From Alphaproteobacteria bacterium (GTDB lineage: Bacteria > Pseudomonadota > Alphaproteobacteria > Rhodobacterales > Rhodobacteraceae), in NCBI GenBank assembly GCA_029289325.1, contig JARFTV010000008.1, forward strand, positions 51,634 through 105,461: a stretch of 53,828 nucleotides of DNA. Direction: 5' to 3'. This document shows, piece by piece, positions 1 to 53,828 of this stretch (the first letter of the stretch is position 1; each line of letters begins with the position of its first letter). The notes below the pieces were generated by a model. The model was not told the DNA's origin, did no database searches, and saw nothing but the letters and a program-made list of their open reading frames with translations. Both the position numbers and the translations under genes were made by a program.

Positions 1-306
1 CTGCAGCCGCTTGGAAATGTCGGGGGCGGCGTTGATCAGCGCGGTCAGCTGGTTGACCAGCGACGGGATCACGGCCAGGACCAGAAGGACCACAAGGACA
101 AGGGCCACCAGCGAGATCAGCGTGGTCGCGGCGACGCGGGACATCCCCATCCGCTCCAGCCGGTCGGCAACGGGGTCGAGGAAATAGGCGATGGCGCCGC
201 CGACGAGGAAGGGCAGAAGCACGTTGCCAAGGAACCAGAACAGCACCAGGAACAGCACCGCGGCGATGCCCCAGTAGCGTAGCTGGTCTTTGATCGGCAG
301 GGCCAT
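1..306 (-). CDS. AI-2E family transporter (PerM/YdiK-like), N-terminal part
   Basis: Inner-membrane permease of the AI-2E exporter/PerM superfamily; its substrate cannot be told from sequence. Only the first 102 residues lie in the window and no stop codon is reached. The visible part opens MALPIKDQLRYWG, followed by hydrophobic stretches at about residues 12-43 and 60-80. The pattern LPFLVGGAIAYFLDPVADRLER is typical of the family's first helices, where a Pro/Gly-rich membrane hairpin leads into a D-P-x-x-x-x-L-E motif. The ATG at 304-306 begins this segment. A gene reads divergently at 589. Family assignment is good; function is open. Confidence 0.82.
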   Translation of the reverse strand, partial: MALPIKDQLRYWGIAAVLFLVLFWFLGNVLLPFLVGGAIAYFLDPVADRLERMGMSRVAATTLISLVALVLVVLLVLAVIPSLVNQLTALINAAPDISKRLQ

Positions 307-588
307 CCGGGCGTCCTTTGCTTGAAGCCCCACATATCGCGCCTGCCGCAGCCTCGTGCAAGGGGATGGAGTCCGGGGGGAATTCGTCGTCGAGGGGGCG
401 GTGGAGTCGCAGGGATGCGTAGGTCAGCAAGACGGCGGCGGTTGCATCCGGCGGCTGGTCTGCTTTGATCCGGAACAGGGCGGGCGAATCCTCGGATACG
501 CCCCAGGGTGACTTGGCCGAAAGGGGCATGAAGTGGTTGCGAACTTGCGTTTGACCCCGGCCGCGCCGATGCCCGGCCACGGGCGCAG

Positions 589-1104
589 ATGAGCGCCCAG
601 CCCGATATCCGCAGCGCCGGGCGCCGCCAGACCGCGGCGCTTTCGGTCTTTCTGGTGGTGCAGACACTGGGCACGGTGTTCTTCGTCGGCGACGTGATCG
701 GCGATCTGCGCGAGGATCCGACCTCGATCCATTTCATCTTCGAGGCAGTGGTCACGGCGGCGCTGCTGCTGGGCATCCTGTTCGGCGCTTTTGCGCTGCG
801 CCGGACGGTCGAGCTTCTGCGGGCGCAGGACCAGGCGCTGGCGGTGGCGCGCGGGGCGCTGTCGGATGTGATCGACCGTCAGTTCCGGGCCTGGGCGCTG
901 ACTCCGGCCGAGCGGGACGTGGCGTTCCTGGCGCTGAAGGGGCTGGGTGTGGCCGAGATCGCCGAGCTGCGCGGCGCGGCGCAGGGGACGGTACGGGCGC
1001 AGCTGACGCGGATCTATGCGAAGGCCGGAGTTTCGGGCCGGGCGCAGTTCGCGGCCTTCTTCGTCGAGGACCTTCTCGGTCAAGGCGTGCAGGCAGCGGG
1101 CTGA
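589..1104 (+). CDS. Membrane-anchored LuxR-type HTH regulator
   Basis: Predicted transcription factor of 171 aa held in the inner membrane. Two hydrophobic helices (about 16-38 and 50-71) are followed by a short amphipathic linker (72-100) and a C-terminal winged/LuxR-type helix-turn-helix (about 102-160). In the HTH, LTPAERDVAFLALKGLGVAEIAEL matches the first two helices, GTVRAQLTRIYAKAGV the recognition helix, and GRAQFAAFFVEDL the last. No receiver or ligand domain is present, so the signal is probably sensed by the membrane part or by a partner; this is inference. It stands alone, divergent from the permease gene and convergent with the hemolysin III gene. Targets are unknown. Confidence 0.78.
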   Translation: MSAQPDIRSAGRRQTAALSVFLVVQTLGTVFFVGDVIGDLREDPTSIHFIFEAVVTAALLLGILFGAFALRRTVELLRAQDQALAVARGALSDVIDRQFRAWALTPAERDVAFLALKGLGVAEIAELRGAAQGTVRAQLTRIYAKAGVSGRAQFAAFFVEDLLGQGVQAAG

Positions 1105-1130
1105 GTGCGGGCGGAGGGCTGGCTGCGGGC

Positions 1131-1154
1131 GGTGGGCGGATCGCCCACCCTACG
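1131..1154. terminator. Hairpin between convergent genes, carrying the GGTGGGCG/CGCCCACC repeat
   Basis: GGTGGGCG (1131-1138) and CGCCCACC (1142-1149) form an 8-bp stem with a 3-nt loop between the stop of the LuxR-type gene and the stop of the convergent hemolysin III gene. The right arm runs on into CCTACG, identical to one arm of the 30-bp palindrome at 30061. It probably works as a bidirectional terminator and belongs to a dispersed palindrome family. There is no clear U-run. Confidence 0.55.
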
Positions 1155-1155
1155 G

Positions 1156-1839
1156 TCAGGTCAGCGCCACGGCGACCGCCGCGAAATGCATCCCCGCCGC
1201 CACCGCGACGAAGCCGTGCCAGATGGCGTTCTGGAACCGCAGGTGTTCCCAGACATAGAACCCGACCCCCGCGACATAGGTCAGGCCGCCAGCCACCAGA
1301 AGCCAGAGCGAGACCGAGGGCAGGGCCGCCGTCACCGGGCCGATGGCAATCACGCCGACCCAGCCCAGCAGGATATAGGCCAGGATCGCCAGCCGGTCAT
1401 AGCGCCCCGGCAGGACCACCTTCACCAGGATCCCCAGCGCCGCCCCGGTCCAGACCACCGCGCCCAGCACCCAGGGCCAGGTACCATCGAGATGCGGGAT
1501 CACCGCCGTATAGGTCCCCGCGATCATCACATAGATCATCGAATGGTCGAACCGCCGCAGCAGCCATTTCAGCGCCGAGGGCGGCGTCATGTTGTAGGCC
1601 AGCGAAAAGCCCCACATCAGGAAGAACCCGGCCGCATAGACCGCCAGCGCCGCGAAAGTGCCGATCCCGGCGGTCTGAAGCGCGTGGAACAGGAGGATCG
1701 GAAAGGCGATCACCCCGGCGAGAAGCGCCAGGGCGTGGACGATGCCATCGGCAAGCAGCTCGTGCAGCGAAAGCTCGCGCTTCTTCAGACGGTGGTGTTC
1801 GGGCGGAAGGGTCATGGCGTCAGCCTGGGCGGAAAGCAT
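1156..1839 (-). CDS. Hemolysin III / PAQR family membrane protein
   Basis: Seven-helix inner-membrane protein of 227 aa in the PAQR/hemolysin III family (YqfA/TrhA-like), linked in other bacteria to membrane-lipid homeostasis. Family hallmarks are visible: an early membrane helix with D-x-x-V-H-A-L (about 31-37), LLRRFDHSMIYVMIAGTYT (about 93-111) with the conserved Asp-His pair, and a C-terminal H-x9-H pattern in the last helix (WHGFVAVAAGMHF). These His/Asp residues form the presumed metal site. The start at 1839 is used, but an in-frame ATG eight codons later is equally plausible. The gene is monocistronic and faces the LuxR-type gene. 'Hemolysin' is a historical label. Confidence 0.85.
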   Translation of the reverse strand: MLSAQADAMTLPPEHHRLKKRELSLHELLADGIVHALALLAGVIAFPILLFHALQTAGIGTFAALAVYAAGFFLMWGFSLAYNMTPPSALKWLLRRFDHSMIYVMIAGTYTAVIPHLDGTWPWVLGAVVWTGAALGILVKVVLPGRYDRLAILAYILLGWVGVIAIGPVTAALPSVSLWLLVAGGLTYVAGVGFYVWEHLRFQNAIWHGFVAVAAGMHFAAVAVALT

Positions 1840-1904
1840 TTCCGATAGATGACCGCTCCCGCGTTCTGGTCAAGCCAACTTCCCGCGACCTGCCGCTGCG
1901 TCAT

Positions 1905-2894
1905 CTAGATCCGCTGCGGCAGCTCGGGCTTGTTCTGCACCACCTCCTCGATCGCGGCCATCACCTCGGGCGTAAGCTTGGCCTTGTGGTCGAGCGCGCC
2001 GAGGTTGTCGTGCAGCTGTTCCAGCCGAGAGGCCCCTAGGATCACGGTCGAAACCCGCGGATTCGAGAGGCACCACAGCAGCGCCATGTGGTGGATCGGC
2101 AGGCCGGCATCCGCGGCGATCTTCGCCAGCGCCTTGACCTGCGGGATGCGGCGGGCGCCCTTCGGCCCCTCGACGATCTCGCGCAGCCATTCATAGCCCG
2201 GCAGCGCGGCGCGACTGTCCTGCGGGACGCCCTCGTTGTACTTGCCGGTCAAGAGGCCCGAGGCCAGCGGCGACCAGATGGTCGTGCCAAGGCCGTAGGT
2301 ATCATAGACCGGCAGATAGTCGCGTTCGACCTTGTCGCGTTCGAAAAGGTTGTACTGCGGTTGTTCCATCGTGGGCGGGGTCAGCCCGTCGCGGCGGGCG
2401 ACCAGATGTGCCTCGGTGAGCTGCTGGCCGGACCATTCGGACGTTCCCCAGTAGATCACCTTGCCCTGCAGGATCAGGTTGTGCATCGCCCGCACCGTTT
2501 CCTCGATGGGCGTATCGATGTCGGGGCGGTGGCAGAAGTAGAGGTCAAGGTGATCGACCCGCAGCCGCTTCAGCGCGGCGTGGCAGGCCTCGGTCACATG
2601 CTTGGCGGACAGGCCGCGCTGGGTGGGCTTGTCGCCGCCCCAATAGACCTTGGACGAGACGATATAGCTGTCGCGGCTCCAGCCCAGTTCCTGGATCGCC
2701 TGGCCCATCACCCGCTCGGAGGCACCGGCCTCATAGCCCTCGGCATTGTCGAAGAAGTTGATCCCGGCGTCATAGGCGGCGGTCAGCAGCTCTTTCGCGG
2801 GGCCGAGGTCCACCTGGTTTGCGAAGGTGACCCAGGAGCCGAAGGAGAATTCGCTGACCTTCAGCCCCGATTTGCCCAGACGACGGTATTCCAT
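1905..2894 (-). CDS. Aldo/keto reductase (Kv-beta/YghZ-like)
   Basis: NADPH-dependent oxidoreductase of 329 aa with an (alpha/beta)8 barrel, closest in pattern to the K+-channel beta-subunit/YghZ branch of aldo/keto reductases. The catalytic tetrad is readable: D49 and Y54 in FFDNAEGYE, K82 in VSSKVYWGG, and H122 in LYFCHRPD. The C-terminal cofactor loop VILGASRLEQLHDNL is present. Full length with an ATG start; CACCATGG-type sequence and a purine-rich GGAGGGC lie just upstream. In E. coli YghZ detoxifies methylglyoxal; the substrate here is not known. It stands alone between the hemolysin III gene and the SRPBCC gene. Confidence 0.9.
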   Translation of the reverse strand: MEYRRLGKSGLKVSEFSFGSWVTFANQVDLGPAKELLTAAYDAGINFFDNAEGYEAGASERVMGQAIQELGWSRDSYIVSSKVYWGGDKPTQRGLSAKHVTEACHAALKRLRVDHLDLYFCHRPDIDTPIEETVRAMHNLILQGKVIYWGTSEWSGQQLTEAHLVARRDGLTPPTMEQPQYNLFERDKVERDYLPVYDTYGLGTTIWSPLASGLLTGKYNEGVPQDSRAALPGYEWLREIVEGPKGARRIPQVKALAKIAADAGLPIHHMALLWCLSNPRVSTVILGASRLEQLHDNLGALDHKAKLTPEVMAAIEEVVQNKPELPQRI

Positions 2895-2955
2895 GGTGCC
2901 CTCCTTGGTTGATACGGCGCAGGGTCAACTCCTGAGAGCGCATGTTGGTGCCCGG

Positions 2956-3432
2956 TCAGGTCAAGGGGAGTCCTTCCAGGCGGGCGTAGACTTCGTCCAT
3001 GCCGTCGGTCATGCCCGTGGCAATCGCCGTCTCGCGCGCCGCGGCGTCGGCGTAACTCATCACCATCGTAAGGCGCGTGCCCGCCCCCTCTGCCGTGAGA
3101 TCCGTGGTGATGGTGGCGGCCATCTGCTTGTCGCCGTTGAAGTATTCCACATGCGTCATGTGGTGCGGGGGCCGGACCGCCAGCACGGGGCCCGAGAAGA
3201 AGAAGCCATTGCCATCCGGCCCGGCCCATTCGAAATGGAAGCTGCCCCCGTCGCGCGGGTCAATCTCGCAGCGGGTCATCGGGAAATCGGCAACCGCCAT
3301 CCACTGCCGGATCAGCGCCGGTTCGGTCAGCGCCCGCCAGACCTTGGCCGGGGGATGCGAGAAGTCGCGGCGGACGATGACATCGGTGTCGCCGTCCAGG
3401 ATGATCTGGACGTTGGAGAGATCAAGGCTCAT
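2956..3432 (-). CDS. SRPBCC (AHSA1/START-like) domain protein
   Basis: Small ligand-binding-fold protein of 158 aa in the Aha1-C/SRPBCC group. The family signature is clear: VRRDFSHPPAKVWRALTEPALIRQW near the N-terminus, then F-H-F-E-W-A-G and LTMVMSYADAAARE. The start is set at the ATG at 3430-3432 (MSLDLSNVQ), because further upstream the frame only runs through the arsR gene. The start overlaps the 3' end of arsR by 11 bp, so the two are translationally coupled. ArsR-SRPBCC pairs are common in alphaproteobacteria; their ligand is unknown. Confidence 0.87.
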   Translation of the reverse strand: MSLDLSNVQIILDGDTDVIVRRDFSHPPAKVWRALTEPALIRQWMAVADFPMTRCEIDPRDGGSFHFEWAGPDGNGFFFSGPVLAVRPPHHMTHVEYFNGDKQMAATITTDLTAEGAGTRLTMVMSYADAAARETAIATGMTDGMDEVYARLEGLPLT

Positions 3433-3784
3433 GCGCTGGTCCTTTCGGGTCAGAGGGTTCGGGCAGCGCATCCAGCAGGCTGTCAAGGCGCTGGAACTGC
3501 GCTTCCCACAGGGCGCGATACTGGCCCAGCCAGTCCCACAAGGCGGCAACCGCCTGCGGCTTCAGGCGCCGGGGGCGTGAGGTGCCGTCGATACGGGTTT
3601 CGATGAGACCCGCTTCCTCCAGCACCTTCAGGTGGCGGCTGATCGCAGGCTGGCTGATCGCGAAGGGGCGGGCGAGGTCTTGCACGGTCGCCTCTCCGTC
3701 CGCGAGCCGGGCAATGATCGCCCGGCGCGTCGGGTCGGCGAGAGCGGCGAAGGAAAGGTCGAGGGCGGTCATCGCGGGATCCAA
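3422..3784 (-). CDS. ArsR-family winged-helix repressor
   Basis: DNA-binding regulator of 120 aa. The ArsR core spans about residues 5-75: LADPTRRAIIARLADGEATVQDLARPF, then the recognition helix ISQPAISRHLKVLEEAGLI, then the wing TRIDGTSRPRRL. No CxC metal site is visible, which fits the metal-independent subgroup paired with SRPBCC proteins. That subgroup carries the C-terminal W-x-x-Q-F-x-R-L-D-x-L-L tail seen here. First gene of a two-gene operon with the SRPBCC gene. The AT-rich stretch just upstream (3785-3835) is the likely self-regulated promoter. Confidence 0.88.
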   Translation of the reverse strand: MDPAMTALDLSFAALADPTRRAIIARLADGEATVQDLARPFAISQPAISRHLKVLEEAGLIETRIDGTSRPRRLKPQAVAALWDWLGQYRALWEAQFQRLDSLLDALPEPSDPKGPAHEP

Positions 3785-3835
3785 TATGTAACGAATCCTT
3801 TATATAACGTAACTGTTAATAAATCTACCCATGCT
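3785..3835 (-). promoter_or_regulatory. AT-rich promoter/operator of the arsR-SRPBCC operon
   Basis: A 50-bp AT-rich island in an otherwise GC-rich region. Read on the minus strand it holds two GTTAC half-sites and a TATATAA-like -10 region between them, about 15-25 bp from the arsR ATG. Self-regulation by the adjacent ArsR protein is inferred from family behaviour. Confidence 0.5.
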
Positions 3836-3846
3836 GGAAACGAAAA

Positions 3847-3870
3847 GGGCCGCAGCGGCGGCTGCGGCCC
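3847..3870 (-). terminator. Rho-independent terminator of proS
   Basis: GGGCCGCAGC (3847-3856) and GCTGCGGCCC (3861-3870) make a perfect 10-bp stem with a 4-nt loop. On the minus strand the hairpin is followed by TTTTCGTTT. It lies 24 bp after the proS stop and separates proS from arsR. Confidence 0.85.
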
Positions 3871-3893
3871 GATTTCGGTCAATGTGGCGCGGT

Positions 3894-5231
3894 TCAACGC
3901 CCGGCGTAGATCTGGGCGATCCGGTCCACGGCGGCCTCGGGCGAGACCTCCTCGCTTTCGCCGGTCCGGCGGCTGGTCAGTTCGACCACTCCGTTCGCCA
4001 GGCCACGCGGGCCGACGGTGATCCGCCAGGGCAGGCCGATCAGGTCCATCGTGGCGAATTTCGCCCCGGCGCGTTCGTCGCGGTCGTCATACAGCGCGTC
4101 GAGCCCCTTGGCGGCCAGCGCCTTGTAGAGCCCCTCGCAGGCCGCATCGGCGGCGCCGTCACCCTGTTTCAGGTTCACGATCCCCACCGGGAAGGGCGTG
4201 ACGCCCTCGGGCCAGATGATCCCCTTGTCGTCATGGCTGGCCTCGATGATCGCGCCCAGCAGACGGCTGACGCCGATCCCGTGCGACCCCATCTCGACCG
4301 GGACCTTGGTCCCCTCCTTGGTCACGACCTCGGCCCCCATCGCCTGGGAATACTTGGTCCCGAAGTAGAAGATCTGCCCGACCTCGATCCCGCGGCCGAC
4401 CTTGCGGTGGGCCTCGGGCACCTGGTTGAACACCGCCTCGTCATGGGTCTCGTCGGTGCGGGCGTAAAGGGTGGTGAACTCCTCGCAGACCTTCGCCACC
4501 TGGTCGCGGTCGTCATAGTCGATGTCGCGGCTCCCGAGTTTCAGCCCGGTCACGCGGTCGTCGTAGAAAACCTCGGACTCGCCCGTCTGGGCCAGCACCA
4601 GGAATTCGTGCGTGTTGTCGCCGCCGATGGGACCACTGGCCGCGCGCATCGGGATCGCCGTCAGGCCCATGCGCTCATAGGTGCGCAGATAGCTGACCAT
4701 GTGGCGGTTGTAGGCGTGCAGCGCGCTCTCGCGGTCGACGTCGAAGTTGTAACCGTCCTTCATCAGGAACTCGCGCCCCCGCATGACGCCGAACCGCGGA
4801 CGCATCTCGTCGCGGAACTTCCACTGGATGTGGTACAGCGTCAGCGGCAGGTCCTTGTAGCTGTTCACATGGCTGCGGAAGATGTCGGTGATCATCTCCT
4901 CATTCGTCGGGCCATACAGCATGTCGCGGTCCTGACGATCCTTGATCCGCAGCATCTCCTGCCCATAGTCGTCATAGCGGCCGCTTTCGCGCCAGAGGTC
5001 GGCGGGCTGGAGCGTGGGCATCAGCAGTGGGATATGCCCGGCGCGGATCTGCTCCTGATGCACGATCTCCTCGATCCGGCGCAGGACCCGGAAGCCGAGC
5101 GGCAGCCAGGAATAGATCCCCGCGGCCTGCTGCTTGATCATGCCGGCGCGCAGCATGTAGCGGTGCGAGACGATCTGCGCCTCGGCGGGGTTTTCCTTGA
5201 GGACGGGCAGGAAGTAGCGGGAAAGACGCAT
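3894..5231 (-). CDS. proS: Prolyl-tRNA synthetase, short alphaproteobacterial type
   Basis: Class II aminoacyl-tRNA synthetase of 445 aa that charges tRNA-Pro with proline in the cytosol. Motif 1 lies in [20 protein letters not shown] (about 38-57). Motif 2 lies in [27 protein letters not shown] (about 133-160). Motif 3 lies in [15 protein letters not shown] (about 317-331). The C-terminal anticodon-binding domain includes [20 protein letters not shown]. The bacterial editing (INS) domain between motifs 2 and 3 is reduced, which explains the 445-aa length against about 570 in E. coli and is normal for alphaproteobacteria. The gene has its own terminator. Confidence 0.96.
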
Positions 5232-5297
5232 GGCGGGCCTTTGGCTTTAGGGACCCCGGTTTCCTAACGGCTTCGGGGCCACGTCGCAAGGCGGGGG

Positions 5298-6266
5298 TCA
5301 GGGGGCATCCATCTCGACCACGATATTGCCGGGCTTGTGGAAGCTCTCCGCCAGTTCGTGCGCCTGCACCAGACTGGCGAAGGGCAGGACGGGGCCAAGG
5401 GCGGGCGTGTAGCCGCCCGCCCTGTGCAGGTCCAGAAGCCGACGCATCGCTGGCAGGTCGTCGCGGTTGGTCCCGGTCAGGATGCGCCGTCCGTCGCGCT
5501 TGGGGCGGAGGGCGGCGCCCAGCATCTGGGACAGATCGGCGGTGACCAGGACCAGCCGCCCGCCGGGCGCGAGGAGCGGCCGCGCGCCCGGCCAGCCAAG
5601 CTGGCCCATCACGTCAAGGATCACGTCGAACGGGCCAGGCGGCGGCGGGTCGCGGTAGTCGCTGACCGCCTCGGCCCCAAGCTGGCGGGCGAGCGGATGG
5701 TTCGCGGGCGAAGCGGTGGCGGTGACATGCGCCCCAAGGTGGCGGCCGATCTGCACCGCGGCGCTGCCAACCGCCCCGGTGGCCCCGGCGACGAAGAGGC
5801 GTTCGCCGGGCTGCAGGCGGACGCGGTCGATCAGGAACTCCGCCGCGGTGAGGCCGCCGAAGAAGAACGCCGCGCCAGTGCGGAAATCCAGGCTCTCGGG
5901 CAGGGGCAAGACGGTGCCATTGGCCGGGATCGTCAGATAATCCCGGTGCGCGCCGCCGCGGAAGCCCTTGAGGCCGAACACCTTTTGCCCCTCGGCAAAG
6001 CCGGTTGCGTCGGGGCCGAGGGCGGCGACTTCCCCGGCGAAGGCAAAGCCGGGCGCGATGCGGGGGCGGGCAAGGCCGAGCGCAAGCCGCATCATCAGCC
6101 CCAGCCCGCGCGGGACCTTCCCGGACCGCATCCTTGCATCTCCGGCGGTGACAGGGGCGGCGCGGACGCGGACCAGAAGCTCGCCCCGCGCCGGAGTGGG
6201 GATCGGCTCGTCGCGGAACGCGATGGTCGATGGCGGGCCATAGGCGGTGTAAAGGGCGGCTTTCAT
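5298..6266 (-). CDS. Zinc-free MDR family NAD(P)-dependent oxidoreductase
   Basis: Medium-chain dehydrogenase/reductase of 322 aa in the quinone-oxidoreductase/enoyl-reductase-like branch. The GroES-like catalytic domain is N-terminal (ELLVRVRAAPVTAGDARMRSG, about 29-49). The Rossmann fold follows, with the nucleotide loop VAGATGAVGSAAVQIGRHLGA (about 159-179). The structural and catalytic zinc cysteines of alcohol dehydrogenases are absent, so NAD(P)H-dependent reduction of an activated double bond or quinone is likely. The exact substrate cannot be read. It lies on the proS strand about 66 bp upstream of proS, with no sign of cotranscription. Confidence 0.83.
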   Translation of the reverse strand: MKAALYTAYGPPSTIAFRDEPIPTPARGELLVRVRAAPVTAGDARMRSGKVPRGLGLMMRLALGLARPRIAPGFAFAGEVAALGPDATGFAEGQKVFGLKGFRGGAHRDYLTIPANGTVLPLPESLDFRTGAAFFFGGLTAAEFLIDRVRLQPGERLFVAGATGAVGSAAVQIGRHLGAHVTATASPANHPLARQLGAEAVSDYRDPPPPGPFDVILDVMGQLGWPGARPLLAPGGRLVLVTADLSQMLGAALRPKRDGRRILTGTNRDDLPAMRRLLDLHRAGGYTPALGPVLPFASLVQAHELAESFHKPGNIVVEMDAP

Positions 6267-6393
6267 CAGGGCCTCCTAGGGAAAGGCGCAAGGCTAGGGC
6301 AGCGGCGACAGCGGGTCAAAGCCGGTTTCCCATACCGCGTTGACCGCCGTGCCACCTCTGCCTAGCGTGGCGCCGGGCAACGGGAGACGCGCG

Positions 6394-7044
6394 ATGGCAA
6401 AGGCACTGGTGACCTGGGGCGGTTGGGAGGGGCACGAGCCGGACAAGGTGGCCGCCCTTTTTGCCGGATGGCTGGAAGGGGCGGGGATGGAGGTCGAGGT
6501 GACCGACACGCTCGCCTGTTTCGATGATCCGGCACGGCTGGCGGACCTCAGCCTGATCGTCCCGGTCTGGACCATGTCGAAGATCGGCAAGGAACAGGCG
6601 CAGAACGCCTGCGCGGCGGTGGCCGCTGGCGCGGGGCTGGCGGGCTGTCACGGCGGCATGTGCGACGCCTTCCGCGAGAATGTGGACTGGCAGTTCATGA
6701 CCGGCGCGCAATGGGTCGCGCATCCGGGGAACGACGGAGTGGAATATGGAGTGCGGATGGTCTCGGACGACCCGCTTGTCACGGGCGTGGGGAATTTCAC
6801 GGTGAAGACCGAACAATATTACCTGCACGTCGATCCTGCGGTGAAGGTCCACGCCGTCTGCGACTTCCCGCTGGTCGAGGGGCCGCATTCCCCGAACGGG
6901 CCGGTGGCGATGCCGGTGGTCTTCACCAAACGCTGGGGCGAGGGGCGCGTCTACTACAACGCGCTTGGCCACCAGAAGAACGTCATCGACCAGGGTCCTG
7001 CGGCTGAACTGATGCGGCGCGGGCTGATCTGGGCGGCGCGCTGA
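6394..7044 (+). CDS. ThuA-domain (trehalose-utilisation-like) protein
   Basis: Cytosolic protein of 216 aa with a class I glutamine-amidotransferase-like ThuA fold. It starts MAKALVTWGGWEGHEP and has the family pattern of a long segment ending GLAGCHGGMCDAF, then VGNFTVKTEQYYLHVDP, and the closing WGEGRVYYNALGHQKNVID. The start at 6394 is chosen over an upstream ATG because GGGAGA sits 7 bp in front and homology-like sequence begins here. A second, more distant ThuA protein lies at 16413. The reaction is not established beyond keto-sugar handling inferred for the family. Confidence 0.82.
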   Translation: MAKALVTWGGWEGHEPDKVAALFAGWLEGAGMEVEVTDTLACFDDPARLADLSLIVPVWTMSKIGKEQAQNACAAVAAGAGLAGCHGGMCDAFRENVDWQFMTGAQWVAHPGNDGVEYGVRMVSDDPLVTGVGNFTVKTEQYYLHVDPAVKVHAVCDFPLVEGPHSPNGPVAMPVVFTKRWGEGRVYYNALGHQKNVIDQGPAAELMRRGLIWAAR

Positions 7045-7048
7045 GGCT

Positions 7049-7070
7049 GGGTGCGTGCAGGCACGCACCC
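7049..7070. terminator. Bidirectional hairpin between the ThuA-domain gene and glmS
   Basis: GGGTGCGTG (7049-7057) and CACGCACCC (7062-7070) form a perfect 9-bp stem with a CAGG loop. It sits in the 33-bp gap between the stops of two convergent genes. No long U-run is present, so its strength as an intrinsic terminator is uncertain. Confidence 0.65.
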
Positions 7071-7077
7071 GACATTC

Positions 7078-8895
7078 TCACTCCACGGTCACCGATTTCG
7101 CCAGGTTCCGCGGCTGGTCCACATCCGTCCCCTTGGCGATCGCCGTGTGATAGGCCAGAAGCTGCGCCGGGACCGCGTAAAGGATCGCCGCCCAGATCGG
7201 ATCGACCGCGGGCAGCGTCAGCGTCTTCCAGGTGCCGGACCCTGCGGCCTCCACCCCCTCGGCGTCGGACAGGAGCAGCACCTTGCCGTTCCGGGCCATC
7301 ACCTCCTGCATGTTCGACACCGTCTTGTCGAAAAGCCCGTCCTTCGGCGCCAGAACGATCACCGGGACCGAGGCGTCGATCAGCGCGATCGGCCCGTGCT
7401 TCAGCTCGCCCGAGGCATAACCTTCGGCGTGGATGTAGCTGATTTCCTTCAGCTTCAGCGCCCCTTCCAGCGCCAGCGGGAACATCGCCCCGCGGCCCAG
7501 GAACAGGATGTCCTGCGCCGTGGCCAGCTCTTCGGCCACCTTGGCGACCGCATCCGACAGCCCAAGGGCGGCGTTCATCAGCCCCGGCAGCGCCCGCAGG
7601 CTGTCCAGCCGCGCCGCCAGCCCGGACGCATCGATCCGCCCCCGGTCGACGCCTGCCTTCAGCGCCATCAGCGCCAGCACCGCAAGCTGGCAGGTGAAAG
7701 CCTTGGTCGAGGCGACGCCCACCTCTACCCCCGCCAGGATCGGCAGCGCCAGATCCGCCTCGCGCGCGATGGAGGACGTGGGCACGTTCACCACCGCCAC
7801 CACCTGCGCCACCTTCTCCTTGACATGACGCAGCGCGGCCAGCGTGTCCGCTGTTTCGCCCGACTGGCTGACGAAAACCGCCATCGAGGCGGGCGACAAC
7901 ACCGGCTCGCGGTAGCGGAACTCGCTCGCGATATCGATGTCGGCCGGCAGGCCGGCGATCTGCTCGAACCAGTATTTCGCGACGTGGCAGGCATAAGAGG
8001 CCGTGCCGCAGGCCACCAGCGTCACCCGGTCAACCCCTTGAAAATCCAGCCCCTCCGGCAGGGCGAGCTTGCCGTCGACCGTGGCATAGCGCGTCAGCGC
8101 ATTGGCGATGACCACCGGCTGTTCGGCGATCTCCTTGGCCATGAAATGCTTGTAGCCCGCCTTCTCGATCCGCGTCGCGTCCAGCTGGATACGGGTTTCG
8201 GCCCGGTTGGCGCGGCGGTTCTGGGCGTCATGGATCTCGGCCCCGGCGCGGGTGATCACCGCCCAGTCGCCTTCTTCCAGATAGGTGATCCGGTCGGTCA
8301 TCGGGGCAAGCGCGATCGCGTCCGAGCCCACGAACATCTCGCCCTTGCCCCAGCCGATGGCGAGGGGAGAGCCCTTGCGGGCGGCGATCATCAGATCGTC
8401 GTGACCTTCGAACAGGAAACACAGCGCGAAGGCACCCTGAAGTCGGCCCAGCGTCTCGCGCGCGGCCTCGACCGGCGTGGCGCCGCGGTCCATCGCGCGC
8501 TTGACCAGAAGGACGACCGTTTCGGTGTCCGTCTCGGATTCAGGCAGGTAGCCATCCGCTGCCAGTTCGGCGCGCAGCTCGCGGAAATTCTCGATGATCC
8601 CGTTATGCACCACGGCGATCCCGCCCGCACGATGCGGATGGGCATTCGCCACCGTCGCCGCGCCATGGGTGGCCCAGCGGGTGTGGCCGATCCCCGCCTT
8701 GCCCGCGAGGGGGTCATGCACAAGAAGGTCCGAGAGGTTCACCAGCTTGCCGACCGCACGGCGGCGGTCCAGCTTGCCCGCGTTGACCGTGGCGATGCCC
8801 GCGCTGTCATAGCCGCGATATTCCAGCCGTTTCAGGGCCTCGACCAGCAGCGGGGCGGCCTCATGGTTGCCCAGGACCCCTACAATACCACACAT
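7078..8895 (-). CDS. glmS: Glutamine-fructose-6-phosphate aminotransferase
   Basis: Makes glucosamine-6-phosphate from fructose-6-phosphate and glutamine, the first committed step to UDP-GlcNAc. Full length at 605 aa. It starts MCGIVGVLGN with the N-terminal nucleophile Cys2. The glutaminase domain occupies about 1-235 (GIGHTRWATHG, VHNGIIENF). Two SIS isomerase domains follow, with VACGTASYACHVAKYW, FVSQSGETADTLAALR and the C-terminal RNLAKSVTVE. The start codon overlaps the glmU stop in TAATG, so glmU and glmS are translationally coupled. No upstream glmS-type ribozyme is possible with that overlap. Confidence 0.97.
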   Translation of the reverse strand: MCGIVGVLGNHEAAPLLVEALKRLEYRGYDSAGIATVNAGKLDRRRAVGKLVNLSDLLVHDPLAGKAGIGHTRWATHGAATVANAHPHRAGGIAVVHNGIIENFRELRAELAADGYLPESETDTETVVLLVKRAMDRGATPVEAARETLGRLQGAFALCFLFEGHDDLMIAARKGSPLAIGWGKGEMFVGSDAIALAPMTDRITYLEEGDWAVITRAGAEIHDAQNRRANRAETRIQLDATRIEKAGYKHFMAKEIAEQPVVIANALTRYATVDGKLALPEGLDFQGVDRVTLVACGTASYACHVAKYWFEQIAGLPADIDIASEFRYREPVLSPASMAVFVSQSGETADTLAALRHVKEKVAQVVAVVNVPTSSIAREADLALPILAGVEVGVASTKAFTCQLAVLALMALKAGVDRGRIDASGLAARLDSLRALPGLMNAALGLSDAVAKVAEELATAQDILFLGRGAMFPLALEGALKLKEISYIHAEGYASGELKHGPIALIDASVPVIVLAPKDGLFDKTVSNMQEVMARNGKVLLLSDAEGVEAAGSGTWKTLTLPAVDPIWAAILYAVPAQLLAYHTAIAKGTDVDQPRNLAKSVTVE

Positions 8896-10250
8896 TATGC
8901 CTGCCCCTTGGCCTTGGCGGCCTTGATGGATTTCAACTTTTCGAACATTCGGGTGGCGAGGCCCGGTTTCGTGACCTGCCGGGCACGGCCGATGGCGACG
9001 GCTTCGGCGGGCACGTCCTCGGTGATGACCGAGCCACTGCCCGTCAGCGCCCCGTCCCCCACCGTGACCGGGGCGACCAGCATCGTGTCCGACCCGATGA
9101 AGGCGCGTTTCCCGATCACGGTACGGTGCTTCATCACGCCGTCGTAGTTGCAGGTGACCGTGCCCGCGCCGATGTTGCTATGTTCGCCGACATGGGCATC
9201 GCCGAGATAGGTGAGATGGCCGACCTTCACGCCCTCGTCGAGGATGGCGTTCTTGATCTCGACGAAGTTGCCGACATGCACGTCCTCGGCCAGTTCCGCG
9301 CCGGGACGCAGGCGGGCAAAGGGGCCAACGGTCGCGCCACGGCTGATGTGGCAGCCTTCGAGATGACAGAAGCCCTTGATTTCGGCCCCGGATTCCACGG
9401 TGACGCCGGGACCGAACAGCACATTCGGCCCGATGACCGCGTCGCGGCCGATGTAGGTGTCCAGCGCGAAGAACACGGTGTCGGGTGCGGTGAGGGTGAC
9501 GCCGTTCTCCAGCGCCTCGGCCCGGGCGCGGGCCTGGAAGGCGGCCTCTGCCTCGGCCAGCTGCGCCCGGGTGTTGACGCCAAGGGTCTCGGCCTCATCG
9601 CACAGGACCACCCCGGCGGAAAGGCCGCGGCTCCGGGCGAGTTCAACGATGTCGGTAAGATAGTATTCCCCGGCGGCGTTGTCGTTCTCCACCTCGGCGA
9701 CGAGGGAGAGGAGCGTCTTGGTGTCGGCGCAGAGAACGCCCGAATTGCAAAGGGTTATGGCGCGTTCTTCCTCCGTGGCGTCCTTGTATTCCCGGATCGC
9801 CAGCAACTCGTCGCCCCGCGTCAGGAGGCGGCCGTAGCGGCCGGGATCCTTCGCGTCGAAGCCGAGGATGACGACGGCATGTTTCGCTCGCGCCTCCAGC
9901 ATCGCGCGCAGGGTCTCCTCGCGGATCAGGGGGGTGTCGGCGTAAAGGACGATGGCCTCGCCCTCGATCCCCTCCAGCAGGGGCGCGGCCTGGGCAACCG
10001 CGTGGGCCGTGCCAAGCTGCGGGTCCTGGACGACGGTTTCCACGGCCTCGGAATAAGCGCTGGCCGAGGCCGCGACCGCCTCGCCGCCGTGGCCGGTGAC
10101 GGTGACGATCCGCGCGGGCTCCAGCCGGTGGGCGAGGTTGAGCGCGTGGTGGAGCAGGGGGGCGGCGGCGACCTGGTGCAGGACCTTGGGGGTGTCGGAG
10201 TTCATCCGCGTGCCCTGACCGGCGGCCAATACGATGACGGATACCTGCAT
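8895..10250 (-). CDS. glmU: Bifunctional N-acetylglucosamine-1-P uridyltransferase / glucosamine-1-P acetyltransferase
   Basis: Carries out the last two steps to UDP-GlcNAc for peptidoglycan and lipopolysaccharide. The 451-aa protein begins with the pyrophosphorylase domain, whose nucleotide loop is VIVLAAGQGTRMNSDTPKVLH (about 5-25), with the D of LYADTPLI as metal ligand. The C-terminal left-handed beta-helix is seen as hexapeptide repeats from about residue 255, including GDAHVGEHSNIGAGTVTCNYDG and HRTVIGKRAFIGSDTMLVAPV. First gene of the glmU-glmS operon; the divergent HAD gene begins 92 bp away. Confidence 0.97.
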   Translation of the reverse strand: MQVSVIVLAAGQGTRMNSDTPKVLHQVAAAPLLHHALNLAHRLEPARIVTVTGHGGEAVAASASAYSEAVETVVQDPQLGTAHAVAQAAPLLEGIEGEAIVLYADTPLIREETLRAMLEARAKHAVVILGFDAKDPGRYGRLLTRGDELLAIREYKDATEEERAITLCNSGVLCADTKTLLSLVAEVENDNAAGEYYLTDIVELARSRGLSAGVVLCDEAETLGVNTRAQLAEAEAAFQARARAEALENGVTLTAPDTVFFALDTYIGRDAVIGPNVLFGPGVTVESGAEIKGFCHLEGCHISRGATVGPFARLRPGAELAEDVHVGNFVEIKNAILDEGVKVGHLTYLGDAHVGEHSNIGAGTVTCNYDGVMKHRTVIGKRAFIGSDTMLVAPVTVGDGALTGSGSVITEDVPAEAVAIGRARQVTKPGLATRMFEKLKSIKAAKAKGQA

Positions 10251-10341
10251 TCTGCCCCTTCCTTTATCGTTGCGGCCGTTTTACCCCCGTGGCGCGGGGT
10301 GGCAAGGGGGCGGTCCTCACGCCACGTTACAGGATTGCCGG

Positions 10342-10992
10342 ATGCGCTGCGTGGTTTTCGATCTGGACGGGACTTTGGCGGACACCTCCGCGGACCTTCT
10401 GGCTGCGGCGAATGCCTGCCTGCCGCGGGCCTGCCTGGGGCCGGAGGACGCGCTGACGGCCTTTCATGGCGGGCGGGCCATGCTGCGGCTGGGGTTCGCC
10501 CGGCTGGAGATGGACTGGTCCGAGGCGGATGTGGATGCGGCCTATCCGCGTCTTCTGGAGGCCTACGGGGCGGCGATCGCGGTTCATACCCGGCTTTATC
10601 CCGGCGCGATGGAGGCGGTGGAGGAACTGCGGCGGGCGGGGATCGCGGTCTCGATCTGCACGAACAAGCCGGAGGGGCTAGCCGAGGGGCTGCTGCGGGA
10701 ACTGGGGGTCCGGGGGGCCTTCGGGGCGCTGGTCGGGGCGGACACGCTGCCGGTGAGGAAGCCGGATGCCGCGGCCTACCTTGCGGCGGTGGAGCGGGCG
10801 GGGGGCGTGGTGTCCCGGTCGATGCTGGTGGGGGATACCGAGACGGATGCGAAGACCGGGGTGGCGGCGGGGGTGCCGGTGGCCCTGGTCACCTTCGGGC
10901 CGGAGGGCCGGGCGGTGGAGCGGTTCCGGCCGGCGGCGCTGCTGGACCGGTTCGAGGACCTGCCGGGTCTGGCGGGGCGCCTTCTGGGGTGA
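10342..10992 (+). CDS. Phosphoglycolate phosphatase-like HAD hydrolase
   Basis: Haloacid-dehalogenase phosphatase of 216 aa, probably acting on 2-phosphoglycolate or a similar small phosphate ester. HAD motif I is VVFDLDGTLADTS with nucleophile D8 and acid D10. Motif II is S95-I-C-T-N-K, motif III holds the Lys of RKPDAAAY, and motif IV is MLVGDTETDAKTG. An alpha-helical C1 cap lies between motifs I and II. The start at 10342 is where the family sequence begins (MRCVVFDLDG); an upstream ATG would add an unrelated leader reaching into glmU. Divergent from glmU. Possibly gph, but the substrate is not proven. Confidence 0.86.
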   Translation: MRCVVFDLDGTLADTSADLLAAANACLPRACLGPEDALTAFHGGRAMLRLGFARLEMDWSEADVDAAYPRLLEAYGAAIAVHTRLYPGAMEAVEELRRAGIAVSICTNKPEGLAEGLLRELGVRGAFGALVGADTLPVRKPDAAAYLAAVERAGGVVSRSMLVGDTETDAKTGVAAGVPVALVTFGPEGRAVERFRPAALLDRFEDLPGLAGRLLG

Positions 10993-11174
10993 GGTGTCCA
11001 CGGTGGACAAACGCCGGGAGTCCTTTTGAATCAAAGGCTTGCTCGCGGGCGTTAGGAATTTCTTAAGACCTGTCCCCGAGCGATTTCCCGAACGGACGGC
11101 GGGCTTGCCGCATCGCTGCAAAGGGAGGATTCAAGGATCTGAACTCTTCGCAGGGGGCTGGCGGCTTGCGAATT

Positions 11175-11335
11175 GAGCGCCTTGGCAGGCGCGCGCCTTT
11201 GTCTCGCCTCTGGCCTGCGGCCAACCGGCTCGGGCGGCCTCCGGCGGGGATATTTGGGCAAAGATGAAAGGGCTTCAGGGTGGATTTCCGGGGCTGGAGC
11301 GGGCGGCGCCCGGAGGGCGCGCGGCGGTTTGACAG
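11175..11335 (+). repeat. Dispersed intergenic repeat, copy 1
   Basis: Collinear with the copy at 15147-15356. Both begin with GAGCGCCTTG; GGGGAYATTTGG follows exactly 71 bp later in both (11246 and 15225), then GAAAG, then GTGGA 33-34 bp further on. Both end in TTGACAG. Sequence between the anchors is only loosely conserved. It lies directly upstream of the MFS operon. Confidence 0.6.
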
Positions 11336-11357
11336 TTTCGGGGGCGAGACATAGTGT
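11329..11357 (+). promoter_or_regulatory. Putative promoter of the MFS-DegT-SNase-MBL operon
   Basis: TTGACA at 11329-11334, 17-bp spacer, TAGTGT at 11352-11357. The -35 box is the terminal TTGACAG of the dispersed repeat. The start site would fall near 11364, making the mRNA nearly leaderless for the ATG at 11366. Confidence 0.45.
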
Positions 11358-11365
11358 CGCGCCCC

Positions 11366-12625
11366 ATGAGCCAGGCCACCGACGCAACCGCCCTTCCCGC
11401 GACCGAGGCCCCTGGGCCGGTCAGTCGTCATGCCGTCACCTTTGTCCTGATCACGGTCTTTCTGGACATGGTGGGGTTCGGGCTGATCATGCCGGTCCTG
11501 CCGAAGCTGATCGAGGATGTGGGCCATGTCGACATCGCCCGGGCGGCGGTGATCGGGGGGTGGATGTTTGCCGCCTTCAGCCTGGCGCAGTTCGTCTTCG
11601 CGCCGCTGATGGGCAACCTGTCGGACCGCTTCGGGCGCAGGCCGCTTCTGCTGCTGGCGATCTTCGGGCTGGGGATGGATTTCATCCTGATGGCATTGGC
11701 GCCGACGCTGGTCTGGCTGTTCATCGGGCGGATCATCGCCGGGGTCTGCGGGGCGAGCTGGATCATCGCTTCGGCCTATATCGCCGACGTGACCGCGCCG
11801 GATGACCGGGCCAAGGCCTACGGCTACATGGGCGCGGCCTTTGGCGTCGGCTTCGTGATCGGCCCGGCCATCGGCGGGCTGCTGGGAGAGCTGGGACCGC
11901 GCGTGCCGTTCTGGGTGGCGGCGGGGATCAGCCTGTTGAATTTCGTCTATGGCTGGTTCGTCCTGCCGGAATCGCTGTCGGCGGGGAACCGGCGCCGGTT
12001 CGAGCTTTGGCGCGCCAATCCCTTCGGGGCCTTCCGGGTCTTTGCGACCTACAAGGGCGTGTTGCCGATGGTGCTGGTCATGGGGCTGTTCTTCTTTTCC
12101 ACCTCGGTCTATCCGGCGATCTGGACCTTCTGGGGCATTGCCAAGTTCGGCTGGTCCGAGGCGATGGTGGGGGCGACGCTGGCGGTCTTCGGCCTGATTG
12201 CGGGGGGCTTTCAGGGCTTTCTGACCGGGCCTGCGACCAAGCGGTTCGGGGAGTGGAACGTGGCCCTGTTCGGGCTGGTCTGCGCGACTCTGGTGGTCCT
12301 GGGCTATGGGTTCGTCGGCTCGCTTGGCGCGGTGATCGCGCTGATGATCCTGCATGGGCCGGAGGGCTTTGTGCATCCCCTGATGACGACGCTCCTGACC
12401 AAGCGGGTGCCCGAAGACGCGCAGGGCGAGTTGCAGGGCGGGATTTCCGCGGTGACCAATGTGGCGATGCTGTTCGGGACGGTGTTCTTTGCCTTCATCT
12501 TCGGCCATTTCTGGGCCGAGGGACGGGACTGGCGGTCGACGGATGTGGCCTTCTGGGTGGCGGCGGGCTTTCTGGGACTTACAACCGTCCTGTTCCTGAT
12601 GTTGAAGAGGTCGGAAAGGGAATGA
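11366..12625 (+). CDS. MFS efflux transporter, TCR/Tet family
   Basis: Twelve-helix major-facilitator protein of 419 aa related to class A-like tetracycline/proton antiporters. The first helix reads [19 protein letters not shown]. The A-motif between helices 2 and 3 is [14 protein letters not shown], and antiporter motif C is in [20 protein letters not shown]. Resistance to a drug cannot be inferred, since many chromosomal TCR/Tet proteins have other substrates. The ATG at 11366 is preferred; a GTG four codons upstream would lie too close to the proposed transcript start. The stop overlaps the DegT start in ATGA. Confidence 0.86.
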
Positions 12626-13854
12626 CCGAGCGTTTCACCGGAAGCTTCACCCAGCAGGAGCCGATCCCCGAGGCCGGGATCGACGCCGCAATGGCGGTGC
12701 TGCGGCATGGGCGGCTGCATCGCTACAACACAGTCGCGGGCGAGGTGGCCGAGACGGCGCTTCTGGAGGAGGAATTCGCGGGTTATGTGGGCGCGCGCTA
12801 TTGCCTTGCGCTGGCCTCGGGCGGGGCGGCGATGGCCTGCGCCTTGCGCGCGCTGCAGGTGCAGCCGGGCGAGCCGGTCCTGTCCAACGCCTTCACGCTG
12901 GCGCCGGTGCCGGGGGCGATTGCCTCCATCGGGGCGCGGCCGGTGTTCGTGGAGGTGACGGAGGATCTGACGATCGACCTTGCCCATCTGGAGGTTCAGG
13001 CGCGGGCCTCGGGGGCGAAGGTGCTGCTTTTGAGCCATATGCGCGGTCATGTCTGCGACATGGAGGCGCTGATGGGCCTGTGTGACCGGCTGGGCCTGCG
13101 GGTGATCGAGGATTGCGCGCATACGATGGGGGCGAAGTGGCGCGGCCTGCCCTCGGGCCGGCATGGGGCCATCGGCTGTTATTCGACGCAGACCTACAAG
13201 CACATGAACAGCGGCGAGGGCGGGTTTCTGGTCACCGATGACGCCGAATTGGCGGCGCGGGCGGTGCTACTGTCGGGGTCCTACATGCTTTATGCGCGGC
13301 ACCGGGCGGCGCCGGGGCCGGAGGTGTTCGAGGCGCTGAAGCTGGAGGTGCCCAACGTGTCGTCGCGGATGGACAACCTGCGGGCGGCGATCCTGCGGCC
13401 CCAGATCGCGCTGCTGGAGGACCGGCGGGCGCGGTGGCGGGTGCTGTATCGGGGGATGGAGGCGGGGCTGGCGGGCGCGCCGGGCGTCAGGCTGATCCCA
13501 AGGCCGCAGCATGAGGATTACGTCGGCTCCAGCTTCCAGTTCCTGCTGCCGGGCTGGGAGCCGGCGCGGGTGGCACGCTTCGTCGCGGGGGCGGCGGCGC
13601 GGGGGGTGGAGCTGAAGTGGTTCGGCGCGGCCGATCCGCAGGGCTTCACCAGCCGCTATGCGCATTGGCGCTATGCCCGGCCCGAGGTGCTGCCGCAGAC
13701 CGACCGGGTGCTGGCCGGGCTGATCGACATGCGGCTGCCCTTGACCTTCAGCGAAGACGACGTGGCGCAGATCGCGCGGATCCTGTGCGAAGAGGTCGCC
13801 AGCGCCGCCCGGGCCGAGCAGCTGGAGCCGGTGGCGGCGCCGGCGGCGGATTGA
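12622..13854 (+). CDS. DegT/DnrJ/EryC1/StrS family aminotransferase
   Basis: PLP-dependent sugar-type aminotransferase of 410 aa. The cofactor site is visible: VIEDCAHTMGAK with D164 for the pyridine nitrogen, and TYKHMNSGEGG with K193 for the Schiff base. S140-H-M-R-G-H holds the conserved loop after the sixth strand. Members usually aminate a keto-sugar nucleotide for glycan or antibiotic synthesis, but no other sugar-nucleotide gene is nearby. The ATG overlaps the MFS stop by 4 bp, and the stop overlaps the nuclease start by 1 bp, so the three are tightly coupled. The reason for pairing with an exporter is unclear. Confidence 0.85.
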   Translation: MTERFTGSFTQQEPIPEAGIDAAMAVLRHGRLHRYNTVAGEVAETALLEEEFAGYVGARYCLALASGGAAMACALRALQVQPGEPVLSNAFTLAPVPGAIASIGARPVFVEVTEDLTIDLAHLEVQARASGAKVLLLSHMRGHVCDMEALMGLCDRLGLRVIEDCAHTMGAKWRGLPSGRHGAIGCYSTQTYKHMNSGEGGFLVTDDAELAARAVLLSGSYMLYARHRAAPGPEVFEALKLEVPNVSSRMDNLRAAILRPQIALLEDRRARWRVLYRGMEAGLAGAPGVRLIPRPQHEDYVGSSFQFLLPGWEPARVARFVAGAAARGVELKWFGAADPQGFTSRYAHWRYARPEVLPQTDRVLAGLIDMRLPLTFSEDDVAQIARILCEEVASAARAEQLEPVAAPAAD

Positions 13855-14369
13855 TGGGCAGGCTCCTCCGCCCGGCGCGGCCGGCGGGGCCGATGGTGCG
13901 GGCGCTGCGGCGGCTGGTGGACCCGCGGTTCTACCTGAAGCTGGTGATGCTGGCGGGCCTTGGCGGGCTGGTGCTGGTGCCGACCCTGGCCGATCTGGTG
14001 AACGCCGCAATGAAGCCGGTCGCCAGTCGCGAGGGCGAGTGCCGGATCCTGCGGGTGATCGACGGGGATACGCTCTCGGTCATCTGCCCCGGGGAGGGGA
14101 TGGTCAGCGCGCGGCTTCTGGGGTTCGATACGCCGGAGAAGTATTCCCCAGGCTGCCTGGCCGAGTTCATGGCGGCGGAACGGGCGAGCTGGGCCTTGCG
14201 GACGCTGATCCAGCAGGCAGACCGGCTGGAGCTGGGGTTCGAGGGCCGGGATCGCTATGGTCGCCCGCTGATGCGGCTGGAGCTTGACGGGCAGGATGTG
14301 GCGGGGCGGATGGTTCGGGCGGGTCATGCGCGGGCCTATGGCGGCGGACCGAGGGGAGGGTGGTGCTGA
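13854..14369 (+). CDS. Membrane-anchored SNase-like (thermonuclease) protein
   Basis: Staphylococcal-nuclease-fold protein of 171 aa with an N-terminal membrane anchor (hydrophobic about 29-46). The OB-fold nuclease domain runs from ECRILRVIDGDTLSV to the C-terminus. Catalytic positions fit: Arg in SARLLGFDTPEKYS, Glu in FMAAERASW, and Arg in EGRDRYGRPLMRL. The N-terminal orientation suggests it faces the periplasm. Its start overlaps the DegT stop in TGATG and its stop overlaps the MBL start in TGATG. The end is short and Gly-rich. A role in extracellular nucleic-acid turnover is an inference. Confidence 0.82.
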   Translation: MGRLLRPARPAGPMVRALRRLVDPRFYLKLVMLAGLGGLVLVPTLADLVNAAMKPVASREGECRILRVIDGDTLSVICPGEGMVSARLLGFDTPEKYSPGCLAEFMAAERASWALRTLIQQADRLELGFEGRDRYGRPLMRLELDGQDVAGRMVRAGHARAYGGGPRGGWC

Positions 14370-15136
14370 TGCGGATCGCGCGGGCGGGCAGGCTGTTCCT
14401 GACGGTGGAGCTGGGCGAGATGGCCGTGACCATGCTGTCGGACGGCGAGACAAGGCTGCCCGGACGGTTCCTTGCGGGCGCGGGAGTTGCGGGCGAGATC
14501 CCGATCCCGGTCCGCGCCTTCCTCGTCCGGGGGCCGGAGGGCTGCCTTCTGATCGACACGGGCGCCGCGGACCAGTGGCAGGCGGGCCTCGGCCTGCTGC
14601 CCGAGGCGATGGCCGAGGCGGGGATCCGGGCCGGGGAGGTCACGGCGCTGGCGCTGACCCATCCGCATACCGACCATGTCTCGGGCCTGGTCGACGGCGA
14701 CGGGGGGCTTGCCTTTCCCAATGCCGAGCGCCTTTTCGTCGCGGTGGAGGACCTGATGGCGGTTCGCGCCAATCCGCGCCTGCGCCCGCTGCACCCGCGA
14801 TTGATGCCGCTGGAACAGGGCGACGGGCCGATCCGCGGGGTGACGGCCGTGAATGCGCCGGGCCATACGGCCGGACACATGGCCTATCTGGTGGAGGGGC
14901 GGCTTCTGATCTGGGGCGATCTGGTCCACCATGCCGAGGTCCAGTTCCCCCGGCCGGAGATCACCTGGCATCACGATGCCGACCCGGACCTGGCCCGCGC
15001 GAGCCGGCTGCAACTGATGGAACAGGCGGTCGAGGCCGGCTGGCTGGTCGCGGGCGCGCATCTGCCGGCACCCGGTATCGGACGGATCGAGCGCAGCGGA
15101 CGGGGATATTCTTTCCACCCTGCCACCCAGGGCTGA
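14369..15136 (+). CDS. MBL-fold metallo-hydrolase
   Basis: Metallo-beta-lactamase superfamily hydrolase of 255 aa. The dinuclear zinc site is shown by LTHPHTDHVSG (HxHxDH), GHTAGH, and the GDLVHH strand with the bridging Asp. A C-terminal His (AGAHLPAPGIGRIE) completes the site. The AHxPxPGxG ending is typical of the lactonase/quorum-quenching-like subgroup, but the substrate is not determinable. The ATG at 14369 is chosen because GGAGGG lies 8 bp upstream; a GTG three codons earlier is an alternative. Last gene of the four-gene overlapping operon. Confidence 0.84.
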   Translation: MRIARAGRLFLTVELGEMAVTMLSDGETRLPGRFLAGAGVAGEIPIPVRAFLVRGPEGCLLIDTGAADQWQAGLGLLPEAMAEAGIRAGEVTALALTHPHTDHVSGLVDGDGGLAFPNAERLFVAVEDLMAVRANPRLRPLHPRLMPLEQGDGPIRGVTAVNAPGHTAGHMAYLVEGRLLIWGDLVHHAEVQFPRPEITWHHDADPDLARASRLQLMEQAVEAGWLVAGAHLPAPGIGRIERSGRGYSFHPATQG

Positions 15137-15146
15137 CCGGCGTCCG

Positions 15147-15356
15147 TCAAGCGGAGCGCCTTGCGGCGCGAACACTCTTCTCTCGTCGTCGGCCTGCGCC
15201 TCCTCCTCGGCAGGCGCTTCGCGCGGGGACATTTGGCGCCGTAGGAAAGCGATTGGCGTGGAACTCGAGGGGCAGCGCCCCCTCGTCAGCCGAGGAGGAG
15301 GCGCAGGCCGACGACGAGAGGAAAGGCTTGCGCGGAACGCGCTCCGCTTGACAGGC
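15147..15356. repeat. Dispersed repeat, copy 2, folded into a long inverted repeat
   Basis: Fills the gap between the convergent MBL and Gfo/Idh genes. A perfect 30-bp inverted repeat pairs 15181-15210 with 15291-15320 (left arm begins TCTCGTCGTCGGCCTGCGCC). Outer arms add GTCAAGCGGAGCGC at about 15147 and its complement at about 15340-15353, so the whole 210 bp forms a long imperfect cruciform. Its left half is collinear with copy 1 at 11175. It may serve as a bidirectional terminator or be a MITE-like element. Confidence 0.75.
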
Positions 15357-15357
15357 C

Positions 15358-16413
15358 CTAGACCGGCAGGAGGCGACCGTTTTCCTGCGCCGAGTCCACC
15401 GCCCGGTCCAGGAGCCGCTGCAAGGCCGCGCCCCGGGCGAAGTCGGGTTCGGCCACGGCCTCGCCCCGGATCGCGTCTATGAAGCGCTGGTAGATCGTCG
15501 GCACCGGCGGGCAGTCCACCTCATGCCAGACCGCCGTTTGCACATCCGCTCCGAGACAGGCGCGCAACCGGCTTTCGGCCTTTTCGAAACTCACCTCCAG
15601 CCCGCCGGTCAGCCCGTAGAGCCGGAGCCGCAGGTCGTTCAGGTGGCCGGTGGCAAAGCGCGTCGCGGCCACCGTTCCCAGTGCGCCATTGGCCAGCCGC
15701 AGCTGCATCGTCGCGCTGTCGTTGGCATCCAGCACATAGTCCCCGATCCGCCCCCCCGGCGCCTTGTCGAAGGTATGCAGGAGGCAGGAAATACAGATCG
15801 CCTCGACCCCCGCGATGAAGGTGGCGAAGTCGAGGATATGGATCCCCACATCCCCCAGCACCCCTTTCGACCCATGCGCGGTGGACAGCCGCCAGAGCCA
15901 TTGCGGCTCACGGTCCCACTGGCCCCAGGCGGGCTGCGTCAGCCAGCTTTGCAGGTAGGAGGCCTCGAAATGCCGGATCTCGCCGATCGCGCCCTCGCGC
16001 ACCATCTCGGCCGCCTTCTGCAGCGCCGCGACGTTGCGGTAAGACAGGTTCACCATGTTCACCACGCCCGCCTTGCGCGCGGCCTCGACCATTTCCTCGG
16101 CATGGGCGGCATTGGTGGCCAGGGGCTTTTCGCACAGCACATGCTTGCCCGCCGCCAGAAGCGGCAGGGTGGTCGCGTGGTGTGCCGCATCCGGGGTCAC
16201 ATTGGTCACCGCGTCGAATTCGCCCCAGGCCAGCGCCTCGGCCAGGGAGGCGAAGCCATGCGGGATGCCATGCGTCGCCTGGAAGGCCGCCAGCGGTTCG
16301 GGCCGCGTGTCGACGCCGCCCACCAGAGTGACGCCGGGAATGGCGGCGAAATGTTCGGCATGGTTCTTCGCCATGCCGCCGGTGCCGAGGATCAGAAGCC
16401 GGACCTCCTGCAT
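15358..16413 (-). CDS. Gfo/Idh/MocA family oxidoreductase (ThuB-like)
   Basis: NAD(P)-dependent sugar dehydrogenase of 351 aa. The Rossmann domain is N-terminal with LLILGTGGMAKNHAEHF (about 5-21), and the catalytic CEKPLATN motif follows (about 93-100). The C-terminal alpha/beta domain carries GDVGIHILDFATFI, the usual D-x-x-x-H-x-x-D motif. Overlap of its ATG with the end of a thuA-like gene, and the family match, point to a ThuA/ThuB-type pathway in which disaccharides are oxidised to 3-keto sugars. The substrate is inferred from the pair, not shown. Confidence 0.84.
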   Translation of the reverse strand: MQEVRLLILGTGGMAKNHAEHFAAIPGVTLVGGVDTRPEPLAAFQATHGIPHGFASLAEALAWGEFDAVTNVTPDAAHHATTLPLLAAGKHVLCEKPLATNAAHAEEMVEAARKAGVVNMVNLSYRNVAALQKAAEMVREGAIGEIRHFEASYLQSWLTQPAWGQWDREPQWLWRLSTAHGSKGVLGDVGIHILDFATFIAGVEAICISCLLHTFDKAPGGRIGDYVLDANDSATMQLRLANGALGTVAATRFATGHLNDLRLRLYGLTGGLEVSFEKAESRLRACLGADVQTAVWHEVDCPPVPTIYQRFIDAIRGEAVAEPDFARGAALQRLLDRAVDSAQENGRLLPV

Positions 16414-17198
16414 CAGCGGTATCCTGCCTCGCCGTCATGGTGCAGGCGCGGCCCGCGTTCGACGATGGGCTCCAGCGCCTTGGCGACCGGGCGGTTCGGC
16501 GCATCGGTCGGGTTGACCAGCCGCGCCTCGGGGTTGTGGGCCCAGCGGACCGCATTGGCGATGACCTGCTGCACCAGGGGCTGGTGATAGGTGGGATAGG
16601 TCTCATGCCCCGGCCGGAAGTAGAACACATTGCCCGCGCCCCGTCGCCAGGTCAGGCCCGAGCGGAAGACCTCGCCGCCCTGGAACCAGCTTACGAAGAC
16701 GGTCTCCATCGGTTCGGGAACGCCGAAGGGCTCGCCATACATCTCTTCATGTTCCAGTTCGAAATGGTCGGGGATGCCGCGCGCGATCGGGTGCTGGCGG
16801 CTGGTGACCCAGATCCGCTCCCGCTCGCCCGCCTCGCGCCAGGAGAGATTGCAGGGCGTGCCCATCAACCGCTTGAAGGGCTTGGCGAAATGGGCGGAGT
16901 GGAGGAAGATCATCCCCATGCCGGACCAGACCGCCTCGGCCACCCGTTCGGTGACGGCGTCGGAGACATCGCCATGCGCGGCATGGCCCCACCAGATCAG
17001 CACGTCGGTCTGGGCCAGCCGTTCGGCGGTCATCCCGTGTTCGGGGTCCTGCAGGGTGGCGGTGGTGGCGGTGATCCCGTCCTGGTGGTTCAGGGCCTCG
17101 GCGATCGTGCCGTGCATGGTCTTGGGATAGATCTCGGCCACGACACGGTTCTTCTGTTCGTGGACATTCTCGCCCCAGACGGTGACGCGGATGGTCAT
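16413..17198 (-). CDS. ThuA-like protein (trehalose utilisation)
   Basis: ThuA-family protein of 261 aa, partner of the ThuB-like dehydrogenase in the same operon. Opens MTIRVTVWGENVHEQ and keeps LIWWGHAAHGDVSD, GMGMIFLHSAHFAKPF, and the closing GAGNVFYFRPGHETYPTY, all typical of rhizobial ThuA. In rhizobia ThuA and ThuB act on trehalose and related disaccharides through keto-sugar intermediates. No sugar ABC transporter genes accompany the pair here, which is unusual for that locus. A LacI-type palindrome lies 36 bp upstream of the ATG. Confidence 0.86.
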   Translation of the reverse strand: MTIRVTVWGENVHEQKNRVVAEIYPKTMHGTIAEALNHQDGITATTATLQDPEHGMTAERLAQTDVLIWWGHAAHGDVSDAVTERVAEAVWSGMGMIFLHSAHFAKPFKRLMGTPCNLSWREAGERERIWVTSRQHPIARGIPDHFELEHEEMYGEPFGVPEPMETVFVSWFQGGEVFRSGLTWRRGAGNVFYFRPGHETYPTYHQPLVQQVIANAVRWAHNPEARLVNPTDAPNRPVAKALEPIVERGPRLHHDGEAGYR

Positions 17199-17233
17199 GG
17201 CGGTCTCCTTTTCGATCTGCGGACCCTAGGTTC

Positions 17234-17245
17234 CAAAGCGCTTTG
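17234..17245. promoter_or_regulatory. LacI-family-like operator in front of the thuA-like operon
   Basis: CAAAGCGCTTTG is a perfect 12-bp palindrome with a central CG, the standard shape of LacI/GalR-family operators. It lies 36 bp upstream of the thuA-like ATG. No LacI-type regulator is encoded nearby in the window, so control would come from elsewhere. Confidence 0.6.
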
Positions 17246-17340
17246 AGTCAACGCGCCGCAGCCTCGCTCAACCGCCTCTGGGGCGGCTTGTTCCCATGCG
17301 CGGGCTTGTGCCGACGGGCGGGGCAGGGGATGCTGGCGGT

Positions 17341-17706
17341 ATGGCGACCCCTGGCGTGACCCTTCGGCTGCGGCTTGTGTTCGGCGACCGGCTGATGCTT
17401 GGTCCCGGCAAGGCCGAGTTGCTGGCCCGGATCGAGGAGACCGGGTCCATCGCCGCTGCAGGGCGCGCGATGGGGATGAGCTATCGCCGCGCCTGGGCGC
17501 TGGTGGAAGAGATGAACGCGGGCTTCCGCGTGCCCCTTGTCGCCAGCGCACGGGGCGGGGCGGGGGGCGGTGGGGCGAGCCTGACGCCGGAGGGGCGTGA
17601 GGTGCTGGCGGCCTATCAGACGCTGCTTGCCGAGACGGAAGCGGCCGCCGCGCCGGGGGTGGGGCGGATTGCCGCGCTGCTGCGGGACGCGTCCGGGGGG
17701 AAATAG
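17341..17706 (+). CDS. ModE N-terminal-type HTH molybdate regulator
   Basis: Winged-helix regulator of 121 aa that matches the DNA-binding half of ModE. The sequence AELLARIEETGSIAAAGRAMGMSYRRAWALVEEMN (about 25-59) is the ModE HTH, followed by the wing, LTPEGREVLAAYQTL. The molybdate-binding MOP/TOBE half is missing, so it either senses through a partner or acts constitutively. It stands directly in front of modABC, and the dyad over the modA promoter is its likely target. The start at 17341 is where the family sequence begins; an upstream ATG would add 15 residues. Confidence 0.83.
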   Translation: MATPGVTLRLRLVFGDRLMLGPGKAELLARIEETGSIAAAGRAMGMSYRRAWALVEEMNAGFRVPLVASARGGAGGGGASLTPEGREVLAAYQTLLAETEAAAAPGVGRIAALLRDASGGK

Positions 17707-17709
17707 CGC

Positions 17710-17750
17710 TTGTGCCTTCCGTGCCGCGCCATATGTTTGGCGAAACATAT
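17710..17750 (+). promoter_or_regulatory. modA promoter overlapped by a Mo-box-like dyad
   Basis: ATATGTTT-GGCG-AAACATAT (17731-17750) is a perfect 8-bp inverted repeat with a 4-nt spacer. A possible -35 TTGTGC (17710-17715) and -10 TATGTT (17732-17737, 16-bp spacer) place the dyad over the -10 and start site. The modA ATG is only 10 bp downstream. ModE-type repression under molybdate is inferred. Confidence 0.65.
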
Positions 17751-17760
17751 CGGACGCCCC

Positions 17761-18486
17761 ATGCGCCTTGCCGCCTTTGCCCTTCTGTTCTCTGCCCAGG
17801 CTGCCATGGCCGAGGTCACGGTCTTTGCCGCCTCCACCCTCAAGACCGCGCTGGACGAGATCGCGACGGAATACAGCGCCGGGACCGGCACGGCCGTCAC
17901 GCTGTCCTATGCCGGCACGCCCGCCCTGGCCCGGCAGATCGAGCAGGGGGCGCCGGCGGATGTCTTCATCTCGGCCTCGGTGGACTGGATGGACGTGCTT
18001 GCGGCAAAGGGCCTGATCCAGCCCGACAGCCGCCGCGATCTGCTGGGGAACCGGCTGGTCCTGATCGGGCCGACCGGGGCCGCGACCTTGATTCTGGAGG
18101 ACCTCCCCGCGCGTCTTGGCGAGGACAGGCTGGCGATGGCGCTGGTCGATGCCGTTCCGGCCGGGCAATATGGCAAGGCGGCGCTGGAAAGCCTTGGTCT
18201 GTGGGAGGCCGTCGCGCCATCCGTCGTGCAATCCGAGAACGTCCGCGCCGCGCTGCATCTTGTCGCACTGGGTGAGGCCCCCTTGGGCATCGTCTATGCC
18301 TCGGATGCCGTGGCCGAGCCGCGTGTCACGGTACTTGCGATCTTCCCAGAGACCAGCCACCCGCGCATCACCTTTCCCGCCGCCCTGACCCTGACCGCCA
18401 GCCCCGAGGCCGCGGCCTTTCTGGACCACCTCGACTCGCCCGAGGCGGCCGAGGTCTTTGCCGCCAACGGCTTTCTGGTCCCCTGA
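17761..18486 (+). CDS. modA: Molybdate ABC transporter, periplasmic binding protein
   Basis: Periplasmic molybdate/tungstate-binding protein of 241 aa. A Sec signal peptide ends near residue 17 (SAQAAMA|EV). The type II binding-protein fold shows ASTLKTALDEIA, the oxyanion contact segment YAGTPALARQIEQGAPADVFISAS, and EAPLGIVYASDA near the C-terminus. The start at 17761 gives a clean signal peptide, whereas an upstream ATG would not. First gene of modABC; the stop overlaps the modB ATG by 1 bp. Short leader with no clear ribosome site. Confidence 0.95.
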   Translation: MRLAAFALLFSAQAAMAEVTVFAASTLKTALDEIATEYSAGTGTAVTLSYAGTPALARQIEQGAPADVFISASVDWMDVLAAKGLIQPDSRRDLLGNRLVLIGPTGAATLILEDLPARLGEDRLAMALVDAVPAGQYGKAALESLGLWEAVAPSVVQSENVRAALHLVALGEAPLGIVYASDAVAEPRVTVLAIFPETSHPRITFPAALTLTASPEAAAFLDHLDSPEAAEVFAANGFLVP

Positions 18487-19184
18487 TGCTGGCCGCGCTG
18501 ACGCCCGAGGAGCTGACCGCGCTGGGCCTTTCGCTCAAGGTCTCGCTCTGGGCGACGCTGGCGAGCCTGCCGCTGGGACTGCTGGCCGCCTATGCGCTGG
18601 CCCGCTGGCGCTTTCCCGGTCACGGCCTGCTGAACGGGCTTGTCCACCTGCCGCTGATCCTGCCGCCGGTGGTCACTGGCTATCTCCTGCTTCTGGCCTT
18701 CGGGCGGCAGGGGTGGATCGGCGCGCCGCTCTGGGACTGGTTCGGCGTCACCTTCGCCTTCCGCTGGACCGGAGCCGCCCTTGCCGCCGCCGTCATGGCC
18801 TTCCCGCTGATGGTCCGGGCCATCCGTCTTGCGATCGAGGCGGTGGACCCGAAACTGGAACAGGCGGCCGCCACCCTTGGCGCGGCGCGGCCCGTCGTCT
18901 TTCTGACCGTCACGCTGCCGCTGATCCTGCCCGGCATCATCGCGGGCGCGGTGCTGGCCTTCGCCAAGGCGATGGGAGAGTTCGGCGCGACGATCACCTT
19001 CGTCGCCAATATTCCGGGCCAGACCCAGACCCTGCCCACCGCGATCTACAGCTTCCTTCAGGTGCCCGGAGGCGAGGCGGCGGCCTGGCGTCTGGTCCTG
19101 ATCTCGGTCGCGGTGGCGCTTCTGGCGCTGGCGTTGTCGGAATGGCTGTCGCGCCGGGTTGCCGCAAGGATTGCCGGGCGATGA
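18486..19184 (+). CDS. modB: Molybdate ABC transporter permease
   Basis: Inner-membrane permease of 232 aa. Five or so membrane helices are visible. The EAA loop that docks on ModC is EQAAATLGAARPVVFLTVTLPLILPGI (about 122-148), followed by AFAKAMGEFGATITF, a ModB signature. Overlaps modA by 1 bp and modC by 4 bp (ATGA). Confidence 0.95.
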   Translation: MLAALTPEELTALGLSLKVSLWATLASLPLGLLAAYALARWRFPGHGLLNGLVHLPLILPPVVTGYLLLLAFGRQGWIGAPLWDWFGVTFAFRWTGAALAAAVMAFPLMVRAIRLAIEAVDPKLEQAAATLGAARPVVFLTVTLPLILPGIIAGAVLAFAKAMGEFGATITFVANIPGQTQTLPTAIYSFLQVPGGEAAAWRLVLISVAVALLALALSEWLSRRVAARIAGR

Positions 19185-20257
19185 CGCTGGAGATCCGCCT
19201 TTCGCACCAGTTCCCCGGCTTCCGGCTGGAGGTGGAGCTTACCGCCCCGCCGGGGCTGACCTGCCTTTTTGGCAGTTCCGGCTCGGGCAAGACGACGGTC
19301 ATCAATGCCGTTGCGGGGCTGCTAAAACCCGACCGGGCCGACATCCTGCTGGATGGCCAGCCGATCCACCAGCTGCCGCCACACAAGCGCGGGATCGGCT
19401 ATGTCTTTCAGGATGCACGGCTGTTCCCGCACCTGACCGTCCTTGGCAATCTGACCTATGCCGCCCGCATCCGTCGCCGCGCGCCGAAGGATCTTGACCG
19501 GACGGTCGCGCTTCTGGGCATCGGCGCGCTTTTGGACCGCCGCCCCGGCGCGCTGTCGGGCGGTGAGCGCCAGCGCGTAGCCATCGGCCGCGCGCTGCTG
19601 TCCGAGCCGCGCCTCATCCTGATGGACGAACCGCTTGCGGCGTTGGACGAGGCGCGCAAGGCCGAGATCCTGCCCCATATCGAAACGCTCCGCGACGTGC
19701 TGGGCCTGCCGATCCTTTACGTCAGCCACGCCCTGCCCGAGGTTGCGCGGCTTGCCACGACCATCGCCGTCCTTGACGCGGGCCGCCTTGTGGCGCAAGG
19801 CCCGGCCGCCCGCCTGCTCTCTGACCCCGAGACCGCGTCGCTTTTGGGCCTTGCTGATGCCGGAGCCATCCTTTCCGCCCGCATCGCCGCGCAAGAGGCC
19901 GACGGGTTGACCCGGGTGGAGACGGGCGCGGGTCCGCTCTGGCTGCCCCGCCTGACCGGAGCGCCGGGCGACCCGGTCCGCCTGCGCATCGCCGCGCAGG
20001 ATGTGATGCTGGCGACCGACCGGCCCGTGGGTCTTTCCGCGCTCAACATCCTGTCCGCCCGCATCCTGTCGCTGCGCCCGGCGGATGCCACCGGGATGCT
20101 GGTGCAGCTTGACCTTGCCGGCCAGCCGCTGCTGGCCCGCGTCACGCAGCGGTCGGCGCAGGCCCTTGGCCTGACACCGGGGCGCGAGGTCTTTGCCATC
20201 GTCAAGTCGGTCGCGATGGCCCGTGACGGCGAAAGCGCCCCCGAAGCCCGCGGATAA
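19181..20257 (+). CDS. modC: Molybdate ABC transporter ATPase
   Basis: ATP-binding subunit of 358 aa that drives molybdate import. Walker A is GSSGSGKT (about 33-40), the signature is LSGGERQRVAIGRALLSEP, Walker B is LILMDEPLAALD, and the switch His is in YVSHALPE. The C-terminal MOP/TOBE domain (about 290-350) is present, so molybdate can bind the ATPase and give feedback. Start ATG at 19181 overlaps the modB stop in ATGA. Confidence 0.95.
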   Translation: MTLEIRLSHQFPGFRLEVELTAPPGLTCLFGSSGSGKTTVINAVAGLLKPDRADILLDGQPIHQLPPHKRGIGYVFQDARLFPHLTVLGNLTYAARIRRRAPKDLDRTVALLGIGALLDRRPGALSGGERQRVAIGRALLSEPRLILMDEPLAALDEARKAEILPHIETLRDVLGLPILYVSHALPEVARLATTIAVLDAGRLVAQGPAARLLSDPETASLLGLADAGAILSARIAAQEADGLTRVETGAGPLWLPRLTGAPGDPVRLRIAAQDVMLATDRPVGLSALNILSARILSLRPADATGMLVQLDLAGQPLLARVTQRSAQALGLTPGREVFAIVKSVAMARDGESAPEARG

Positions 20258-20281
20258 GCCATCACTTCCCCGTCGGGGGCG

Positions 20282-20312
20282 TTGACAGCAGGACCGTCAG
20301 CCAGAGTAGACT
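20282..20312 (+). promoter_or_regulatory. Putative promoter of the polyamine-transport operon
   Basis: TTGACA at 20282-20287 and a -10-like GTAGAC at 20306-20311 with an 18-bp spacer. It lies about 90 bp upstream of the GTG start of the binding-protein gene. Just before it, the modC end is followed by CCCCGTCGGGG, a small hairpin. Confidence 0.45.
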
Positions 20313-20403
20313 TTCCCCGCGAGGGGCCGTGATCCGCGTCCCCGGCGTTCGCAAAGAAGGCGGGACCACCCGCCCCGATCATTCAAAATCAGGGAGACAA
20401 CTC

Positions 20404-21528
20404 GTGACCCATCGCACGTCCTTCAACCGCCGCCGCTTCCTTCAGGGATCGGCCGTCGGGCTTGGCGCCCTTGCCGCCCCGGCGATCATTTCGTCCAAGG
20501 CGCTTGCCTCTTCGGGTGAGCTGAACTTCGTCGGCTGGGCGGGCTATCCCGGCCTGACGGAAAAGGCCTTCCCGGCCTTCGAAGCCGCCACCGGCATCAA
20601 GGTGAACTACAAGGAGGTCCCCGATCAGGACACCATGTTCGGCGAGGCGAAGGTCGCCCTGCAGACCGGCAGCGCCGATATCATGGAGCCGACGATCGAC
20701 CGCGTCAGCGCGTGGAATTCGAACGGGCTGATCGCCCCCTGGGACGAATCGAAGCTGGAGCTTGGGAACTATCTGCCGGGCCTGATCGACGGCAATGCCG
20801 AGGGCATGGCCCGGATCGACGGCAGGCTGATGATCGCGCCGACGAACTGGGGCACCGAATCGATGGTGGTTCACTCGGAGGATGCCAGGCTGTCGGACCC
20901 GCCCTCGTTGGGCGATCTGTTCAACCCCGAGAACCCGGCCGTGCTGCGTCCGCATTCGGCGCTGGCCGCCATGGGCCGCTGGCTTGACGCCCAGGGCAAG
21001 CTGCCCCGGCCCTTCATCGACAGCTACAGCGACATGGAGGCGATGGTCCAGGTCTGGGATATCGCTCTGGCCGAGGCGATCAAGATGAAGGGCAATGTCG
21101 TCCAGTGGTGGACCGGCGAGAACGACGCCAACGCGGGCTTCACCGCCAATGGCGCGACTGTCGGCCTGTGCTGGGATTCCACCGGCTACAACCTGCGCAA
21201 CGAGGGCTATGCCTATGTCGCCCCGGTCGAGGGTGCCTTCGCCTGGAATCAGGGGCTTTTCCTGATGAAGAACGCCACCAACACCGAACAGGCGCATGAG
21301 CTGGCCAAGTTCATCTCCACGCCGGAAGGCTCGGCGATTTGGGCGACGGCCTTCTCGTCGAACCCGGTCAGCCAGGGCGGCTATGCCCTGCTTGGCCCCG
21401 AGGTCGCGGAGTATTATGGCGGCTTCCTGACGGCCGAAACCTCGGCCAACCTGTGGTGGTGGCCGCCGCAGTCGGCCGAGTTCATCGCCAAGCGGACCGA
21501 ATACGCCGACAAGTACAAGGCGGCCTGA
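20404..21528 (+). CDS. Spermidine/putrescine-type ABC transporter binding protein, Tat-exported
   Basis: Periplasmic PotD-like binding protein of 374 aa. The N-terminus has a twin-arginine signal (NRRRFLQG, residues 8-15) and a hydrophobic core that ends near ALAS. It continues as GELNFVGWAGYPGLTEKAFPAFEAATGIKV, a typical PotD/PotF opening. The GTG start at 20404 is chosen because AGGGAG lies 7 bp upstream and it places the Tat motif correctly; a start at 20329 would bury it. First gene of a four-gene importer operon, separated from the ATPase gene by a strong hairpin. Substrate inferred as polyamine or a related small cation or amino acid. Confidence 0.88.
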   Translation: MTHRTSFNRRRFLQGSAVGLGALAAPAIISSKALASSGELNFVGWAGYPGLTEKAFPAFEAATGIKVNYKEVPDQDTMFGEAKVALQTGSADIMEPTIDRVSAWNSNGLIAPWDESKLELGNYLPGLIDGNAEGMARIDGRLMIAPTNWGTESMVVHSEDARLSDPPSLGDLFNPENPAVLRPHSALAAMGRWLDAQGKLPRPFIDSYSDMEAMVQVWDIALAEAIKMKGNVVQWWTGENDANAGFTANGATVGLCWDSTGYNLRNEGYAYVAPVEGAFAWNQGLFLMKNATNTEQAHELAKFISTPEGSAIWATAFSSNPVSQGGYALLGPEVAEYYGGFLTAETSANLWWWPPQSAEFIAKRTEYADKYKAA

Positions 21529-21564
21529 GCGGCCTGAGCGGCCCGAGATAGCGCACAGACCTGC

Positions 21565-21592
21565 CACGCCAGGCCCGAAAGGGTCTGGCGTG
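21565..21592 (+). terminator. GAAA-capped 12-bp hairpin between the binding-protein and ATPase genes
   Basis: CACGCCAGGCCC (21565-21576), loop GAAA (21577-21580), GGGTCTGGCGTG (21581-21592). Every position pairs (one G-U). No U-run follows, so it is more likely an attenuator or 3'-end stabiliser that keeps the binding protein in excess than a full stop. Confidence 0.7.
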
Positions 21593-21721
21593 CGTTGCGC
21601 GCGCGCTGGCCAGCCGGTCCAGACGCGCCGGACGGCGTTTGCGGGGATAGCGATTGAACGGGCGGGCCTGGCTGCTAGGCTGCATACAAAAAGACGACAC
21701 CAACAGGGGAACACCACGGGC

Positions 21722-22801
21722 ATGAGCGCCGGCATCGATCTTGAAAACGTGTGTTGCGACTTCGGCAGCTTCCGGGCCGTCGACAACGCCAACGTCTCCA
21801 TCCGACCCGGCGAGTTCTTCTCGTTCCTTGGCCCCTCGGGCTGCGGCAAGACCACGATCCTGCGCATGGTCTCGGGCTTCATCGAGCCGACGCAGGGCGT
21901 GATCCGCATTGGCGGCGCGGATGTGAAAGGCAAGCGACCGAACCAGCGCCCGACCGCGCTGATCTTCCAGAACCTCGCGCTGTTCCCGCTGATGCCGATC
22001 TGGGAGAACATCTCCTTCGGGCTGGAGGTGCGCGGGATCGACAAGGCGACCCGCCGGAAGAAGGCCGAGGAGCTGCTGAGGCTGGTCGACCTGCCCGGCG
22101 CGGCCGACAAGATGGTCAGCCAGCTGTCCGGCGGCCAGAAGCAGCGCGTGGCCATCGCCCGCGCGCTGGCGGTGGAACCGCAGGTCATGCTGCTGGACGA
22201 GCCGCTCTCGGCGCTTGACCTGAAGCTCCGCCAGCACATGCGGGCCGAGCTGCGCGCCATCCAGCAGCGTACCGGCGTCACCTTCATCTACATCACCCAC
22301 GACCAGGGCGAGGCGCTGGCCATGTCCGACCGTGTCGGCGTGATGAGCCAGGGCCGCATCCAGCAGATCGCCGACCCGCGCGAGATCTACAACAACCCCG
22401 TCAACGGCTTCGTTGCCAGTTTCGTGGGCGAAAACAACATCTTCCAGGGTGAGGTCCAGCAGGCCGCCGACGGCATGGCCAGCTTCGCCACCCCGCATGG
22501 CACCTTCCGCGCCCGGCTGGGAGAGCTTGGCGACAAACCCGGCAAGCTTTACGTCCGGCCCGAGCACATGCTGCTTTCAGACGCCCCCGCGGTGGAAAAC
22601 TCGGTCCCCGTCACGATCAGCGACATCTCCTTCGAGGGCAGCTTCATCGCCGTCCATGCCACCAGCGACACGGGTGCCATCCTGTCGGCCGAGATCCGCA
22701 ACGACGGCGCGGCCACCGTGCCGGAGAAAGGCGCGCGGGTCCACATGACCTTCGACCCCGCCCGCGCGGCGATCCTTCCCGACGCAAACGTCAGGGGCTG
22801 A
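21722..22801 (+). CDS. Spermidine/putrescine-type ABC transporter ATPase
   Basis: PotA-like ATPase of 359 aa. Walker A is GPSGCGKTT (about 39-47), the Q-loop is in LIFQNLALFPLM, the signature is LSGGQKQRVAIARALAVEP, Walker B is VMLLDEPLSALD, and the switch His is in YITHDQGEALAMSDR. The C-terminal TOBE domain begins near residue 240. The start at 21722 is preceded by AGGGGA; an upstream ATG would reach into the hairpin. It is followed 3 bp later by the first permease gene. Confidence 0.92.
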   Translation: MSAGIDLENVCCDFGSFRAVDNANVSIRPGEFFSFLGPSGCGKTTILRMVSGFIEPTQGVIRIGGADVKGKRPNQRPTALIFQNLALFPLMPIWENISFGLEVRGIDKATRRKKAEELLRLVDLPGAADKMVSQLSGGQKQRVAIARALAVEPQVMLLDEPLSALDLKLRQHMRAELRAIQQRTGVTFIYITHDQGEALAMSDRVGVMSQGRIQQIADPREIYNNPVNGFVASFVGENNIFQGEVQQAADGMASFATPHGTFRARLGELGDKPGKLYVRPEHMLLSDAPAVENSVPVTISDISFEGSFIAVHATSDTGAILSAEIRNDGAATVPEKGARVHMTFDPARAAILPDANVRG

Positions 22802-22804
22802 CCG

Positions 22805-23731
22805 ATGCAGGACCTCCTTCGCCGCTACGGCCCCGGACTTACCCTGATCATGACGCTTCTGGTGGCCTTCTGGCTTCTGATGCTTGTCATCCTGCCGAAC
22901 ATGACGCTTTTCGAGCAGAGCTTCCGCCCCTATCTCCCCGTGACCGAGATCGGCGGCCCCCGCGACACCTATGGGTTCGGCAACTATCTCAAGGTCTTTG
23001 ACGGCAGCATCGAACGCAGCCTGTTCGGGATCAGCTTCTCGATCCCGGTCCATGTGATGACCTTCGGACTGACCATCTGGTATTCGATGGTCGTCACGGC
23101 GCTTTGCTTCCTGCTTGCCTATCCGCTGGCCTATTACATGGCCAAGATTGTCAACCCCCGGTCCTTGCCGACGCTCATCCTGCTTCTGTTCATCCCGCTC
23201 TGGGTGTCCGAGGTCCTGCGCGCCTTTGCCTGGTGGATCATCCTGGCCTTCCGGGGGCCGCTGAACGCGCTGCTGCTGAGTCTGGGCCTGATCGACGACC
23301 CGATCCGCTGGACGAACATGGGTTACACCGGCGTCGTGATCGGCCTGATCTACACCTATGTCCTGTTCATGCTGTTCCCGGTCTACAACGCGGTGCAGTC
23401 GCTGGACACCAACCAGATCGAGGCGGCCGAGGATCTGGGCGCGCCCTGGTGGAAGATCCACTGGCGGATCGTCCTGCCCCATGCCAAGCCGGGCATCGCC
23501 AGCGGGTCGGTCATGGTGTTCATGCTGTCGGCCGGCTCGCTTCTGGTGCCGTCGATCCTGGGCTCGACCACCTCGCAATGGTTCACCCAGACGATCAACC
23601 AGTGGTTCAACGACGCGCTCGACTGGAACACGGCTTCGGCCTATGCCTTCCTGCTTCTGCTCCTGTGCACCGTCTTCGTCTCGATCGCGATGCGGCTGTT
23701 CCGGGTGAAGCTTTCGGACATCGCGAAGTAG
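22805..23731 (+). CDS. Spermidine/putrescine-type ABC transporter permease (PotB-like)
   Basis: Inner-membrane permease of 308 aa with about six helices. The EAA loop is EAAEDLGAPWWKIHWRIVLPHAKPGIA (about 209-235), followed by SGSVMVFMLSAGSLLVPSIL. A long periplasmic segment (about 40-95) after the first helix is usual for PotB/PotH. It lies 3 bp after the ATPase gene and 11 bp before the second permease gene. Confidence 0.92.
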   Translation: MQDLLRRYGPGLTLIMTLLVAFWLLMLVILPNMTLFEQSFRPYLPVTEIGGPRDTYGFGNYLKVFDGSIERSLFGISFSIPVHVMTFGLTIWYSMVVTALCFLLAYPLAYYMAKIVNPRSLPTLILLLFIPLWVSEVLRAFAWWIILAFRGPLNALLLSLGLIDDPIRWTNMGYTGVVIGLIYTYVLFMLFPVYNAVQSLDTNQIEAAEDLGAPWWKIHWRIVLPHAKPGIASGSVMVFMLSAGSLLVPSILGSTTSQWFTQTINQWFNDALDWNTASAYAFLLLLLCTVFVSIAMRLFRVKLSDIAK

Positions 23732-23742
23732 GAGAGGGAACC

Positions 23743-24615
23743 ATGCACAAGTTCCGCCAGACCCTCGCGCATCTTTACATGGTGCTGTTCCTGATCTTCC
23801 TCCTCGCGCCGCTGGTGGTGATGTCGGGGGCGGCCTTCAACGATTCGAAGCTGCCCTCGATCGTGCCCTGGCGCGGCTTCACCACGATGTGGTTCTCCGA
23901 GATGATCGCCGACCAGCGGATGATGCTGGCCTTCGTCAATACGCTGTGGGTGGCGGTGGCGGTGGCGGTGCTTGCGGTCATCGTCGGGACGGCCTCGGCG
24001 ATCCTGGTCAACTCGATCTCCGGCCGGGCGCGGACGGTGCTCTACGGGATGATGATCTCGACAATCCTGATCCCCGGCGTGGTGATCGGCATTTCCACCA
24101 TGATCATGTGGACCAAGCTGGGCGGGGCGATCTTCGGCCCCGACGGCAAGCCCTGGCCCTTCATCCCCGGCCTGCATCTCTCGGTCCTGGGCCAGGTGAG
24201 CTATATCGCCGCCATGGTGATGCTTCTGGTGCTGGCGCGGCTGCAAAGTTTCGACGCCGGGCTTGAGGAGGCCGCGCTCGACCTTGGCGCAAGCCATGCC
24301 CAGGTGATGCGCCGGATCCTGCTGCCGCATCTCTACCCGGCGATCGGGGCCGGAGCGGCGGTGGCCTTCTTCCAGTCGATCGAGAATTTCAACGTGACGC
24401 AGTTCACCAGGGGCGGGGCGGATACGCTGACGGTCTATGTGTTCTCGAAGGTCCGGTCGGGGATCACGCCGACGATCAACGCGCTGGCCTTCCTGTTGAT
24501 CTGCGTGACGCTGCTGCTTGCCCTGGCCTACGAGATCAACCGCCGCCGCCGCGCCCGGATCGAAGCCGCCCGTCAGGCCGAAGCGCGCCGCGCCGAAGAC
24601 GCCGCCCTGTCCTGA
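23743..24615 (+). CDS. Spermidine/putrescine-type ABC transporter permease (PotC-like)
   Basis: Second permease of the importer, 290 aa. Six helices are readable, and the EAA loop is EEAALDLGASHAQVMRRILLPHLYPAIG (about 182-209). The Arg/Ala-rich cytosolic tail (RRRRARIEAARQAEARRAEDAALS) is a little longer than usual. Start ATG at 23743, with GGAGAGGGA immediately upstream. Last gene of the operon. Confidence 0.92.
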   Translation: MHKFRQTLAHLYMVLFLIFLLAPLVVMSGAAFNDSKLPSIVPWRGFTTMWFSEMIADQRMMLAFVNTLWVAVAVAVLAVIVGTASAILVNSISGRARTVLYGMMISTILIPGVVIGISTMIMWTKLGGAIFGPDGKPWPFIPGLHLSVLGQVSYIAAMVMLLVLARLQSFDAGLEEAALDLGASHAQVMRRILLPHLYPAIGAGAAVAFFQSIENFNVTQFTRGGADTLTVYVFSKVRSGITPTINALAFLLICVTLLLALAYEINRRRRARIEAARQAEARRAEDAALS

Positions 24616-24767
24616 CCCCGAAAGCCCGCGCCGCCTGTGTCGAGAACAAGCGGGCGGCGGGTGCCCCGATGACCAGTGGCCGCGCGGACCTGCAACGGGC
24701 TGTGCCGCACGCCTTTCGACCCAACCCTGTCAGGGGGTCGGAAGTCTTTGCTTTTCAAGGGGATGGA

Positions 24768-24842
<75 letters not shown>

Positions 24843-24952
24843 GCCGTCGATGGCGGGTGATTAGACGCAATCGAAACGGGGCGCAAGGGGGTATCGGCGC
24901 AAATCCCGCCCCTCTCTGGACCGACCGGCGGCCTTGCGGTAGAAGCCTTCCT

Positions 24953-25123
24953 ATGCGCAGCCCCTCGGACCCCTCGCCTGGCGAAAAGGCCCGGAAACTT
25001 GAGCGCCCCCAATCCCGGGAAGACCGGCTGAAGGCGGCGCTCAAGGCCAATATGGCGCGGCGGAAGGCACAGGCACGGGCACGGACCGCCGAAGACGCGG
25101 ACGGCGACAGCGAAAGGGACTAG
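24953..25123 (+). CDS. Small basic hypothetical protein upstream of murA
   Basis: Hypothetical 56-aa protein, [20 protein letters not shown]..., rich in Lys, Arg and Ala, with no hydrophobic segment. The middle ([20 protein letters not shown]) is a charged helix. It ends 5 bp before the murA ATG, so it is probably cotranscribed with murA and DUF2948. Small proteins of this kind in front of murA are, as I recall, common in the Rhodobacterales. Function unknown; the gene is supported by position and composition only. Confidence 0.6.
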
Positions 25124-25128
25124 GGCAG

Positions 25129-26397
25129 ATGGATTCGATTCTGGTGCGCGGCAACGGGGCCCTCTCGGGGGCGATTCCGATCGCGGGGGCGAAGAACGCC
25201 TGTCTGACCCTGATGCCGGCCACGCTTCTGTCGGACGAACCGCTGACGCTGACCAACGCGCCGCGGCTGTCAGACATCCGCACGATGACGCAGCTGCTCC
25301 AGTCGCTCGGGGCCGAGGTCGCTAGCCTGCAGGACGGGCTGGTCCTGGCGCTGTCGTCGCATTCCATCACCAATTTCAAGGCCGATTACGACATCGTCCG
25401 CAAGATGCGCGCCTCGATCCTCGTGCTTGGCCCGATGCTGGCCCGCTATGGCGCGGCGACGGTTTCGCTGCCCGGCGGTTGCGCCATCGGGGCGCGGCCC
25501 GTCGACCTTCATCTCCGGGCGCTGGAGGCGATGGGGGCCGAGCTTGACCTGCGCGACGGCTATGTCCATGCCAAGGCCCCCGGCGGGCGGCTCAAGGGCG
25601 CGGTGGTGGAGTTTCCCTTCGTCTCGGTTGGGGCCACGGAAAACGCGTTGATGGCGGCCACGCTGGCAAAGGGGACCACGGTGCTCAAGAACGCCGCGCG
25701 TGAGCCCGAGATCGTCGACCTTGCGCGCTGCCTGAAGAAGATGGGCGCAAAGATCGAAGGCGAGGGCACCAGCACGATCACCGTCGAGGGCACGGATCGT
25801 CTGGGCGGGGCCACGCATCCGGTGGTCACCGACCGGATCGAGCTTGGCACCTACATGCTTGTCCCCGCGATCTGTGGCGGTGAGGTCGAATGCATCGGCG
25901 GCACGCTCGATCTGGTGGAGAGCTTTGCCGAGAAGCTGGACGCGGCAGGCGTCTCGGTCACCCAGACCAACCGGGGCCTGAAGGTCAGCCGCAAGAATGG
26001 CCGCGTCCGGGCTGTCGATGTGACGACCGAACCCTTCCCCGGCTTCCCGACTGACCTGCAGGCGCAGATGATGGCGCTTCTGTGCACGGCGGAGGGGACC
26101 AGCGTGCTGGAAGAGAAGATCTTCGAGAACCGCTTCATGCACGCCCCGGAGCTGATGCGGATGGGGGCGAGGATCGAGGTCCATGGCGGCACCGCGACCG
26201 TGACGGGGGTCGAGAAACTGCGCGGCGCTCCGGTGATGGCGACCGACCTGCGGGCCTCGGTCTCGCTGATCCTTGCGGGCCTCGCGGCCGAGGGCGAGAC
26301 CGTGGTGTCCCGCGTCTACCATCTGGATCGCGGTTATGAGCGGGTGGAAGAGAAACTCCGCGCCTGCGGGGCGCATATCGAACGGATCAGCGCATGA
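25129..26397 (+). CDS. murA: UDP-N-acetylglucosamine 1-carboxyvinyltransferase
   Basis: Catalyses the first committed step of peptidoglycan synthesis by adding enolpyruvate to UDP-GlcNAc. Full length at 422 aa with the two-fold EPSP-synthase-like architecture. The active-site loop is [20 protein letters not shown], with catalytic C118 (C115 in E. coli), so fosfomycin would be expected to inhibit. K22-N23 of PIAGAKNA contact the substrate. Overlaps the DUF2948 gene by 4 bp. Confidence 0.97.
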
Positions 26398-26867
26398 TGG
26401 ATGCCCGGTTCGAGGACGGCGGCGAAGAGCCCCTTCGGTTGGTGGCACAGGACGGTGAGGATCTGAAGGTCGTCTCCGCCCTGCTCCAGGACGCCGTCCT
26501 GCCGGTGACCGAGCTGAAATATGACGCAAGGCGTCGACGGTTCGGGATGCTCCTCAACCGCTTCCGCTGGGAGGACCGGGCCGAGGCCGAGAGGGTGGGC
26601 CGCGCCTATGAACGGGTCCGCACCGTTATGGTGGTCGAGGATGTTCGAAAAGTGCAAAGTTTCGGCTTTGATCGCGCCGACAAGGACCTGGTTTTGTCCG
26701 TATTGTCCATATCCTTCGAGCCCGGAGAGGACGGCACCGGTCGCCTGATCGTCACTCTGGCGGGGGATGGGGCGATTGCGCTGGATGTCGAGGCGCTGGA
26801 CGTAAGGCTGGATGATGTGACCCGGCCCTATCGCGCGCCCTCGGGCAAGGTTCCGCGTCACGACTGA
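26394..26867 (+). CDS. DUF2948 family protein
   Basis: Conserved alphaproteobacterial protein of 157 aa of unknown function (DUF2948). Opens [20 protein letters not shown], with the motif [22 protein letters not shown] and a middle [13 protein letters not shown]. The ATG sits in ATGA with the murA stop, so expression is coupled to murA. A second ATG follows at once. Cytosolic, with no membrane segment. Confidence 0.85.
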
Positions 26868-26876
26868 CCGGCGCGG

Positions 26877-26944
26877 CCGGAGTTTTCGAAAACTCCGGAC
26901 CGGAGCCTTGCAAGGCTCCGCCCCGATCTCTTCGAAGAAATCGG
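26877..26944. repeat. Cluster of three tandem palindromes between DUF2948 and hisD
   Basis: Three palindromes lie in 68 bp. 26877-26898 is a perfect 22-bp one with half CCGGAGTTTTC. 26901-26920 is a perfect 20-bp one with half CGGAGCCTTG. 26923-26944 is a 22-bp one with one mismatch, centred on TTCGAA. None has a loop, so each is fully self-complementary. They may end the murA transcript or serve as operators for hisD. Confidence 0.7.
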
Positions 26945-27036
26945 TCCCCGGCCCGGCCGCAGCGCGCCCATCCCGGCTTGAGCCCACGTCCCCCCCGCGC
27001 TATCTCCACCGCGACCGTGAAGCCCCGGAGGCCCCG

Positions 27037-28338
27037 ATGCCCGTCTTCCTGAACACCGCCGACGCAGGGTTTGAGGCCGCCTTCCAGGCGCTGCTCGGCC
27101 AGAAGCGCGAGGAGGCCGAGGATGTCGATCAGGCCGTCGCCGCGATCATCGCCGATGTCCGGGCCCGCGGCGATCAGGCGGTGATCGATCTCACCGCCCG
27201 CTTCGACCGTCTGGCGCTGACCCCCGAAACCCTTGCCTTCTCGGCCGCCGAGATCGATGCCGAGATCGGCCGCGTCTCTTCCGAGGACCGCGCCGCGCTG
27301 GAACTGGCCGCCGAGCGCATCCGCGCTTACCACGCGCGGCAAAGGCCGCAGGACGAAAGCTGGACCGACAGCACGGGTGCCACGCTGGGCTGGCGCTGGA
27401 CTCCGGTGACGGCGGCGGGGCTTTACGTGCCCGGCGGCCTTGCCTCATACCCTTCCAGCGTGTTGATGAATGCCATCCCCGCCAAGGTCGCGGGGGTGGA
27501 GCGGCTGGTGATCGTCTGCCCGACCCCGGACGGCAAGGTGAACCCGCTTGTCCTTCTGGCCGCCCGCATCGCGGGGGTGGATCAGGTCTACCGGATCGGC
27601 GGGGCGCAGGCGATTGCGGCGCTGGCCTATGGGACCGCGACCATTGCGCCCGTAGACAAGATTACCGGGCCGGGAAACGCCTTTGTCGCCGCCGCCAAGC
27701 GCCGCGTGTTCGGCCGGGTCGGGATCGACATGATCGCCGGTCCGTCCGAGATCCTCGTCATCGCCGATGGCGACAACGACCCCGACTGGATCGCGCTTGA
27801 CCTGTTGTCCCAGGCCGAACACGACGAAAGCGCGCAGTCGATCCTGATCACAACCAGCGCCGCCTTCGGGCAGGCCGTGGCCGAGGCCGTGGCCAAGCGG
27901 CTTGAAACGCTCGACCGCCGGGCCATCGCCGGGGCCTCCTGGGCGCAGCATGGGGCGGTCATCCTTGCCCGCGACCTTGACGAGGCGGCGATGCTTTCCA
28001 ACCGCGTCGCCCCGGAACATCTTGAGCTTTGCGTTGCCGATCCCGAACATCTGGCCCGGAAGATCACCCATGCCGGCGCGATCTTCCTTGGCCAGTATAC
28101 GCCCGAGGCGATTGGCGACTATATCGGCGGTCCGAATCACGTCCTGCCCACCGCCCGCTCGGCCCGTTTCTCCTCTGGCCTCTCGGTTCTCGACTTCCTG
28201 AAGCGCACCACGCTTGCGAAGATGACGCCCGAGGCGCTGAAGGCTATCGGACCGGCGGCCGAGCGGCTTGCGCAATCGGAAAGCCTTGAGGCGCACGGGC
28301 TTTCGGTCCGTGCCCGGCTGGACCGGCTGAACGGCTGA
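27037..28338 (+). CDS. hisD: Histidinol dehydrogenase
   Basis: Catalyses the last two oxidations of histidine biosynthesis, L-histidinol to L-histidine, with NAD and zinc. Full length at 433 aa. The signature IDMIAGPSEILVIADGDNDPDWIALDLLSQAEHDE contains the conserved Q/H zinc and active-site residues. The C-terminal block NHVLPTARSARFSSGLSVLDFLKRTT is also present. The start at 27037 (MPVFLNTADAGF) follows an AG-rich stretch; an upstream ATG would enter the palindrome cluster. Confidence 0.96.
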   Translation: MPVFLNTADAGFEAAFQALLGQKREEAEDVDQAVAAIIADVRARGDQAVIDLTARFDRLALTPETLAFSAAEIDAEIGRVSSEDRAALELAAERIRAYHARQRPQDESWTDSTGATLGWRWTPVTAAGLYVPGGLASYPSSVLMNAIPAKVAGVERLVIVCPTPDGKVNPLVLLAARIAGVDQVYRIGGAQAIAALAYGTATIAPVDKITGPGNAFVAAAKRRVFGRVGIDMIAGPSEILVIADGDNDPDWIALDLLSQAEHDESAQSILITTSAAFGQAVAEAVAKRLETLDRRAIAGASWAQHGAVILARDLDEAAMLSNRVAPEHLELCVADPEHLARKITHAGAIFLGQYTPEAIGDYIGGPNHVLPTARSARFSSGLSVLDFLKRTTLAKMTPEALKAIGPAAERLAQSESLEAHGLSVRARLDRLNG

Positions 28339-28424
28339 CCGGCCGGGCTGCGCCTACGGCCCAATCCGCGCCTTGCCCGAGGGCACGTCTGGGGGCAGGG
28401 TAGGGCCGCCGAACGGAGGTCCCC

Positions 28425-29069
28425 ATGCCGACGCTGTATTACTCGCGCAACCCGAACCCCCGTCTTGCCGTCGCGGTCGCCCGCCACCTTGACGCGCCCG
28501 TGACGCTGGAATGGGCCGCCCCCTTCGCTCCCGGTCAGGCCGAGCGCTTCCTCGCCCTCAATCCCGGCCAGCGCATCCCGATCCTTGTCGAGGAGGGGGC
28601 CGAGCCGCTCTGGGAAGCCGATGCCATCGCCTGCCGACTGGCGCAGATTGTCGGCCTGGATTTCTGGCGGCAGGGGCGCGACCAGCCCGACATGATCCGC
28701 TGGATCAGCTGGGGAAAGGAAACCTTCGTCCGCGCCTGCGACATGGTCAGCTTCGAGACAGGGACCAGATTGCGCTACGGCCTTGGCCCACAGGACCCGG
28801 CAGTCTTGGCAGAAGGCCACCGGATGTTCCACGAACACGCCCCGATCCTTGACCGCCACCTCGCCACCCGCGACTGGCTGACCGGCACCAGCCCGAGTTA
28901 CGCCGACTTCCGCACGGCGACCTTCCTGCCCTGGAACGCCAACATGCGCCTGCCGCTGCGGGACTACCCGGCGATCACAGCCTGGTATGCCCGGCTGGAA
29001 AGTCTCTCCGCCTGGGCCGATCCCTTCCGGGGTCTCGACGCCCCCGAACTGCCCCCGATCCCCGCTTGA
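28425..29069 (+). CDS. Glutathione S-transferase family protein
   Basis: GST-fold protein of 214 aa. The thioredoxin-like domain opens MPTLYYSRNPNPRLAVAVARHL and carries GQRIPILVEEG with the cis-Pro, then the E-A-D-A-I-A loop that binds glutathione gamma-glutamate. The helical C-terminal domain follows (DRHLATRDWLTGTSPSYADF). The N-terminal catalytic residue would be Tyr5, Tyr6 or Ser7. Substrate unknown. Between hisD and the UPF0262 gene. Confidence 0.82.
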   Translation: MPTLYYSRNPNPRLAVAVARHLDAPVTLEWAAPFAPGQAERFLALNPGQRIPILVEEGAEPLWEADAIACRLAQIVGLDFWRQGRDQPDMIRWISWGKETFVRACDMVSFETGTRLRYGLGPQDPAVLAEGHRMFHEHAPILDRHLATRDWLTGTSPSYADFRTATFLPWNANMRLPLRDYPAITAWYARLESLSAWADPFRGLDAPELPPIPA

Positions 29070-29122
29070 CCCGCCGCCCCCCGGCATTGCATCACGAGCG
29101 GAAGCCCCCGGGGACCCAGACC

Positions 29123-29599
29123 ATGAACCGCATCTGCCAGATCGAGATCGACGAGAAGGGCCTTGCGCGCCCGACACCCGAGATCGAACAGGAACGCCGC
29201 GTCGCGATCTACGACCTGCTTGAAGAAAACAGCTTCACCCCCGCGCGCCGTCCCGACCGCGAGATGCCAGCCGGGCCCTATCGCGTGCTGCTGGCGATCC
29301 GCGAAGGCCGGCTGGTCTTTGACATCGCCACCGAAGGGGGGGAGAAGGCGGCCGAATTCCACCTCTCGCTTGGTCCATTCAAGCAGGTGGTGAAGGACTA
29401 CTTCCAGATCTGCGAAAGCTATTTCGACGCGGTGAAGCGCCTGCCGCCCAGCCAGATCGAGGCGATCGACATGGCCCGGCGCGGCATCCATAACGAAGGC
29501 GCGGCGATCCTGCGCGAACGTCTGGAAGGCAAGGCCGAGGTCGACACCGATACTGCCCGGCGTCTCTTCACCCTGATCTGCGTCCTGCACTGGGGCTGA
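29123..29599 (+). CDS. UPF0262 family protein
   Basis: Conserved alphaproteobacterial protein of 158 aa with no known function. It opens MNRICQIEIDEKGLARPTPE and has the conserved blocks RRVAIYDLLEENSF, LSLGPFKQVVKDYFQICESY, and DMARRGIHNEGAAIL. The start at 29123 is where family sequence begins. It sits 2 bp in front of the phosphatase gene, a neighbour it keeps in many Rhodobacterales genomes. Confidence 0.88.
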   Translation: MNRICQIEIDEKGLARPTPEIEQERRVAIYDLLEENSFTPARRPDREMPAGPYRVLLAIREGRLVFDIATEGGEKAAEFHLSLGPFKQVVKDYFQICESYFDAVKRLPPSQIEAIDMARRGIHNEGAAILRERLEGKAEVDTDTARRLFTLICVLHWG

Positions 29600-29601
29600 C
29601 C

Positions 29602-30054
29602 TTGGCGGAGTTTCCCCAGTCGGTGCTGTTCTGTTGCGACCACAATGCCGTGCGGTCCCCGATGGCCGAGGGCCTGATGAAGAAGCTCTACGGCCAGCGC
29701 GCCTATGTGCAGTCCGCCGGGGTCAAGAATGACATGGAGATCGACGGCTTCACCATCGCCGTCTGTCAGGAGCTGGGGATCGAGCTGTCCCGCCACCGCG
29801 CCCGCAGCTTCGACGAGATGCAGGACTGGGGCGACGACCTGTCGCAATTCGACCTGATCATCGCGCTGTCCCCCGCCTCGCAGCGCATGGCACTGGAACT
29901 GACGCGGTTTCACCATCTGGATATCGAATACTGGCCGATCCTCGACCCGACCGGTCTTGGCGAAACGCGCGAGGCGAAACTCGCCGCCTATCGCCAGGCC
30001 CGTGACCAGATCAGGACCCGGATGCTGGAGCGCTTCGGTCCACCCTCGGCCTGA
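29602..30054 (+). CDS. Low-molecular-weight protein-tyrosine-phosphatase-like protein
   Basis: LMW-PTP/ArsC-fold protein of 150 aa. The phosphate loop CDHNAVRS (C12-x5-R18) is intact, and the general acid is the Asp of ILDPTGLG. It could be a protein-tyrosine phosphatase or an arsenate-reductase-like enzyme; the missing extra cysteines favour the phosphatase. The only start codon consistent with the neighbour is a TTG at 29602, three bases after the UPF0262 stop, suggesting coupled translation. Confidence 0.82.
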   Translation: MAEFPQSVLFCCDHNAVRSPMAEGLMKKLYGQRAYVQSAGVKNDMEIDGFTIAVCQELGIELSRHRARSFDEMQDWGDDLSQFDLIIALSPASQRMALELTRFHHLDIEYWPILDPTGLGETREAKLAAYRQARDQIRTRMLERFGPPSA

Positions 30055-30060
30055 CCTCGG

Positions 30061-30090
30061 CGTAGGGTGGGCGATATCGCCCACCCTACG
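30061..30090. repeat. Perfect 30-bp palindrome (CGTAGGGTGGGCGAT family)
   Basis: The half CGTAGGGTGGGCGAT (30061-30075) is followed at once by its exact complement (30076-30090). It starts 7 bp after the phosphatase stop and shares CGCCCACCCTACG with the hairpin at 1131. Likely a dispersed palindromic unit reused as a 3' hairpin. Confidence 0.75.
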
Positions 30091-30314
30091 TCCCCGCAAT
30101 CCTCGGGAAGCCCGCGGGGGCCGGGCTGGTGGGCCAACCGCAAACATGCTGAACGCTTCCTTGACGCCCGCGACCAAACCCTTGAAATCGCTCGGCCGAT
30201 CCAACCTGTCCACGCTGGCCGGCCGCAAGGTCGCTTTCCGACCCGAAACGGTCCCGTCCGGCTTGGAAACGCCCATCCGGCCCGCTAGTCTCCTCGCCCA
30301 AAAGGAGACCCCCC

Positions 30315-30725
30315 ATGCCCCGCACCGAGACCCTCGCCCTGATCCGCCGCTACTACGACGCCTTCAACGCGGGTGATGCCGAGGCCATGCTGGCCTGCGT
30401 GACCGACGACATCGAGCACCGGGTGAACGAGGGCGCGCATCGGATCGGGAAGGACAAGTTCCGCGAATTCTGCGGACACATGGGGGTCAGCTATCGCGAA
30501 CAGCTGAAGGAGCTCGTGGTCTTCGCCACCGACGACGGCAGCCGCGGCGCGGCCGAGTTCGTTGTTCACGGCGCCTATCTTCAGACCGACCCCGGCCTGC
30601 CCGAGGCGAGGGGTCAGACCTATGTCCTGCCCGCGGGCGGGTTCTTCGAGATCCGGGATGGCCTGATCTCCCGCATCACGACCTTCTACAACCTGAACGA
30701 CTGGATCGCCCAGGTGAGCCGATGA
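30315..30725 (+). CDS. NTF2-like/SnoaL-fold (ketosteroid-isomerase-like) protein
   Basis: Small alpha+beta-cone protein of 136 aa. The family opening is clear: LALIRRYYDAFNAGDAEAMLACVTDDIEHRVNEG. The fold ends in FFEIRDGLISRITTFYNLNDWI. Members bind small hydrophobic ligands or act as isomerases or hydrolases; nothing here names the ligand. Overlaps the GNAT gene by 4 bp, so the two are coupled and may act on one metabolite. Confidence 0.82.
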   Translation: MPRTETLALIRRYYDAFNAGDAEAMLACVTDDIEHRVNEGAHRIGKDKFREFCGHMGVSYREQLKELVVFATDDGSRGAAEFVVHGAYLQTDPGLPEARGQTYVLPAGGFFEIRDGLISRITTFYNLNDWIAQVSR

Positions 30726-31318
30726 CCCCGGCCGAGATCGACGTCCGGGCGCTGCGCGGCGCCGATCTGGAAGCTGCCCTCGACCAGGTCGCGCAGCTTC
30801 GGATCACCGTGTTCCGGGACTGGCCCTATCTCTATGACGGGACCCTCGACTACGAGCGGCAGTATCTGGATACCTATCGCGACAATCCGGGCGCGCTGCT
30901 GGTCGGGGCCTTTCACGGCGACCGTCTGATCGGGGCCTCGACCTCCACCCCGATGGAGGACCACGCCCCGGAATTCGCCGCACCCTTCCGCGCGCTGGGT
31001 ATCCCGCTGGAGAAGATCCTGTATGGGGCGGAATCCGTCCTCTTGCGCCCGTATCGGGGCATCGGTCTGGGCCACCGTTTCATCGATCTCCGCGAGGCCC
31101 ATGCCCGCGCGATGGGGCGGACCCATGTTGCGTTCTGCTCGGTGATCCGGCCCGAGGATCATCCGGCCAGACCCGCCGTCGCGCGGTCGAACGACGCCTT
31201 CTGGCGGGGCCGCGGCTATGAGCCCCTGCCGGGGGTGATCGCCCGGTTCAGCTGGAAGGATCTGGGCGAAGCCGAGGAGACCGAGAAGGAGCTGCAGTTC
31301 TGGATGCGGGCCCTCTGA
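30722..31318 (+). CDS. GNAT family N-acetyltransferase
   Basis: Acetyl-CoA-dependent N-acetyltransferase-like protein of 198 aa. The acetyl-CoA loop is L-R-P-Y-R-G-I-G-L-G-H-R-F (the R/Q-x-x-G-x-G/A motif), with a preceding beta-bulge strand KILYGAESVLL. The fold then shows the usual late helix (REAHARAMGRTHVAFCSV). Substrate unknown. Cotranslated with the NTF2-like gene. Confidence 0.8.
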   Translation: MTPAEIDVRALRGADLEAALDQVAQLRITVFRDWPYLYDGTLDYERQYLDTYRDNPGALLVGAFHGDRLIGASTSTPMEDHAPEFAAPFRALGIPLEKILYGAESVLLRPYRGIGLGHRFIDLREAHARAMGRTHVAFCSVIRPEDHPARPAVARSNDAFWRGRGYEPLPGVIARFSWKDLGEAEETEKELQFWMRAL

Positions 31319-31621
31319 GGCCGGATGGCCGAAGTCTGCTTTCGCGCGGTGCGTGACTTGATTGCTATGAAATCAACGGATTGACTGCGGGCGACATCAG
31401 ACTGGCAAGGATGCTTGGCCGCTGTCCTCCGGGTCGGGCGGCGGTGGCTCCGGGAGCATCCTTTCCGGCGAGAGGCGCCATTCACCGCGGCCCCTGGTTG
31501 GTGCTGCGGGCGGGCATTAATCCTTCCCACCCAGAATCCGCTTGAAATCCGGCCCTTTCGGGTCCATATCGCCCCCCGGACGCCTGCGGCCACCCGCGGG
31601 CCAATCTGCAATGGAGAGACC
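31319..31621 (+). promoter_or_regulatory. Gene-free region with the infA operon promoter
   Basis: No gene is supported in these 303 bp. A promoter-like pair lies at 31542-31547 (TTGAAA) and 31565-31570 (CATATC) with a 17-bp spacer. It would start transcription near 31577 and leave a leader of about 45 nt before infA. A ribosome site, TGGAGA, lies 5-10 bp before the infA ATG. Confidence 0.5.
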
Positions 31622-31840
31622 ATGGCCAAGGAAGACATTCTCGAATTCCCGGGTGTCGTGAAGGAACTCCTGCCCAACGCGACATTCAAGGTCGAGCTCG
31701 AGAACGGCCATGAACTGATCGCGACCATGGCAGGCAAGATGCGGAAGAACCGCATCCGGGTTCTGGCTGGCGACAAGGTTCAAGTAGAGATGACCCCCTA
31801 CGACCTGTCGAAGGGCCGCATCAACTATCGCTTCAAGTAA
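31622..31840 (+). CDS. infA: Translation initiation factor IF-1
   Basis: Essential 72-aa OB-fold factor that binds the 30S A-site with IF-2 and IF-3. It begins [20 protein letters not shown], and continues with [21 protein letters not shown] and [20 protein letters not shown], matching the family from end to end. First gene of the infA-maf-RNase E/G-yacG operon. Confidence 0.98.
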
Positions 31841-31841
31841 A

Positions 31842-32417
31842 TTGCGACTGATCCTCGGATCAGGTAGCCCGCGCCGCAAGGAACTGCTGGCGCAGCTGGG
31901 GATCGTGCCCGACCTGATCCTGCCCCCCGACATCGACGAGGACCCCCGGAAGGGGGAACTTCCCCGCCCCTATGCCCTGCGGCTGGCGCGGGAAAAGGCT
32001 TTGGCTGTGCAGTCCGGGCCCGAGGATGTAGTCCTGTGCGCCGATACGACGGTCGCGCTTGGCCGCCGCATCCTGGGCAAGCCCGAGGATGCGGGCCAGG
32101 CGGCCGAGTTCCTGACCGCGCTGGGCGGGCGGCGGCATCAGGTGATCACCGCCATCGCCGTGCGCCGGGGCGACCGGCTGATCGCGCGTGAGTCGGTCAG
32201 CGCGGTAAAGATGAAGCGGCTCTCGGATGCGGAACTGAACGCCTATCTCGCCAGCGGTGATTGGCAGGGAAAGGCCGGCGGCTATGGTATCCAGGGGCTG
32301 GCGGGGGCGTTCATCCCGTGGATTTCCGGGTCCTTTACCGGGATCATGGGGCTGCCGGTGGCCGAGACGGCGGCGCTTCTGACCGCCATCGGTTATCCGG
32401 TCTGGAGGCAGGAATGA
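31842..32417 (+). CDS. maf: Maf-like nucleotide pyrophosphatase
   Basis: Hydrolyses non-canonical or modified nucleoside triphosphates to monophosphates. The 191-aa protein shows [14 protein letters not shown] (phosphate loop, about 3-16), the ADTTVALG motif with the catalytic Asp, and the conserved [19 protein letters not shown]. The only start is a TTG one base after the infA stop. The stop overlaps the RNase E/G start in ATGA. Confidence 0.92.
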
Positions 32418-33451
32418 AGGGTCGGGTTCTGGTCCTGGACGAGCTGGACGGTCGACAGGCCGCCGCGCTGATGGTCGACGGGCGCCTGGAAGAGCTGTCG
32501 ATCGATCCCCGGGGCGACGAGGCCTTGCCCGGTGCGATCTATCGCGCCGTGGCGGATCGGCCGGTGAAGGGGCAGGGGGGCATCTTCGTGAAGCTGCCCC
32601 AGGGCTCGGGCTTCCTGCGGCAGATTTCCGGCGTGGCGCCGGGGCAGCGGCTTCTGGTGCAGGTCACCGGCCCGGCCGAGCCAGGGAAGGCCGTTCCGGT
32701 CACCACGCGGCTTCTGTTCAAATCGCGTTTTGCCATCGTCACCCCGGATGCTCCGGGCCTGAACATCAGCCGCCGGATCCGGGACGACGAGGTGCGGGCC
32801 GAACTTTCCGCTCTGGCCGAGGCCGGGATGGCGGGGGCGGACCCCCGATTGGGGTTGATCCTGCGCTCGGGCTGCGAGGGGGCGGAACCCGACGCGGTGG
32901 CCGAGGATATCGCTGCGATGCGCGGTTTGGCCGAGGCGGTGCTGACCGATGTCACGGGCGGGCCGGAGCTTCTGGTGGACGGGCCCTCGGCGCACGACCT
33001 GGCGTTCCGCGACTGGCTGGACCCGGCGGTGGACGAGGCGGATACCGAGGCTGGCAGCTTCGAGCGTCACGGCGTGGCCGATGCGCTGGAGGCGCTGCGT
33101 GGCCCCCGCGTGGCGCTGGAGGGCGGCGCGAGCATGGTGATCGAGCCGACGCGCGCGCTGGCCGCGGTGGATGTGAACACGGGCGCCGATACGTCGCCGG
33201 CTGCAAGCCTGAAGGCGAATATTGCCGCAGCGCGGGAACTGCCGCGCCAGTTGCGGCTGCGGGGCCTTGGCGGGCAGGTGGTGGTCGACTTCGCCCCGAT
33301 GCCGAAGCGGGACCGGGCGATTCTCGACCAGGTGCTGAAATCCGCCTTCAAGGCCGAGGGCGAGACCAATCTGGCGGGGTGGACGACGCTTGGTCTTTAC
33401 GAACTGACGCGCAAGCGTGACCGGCTTCCGCTGGCGGATCTGCTGGCATGA
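32414..33451 (+). CDS. Ribonuclease E/G family protein, short form
   Basis: Endoribonuclease of 345 aa in the RNase E/G family, acting on 5'-monophosphorylated RNA. The S1-like domain is N-terminal (about 30-105). The catalytic region contains [18 protein letters not shown]-like sequence, here [20 protein letters not shown], with the Mg-binding Asp. [18 protein letters not shown] completes the DNase-I-like fold. The zinc-link cysteines and the arginine-rich tail of RNase E are absent, so it may be monomeric. Short forms next to maf are usual in this lineage. Confidence 0.88.
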
Positions 33452-33624
33452 GCTGCCCGATCTGCGGCAAGGCGACGGCAGCGGACTACCGCCCCTTCTG
33501 CTCGCGCCGCTGTGCCGACATCGACCTCGGCCGCTGGCTGACCGAGAGCTACCGCATCCCCGCGGCGGGCGAGGACAGCCCGGAAGACGACCCGGAGAGC
33601 GACCCGCCACCAAAGGCGCATTAG
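33448..33624 (+). CDS. yacG: DNA gyrase inhibitor YacG-type zinc protein
   Basis: Zinc-binding protein of 58 aa. The four ligands are C3 and C6 in CPICGK, and C18 and C22 in FCSRRCADIDLGRWL. E. coli YacG binds GyrB and blocks DNA binding. The acidic, Pro-rich tail (GEDSPEDDPESDPPPKAH) is longer than the core needs. Overlaps the RNase E/G stop by 4 bp. Confidence 0.92.
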   Translation: MSCPICGKATAADYRPFCSRRCADIDLGRWLTESYRIPAAGEDSPEDDPESDPPPKAH

Positions 33625-33684
33625 GCGGCGTTTTCCCTCTGGACAGCCCCCCGCGCCTTGGGTATCACCCGCCCACCAAAGAGT

Positions 33685-33760
33685 GCCCAGATAGCTCAGT
33701 TGGTAGAGCAGCGGATTGAAAATCCGCGTGTCGCTGGTTCGATTCCGGCTCTGGGCACCA
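33685..33760 (+). tRNA. tRNA-Phe (anticodon GAA)
   Basis: Full 76-nt cloverleaf with encoded CCA. The acceptor GCCCAGA pairs with TCTGGGC, the D-arm is TAGCTCAGTTGGTAGAGC, the anticodon arm is CGGAT-TGAAAAT-CCG with the GAA anticodon, and the T-arm is TCGCTGGTTCGATTCCGGC. The island begins at the next base, so this is its presumed attachment site. Confidence 0.97.
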
Positions 33761-33789
33761 CTTAATCCAACAAAATCAGCGCGTTAAGC

Positions 33790-33844
33790 ATCGCACAGTT
33801 TCTAGTTCGTGCGTCGCACACTCATCGCACAGTTTTTCGTGCGT
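33790..33844 (+). repeat. Tandem direct repeats at the tRNA-proximal island end
   Basis: ATCGCACAGTTT occurs at 33790-33801 and 33824-33835; TTCGTGCGT follows each, at 33806-33814 and 33836-33844. A diverged copy lies inverted at 40611-40633, beside the integrase gene. These look like integrase arm-type or att-flanking sites. Confidence 0.65.
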
Positions 33845-33971
33845 TGACGCTGCGGGCTTGGCCTGGAATCAACTGTGGTCAACACAGTGTTTGGGGATGC
33901 TGTTGGGACACAGCTTCTTCATATGCGCTGAATGGTTCCCAGCGAACGAACTCTTGCCAGGTAAGCCGTTA

Positions 33972-35114
33972 TCAGTACCCGAAGTCGAAAAGGCGTGATG
34001 AATATCTCTCGCTCAGGCAGGCAATATCGTCCCCACACTCGTCTCGCCGCTTCAACCAGCTTCTTTGTGTATTCAGGAACTCCTGCGCTTCCTGTCCCGC
34101 CGAAGCCCTCTTGTAGTGAAAGTAGACGTTCGCCATCACACGATCCAACGTCCATAGGCTCTTTGATGCACACAAGGCTTGTTCGGTCGGCGACACCGCA
34201 AGAGCGCAGTCAAAGCTGGGACCCGTGACACCTGTTTCTAGACCGTCAGCTCTCAGGTTCGCTTCGGCTTGGATACACCAGCGAACTGCACCCTGCTCAG
34301 CGATCTGGGATTTCGTCATATCCACGTATTCCCCAAGAAGGGGAACGAATATTTCACCGCCGAACATCTCATGGCCTGACTTCAGGGTAGCTTCGCCACG
34401 AGAGCGCAGGAACGCGGGATCAACATTCAGCAGCTCGGAGCAAGTGAACGACAGAGCCATGTACTCTGTCATCTGCCGCGCAATGCGACGCGGGGTAGGA
34501 CGATCAGCAGGTGTTGAAGTCTGAGCTGCGTCTTCGATGAAGACGTCTATATCTAGCGCCTGGGCTATCTCAGGTGTTATTGGAAGCAAGGGTTCGTCGG
34601 GATTTGCCGTCGTAAAGTATTCGATAGCTCGTCTGCTGAGCCCAACTTCGTTGAGGTAAGCGCCGATAGTGGCATTCCCGACACCCGAGGCGCCAACTAC
34701 GACTGTTCCGTCTGAGCTGTTCACCAGGTTGTAGGCGGCATGCACACTGATATCTGCGTCTGGCGACATATATCGGCGAACACCAGATACCCACATGACC
34801 GCGCAGATGGAGTGGCACCCAGGGCCATCAAGAACGAGTGTTGTGAAGCCACGGATAGCGATCTCAGAGCCTATCGAAAGACCTGTTTCAACATCACCAC
34901 CGGGGGACTCCAAGAAGACGCTGGCCCGCTCCGCTTGCTTGGAGAGTTCGAAGAACTTGAAATCATCACCCTTCACAATCTCTCCGCGGATCATGATCAT
35001 TTTCTGACCTGGGACTAGGCCATCAACCATGTCGAACTGGGCAGCGTGCGCCGCCACAGGAAAACAAACTAAAATCAGAGTATTAAGATTGGTAAGCAAG
35101 CGAATGAACTTCAT
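33972..35114 (-). CDS. Exported ClpP-like serine protease domain fused to an LprI-like domain
   Basis: Exported protein of 380 aa. A Sec signal peptide ends near residue 24 (AAHA|AQF). Residues about 30-150 resemble the ClpP/crotonase fold: FLESPGGDVETGLSIGSEI, then GPGCHSICAVMWVSG with candidate nucleophile S102, then DISVHAAYN with candidate H125. Residues about 295-380 match the LprI/DUF1311 pattern: DCALAVSPTEQALCASKSLW, LDRVMANVYFHYKR and RSWLKRRDECGDDIACL. LprI domains inhibit lysozyme in other bacteria. The combined function is unknown. It is the first island gene after the tRNA. Confidence 0.72.
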   Translation of the reverse strand: MKFIRLLTNLNTLILVCFPVAAHAAQFDMVDGLVPGQKMIMIRGEIVKGDDFKFFELSKQAERASVFLESPGGDVETGLSIGSEIAIRGFTTLVLDGPGCHSICAVMWVSGVRRYMSPDADISVHAAYNLVNSSDGTVVVGASGVGNATIGAYLNEVGLSRRAIEYFTTANPDEPLLPITPEIAQALDIDVFIEDAAQTSTPADRPTPRRIARQMTEYMALSFTCSELLNVDPAFLRSRGEATLKSGHEMFGGEIFVPLLGEYVDMTKSQIAEQGAVRWCIQAEANLRADGLETGVTGPSFDCALAVSPTEQALCASKSLWTLDRVMANVYFHYKRASAGQEAQEFLNTQRSWLKRRDECGDDIACLSERYSSRLFDFGY

Positions 35115-35315
35115 TGTTTACGTTTGTTTCCGGTTAGAGTTTACGGTGAGGTCTCGTTCTCGTTCCAGAGCCAGAACATTACGGTAGCTGCGAGCGCGAC
35201 GACAGAGAGGAAGACATTGGAGCACCTGCCGTAGCGTGTAGCATGCAACGCGTGTCCTGAATGTGGCAGGTCTCTCCGCGCAGCCAGCGCAGGTTGCCAT
35301 CAGCGACGGCGGGTG

Positions 35316-38300
35316 TCAGTTGCGCGCGATCTTACGGAAAATGAGTTCTGGCAGGACCGTCTCCCACTCCTCATGCTTGATGTACGTCTGGTAGCGCTCT
35401 TCATTGTCGGATTTGCACCAGCGCACGATCGCCCCAACCTTGCCAGATACCAATGCGGTTCCCTCGGGTGGCGCCCAGTTTCCAGCCATACGGCCAAGTG
35501 TTCTGCGGTCGCGGTCAAGGATCAGCCACTTCTCATCACGCATTTCAAGCGTCACCGGGTCTTCAACTTTAGCAGCGGCGATTGCGGCATGTGTCGGGTT
35601 CGTCTGTGGAAGCCGACCAGCGTAGGAAAGATCAACTGAAGTCTGATCGGGCACTTGATACTGGTCCGGATCCTGGAGATCGATCCGCCGTGGCAGCTCC
35701 ACCTTGCGTAGGACCTCGCTATCGCTGTCTGCCCGCACGAAAGCATGTTCCCCGCTTGTCACCACAGCAAGGCTACGCCTGGCTCGGGTCATGGCGACGT
35801 AGAATAGACGGCGCGGTGCCTCGCCATCCTCGCCTTGAGAGAGCGCCTTCCAGCCACCGTTCAAGATGACAACATGGTCAAACTCGAGCCCCTTAGATCG
35901 GTGCGCTGTCAACAGCAGCAGTCCCCGTTGCGCGCCACGGACATCTCGAGCCCATTCAGCAAGCCACTCGATAGCATCGGGCACCGGGATAGATTTCTTG
36001 CCAAGCTCCCGCGCAAGGTCCGCTATGCCCTCCGCAATGAGGTCAACCCAACGGTTCGACGGCTGCTCGTTCAGCACGTCGAGTAGGTCCTGAATGGAGA
36101 ACATCTCTGTCTGACGTTTGCGTAAGCCTGCCACGAGCTGCTGCATCTCCCGCAAACGCCAGACACTTGGGAGCTTCTCGTTGGCCATTTCGACGGGTAG
36201 TCCGAGCCTTTCCGCATACGCGCGTACCGGGCTGAGCCGCCGCCAGTCGCGAGATATGATCGCCGTGCGCGCCCAGCTGAAGCCGGGGTCGAGCCTTGAG
36301 ATCCGAACCAGCTCGTCGACTGCCGCTATTGCCTGTGCGACGTCGTCAGCTGCTACATCCAGGAATTGCACGCGCCCTTTGCCGACCGGGTCATAGCCCG
36401 CCATCACGCCGCCGCCCGGGTCAAGGCTCCGTATCTTGTCCACCGTGATGGCGTGCCCGGATTTCAAGCGACCGCGAGCAGGTTCGATGACCTGATTGGC
36501 GGCGTCAATGATGTAGCGAGTTGAGCGGTAGTTCTCGGTGAGGAACCTAGGTTTTGCGCGATAGTCTTCCTCGAACTGGCGGATGAACGAAATCGACGCA
36601 CCGGCGAAAGCATAGATATTCTGGTCGTCATCACCCACGGCGAAGAGGCTAAGACGCTGATCAGGGTCTTCAAGCGACCGCCCGGCTACAGCGGCAATCA
36701 GCGAGTATTCCTCGGGGCCTATGTCTTGATACTCGTCCACAAGAATCCAGCGGTATCCTTGAATAAGCGCCTCGCGTTGTGCTTCGGCTTCTGATCGGCT
36801 CAACCCCTCGCCATTGATCTGGCGCACTGCCTCGGTGATGATCCCGTCAAAGTCCCGCTTTTCGGTGGTGTCGCCCGCAAAGCTTGCTCCCACAATTCGC
36901 ATGGCGAGTGCGTGACACGTCGACACCGTCACGCGAGCAGCATCCTCACCAACCAAGTTGCGCAGACGAGCGCGGATTTCAGCTGCAGCATGCCGATTGT
37001 AGGTAAGCACGAGGATTCCGTGCGGGTCCTCTCGCTTCACGCGTAGCAAGTAGGCGATGCGATGGACTAGTACCCGTGTCTTTCCAGAACCCGGTCCGGC
37101 CAACACCAGTACGTTCGTCTCTTCGCGGTCGTCTGCGACGATCTCCTGCTGGACCGGATTGCTCAGATCATCGACGATCTGCTTCCAAGCCTTCCCGGTG
37201 GTCTGGCGGCGAATTTCGACGCTGCGGCCAGGCATCCAGCGCTGCAAGAAACGGTCCTGATCTAGTGTGAAGTAATCTTCAGCGAGGCGAACCGCCTCAT
37301 CGATTTGCTCCAAACCTCTCTCTGCATAGGCCGCCATAACATGGGTTTGGAGTGTCTGCTCCCGATAGTGCTCGTCAAGCGGCAGGAAGTCTTTCTTGGT
37401 GAAACCTGCGTGGCCAGGCTTCAGGTAGATCGTCATTGCAGAGCGGAAGACGGTTAGACCTTTGCCTAGCGTCATCACCTGTTGCTCGTGCAGCCACAAG
37501 AGTGCGCGCTCCATAAGCTTGGTCATGTCCTTAACGCCTGACGACTTGACGAGCGCGTCCCCGGTCAGCACCCCCAGCAGGTCTCCAACAGTCGTTTCGA
37601 CTTGGACATCCTTGCCGCGCGCACCTGCGGGTGCCTTGCCTATCAGGAACTCAAGTAGCTTCTCGGCTGCCATCCAGCGAACGGAGGCCGTCTGGTCCAC
37701 GATCCGCCAGGAACGCTGTAAGACTACCTCTAATGTCTTGTTCGACAATTTGCGCAGGCGAATGTTGCCACGTCCGCCGCCACTGTCGCGCCCGTCCCGT
37801 TCAATGCTTCGCAAGAGGCGGTCAAGAATGTGCGGGCTCGCGTCCTCGTGTCCTTCGCCACGCAAGATTTGGCAGGCCGCTGCAAGGTCAAGCTGTGCGC
37901 GGTCGCCGATATCCGCCTCGGGCGCTAACTCACGCATCCGCGCAATAAGGGACTTTTCCAATCGCACCGCCCGAACCAGGCGTTGGCGCGATTGGTTCTC
38001 GACCCCGATGTGCACAGCGACGGTGATGGCAATGTCATTACGTGCGATACCTAGGGTCTCGAGGTCAGCCATCGCCTTGGTCAGCGCTTGGTGCGAAAGC
38101 CCGCTGATCCCTGTCAGCTCGTCCGTGGAAATGCCCTGGTCTGCGGGCGTATTCATTACGTGTTCCACAATGGCCAAGAGCTGATCACGGCGCGCCTGAG
38201 TTATCTCCGCCCCGTTCAGGCGAGCTTTGGCTTCCTCAAGCGTGCGCACCAGAAGTGAGGACGGAAAGACCTGCACCCGGTTTTCTTCGCGAGAGACTAG

Positions 38301-40457
38301 CGCCGCCTCTTCAAGCCAGGAGACGGCTGTCTTGACGCGCGTATCATCGGTGGCGCTGTCGCGCACGAACTCTCGCTCCTTTTCTTCGCGCACGATTTCG
38401 CCGGGCGTTGCGACGACCTTGCCGCTGTTGCGGGTGTGCTCGTCGATACGACGCAGGGCCTTCAGGATAGCCCCGATCTCGTGGCGTTGGAGGCGCGAGC
38501 GCGCAGTAAGCGTGAACTGCCGCTCAACATCGTCAGTATGGTAGAGCAGTACGCATTCCGCAGGGGCACGGTCACGACCAGCCCGACCCGCCTCTTGCAA
38601 GTAGTTCTCCAGTGATCCTGGGATATCGGCATGGACGACGAGACGGATATCGGGCTTATCGATACCCATGCCGAAGGCGTTTGTTGCCGCGATCACCCGA
38701 AGGTCGCCTACACGAAAGCGCTCTTGAACTGTCCGCTTCTCTTCGGCCGTCAGACCGGCATGAAAGTGCTCGGCCGCAACCCCTTGGGTTTTCAGGAAGG
38801 TGGCGACACGTTCAGTTTCCTTCCGGGTCGCACAGTAGATAACAGCCCCCGATCTATCTCCAACAGGCAGGCGCTCTGAGATTGCGGCCCGGATATCGCC
38901 AAGTTTGCTTTCCTTGCCCGTCGCCAGCACCGTGAACGTGAGATTGGTGCGGGTGGCACCGCCGTCGAACAATCCTAGTTCGACGCCAAGACGCTCCCGG
39001 AAATGCTCTGTTATGTCACCGACCACCTCAGGCTTGGCTGTGGCAGTCAAGCACAACACAGGCGCAGAGTTTGCGTCGCCTGAGAATTCGCGAATGAAGC
39101 GGGAGATGTAGCGGTAGTCAGGCCGGAAGTCGTGCCCCCACTTCGAGACGCAATGTGCCTCGTCCAACACCCAAAGTCCCACTTCGCGCTGCGCGAGGAC
39201 CGAACGGATTGAGACGCTGCGCAATTGCTCGGGGGAGATTAGCAGTATCGCCGCCTGGCCCATCCGTACCCGGTCAAGGCCATCCTGTCGCTCTGGCATC
39301 GAGAGCATGCCGTTGATGGTCACTGCAGACGAAATCCCTGCACGCTCCATCCCTTGCACTTGATCGGCCATAAGTGCCACCAGCGGAGAAATGACCACTG
39401 TCAGGGCACCAGTCTTTTCGTAGAGGCTGAGTGCGGGCACCTGGTAGCAAACAGACTTCCCGGTGCCAGTGGGCAGGATACCAAGAACGTTCGCGTGTCG
39501 CATGGCTTCAGCAACGATGACTTCCTGCAAAGGTCTCCCGTCGCTATGCGACGGTTGGGGGCGGAAACCGTCGAAACCAAACCACTTCTGGAGCGAGCTG
39601 ATGGGGTTGTTCATCTTGGCGCACCAGTCGCATGCGCTTTCGCCGCAGTTGGTGTCGCGAAGTTCACGCACGATGAGGGCGGCCTGAGGAAAGCTGGCCC
39701 GCACCCAAGGCGGCATCACCGACTCCCCGCCCGCTACAGAGACCCAGGCAAGCGCATAGGCCATCGGCCAGCCCATTTTCGGGTCTGACAGGCTATCAAT
39801 GACCGTCCCAATCTGCGCGCCGCACGCCTTGCCAGCCAGCAACGATTTGATTGCAGACAGCGCAAGGGCTCGATCCGGAACTGGCGATTTGCGGATATGT
39901 TTGAAGACGGCGTCAAAGCCTGATGCGCGATCCATGCGCGTTGCAAGGAAGTGATAGGCCAGTAGGGTTTCGGGCGACTGTGTCTCGACCTCGACCAGCG
40001 CATTGATCTGGTTCTCTAGAACCTCAAAAACCAAACGGGCGTCACGCTCGGGGTCGTTCAAATGCCCCGCCTGCAAACGTCCATCCTGATAGTGCTTCAC
40101 AAGGTGGTGGTAAGGGTTACGAGGAAAGGCGAGCGGATTGAGCCAGAGCGTATCGATGGGTGCGGCCATTCTGGCGGCGAGCCGTGGGCGCTTGGCCAGA
40201 AGATACTCGATATCATGGCGCAGAATATTGTGGCCGATCACATGCGGCGTCTTCTCAAGCGCTTTTTCGAGTTGGTCGAGCCCCTGCTTGATCTGTCCTT
40301 TGGAGGCTACAACTGCGGGTCCGTTCCCAAACCGCACCGCAGCCATGTCGAAGATCTCGGCGGTCTTTGGGTTGACTTCGAGATCAACCGACAAACACTG
40401 CTCGAGCAGGGGCCGCTTATCTTCGGCCTTCGACCTCAGGAAGTTCAGAAAAGCCAT
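35316..40457 (-). CDS. DEDD exonuclease - RecQ helicase - UvrD helicase fusion
   Basis: A 1713-aa single-frame fusion of three nucleic-acid enzymes. Residues about 20-150 are a DEDD-type 3'-5' exonuclease, with D25/E27 (SVDLEVNP), D82 (GHNILRHDIEYL) and D139 (NDPERDARL). C271-x4-C276-x2-C279 may bind metal. Residues about 320-650 are an SF2 RecQ core, with Walker A LPTGTGKS (328-335), DEAHCVSKWGHDFRPDYRY (432-450) and QEAGRAGRDR (621-630). Residues about 1110-1640 are an SF1 UvrD/PcrA core, with AGPGSGKT (1119-1126), VDEYQD (1239-1244) and DDDQNIYAFAGA. Probably acts on invading or recombining DNA. Known defence systems could not be matched. Confidence 0.88.
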   Translation of the reverse strand: MAFLNFLRSKAEDKRPLLEQCLSVDLEVNPKTAEIFDMAAVRFGNGPAVVASKGQIKQGLDQLEKALEKTPHVIGHNILRHDIEYLLAKRPRLAARMAAPIDTLWLNPLAFPRNPYHHLVKHYQDGRLQAGHLNDPERDARLVFEVLENQINALVEVETQSPETLLAYHFLATRMDRASGFDAVFKHIRKSPVPDRALALSAIKSLLAGKACGAQIGTVIDSLSDPKMGWPMAYALAWVSVAGGESVMPPWVRASFPQAALIVRELRDTNCGESACDWCAKMNNPISSLQKWFGFDGFRPQPSHSDGRPLQEVIVAEAMRHANVLGILPTGTGKSVCYQVPALSLYEKTGALTVVISPLVALMADQVQGMERAGISSAVTINGMLSMPERQDGLDRVRMGQAAILLISPEQLRSVSIRSVLAQREVGLWVLDEAHCVSKWGHDFRPDYRYISRFIREFSGDANSAPVLCLTATAKPEVVGDITEHFRERLGVELGLFDGGATRTNLTFTVLATGKESKLGDIRAAISERLPVGDRSGAVIYCATRKETERVATFLKTQGVAAEHFHAGLTAEEKRTVQERFRVGDLRVIAATNAFGMGIDKPDIRLVVHADIPGSLENYLQEAGRAGRDRAPAECVLLYHTDDVERQFTLTARSRLQRHEIGAILKALRRIDEHTRNSGKVVATPGEIVREEKEREFVRDSATDDTRVKTAVSWLEEAALVSREENRVQVFPSSLLVRTLEEAKARLNGAEITQARRDQLLAIVEHVMNTPADQGISTDELTGISGLSHQALTKAMADLETLGIARNDIAITVAVHIGVENQSRQRLVRAVRLEKSLIARMRELAPEADIGDRAQLDLAAACQILRGEGHEDASPHILDRLLRSIERDGRDSGGGRGNIRLRKLSNKTLEVVLQRSWRIVDQTASVRWMAAEKLLEFLIGKAPAGARGKDVQVETTVGDLLGVLTGDALVKSSGVKDMTKLMERALLWLHEQQVMTLGKGLTVFRSAMTIYLKPGHAGFTKKDFLPLDEHYREQTLQTHVMAAYAERGLEQIDEAVRLAEDYFTLDQDRFLQRWMPGRSVEIRRQTTGKAWKQIVDDLSNPVQQEIVADDREETNVLVLAGPGSGKTRVLVHRIAYLLRVKREDPHGILVLTYNRHAAAEIRARLRNLVGEDAARVTVSTCHALAMRIVGASFAGDTTEKRDFDGIITEAVRQINGEGLSRSEAEAQREALIQGYRWILVDEYQDIGPEEYSLIAAVAGRSLEDPDQRLSLFAVGDDDQNIYAFAGASISFIRQFEEDYRAKPRFLTENYRSTRYIIDAANQVIEPARGRLKSGHAITVDKIRSLDPGGGVMAGYDPVGKGRVQFLDVAADDVAQAIAAVDELVRISRLDPGFSWARTAIISRDWRRLSPVRAYAERLGLPVEMANEKLPSVWRLREMQQLVAGLRKRQTEMFSIQDLLDVLNEQPSNRWVDLIAEGIADLARELGKKSIPVPDAIEWLAEWARDVRGAQRGLLLLTAHRSKGLEFDHVVILNGGWKALSQGEDGEAPRRLFYVAMTRARRSLAVVTSGEHAFVRADSDSEVLRKVELPRRIDLQDPDQYQVPDQTSVDLSYAGRLPQTNPTHAAIAAAKVEDPVTLEMRDEKWLILDRDRRTLGRMAGNWAPPEGTALVSGKVGAIVRWCKSDNEERYQTYIKHEEWETVLPELIFRKIARN

Positions 40458-40610
40458 AAAGCCTAGAGCTATAGGAAGTATGTGGCGACCTTAGAGCGCC
40501 CCGGCTGCAGCCGCAACAAAACAAGTCCAGCTCTTGAACTGGTCTGACATGGCAAGGAGTATGCACGAAGCAATCTTGTTCCGCCCACAGCTTTCCGACT
40601 GACAAGGCGA

Positions 40611-40633
40611 ACGCACGAACTTACTGTGTGATC
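40611..40633 (-). repeat. Inverted copy of the tRNA-proximal repeat, beside the integrase
   Basis: Read on the minus strand it is ATCACACAGT-A-AGTTCGTGCGT, matching ATCGCACAGT-TTCT-AGTTCGTGCGT at 33790. It lies 17 bp before the integrase start in the divergent gap with the RecQ fusion gene. Confidence 0.65.
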
Positions 40634-40649
40634 AAGTGGAGCGCACAGA

Positions 40650-41897
40650 TTGGCCAAACTCAACGACGACACGCATGTGCTGATGGACGGGGCCGTCAAG
40701 GTCTACAAGCGCTCCAAAACCAAGCGCTGGCAGGCGACCTTCCAGATCGGCGGGCGTTGGGTGAGGGTCAGCACAGGGCAGCGTGATCTTGAGGACGCCA
40801 AGCGTGTCGCCCATGATCAGTACCTCGATTACAAGTTCCGCGAAAAGCACGACTTGCCGGTAGTGACCAAGCGGTTCGAAGACGTAGCGAACCTGGCGAT
40901 CAAGGACATGCAGCGGCAGCTGGACGCGGGTGCAGGGCGCAAGGTCTACAAGGACTACATCCAAGCGATAAACGCGTACTTTATCCCCTTCTTCGGCAAA
41001 ACCCACATCACCAGTGTCGACACGGACATGATCCGAGAGTTCAACGACTGGCGGGTCAAAAAGATCGGGCGTGAACCCAAGGCATCCACCCTGAACACGC
41101 ACAACTCGGCCATGAACCGTGTGTTCGCGGAAGCTGTGTCACGCGGCTATCTCACATCGGGCAAGGTGCCGCTGCTGGCCAACAATGGCAGCGCAGGCGG
41201 TCGCAGACCAGACTTCAGCGTCGAAGACTACCGCACCATGATCCGCAAGTTTCCATCATGGATCGAAGCGGGCAAAGCAGGCAAGTCGCGCGACATGCGC
41301 TACCTGCTTCGCGACTATGTGCTGATCCTTGCCAACACCGGCATGCGGCACGGCACAGAGGCGCAGAACCTACGCTGGCGGCACGTGCATGTGTTCACAG
41401 AGAAAGGCCTGCAGTACGTCGAACTGCACCTGCACGGGAAGACTGTGCCGCACGACGCCATCGGACGGGCTGGCACCATCAAGTACCTGCAGCGCATTCA
41501 CGCTAGAACAGAGGCGATCAAGGACATTCCATTCGAGCAGATGCTGAAGCGGAAGCTGGACTTGCCCGTGTTCTGCCTGCCCGATGGCACTGTGAGCCTT
41601 AACTTACGGCAGACCTTCAAGGCGTTTTTGAAGGATGCCAACCTGCTCAAATGCCCCAAGAGTGGCCAGGACCGCACGCTCTACAGCTTGCGGCACACCT
41701 ATGCCACGTTCGCGCTGGTTAAGGATGGCATCGACATCCACACTCTGGCCAAGCAGATGGGCACATCGGTGGGAATGATCGAAAAGCACTACAGCCACCT
41801 GACACCGCGCATGAAGAAGGACGTGCTGACCGGCAAGCGCTATGAGCTGACGCGGGCGCAGTACGAGGCGCAGTTGGCGGAAGCGCAGGAAGAATGA
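40650..41897 (+). CDS. Tyrosine-type site-specific integrase
   Basis: Full-size phage-type integrase of 415 aa, the likely driver of integration at tRNA-Phe. An N-terminal arm-binding domain (about 1-60) is followed by a SAM-like core-binding domain (about 65-160). The catalytic domain contains TGMRHGTEAQNLRW (Arg), LRHTYATFALVKDG (His-x-x-Arg type) and EKHYSHLTPRM (nucleophile Tyr). The only usable start is a TTG at 40650, with GGAG 8 bp upstream; an ATG further in would cut the arm domain. Confidence 0.9.
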   Translation: MAKLNDDTHVLMDGAVKVYKRSKTKRWQATFQIGGRWVRVSTGQRDLEDAKRVAHDQYLDYKFREKHDLPVVTKRFEDVANLAIKDMQRQLDAGAGRKVYKDYIQAINAYFIPFFGKTHITSVDTDMIREFNDWRVKKIGREPKASTLNTHNSAMNRVFAEAVSRGYLTSGKVPLLANNGSAGGRRPDFSVEDYRTMIRKFPSWIEAGKAGKSRDMRYLLRDYVLILANTGMRHGTEAQNLRWRHVHVFTEKGLQYVELHLHGKTVPHDAIGRAGTIKYLQRIHARTEAIKDIPFEQMLKRKLDLPVFCLPDGTVSLNLRQTFKAFLKDANLLKCPKSGQDRTLYSLRHTYATFALVKDGIDIHTLAKQMGTSVGMIEKHYSHLTPRMKKDVLTGKRYELTRAQYEAQLAEAQEE

Positions 41898-42210
41898 CGT
41901 TCGAACTGAGTTGTTATGCGCAGTGGGAAGTGGTGGCATCAAAACAGACATAACCGCCGCCGAGGCTTTCAACTTGCTGTCGCTAGGTCTGTTAACAGGG
42001 TAAATGAACTAGGATGCACTCCTTCATGTCTGGAATGCGGAATCAAACGATCGCATACCATCACTAGGACTAGATACTACCAGTTTGGCTTGACCCGTGG
42101 CGCTTTTCACTTGCTATAATGGCCTCCGCTGCACACTGCTAATCACTAAGGACAGAACTAGACACTCTAAGCATCAACCGCGTTATAGACAAAAGGTTTG
42201 GTTAAACATT
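41898..42210 (+). promoter_or_regulatory. Gene-free gap with a strong extended -10 promoter
   Basis: The 313 bp after the integrase hold no supported gene. A near-consensus extended -10, TG-C-TATAAT (42112-42120), lies 19 bp downstream of TTGACC (42090-42095). It would start near 42127 and leave an 84-nt leader for the gene at 42211. Such a consensus promoter stands out in this host. Confidence 0.6.
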
Positions 42211-43116
42211 ATGCCCTTGGACTTGCGTCAGCGCCTTTCTGAATTTTCGTATGGGTATGGTGTTACTCGAGAAGTGCAGGCTGCCCTAGAGTCAATAGGA
42301 CTGCGACCGGTACCCTTTCTTCCAAGCCTTTTGCACGAGGCAGAGATCGGATGCGATGTACATTTTGCTAAACCAGGGCTACCCCTTCTTCTGCAGTTTA
42401 AGCTTGGCCATGAGCTTAGGCACTTTAGGCGGAGTGACACGTCAAAGCCTGCTCCCTATCTAGACAAGCCTTTCTGGCGGTTTGAGGTTGAGACTTCTGA
42501 AGTTGATGGGCAATATGACCTCCTCCTGAAAGCGGAACTTTCTGGCGCCGAGGTTCACTATGTCGCGCCTCGCTTCGCTGACTGGGACAACTACGCTGCA
42601 GCATTCCAAAGCAGCGATGTCCTGGCAAGTTCACTCCTAATTGCTCCATCTGAGATAGATCGGAAGCTTCAAGCTGAAGGCGAACCAGACGGACTACACA
42701 AAGTCGTCTACGACGCCTCGCGAGTTTATGTCTGCTCAGAGCCGAGACGCGTCAAGGAAGAACGCATTGAGCAGATAGCTCTTCGCCTCAAACGGAAGAT
42801 TGAGCAGGAGAACCAGCCTATAGCAAAAACACTTCGGCGTGTTTTCAGTGGCTTTGATCAGCGACGAGACATCCGCCGCTCACGCATCAGAGAAGAGGAA
42901 TTCATCAAAGAAGAGGAGCAAAAATACCAGAGTTTTGCAATCAGAGCTGGTTTTGAAATGCTTGGCCGCAGTCCAGAGCAGATTGCGTTCGCACGCAGAC
43001 GTCGAATAGAGAGCTTTCGAACTTTCGCGAGAAGCGACGATGATGCTACATTTGCTGCACTTGGGGTCGAGACATGGGCTGCAGGCTGTCAACTTGTTGC
43101 TGTAACCAATGGGTAA
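42211..43116 (+). CDS. Hypothetical protein with a PD-(D/E)xK-like nuclease motif
   Basis: Hypothetical 301-aa protein. The N-terminal third has E45-x3-D49 in HEAEIGCDVHF, then a hydrophobic strand and QFK (62-64), the spacing of a restriction-type PD-(D/E)xK core. A long charged helix (about 190-250, EERIEQIALRLKRKIEQE) follows. The C-terminus is helical. It may be a defence nuclease, but no family was recognised. The region is less GC-rich than the backbone and driven by a consensus promoter, signs of transfer. The ATG at 42211 was chosen; upstream sequence is not coding-like. Confidence 0.6.
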   Translation: MPLDLRQRLSEFSYGYGVTREVQAALESIGLRPVPFLPSLLHEAEIGCDVHFAKPGLPLLLQFKLGHELRHFRRSDTSKPAPYLDKPFWRFEVETSEVDGQYDLLLKAELSGAEVHYVAPRFADWDNYAAAFQSSDVLASSLLIAPSEIDRKLQAEGEPDGLHKVVYDASRVYVCSEPRRVKEERIEQIALRLKRKIEQENQPIAKTLRRVFSGFDQRRDIRRSRIREEEFIKEEEQKYQSFAIRAGFEMLGRSPEQIAFARRRRIESFRTFARSDDDATFAALGVETWAAGCQLVAVTNG

Positions 43117-43247
43117 ATCAAAAAAACGAAAGATATCTTGCTGCAAAATATCATAGAATTTTTTACCTGAAGCACGCCTGTTCATGAATATCCGCAGTGG
43201 CAAATTGCGGATAGAGCTTAAGAACGAAGCCTTGATGCGGATTTGCG

Positions 43248-43826
43248 TTACTCTCTATGCATTCTGTCAATAAGATAATGCAGGCATAGCATGGTCACAA
43301 TGAACAAGCTCGACAGAAACCATGTGTATACGAGCCACCAAGCCCCTGTGATAAACTTTCTGACTGGCTCGGCGATATTTGAACTTAGATCGACTGCTGC
43401 CGAAATGGACCCAAGAACAAAGATGAAGATGGACAGGAAGGCACAATATCCAAGTAAAATAGACAGGAACCTTCTTCGCGTAAGCGCTACTTCTTCACCA
43501 CTCCAACGCTCCTTCATTCTAGGAGCGTCGCCAGACATGATACTGTTAAGGTTCTCACTAGGGAAACTAGTCACAGCAGCAAGGGCTGCGATGTAGAATC
43601 CGATCAAAACTCCCATGAGCGTTGTGGCACTTGAAATGAACGTCCCGAGCTTGATAGTGACTACCTCTTCAGACATGATCCTATACCCAAGCAAAATAGC
43701 TATGGATGTAATGGTTGGGAACACATACTGAAAATAGCGTAGGTCAGGGCTGCGAAGTCGAAAAAATGAGAACGCCGTGAATAGCTTGGCGATATTAGCG
43801 AAGAATTTTCTAAATTTCGCTCTCAT
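43248..43826 (-). CDS. Four-TM membrane protein, second gene of a soluble/membrane pair
   Basis: Hypothetical inner-membrane protein of 192 aa. Hydrophobic segments lie at about 33-50, 60-86, 120-143 and 160-185, with a positively charged N-terminus and a short cytosolic loop around 90-118. The start overlaps the stop of the upstream gene in TAATG, so the two are coupled. Pairs of a soluble sensor and a small membrane protein are typical of abortive-infection systems. No family was recognised. Confidence 0.7.
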   Translation of the reverse strand: MRAKFRKFFANIAKLFTAFSFFRLRSPDLRYFQYVFPTITSIAILLGYRIMSEEVVTIKLGTFISSATTLMGVLIGFYIAALAAVTSFPSENLNSIMSGDAPRMKERWSGEEVALTRRRFLSILLGYCAFLSIFIFVLGSISAAVDLSSNIAEPVRKFITGAWWLVYTWFLSSLFIVTMLCLHYLIDRMHRE

Positions 43827-44806
43827 TATCGCGCCTCGAGGGCTCTTGCCTTGGCTCTGAGCTTTAGCAGAACATCTTCGCGCAGTCCATCGTATCGCTG
43901 CGTGAGCGGATGATCAAAGTCACCGATTATCTCGTTTAGGTAGAATGCGCTTTCGAGCGCTTCGGTCGTTGCATCATCAATTTCTTCAGCTTCAGCGGTA
44001 ACCGACGCAGTCTTGATTTGACCATTTTCCGCTTTTATCCGAACCAAGAGTTGGCTTTTTTCCGCCTCCACGTCTTCCCAACCACGCAAAAACCTTAAAG
44101 CTTTCGCAACGAGACGCTGGGCGCCATCAGCGTCAACTCGGCGTTTGACAGTCCAGTGAACTTCATGAATGGTCTCACTAATTAGATCATCTTCATCCAC
44201 GCCACCATCCAAGCGCTCACTTCCAACAAACTCGAGTTCCTGGATCGTCCCAGATGTCATTGCCTCGCGCAGGGTTTTGGATTGATAACCTTCGAATTCA
44301 ACCGTTCCCCTGTACTGTCTTTCTCTTCCATTAACCTCGAACGTTTTTTTAACGCCTGGATCGTTGAGAACCCAGTTGAAGTGAGCCTTCAAGCTCGAAA
44401 AGTGAATATTGGGAACCTTTTCAATCAGAATGAGATGCTTGCCAAGCGCATCTGGAGCCTTTTGAATGATTACATGGGCGCAAAAGTGCCCGCCCTCGCT
44501 GTCTCGCTTCCCGCCATTTCTCGCGTTCAAGGTATCAAAGTCAATGAAGACAACATCGCTCACCTTCTTGTCGCCAGCCTGCATGAGGAGCGAATAGTAC
44601 TCGCCGTCGTCTACAATGGGGTTGCACCACATGCGACGATCATCATCTTGAAATGAACGCATTCCACCAGGCAGTCCTGCTTTCGCGCCCAATGCAGCAA
44701 TAAGATCGGTTAGCAGGAAGCTTGGCGCTCGTTCCGGAGCAGTCTTTTGGTTGCGTATGGTGAGTTTGCCGATAGACACCCAGCGATATGAAGTAGGAAG
44801 AGCCAT
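43826..44806 (-). CDS. Hypothetical soluble protein, first gene of the pair
   Basis: Hypothetical 326-aa protein without membrane segments. It opens MALPTSYRWVSIGKLTIR. The middle has VFIDFDTLNARNGG and KHLILIEKVPNIHFSS, and the C-terminus is acidic and helical. It does not show the DUF4868 features of KwaB that I know. The start at 44806 is a choice: a longer frame begins at 44989, but those extra 61 residues look non-coding. No clear ribosome site. Not recognised as any family. Confidence 0.6.
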   Translation of the reverse strand: MALPTSYRWVSIGKLTIRNQKTAPERAPSFLLTDLIAALGAKAGLPGGMRSFQDDDRRMWCNPIVDDGEYYSLLMQAGDKKVSDVVFIDFDTLNARNGGKRDSEGGHFCAHVIIQKAPDALGKHLILIEKVPNIHFSSLKAHFNWVLNDPGVKKTFEVNGRERQYRGTVEFEGYQSKTLREAMTSGTIQELEFVGSERLDGGVDEDDLISETIHEVHWTVKRRVDADGAQRLVAKALRFLRGWEDVEAEKSQLLVRIKAENGQIKTASVTAEAEEIDDATTEALESAFYLNEIIGDFDHPLTQRYDGLREDVLLKLRAKARALEAR

Positions 44807-44992
44807 GAACCGATAGTACCATTGTTGATCTGCTTCTAGCAGGGGTTGCGTCTGACTACAGTCTTCCCTGAAAGAATGTTGAATACCAGTCACTTCTTTC
44901 GTTTGTCTTGAGGCCGCGAGTGCCCGCGTCTGCAGGCAATCTAGCGGCCATGCTGCATTATGGCCGGCGTGTGAACTCGCCAAGGTCATGTG

Positions 44993-45562
44993 TCACAGCA
45001 GCTCCACTGCACTGCGCATCTGGTCGCTGTTCACGTCGATGTAGCGCTGCGTTGTCGAAATATGGCTGTGTCCTGCCAGTGCGGCAAGCACCCTCACTCC
45101 CACCCCATTGTTTGCCAGCCGAGTGATGTAGGTCCTACGCCCGCTGTGGCTGCTGGCGTCTTTGAACCCGCAGGCTTTGTAGATGTCGAGGAAGAGCTGG
45201 CACATGGTGTTGGCTGAGAAGTGTCCGCCCTTCTGGCTAGCGAAAAGAGGATGGGAACACAGTCTTTTGACACAGTGGCGATCACCATAGTCCTCAAGCG
45301 CGCGGCGCAGCCTCTGGTTCAGGTACACAGTGCGACGCTCGCCGCCTTTGGTCTGTGCTGTGCCCAGGATGAACTGCTCGCGAACAGCACCCTCTGCGTC
45401 GAATACGTCGCCCACGGTCAGCGAGGCAATCTCCTTCGCGCGAAGCCCGGCATAGAAGCTGACCATGACAATGGTCTTGTCCCTGAGCGGATGACGACGC
45501 GTGCTGCAGTACTGTAGTACACGACGCAGCTGGGCTTCGTTCAGTGTTTGCGCTTGCCGCAT
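44993..45562 (-). CDS. Catalytic-domain-only tyrosine recombinase
   Basis: Tyrosine recombinase of 189 aa with only the catalytic domain, the size of FimB/FimE-type invertases. The active site is complete: R41 in YAGLRAKEIASL, S-H-S-G-R-R-T-Y (His-x-x-Arg), GHSHISTT (His) and the closing QRYIDVN (Tyr). No arm or core-binding domain is present. It lies upstream of the soluble/membrane pair on the same strand. It may invert or excise a small segment rather than the whole island. Confidence 0.82.
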   Translation of the reverse strand: MRQAQTLNEAQLRRVLQYCSTRRHPLRDKTIVMVSFYAGLRAKEIASLTVGDVFDAEGAVREQFILGTAQTKGGERRTVYLNQRLRRALEDYGDRHCVKRLCSHPLFASQKGGHFSANTMCQLFLDIYKACGFKDASSHSGRRTYITRLANNGVGVRVLAALAGHSHISTTQRYIDVNSDQMRSAVELL

Positions 45563-45683
45563 GTTTGACCCTCCAGAACCTAATGCTTTGCTTGCACACA
45601 GTATATTTTCTGAGGTTTCGGATGGTCGACCGAAATCCGACCAATGCCATAGGCTAATGATTTCAAGAGATTAGGCGAAAATC

Positions 45684-45705
45684 TCATAGAATGTGGTTTC
45701 TATGA
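45684..45705. promoter_or_regulatory. Dyad in the gap upstream of the short recombinase
   Basis: TCATAGAA (45684-45691) and TTCTATGA (45698-45705) form a perfect 8-bp inverted repeat with a 6-nt spacer, in an AT-rich 183-bp gap. A second, shorter repeat, TTTCGG...CCGAAA, lies at about 45617-45636. Possible recombinase target or operator. Confidence 0.45.
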
Positions 45706-45745
45706 CATTTCGGTTTGTGTCGTGCAGCTCGCCTTTGCAGCCGTG

Positions 45746-46540
45746 TCAATGCACTGTTCGCGGCGGCAGCATGTCGTCCGTGTCCAGCTTGAGCACTGAC
45801 CGCCAGAGCTCGGTCTTGACGTACTCCGTGTCGGCACGCGGACTGCCCTTGATGTCGTGTTCGGTTAGGAAGCCAGATGCACAGAGCGGACGCAGCACGT
45901 TGGCATAGAACTCACTGCGCTTACGCCAGCTCTCCACACTGCTGTCGGGCCGCTTGCCGTAGAAGACCTCGAACAACCGGCTTTCTGTCGCGCCGTTGTC
46001 CGCTTCCACGTTGATCACGTTCAGCCACACATCCCACTTGCCAAAGGGACGATCAGCAAAGCGGGCATAGTAACTGTGGTCCATCTCAAACAAGAAGGGC
46101 GGGATGATGTGGGCGAAGAGCTGGACCGGGTCCGCAGCCAGTGCCTTGCCCTGCTTGGATAGCGTGAACTGCCCTTTGAAGTGTCGCCCCAGCTTCAGGT
46201 CCAACAGCAGGTGATGCAGCATTTCCAGAGGTGGGAAGTCTTGCTCGTTGAGTACCTTGTTCACCCGAAAGAGGTCAGCAGCCGTCATGCCCGGCCAGTC
46301 GAACTGCTCAGCCGCCCAGGTCACGAATACCCTCTTGAACGCTTTGTTCGGCGTGAGGGGGATCGGTCCATGTTCAAGCACATAGTCGAGGGTGAGCTTC
46401 GCGGCACGCAGCAAGGGGGAGAGGCGCAAGGCCAGAGCTGCATCAACAGCACGGAATTCAATCACTTCACCCAGCCCTTCCCCTCGTGCGTGACGCCGAA
46501 GTTGGCACAAACAACCGCCCAGGCCAAGCAGATCAACCAT
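45746..46540 (-). CDS. Hypothetical protein
   Basis: Hypothetical protein of 264 aa, not recognised. The start is uncertain: the frame opens at 46630, but the first 30 residues look non-native, so MVDLLGLGG is preferred. The centre (LTLDYVLEHGPIPLTPNKAFKR, AADLFRVNKVLNEQDFPPLEML, QFTLSKQGKALAADP) looks like a helical winged-helix-type protein. The C-terminus (LCASGFLTEHDIKGSPRADTEYVKTELW) ends in another winged-helix-like block. Such proteins sit on alphaproteobacterial plasmids and islands, but no role is assigned. Confidence 0.55.
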   Translation of the reverse strand: MVDLLGLGGCLCQLRRHARGEGLGEVIEFRAVDAALALRLSPLLRAAKLTLDYVLEHGPIPLTPNKAFKRVFVTWAAEQFDWPGMTAADLFRVNKVLNEQDFPPLEMLHHLLLDLKLGRHFKGQFTLSKQGKALAADPVQLFAHIIPPFLFEMDHSYYARFADRPFGKWDVWLNVINVEADNGATESRLFEVFYGKRPDSSVESWRKRSEFYANVLRPLCASGFLTEHDIKGSPRADTEYVKTELWRSVLKLDTDDMLPPRTVH

Positions 46541-47243
46541 TTTCAGGCGGTTTTCCTGCCGCGTTGATAAATACATTGATAGGCAAAGAATAGGCACCAC
46601 AAACGAGATCAAGGCTGGCGCGCCGAACACAATAGCGCTGTGAACCCGTTCTGATGTGTGACGGTATGCAAATCGAACTGCTCGTTGTTCGTCTTCTTCG
46701 CACTACCCTGTGTTAAGCGCAGGATGCCGAAAACGCAGTCCCACTGGAGAGACATCCTTTTATCCTGAAAAATTGGAAGTGATATGACGTTTGCGAAGTC
46801 GTAATGGTTGGCCGAGAACGCTCGGCAAAAAGTGAGATGGAAATTGACCTCAGAAATGAGACCCATCATCACACAGGAGTGCTCCGCTGTATGGGTCCTG
46901 TGTGTGCGTATGATGAGCCAGTAATAGAGATGATAGCAAAACCTGCTCTAACCTGAAATGGTTTGGTGATACAGCCTGCAAGCGACGTGCAAACGTTGGT
47001 TTAGATCGACGCCTGAAATAGGCGTTGATCTGACTGCTCTTTGCAATCCCACTTCGAAGAAAGATAGATTACAAGAAAGAGAAGAAAAATGCGCGCAGAT
47101 AGCTGATCCGAAGCGATAGCGAGGTGAAGACATCAAGCGCGACAGGGCTGCGAAGCAGACATGGAGAAGGCTTTGAGTGACTTCAGAAGATGAAGAGCAA
47201 ATGAATGGCAAGCTCTGACTACTGGAGACTTTGCCCTTCTCGA
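46541..47243. other. Gene-free region with a bulged hairpin
   Basis: No convincing gene in these 700 bp, which are lower in GC than the flanks. A hairpin pairs CACACAGGA (46870-46878) with TCCTGTGTG (46896-46904), and CATCAT (46864-46869) with ATGATG (46910-46915), with a 5-nt bulge. A smaller GCCGAG-AACG-CTCGGC hairpin lies near 46811-46826. An origin of transfer or replication is possible but unproven. Confidence 0.45.
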
Positions 47244-47585
47244 TCAGTACTCGTCGCCCAACATCACAGTCAGCACACGGGCAGTGACAGTGCTGTCGCT
47301 GGGGTCCGGTGAGTGCATTTCCAGGTCGAGGTCATAGTAGTCGATCTTCCAGAACACGACAGAGCCCTTCCAGTCGATCTTTCCGAAGTCGTGCTCGCCA
47401 TAGGGATCATTGTTCTCGGTGAAGCTGTTGAACTGGCGCACTTGGGTCAGGATGGCTGTGACTGCGTCCTCGCCCAAAGCCTGTATGCCTCGTGTGACCA
47501 GTACACGGCAGCCGGTGAAGGTCTGCCGTGCTTGGTCATTGAGCGCTGCGATCTTGGCTGTGACCACATCGTCAGCGCTGCTCAT
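47244..47585 (-). CDS. DUF3768 domain protein
   Basis: Small soluble protein of 113 aa with the DUF3768 pattern: KIAALNDQARQTF, then VLVTRGIQALGEDAV, then NDPYGEHDFG, VFWKIDYYDLDLEMHSPDPSD, and RVLTVMLGDEY at the end. The domain is frequent on alphaproteobacterial plasmids and integrative elements, without known function. The start at 47585 overlaps the 3' end of the upstream DUF6641-like gene by 14 bp. Confidence 0.78.
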   Translation of the reverse strand: MSSADDVVTAKIAALNDQARQTFTGCRVLVTRGIQALGEDAVTAILTQVRQFNSFTENNDPYGEHDFGKIDWKGSVVFWKIDYYDLDLEMHSPDPSDSTVTARVLTVMLGDEY

Positions 47586-48033
47586 GTGCCTGCTCCGCGG
47601 TCGCAACCTCACCTTTCGCCTTGCGGGCTGCAGCTTGGCGCAGTGCAGGATCGAACTCGCCCGCTTCCGCTGCCGCACGGAAAGCAGCCAGGATCGGCTT
47701 CACTTCAGAGAGCTTGGACGCGAATGCAGCATTCCCGTCAGCACCCAGTGGCAGCACCCGTGCGCCATAGCGGCATTGCACATACCAGCCACCGTCCTGT
47801 TCGAAGAACCAGGCTCGCACCGTCTTGGTCTTTTCGATGGTAACGGCGTTGCCAGCCTCGTCCTTGCCGCGCGTGCTGACCTTGACCGTGTAGCCTTGCC
47901 CCGCTTCTGCAGCGGCGAGCACCTTCAACTGCTCGTCGATGGCAGCCAGAAGCTTCGTTCGTCTGTCCTGCGTGGCGTCTTTGATTGCCACCTTCTGCAC
48001 GGTCTTCAGTTTCAGTTTAGCCAGTGCGCTCAT
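47572..48033 (-). CDS. DUF6641-like mobile-element protein
   Basis: Protein of 153 aa that opens MSALAKLKLKTVQKVAIKD and has TKLLAAIDEQLKVLAAAEAG and WFFEQDGGWYVQCRYGARVLPL. This pattern is like proteins I recall as DUF6641, found on plasmids and phages; recognition is from memory. Ala/Lys-rich tail. Cotranscribed with DUF3768 and probably with the clamp loader. Confidence 0.55.
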   Translation of the reverse strand: MSALAKLKLKTVQKVAIKDATQDRRTKLLAAIDEQLKVLAAAEAGQGYTVKVSTRGKDEAGNAVTIEKTKTVRAWFFEQDGGWYVQCRYGARVLPLGADGNAAFASKLSEVKPILAAFRAAAEAGEFDPALRQAAARKAKGEVATAEQAHEQR

Positions 48034-48177
48034 GCCCTTACTCCTTCTTGCTTGGCGCTTGCTCACTGACTGTATGGTCGGAACAATAAGAGAACGACCG
48101 AAAAGACATCCCGTTCGGCAAGAAAGTTGTCTGATTTCCAAGGCTTGAATGATCTGAGTGGCGCAGCACGGTAGTTG

Positions 48178-48203
48178 GCATGCCGCCCTTTCGGGCGACA
48201 TGC
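48178..48203 (-). terminator. GAAA-loop hairpin behind the clamp-loader gene
   Basis: GCATG-C-CGCCC, loop TTTC, GGGCG-A-CATGC (48178-48203). Read on the minus strand the loop is GAAA with a 10-bp interrupted stem. It lies 25 bp after the clamp-loader stop. No strong U-run. Confidence 0.55.
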
Positions 48204-48227
48204 ATCTTCAGTCAGTTGGTCAGGAGT

Positions 48228-48941
48228 TCAGCGTTTGAACTGTGTGATCGAAAGATTGCCACCAAGCGTGGTCAGCCCGTTTACATGCGTCGATCCGGTC
48301 CCAGGCGACTGATGCATGGCCTTCAGATCGATAGAACTGTCTTCCAGCCATTCCAAGAAGTCGCGTGCGCTGCCCTCGAATTCGCTGAGCAGCATTTGCA
48401 CCTGTCGAAGGTCCAGCCGGTACCCCTCCTGTTCCATAATGTGCTGCGCTCGCGCCTCCCAATCCTGCACCAGAGGTCGTTCAAGATGCACTTTCTTGAA
48501 GCGATCACGGAATGCTTCCTCCAGCTTGTGCAGGTTGTTGGTTGTGCAGATCAAAAGCCCACCCAGCCCGTCGTCGATCACCTTTCGCAGAGCGCGCTGG
48601 GCATTACGGTCAAGAAAGTCGACTTCATCGATAACAAGGCCGTGGCTCGTGAAACCAAGAAACGTTTGAGCGCCGACTATTGACGGCAAGTTGTTTATGA
48701 AGTCGACAGTCATGCCTTGTGCGTGGTGGATTTCGCTCCGGGCACCATCAGTGCCGACGCCAAGACGGCTTTCGAGAATGATGCGCGCCGCCTCTGACTT
48801 ACCTGAACCGGGAGGGCCATAGAGCATCAGATGCTTGCTCGCCGTGCCATTGGCATAGTTTTGGACGACAGACCTGTGCTGCGGATCGCGGAACACGAGA
48901 TCATTGACAGTGAGAGGGCGGTACTTCTTCGAAAAGGTCAT
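48228..48941 (-). CDS. RFC/T4 gp44-like AAA+ clamp-loader ATPase
   Basis: AAA+ ATPase of 237 aa resembling clamp-loader small subunits such as T4 gp44 and archaeal RFC-S. It opens with KKYRPLTVNDLVFRDP. Walker A is GPPGSGKS (42-49), Walker B is IDEVD (104-108), and sensor 1 is TTNN (about 134). The DRF segment at about 145 lies where an arginine-finger SRC motif would be, but with different residues. It lacks the usual collar domain. No sliding clamp gene was seen nearby. Suggests a replication module in the element. Confidence 0.8.
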   Translation of the reverse strand: MTFSKKYRPLTVNDLVFRDPQHRSVVQNYANGTASKHLMLYGPPGSGKSEAARIILESRLGVGTDGARSEIHHAQGMTVDFINNLPSIVGAQTFLGFTSHGLVIDEVDFLDRNAQRALRKVIDDGLGGLLICTTNNLHKLEEAFRDRFKKVHLERPLVQDWEARAQHIMEQEGYRLDLRQVQMLLSEFEGSARDFLEWLEDSSIDLKAMHQSPGTGSTHVNGLTTLGGNLSITQFKR

Positions 48942-48986
48942 TTGATAGCTCCATTGATTTGAGGGTAGGCAATTGGGTTGAGGGCA

Positions 48987-49006
48987 GGCAGCGCTTGCGC
49001 GCTGCC
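48987..49006. terminator. Hairpin after the 272-aa gene
   Basis: GGCAGCGC-TTGC-GCGCTGCC (48987-49006) is a perfect 8-bp stem between the 272-aa gene and the clamp-loader gene. No U-run on either strand. Confidence 0.45.
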
Positions 49007-49022
49007 CAAATGCTCACTGTGA

Positions 49023-49841
49023 TCATGCAAAGTCGGCATGTTCGGCCATCGGAACAGGTGCTACACCGTAGTGCTGCCCCATTTCGGCCTTCAGCTTCGA
49101 AACATTGCCAGACCTGATGTCTTCGACGGCCTGGGCCTTGCTTTCGAGGCGTTCGTTGTCTTCAGTCTCGTGCAAATTCTTGCCAGCGATGGCCAAGACC
49201 TGCTTAACGAGGGTCTTGTTGTTCGTGCCGAAGACGACGCTACCTTTGCCATCGGCGTCCTTGCGGACCAGTGCGAGGCTGTACTGCATGTCTTCTGCAG
49301 GCTGCAGCAGATCGGGCAGCGAGAACGAAGGCACGATTGCGGCTGCCGTAGGCTTGGCAAGGGTGGCTTCGGCATGTTCGCCCAGGATACGATCCCGGTC
49401 GGTTTTGCTTTGCCCGTCTTTGCTCATGCGCCGGATTTCATCGATGCCGCCACGCTGCTCGATAAACTGGGCGAGGGTTGCGCCAGTGATCTTGTTCTCA
49501 GTAGCGACGGTCAGCACACGGGCATAGCCGTACAGGCGGTGCTTGGACCGTTCTTCAGCCTTAGGCTCTGCAAAGACAAGGCGAACAACTTTGACAGCGA
49601 GGCTGGTGCTGTCATTGAACGCAATCTCTCTCTGACGCAGCAGAGCGTTCAGCCCCTTGCCCAAGTCGACACTGGTCTTGATCTTCAGCATAAGATCGAG
49701 GGTGTCGGCCAAGACCTTATAGAGCTCGGCGTTGCTGGCTGCGTAGGTGCCAGCCTCCCAGATCTTGCGCTGCTGCACGAGAGCGTCGACCTCGGCAGAA
49801 AATTCAAGGTTCAACGGGACTGCTTTGTTAGATTTGCTCAT
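49023..49841 (-). CDS. Hypothetical protein of the clamp-loader block
   Basis: Hypothetical protein of 272 aa, MSKSNKAVPLNLEFSAEVDA, soluble and helical. Nothing in it was recognised. The start at 49841 is supported by AGGAGA 7 bp upstream (minus strand TAGGAGATACACAATG), whereas the frame opens further up without support. It heads the clamp-loader block. The gap to the divergent gene at 50008 carries CGACGC...GCGTCG (49862-49880), a likely control site. Confidence 0.62.
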   Translation of the reverse strand: MSKSNKAVPLNLEFSAEVDALVQQRKIWEAGTYAASNAELYKVLADTLDLMLKIKTSVDLGKGLNALLRQREIAFNDSTSLAVKVVRLVFAEPKAEERSKHRLYGYARVLTVATENKITGATLAQFIEQRGGIDEIRRMSKDGQSKTDRDRILGEHAEATLAKPTAAAIVPSFSLPDLLQPAEDMQYSLALVRKDADGKGSVVFGTNNKTLVKQVLAIAGKNLHETEDNERLESKAQAVEDIRSGNVSKLKAEMGQHYGVAPVPMAEHADFA

Positions 49842-50007
49842 TGTGTATCTCCTATGTTGAGCGACGCTTCTATTGCGTCGGCTGCAAGGAGTACGCCCCA
49901 CGGGGGTCAGATCGCCGATACAACGGCACCCAAAGGCTGCCGCTGTTAAGACCGTCGACATACTGTAAGCTGGCGTTGGTGTTGAACGGGATGGGGGAAC
50001 AAAGGCC

Positions 50008-50946
50008 GTGTATGTTCAGGAGAAGTTGGCCTACGACGCCCAGCAGCTGCTCTACTTCCGCCATGCTCCGCCGATCCTGGAGCGTCAGGTCGACCTAGCC
50101 GCTTACCCGGCCAAACGTCCTCAACCTCCGTACAAGGGGGCAAAGGGCTGGCACTGTTCCGTCTACTATTTCTGGTGGGCCTTCCTAAAAGAGAATGCCG
50201 ATTTCCGTTCGGGTCGGCACTTGGGAACAGACACCACGGAAGGTCGTGTGGCGCGTGACTTCCGAGACGTTGGCAAAATGAACTTCCCCAATTGGTGGCT
50301 CACGGTCGGTCGGTATCTCTTCTCGGAACCCAAAGGGGAAGGCATCCGGCTTGAAGTGCCGCCCGTTGATGCCGGTGTGCTGACTGACCGCGTACTGCTG
50401 TCTGTCCCATTCAACGGTGACATGGATCGTACGCTTTCGGAACTGCGCAGCGTCTTGTCAGCTGCATTCGAGAAACAAGGCATAAGCGCTGGGCCAAGTC
50501 GCGCACGATACCCGGTCCTTCTGACCACGCCGCTGCATGCACTGTACCGGCGCTATCAGGTTTGGTGTGCACGCCGTGACAATCCTGGTTCAACATGGAA
50601 CGAGGTTGGATTGATTGCTGGTTTGCTGCCCAGTGGCCCTTTGGAAGACCCTGACGTCCGCCAAAGCTTCACCTCTTCCACCAGTCGCTACTACAAGGAG
50701 GCAAAATGCATCACTGAGCATGTCGGACGCGGGCTGTTTCCGGTGATGAACGACAAGCAGCTGGAGCTGAATACCGGAGAGCCAGACCCTGCTGCCGAAG
50801 CCAACGATGAAAGCGCGTTGGACGCATTGACTGGACCTGAGGAAATGGCTGAATGGATTGATCGCGTCTACCGCAATGATCCGGAACGGGCGGCACGCTA
50901 TCGCGCTGAGCTCTTGCCTCGATTACAGCACGGACTGGGTTCGTAA
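50008..50946 (+). CDS. Hypothetical protein, possibly replication-related
   Basis: Hypothetical 312-aa protein, not recognised. It opens with a GTG at 50008 (MYVQEKLAYDAQQLLYF). The aromatic run GWHCSVYYFWWAFLKEN and YYKEAKCITEHVGRGLFP are distinct. Similar proteins occur in alphaproteobacterial integrative elements, by recollection. It lies divergent from the 272-aa gene and directly upstream of the CCACAG array, a position that suggests a replication or control role. Confidence 0.55.
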   Translation: MYVQEKLAYDAQQLLYFRHAPPILERQVDLAAYPAKRPQPPYKGAKGWHCSVYYFWWAFLKENADFRSGRHLGTDTTEGRVARDFRDVGKMNFPNWWLTVGRYLFSEPKGEGIRLEVPPVDAGVLTDRVLLSVPFNGDMDRTLSELRSVLSAAFEKQGISAGPSRARYPVLLTTPLHALYRRYQVWCARRDNPGSTWNEVGLIAGLLPSGPLEDPDVRQSFTSSTSRYYKEAKCITEHVGRGLFPVMNDKQLELNTGEPDPAAEANDESALDALTGPEEMAEWIDRVYRNDPERAARYRAELLPRLQHGLGS

Positions 50947-50993
50947 GTCAGCGGCTCCCTGTCACCGCAGGGGAAGCGGCGATGTCTGTCGCG

Positions 50994-51079
50994 CCACAGT
51001 AGTCTGCCCCAAGCAGTTGCCCCACAGTCTTTGCCCACAGGCACCAACCACAGTGTTTCGGAACACTGTCGCACCACAG
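50994..51079 (+). repeat. Iteron-like CCACAG array with a central dyad
   Basis: CCACAG occurs at 50994, 51022, 51035, 51048 and 51074, spaced 28, 13, 13 and 26 bp, near multiples of 13. A perfect dyad, ACAGTGTT-TCGG-AACACTGT (51050-51069), lies among them. Between the array and the next gene a CCCGGC-TCAG-GCCGGG hairpin lies at 51117-51132. It could be an origin with iterons or an operator cluster. Confidence 0.5.
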
Positions 51080-51149
51080 CCTCCTTCGCACGCGCAGGGA
51101 TAAATACTGCGCACACCCCGGCTCAGGCCGGGAAGACCAAGGAGACCAC

Positions 51150-51476
51150 ATGTCCATAGAAATTCTTGAGTATGTTCGCAAAGAGCTGCTCGCACACGGC
51201 GCAGTTCGCAGCACCCCAGAGTTCTGCCGCAGCTGGCTTGCACGCAGCGACGGCTACCTCCGCACCCTGCGGTATCATCGCCTGCAGCCCAGCATGGAAG
51301 CTCTTGCTGTCTGCTCGCACAAGCTGGGCTATTATGCCGAACGGCTGCGCACCAGCGAGGATGACAGCCACAAGGCTTGGGCGGAGCGGTTCGACCGGCT
51401 CAGCCTCCTTTGTGAACAAGCCATCGCGCAGCAGGCCAAGGCCAAGTGGATGTCGCCCGACAGGATGGGCCGATGA
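51150..51476 (+). CDS. Small DUF6626-like protein
   Basis: Protein of 108 aa, MSIEILEYVRKELLAHG. It has the pattern of small mobile-element proteins that I recall as DUF6626: FCRSWLARSDGYLRTLRYHRLQPSMEAL, then a helical C-terminus. Recognition is from memory. Start supported by AAGGAGA 5-11 bp upstream. The upstream CCCGGC hairpin and array probably control it. Confidence 0.55.
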   Translation: MSIEILEYVRKELLAHGAVRSTPEFCRSWLARSDGYLRTLRYHRLQPSMEALAVCSHKLGYYAERLRTSEDDSHKAWAERFDRLSLLCEQAIAQQAKAKWMSPDRMGR

Positions 51477-51587
51477 TGCTGCCCGAAATTGGGTCTACAG
51501 GCCAAAATCCCGCGCTGCGGTTTTCAGCGGGTAAGTACTTATCGTTCCGTCCCGGTGATCTGCACACACCCACCCCGAGGGCTGCAC

Positions 51588-51767
51588 ATGCTGGTCCATG
51601 AGATCGTTGGGACTGTCAGACTGGGCTCGCGACCCCAGAAGAAGTCCCGCCTTCCGGTCCCACCTGCTCCTGCGCAGAAAAAGCCAGCCACAGAACATCC
51701 CGACAGCAAGCGCCGATCAAAGCGCCCCAAGCCTTTCAACGAACCCAAGCCCGACAACCTGAGCTGA
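51588..51767 (+). CDS. Small Pro/Lys-rich hypothetical protein
   Basis: Hypothetical 59-aa protein. Opens MLVHEIVGTVRLGSRPQKKS and ends in a Pro/Lys-rich tail (PPAPAQKKPATEHPDSKRRS...). No hydrophobic segment. Real but short; supported by a frame that ends just before the next gene cluster and by codon-like composition. Function unknown. Confidence 0.4.
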   Translation: MLVHEIVGTVRLGSRPQKKSRLPVPPAPAQKKPATEHPDSKRRSKRPKPFNEPKPDNLS

Positions 51768-51956
51768 GCACTAGCAAAGGCTTGAACGCCTGAAAGTTTT
51801 CGGCATTCTTCATTGCTAATGCCGCACGGTGGTTGGTTCAGTGCGGACAGGAAGGGCTTGCTGAGATTGCTGCCCGGCGAATTCAAGGTCCGGCACACAG
51901 TGTGGGACGTCTCATGTGAAGGCGACCAAGGCGCTTCAGGTTCAGGCGGGCACAGA

Positions 51957-52565
51957 ATGACAGACGAGCAGAGCGCAGACCTATCTGACTATCTCGAGAA
52001 CGACCCAGGACACTGGGAAGCCAGTATCTTTCTTTACTTTGGTGGACTGCTACGTAGCTCCACGGCTTATGCCAACAGACTTGGATACGGGTTCGATGGC
52101 AAACCTCCGTCAATCACTTACACCCTGCCGCAACAGCTAGAGGCGCTGCTCGGGCTCAAGGTCGATCCTCAAAATCCGCCACGGCTGCATAACGATGCTC
52201 TGCTGCTGAAATTGACACCTATGTCGGAGAAGGAAATCCTTGCGGCGTCCGGCAGCTATCTGCTGTGGCACCGGCTTTTTCCTGAGAACGCCCCAGGTTT
52301 GGTCTTGCAGTTTTCCGTAATTGACGCCGACGAGGAGGACGATAGGGATGAACACTGGTTGGTCTGGGACTGGTGGTGCCCGCCTCGTGACCGTCTGTCG
52401 GTCCTCAAGACTGCCTATGATCGGTTGTCAATCTTGATGGATGACGAAGAATGGTTGCCACTACTGCAGCGTGCAGCACTTGAAAGTCTCCATCTGTTCG
52501 CTGAAGGCTTCATCGAGCGAGGCGGTGTACCCCCGCATATCCTCGAACGTCTGCGCGCCACGTAA
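51957..52565 (+). CDS. Hypothetical soluble protein
   Basis: Hypothetical 202-aa protein, MTDEQSADLSDYLENDPGHW. Blocks such as WHRLFPENAPGLVLQFSVIDADEEDD and HWLVWDWWCPPRDRLSVLKTAYDRL look native, rich in Trp/Asp. The frame reaches back to 51813, but the ATG at 51957 is preferred. Not recognised; it lies between the small genes and the RM locus. Confidence 0.5.
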   Translation: MTDEQSADLSDYLENDPGHWEASIFLYFGGLLRSSTAYANRLGYGFDGKPPSITYTLPQQLEALLGLKVDPQNPPRLHNDALLLKLTPMSEKEILAASGSYLLWHRLFPENAPGLVLQFSVIDADEEDDRDEHWLVWDWWCPPRDRLSVLKTAYDRLSILMDDEEWLPLLQRAALESLHLFAEGFIERGGVPPHILERLRAT

Positions 52566-52815
52566 GCCGTGGGCGTACTTTGCGCTGGCGGCACAGACAC
52601 GCTGTGCGGGTCCTACAGCATGGGATCGATACCAGCCCGCACCCAGTGTAGCGGCACACCCGCGTTGAACTGTAGCGTGCGCTTTGAGGTGGGTTAGGGC
52701 TGGTTCGGTTCGCTCCCGCGTTTCTCTTGTCCGAACGGCTGACTGGCATAGTGGCGCGGCTCTTGAATGACCATGACGTGCCTCAGTGCTCCACTACCAC
52801 AGGCAACGAGGAGGA

Positions 52816-53565
52816 CTAGGCCGCTTGCTCGACCTCTTCATCGTCGGGATACAGCTCTTGAAGGGTTAAATGAAGCGCGCTCATGACTTCGAAGCCGTCC
52901 TCGTCCGAGAGAGAGCCGATGTCGAAGGACTTGCAGAAAGCGATGTCGCTGACTGACATGTAGCACCCCTTCACAAAGACCTCGATAATCTGGTCGCGGT
53001 CCTCGACATGTTCACGCACTTCCGGATCGCGCGACGCGCGCAGGAAGTCGCAGTATCCGTCCCGAATGATCGTCTCACTGTGAGCCTGGATTTCCCGAAC
53101 GACCCTCAACATGTCACGGATTTTGCCGCGCAGCTCTTCTTCGGTATTGAAGAATATGTTCCCATTGGCATGAGCCGTCTCGTTGCGCTCGTCTACCAGC
53201 TTTGCGTAGGTCCCAATCTTGGCGTTGTCGCACTGGATGAGCTTCAGAAAGCGCAGTACCGACCTCTCATTCACTGTGCTGAACACGAAGGGTGAGGTCG
53301 CTTGGAGCAGGTTCTTTTCCACGTCCTTTGAGAAGCCAACCATCGCAGTCTCAAACTTCTCTGCTCTGATCAGTTTGATCTGCCAGATGTTGAAGTAGAC
53401 GAAGCTCATCACGAGCATGTGGAAGGCCAGAAAGGCGAACTGGTACTTTCCGTGTTCGGCGTTGGTCGAGTAGGCATCCCATAGAAACTGCATGTATTCT
53501 CGCTCTTTAGGCGAACGAAATGCCAGCGGTAGGTATGTCTCGAGTTCAGTCGCCTCTTCGATCAT
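52816..53565 (-). CDS. RM-linked hypothetical protein
   Basis: Hypothetical 249-aa soluble, helical protein. It opens MIEEATELETYLPLAFRSPK and carries VDERNETAHANGNIFF and FLAFHMLVMSFVYFNIWQIKLIRAEKF. The RNETAHANG motif is reminiscent of HEPN-like proteins (R-x4-6-H), which may be RNases, though this is not certain. The start overlaps the hsdS stop by 4 bp (ATGA), so it belongs to the type I RM operon. Confidence 0.6.
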   Translation of the reverse strand: MIEEATELETYLPLAFRSPKEREYMQFLWDAYSTNAEHGKYQFAFLAFHMLVMSFVYFNIWQIKLIRAEKFETAMVGFSKDVEKNLLQATSPFVFSTVNERSVLRFLKLIQCDNAKIGTYAKLVDERNETAHANGNIFFNTEEELRGKIRDMLRVVREIQAHSETIIRDGYCDFLRASRDPEVREHVEDRDQIIEVFVKGCYMSVSDIAFCKSFDIGSLSDEDGFEVMSALHLTLQELYPDDEEVEQAA

Positions 53566-53828
53566 GCTGTACCCTCCACACTGCTAGTCTCGCCCCATAC
53601 GCGGGCGATAGCGGCGTCGATCTTTTTCTCGAAGCGGGCGATCAGGTCGCGGTTGCCGTTGACGAGGGCTTGCTCGGCTTCGATCTCAGCGATGATGGCC
53701 TGTTGAATGTCTAAATCGGGCACAGGTATCAACTCGTCTTCTACGACAGCGCGAGGAACCCGCTGAAGCCCACCCGTCCCAGTCATTTTCGCTGTCGCTC
53801 TTGCGCGAAAGTCGGGCGTAGTTAGCCA
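53562..53828 (-). CDS. Type I restriction-modification specificity subunit, C-terminal part
   Basis: The last 88 residues of an HsdS subunit, cut by the window edge. It reads in frame WLTTPDFRARATAK, then TGTGGLQRVPRAVVEDELIPVPDLDIQQ, and the coiled-coil AEIEAEQALVNGNRDLIARFEKKIDAAIARVWGE typical of the conserved region of HsdS. HsdS sets the DNA sequence recognised by the HsdM/HsdR complex. The stop overlaps the next gene by 4 bp. The rest of the locus (hsdM, hsdR) is presumably beyond the window. Confidence 0.85.
   Translation of the reverse strand, partial: WLTTPDFRARATAKMTGTGGLQRVPRAVVEDELIPVPDLDIQQAIIAEIEAEQALVNGNRDLIARFEKKIDAAIARVWGETSSVEGTA

Follow-up and report, generated by a model that had tools for sequence, protein, structure and literature searches.

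Enzymes of the RecQ, UvrD and DEDD kinds are well-established players in DNA repair and replication. In the known families, RecQ and UvrD motors translocate 3'-to-5', whereas DEDD exonucleases act by trimming 3' ends, the DEDDh enzymes using a general-base histidine five residues before the last aspartate. An exonuclease followed by a RecQ helicase on one chain is the domain order of eukaryotic WRN (Bifunctional 3'-5' exonuclease/ATP-dependent helicase), whose exonuclease belongs to the DEDDy type and which has no UvrD motor. Among defence systems, Gabija is encoded by two genes, with a UvrD-like helicase and an OLD-type nuclease, whereas SauUSI-like type IV enzymes place a nuclease and an SF2 helicase on one chain, both from families other than those found here. 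Nhi has one helicase motor, and its domains are unlike those of the protein described here. Nhi is described as a single anti-phage protein with nuclease and helicase activities (PMC12904381). The opening of the abstract of a study of Bacillus subtilis DinG presents an XPD-like helicase joined to a DEDD 3'-5' exonuclease and mentions no RecQ and UvrD cores (PMC12525004). Two further papers name RecQ in their references alone (PMC9122126, PMC13316683). No description of an exonuclease-RecQ-UvrD fusion surfaced among the papers listed by text searches of the open PMC library.

The window, by which we mean the whole 53,828-nucleotide stretch of DNA analysed here, contains such a fusion. A sequence-only reading had reported a single uninterrupted 1713-codon frame at 35316-40457 without giving its strand; we confirmed the frame and placed it on the minus strand. 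It encodes a protein of 1713 amino acids (P0001) in which a predicted N-terminal DEDD-type exonuclease is followed by a RecQ-type SF2 helicase and then a UvrD-type SF1 helicase. The motifs assigned to the three cores are all intact and where they had been placed: D25/E27, D82 and D139 in the exonuclease, LPTGTGKS, DEAH (residues 432-435) and QEAGRAGRDR (621-630) in the RecQ core, and AGPGSGKT (1120-1127) and VDEYQD (1240-1245) in the UvrD core. One residue number had to be changed, as the RecQ Walker A lysine, given as K335, is K334.

We set the borders of the putative 3'-5' exonuclease ourselves, at residues 13-160 (39978-40421, minus strand), using the alignment, residue counts, a profile match and a structural model. 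The N-terminus has no Pfam match. A 29-row profile of this region matched PDB chains named exodeoxyribonuclease III weakly (best E 2.8e-4), and DEDDh chains and DNA polymerase chains appeared at E 0.26-0.95. To count residues we used a 59-row alignment made of the window copy, 28 rows of alignment A2 and 30 loci from the host's bacterial family; its rows were selected by length, and one genome (G154) occurs twice. The four acidic residues of a DEDD enzyme are present, with D25 in 58 of 58 rows, E27 in 57 of 58 (one has Gly), and D82 and D139 in 59 of 59; a single row is gapped at both D25 and E27. In motif III, the position five residues before the last Asp is Asn in 56 of 59 rows and Ser in 3, instead of the His typical of DEDDh enzymes. 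The conserved D/E/D/D set and the weak profile match thus support a DEDD-type exonuclease. The PDB matches listed for an AlphaFold model of residues 1-690 (pLDDT 83.0), at least 50 in number, are all RecQ-type helicases, so the identity of this domain is sequence-based and not structure-based.

Behind the exonuclease lies a linker (residues 161-286; 39600-39977, minus strand) that the AlphaFold model shows as helical. Four of its cysteines are conserved across the 59 rows (window 39621-39824), C212, C271 and C276 in 56 each and C279 in 58, and they could form a metal site. In ordinary RecQ the metal site is on the opposite side of the helicase core.

The RecQ-type core occupies residues 287-660 (38478-39599, minus strand) and includes R625/R628 in addition to K334 and the DEAH box, as judged from Pfam, NCBIfam, a structure match and the alignment. 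Pfam domains above cutoff are DEAD at 308-478 and Helicase_C at 536-629, and further along the N-terminal UvrD domain from 1100 and its C-terminal counterpart at 1513-1567. The core passes the RecQ-family cutoff, a subfamily cutoff, of NCBIfam TIGR00614 (299.7 bits vs 219.8), and the best PDB matches of the 1-690 model are the RecQ catalytic cores 4tmu and 1oyw. It also carries an aromatic-rich loop. However, the protein does not reach the recQ equivalog cutoff of TIGR01389 (353 vs 640.2 bits), has no Pfam match at E 0.01 to the RQC, HRDC or RecQ zinc-binding domains, and is joined to an exonuclease and a UvrD motor, all of which set it apart from known RecQ family helicases. With WRN it shares a DEDD-type exonuclease and a RecQ helicase on one chain, but not a recognizable RQC/HRDC part, and it differs in the UvrD motor and in the Asn of motif III. 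The middle region (residues 661-1090; 37188-38477, minus strand), delimited with Pfam and the AlphaFold model, is likewise without an RQC or HRDC Pfam match.

The UvrD-type helicase extends over residues 1091-1575 (35733-37187, minus strand), with K1126, DEYQD, GDDDQ and R1558 identified by Pfam, structure match and alignment. It scores 144.8 bits against PF00580 (cutoff 23) and 52.0 bits against PF13361 (cutoff 25.6), and a model of residues 641-1713 (pLDDT 80.7) is most similar to UvrD/PcrA/Rep (2is1, 1pjr, 1uaa), with a Foldseek E of 1.2e-23 for the UvrD part against 2is1. Gabija GajB models match this part as well, as do GajB structures, which come lower in the list. Membership in Gabija was rejected, as no GajA was found in the nine neighbouring ORFs scanned; so was membership in Dpd, since the DpdF model NF041063 scores 202 vs 550 bits and those nine ORFs hold no other Dpd protein. 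For PsyrTA, in which a RecQ-like PsyrT has a partner gene, the PsyrT model matches residues 311-673 only, and Nhi is not among the best 25 of 84 PADLOC matches. Neither those 25 matches (PADLOC 2023) nor the best 25 of 50 NCBIfam matches include a full-length one; those listed cover single helicase cores only. The sequence-only reading, which could not match the gene to a named defence system, was borne out in this respect.

We next consider whether the three cores are maintained as one protein. Residues D82, D102, D139, K334, D432, E433, K1126, D1241, E1242 and R1558 are invariant in the 59 rows, and dN/dS is 0.02-0.22 per domain wherever computable among five close homologues, values that are rough because many synonymous distances approach or exceed saturation. 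In 37 of the 48 carrier genomes sampled from the host's bacterial family, its own included, the gene is a single open frame of 1690-2000 aa. The 30 same-family homologues that we fetched (40-84% identical) were picked from those with long frames. Ten carriers have shorter frames (G548, G398, G350, G482, G342, G447, G308, G389, G301 and G453), which may be contig ends or broken copies, one with a stop, and in the one other carrier (G304) a weak match lies inside a 2507-aa frame. Some copies in the class sample contain stops or are divided among several frames or contigs (G279, G288, G286, G034, G185); G279 and G288 count as interrupted, as does G308 of the family sample. Broken copies therefore exist, as for many accessory genes, and the window copy is whole. 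Separately, a Pseudanabaena copy (L047 9758-14377) is missing the final part of its UvrD core and adjoins a transposase.

A homologue search, which the sequence-only reading had proposed, recovered a family, and the fusion is accordingly not unique to this genome. It occurs in 48 of 295 genomes of the host's bacterial family (about 1 in 6) and 15 of 299 genomes of its phylum (about 1 in 20), and by our reading about 10 of 289 genomes in the class sample have family-level matches; no match is present in G478, which belongs to the host's genus. Relatives with 25-67% identity are found on records from Alpha-, Gamma- and Epsilonproteobacteria, Cyanobacteria and Bacteroidota, and further ones on contigs labelled Verrucomicrobia, Clostridiales and Campylobacterales, many of them metagenome bins. 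In 19 plasmid records a single place covers 80% or more of the protein, and several annotated plasmid records label members "RecQ family ATP-dependent DNA helicase". Thirteen viral contigs encode relatives, 10 of them in a frame of at least 1581 aa. Of 129 phage records with a match, none reaches 80% coverage of the protein, and the reading as a phage gene was rejected. Additionally, the host carries separate RecQ-like and UvrD-like genes, and these, together with the patchy presence, led us to reject a housekeeping helicase as the main reading; the possibility that the protein is a common housekeeping helicase found outside islands was not borne out by the family and phylum counts. We conclude that the fusion gene is accessory.

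The proposal that the gene lies in a mobile island was also supported. A tRNA-Phe gene (33685-33760, plus strand) ends in a 45-bp sequence (33716-33760) that is repeated perfectly 31.6 kb away, outside the window, at 116912-116956 of contig C12 (L130 16913-16957; extended coordinate 65279-65323). G+C is 0.560 between the two copies of this tRNA-Phe 3' end and 0.676 on the left-hand chromosome. These data support an integrated 31.6-kb island bounded by the tRNA-Phe repeat. The island encodes a tyrosine integrase divergent from the fusion gene (40650-41897, plus strand), whose Pfam Phage_integrase match (E 1e-5, 25.8 bits) is slightly under the cutoff of 27.1, and a second tyrosine recombinase (44993-45562, minus strand; Phage_integrase E 3.2e-31). 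Restriction genes had been placed in the island, and type I genes are indeed there, but mostly just past the right edge of the window, where ORFs match Allochromatium HsdM and HsdR and N6_Mtase. In two other genomes, G492 (L170 6604-12047) and G339 (L174 6943-12444), the fusion gene follows the same chromosomal genes, at a distance of about 300 bp from tRNA-Phe, and this site may be a hotspot. A second copy of the repeat was not found in the stretches fetched beside L170 or L174, and the window integrase has no match in either. At E 1e-8 it is unmatched throughout the other loci of the family that were tested (L038-L073, L161-L190), and together with the other island genes tested it is unmatched beside other fusion copies, except for one distant recombinase match in L045. 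A link to a single integrase was therefore not seen.

Neighbouring genes hardly recur among the 30 same-family loci, where the largest cluster spans 5 loci and the next 3, and none is a constant partner. The 3-locus cluster (L171, L181, L182) is one protein family, and its L182 member matches 7clg (SauUSI) at E 2.6e-87. In 40 genomes hand-picked from the 48 carriers, and used also for the N6_Mtase and DruE tests below, the PADLOC model mREase_IV PDLC03659 (SauUSI-like type IV restriction) has 11 matches, of which 4 are within 5 kb of a fusion-family gene against 0.06 expected (P 2.5e-7, uncorrected). The model was picked post hoc from the neighbour scan, and multiplying by 5027 models gives about 0.001. 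The four genomes are G439, G460, G565 and G561; in G561 the neighbour is a second fusion copy that occupies a 479-aa frame. This genome has extra exonuclease-domain matches beyond its full gene (L206, G561:C1:3268000-3287000), one of them in the 479-aa frame beside the SauUSI-like gene. Of 39 matches to N6_Mtase, a marker tested before the neighbour scan, 3 lie within 20 kb against 0.51 expected (P 0.014); leaving out the genome of the window, the count is 2 of 38 (P 0.087).

Individual loci provide further examples. Druantia DruE, represented by about 7 genes across 6 genomes, is 2.7 kb from the fusion gene in one of them, G462, and other fusion copies are near PD-Lambda-4_A (L161), PDC-S37/Hhe (L050), DRT UG29 (L060), CRISPR I-D (L039), type I restriction (L045) and a type II methylase (L067). 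A defence gene could be pinned to the locus in at least 7 of the 33 first-set loci (L039, L045, L050, L060, L062, L066, L067). There is a Fic motif in the neighbourhood of L061, and directed checks on 20 large neighbours gave matches in 3. By eye, a copy 84% identical to ours (L180) adjoins type III restriction-like genes and one 82% identical (L172) adjoins ATPase and HNH-type genes. The annotations of L046 and L048 contain no defence gene.

The defence-island enrichment that the sequence-only reading had suggested checking was found in part: the SauUSI-like family is close in 4 of 11 cases, while the N6_Mtase signal is weak and the PADLOC counts are not significant. For the latter we used 221 of 309 neighbour ORFs within 6 kb at 33 loci (set 1) and 91 of 153 ORFs of at least 200 aa within 4.5 kb at 29 of the 30 same-family loci, with L170 left out (set 2), both trimmed by hand. 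Controls were 219 ORFs of at least 130 aa lying no more than 6 kb from ordinary recQ genes (22 of 40 loci); they come mainly from other phyla, and their span is wider than that of set 2. At E 1e-20, 95 PADLOC families matched among 91 fusion neighbours and 80, 11 and 121 among 88, 65 and 68, compared to 3 families for 108 control neighbours and 9 for another 111; because the models are redundant, these tallies are not protein counts. Counted by distinct protein, which gives bounds, matches occur in at least 9 of 91 fusion neighbours and at most 13 of 219 recQ neighbours (P 0.16), or 11 of 219 if redundant models of one family share a protein (P 0.09), neither being significant. The control neighbours also have defence-type matches, including a type II/IIG methylase (L101) and the PDC-S48, PDC-M37B and DolB models. 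Apart from the SauUSI-like association, the tests for defence enrichment are thus weak or not significant.

Taken together, the observed architecture, conservation, mobility and company of defence genes are best explained by an accessory, horizontally moving, single-protein nuclease-helicase that acts against foreign DNA, an account to which we give somewhat better than even odds of being right. The recurrence of relatives near defence genes suggests, without proving, a one-gene weapon of this kind. Of the one-gene anti-phage or recombination-control system proposed at the outset, the accessory triple fusion, the island, the lack of a constant partner in 30 loci and the defence neighbours all stand, while the anti-phage function itself is something we infer. 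Against a role in defence are the weak N6_Mtase and PADLOC statistics, the defence-free loci, the interrupted copies and the Asn that replaces the DEDDh His. The main rival is a mobile enzyme of DNA repair or recombination, the equivalent of WRN in bacteria, which would process the host's stalled forks or broken ends and ride on islands because extra repair is useful. The WRN make-up of exonuclease plus RecQ fits this, as does a Bacteroides record with the fusion gene a few genes from deoxyribonuclease IV, and DinG, likewise a DEDD exonuclease joined to a helicase, is implicated in replication stress (PMC12525004). Patchy presence, neighbours that differ even at 82-84% identity and the SauUSI-like association are unusual for a repair gene, and the host already has its own RecQ-like and UvrD-like genes. 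We consider this rival unlikely, though a serious contender.

A gene for maintenance of the mobile element, which would aid replication or recombination of its own island or plasmid or exclude rivals and not defend the cell, would account for the 19 plasmid records, the 13 viral contigs with their 10 long frames and an Aliarcobacter copy that adjoins plasmid ParA and ParB genes. The family keeps to no constant type of element, however, the island genes tested are unmatched beside other copies save for the distant recombinase in L045, and no matching phage record reaches 80% coverage; we consider this improbable. That sequencing or assembly error joined separate genes, which the sequence-only reading had raised against itself, or that the domains are remnants, could draw on the copies elsewhere that are interrupted or cut, but the long single frame in 37 of 48 carriers makes a joining error very unlikely, and with the retained active-site residues and low dN/dS it was rejected, leaving an artefact of either kind a negligible chance.

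Returning to the single-protein defence that we prefer, a more specific and tentative version, which we think has rather less than an even chance, is an unnamed, widespread form of single-gene immunity. Here a 3'-5' exonuclease and a pair of 3'-to-5' motors, each from its own superfamily, would act as one machine to dismantle invader replication forks, making it a compact bacterial WRN-plus-UvrD counterpart for defence. In the preferred account itself, since the motors would run 3'-to-5' and the exonuclease would trim 3' ends, the protein would load on forks, flaps or 3'-tailed ends, which are abundant in replicating phage and plasmid DNA. One motor would open the DNA while the other strips it or keeps moving, and the freed 3' end would be passed to the exonuclease. 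Nascent strands would be destroyed in this way, leaving the invader unable to replicate or recombine. Both the polarity and the substrate assumed here are extrapolated from the known families. If the defence reading is correct, one chain couples opening and degradation of invader DNA, making separate subunits unnecessary for defence, and it would become possible to test whether one polypeptide couples SF1 and SF2 motors. It would also add a system present in about one sixth of the family genomes and one twentieth of the phylum genomes sampled, with no full-length PADLOC 2023 match among those listed.

Other genes of the island may be of interest in their own right. PADLOC reports a candidate pair, PDC-M53 (B then A; 43248-44989, minus strand), that is separate from the fusion system and of which neither gene has a Pfam match at E 0.01. 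A DUF262 protein (L130 10671-12794, plus strand) is related to 9jfl and weakly to SspE, and is a possible defence gene. A small AAA protein (48228-48941, minus strand) resembles the N-terminus of clamp-loader gamma/tau, far under the NCBIfam cutoffs. Exported-looking proteins are encoded near both island ends (window 33972-35114, minus strand; L130 12798-13865, plus strand), the similarity of the second being judged by eye only, and one of the two has a weak Clp-protease match (E 0.0057).
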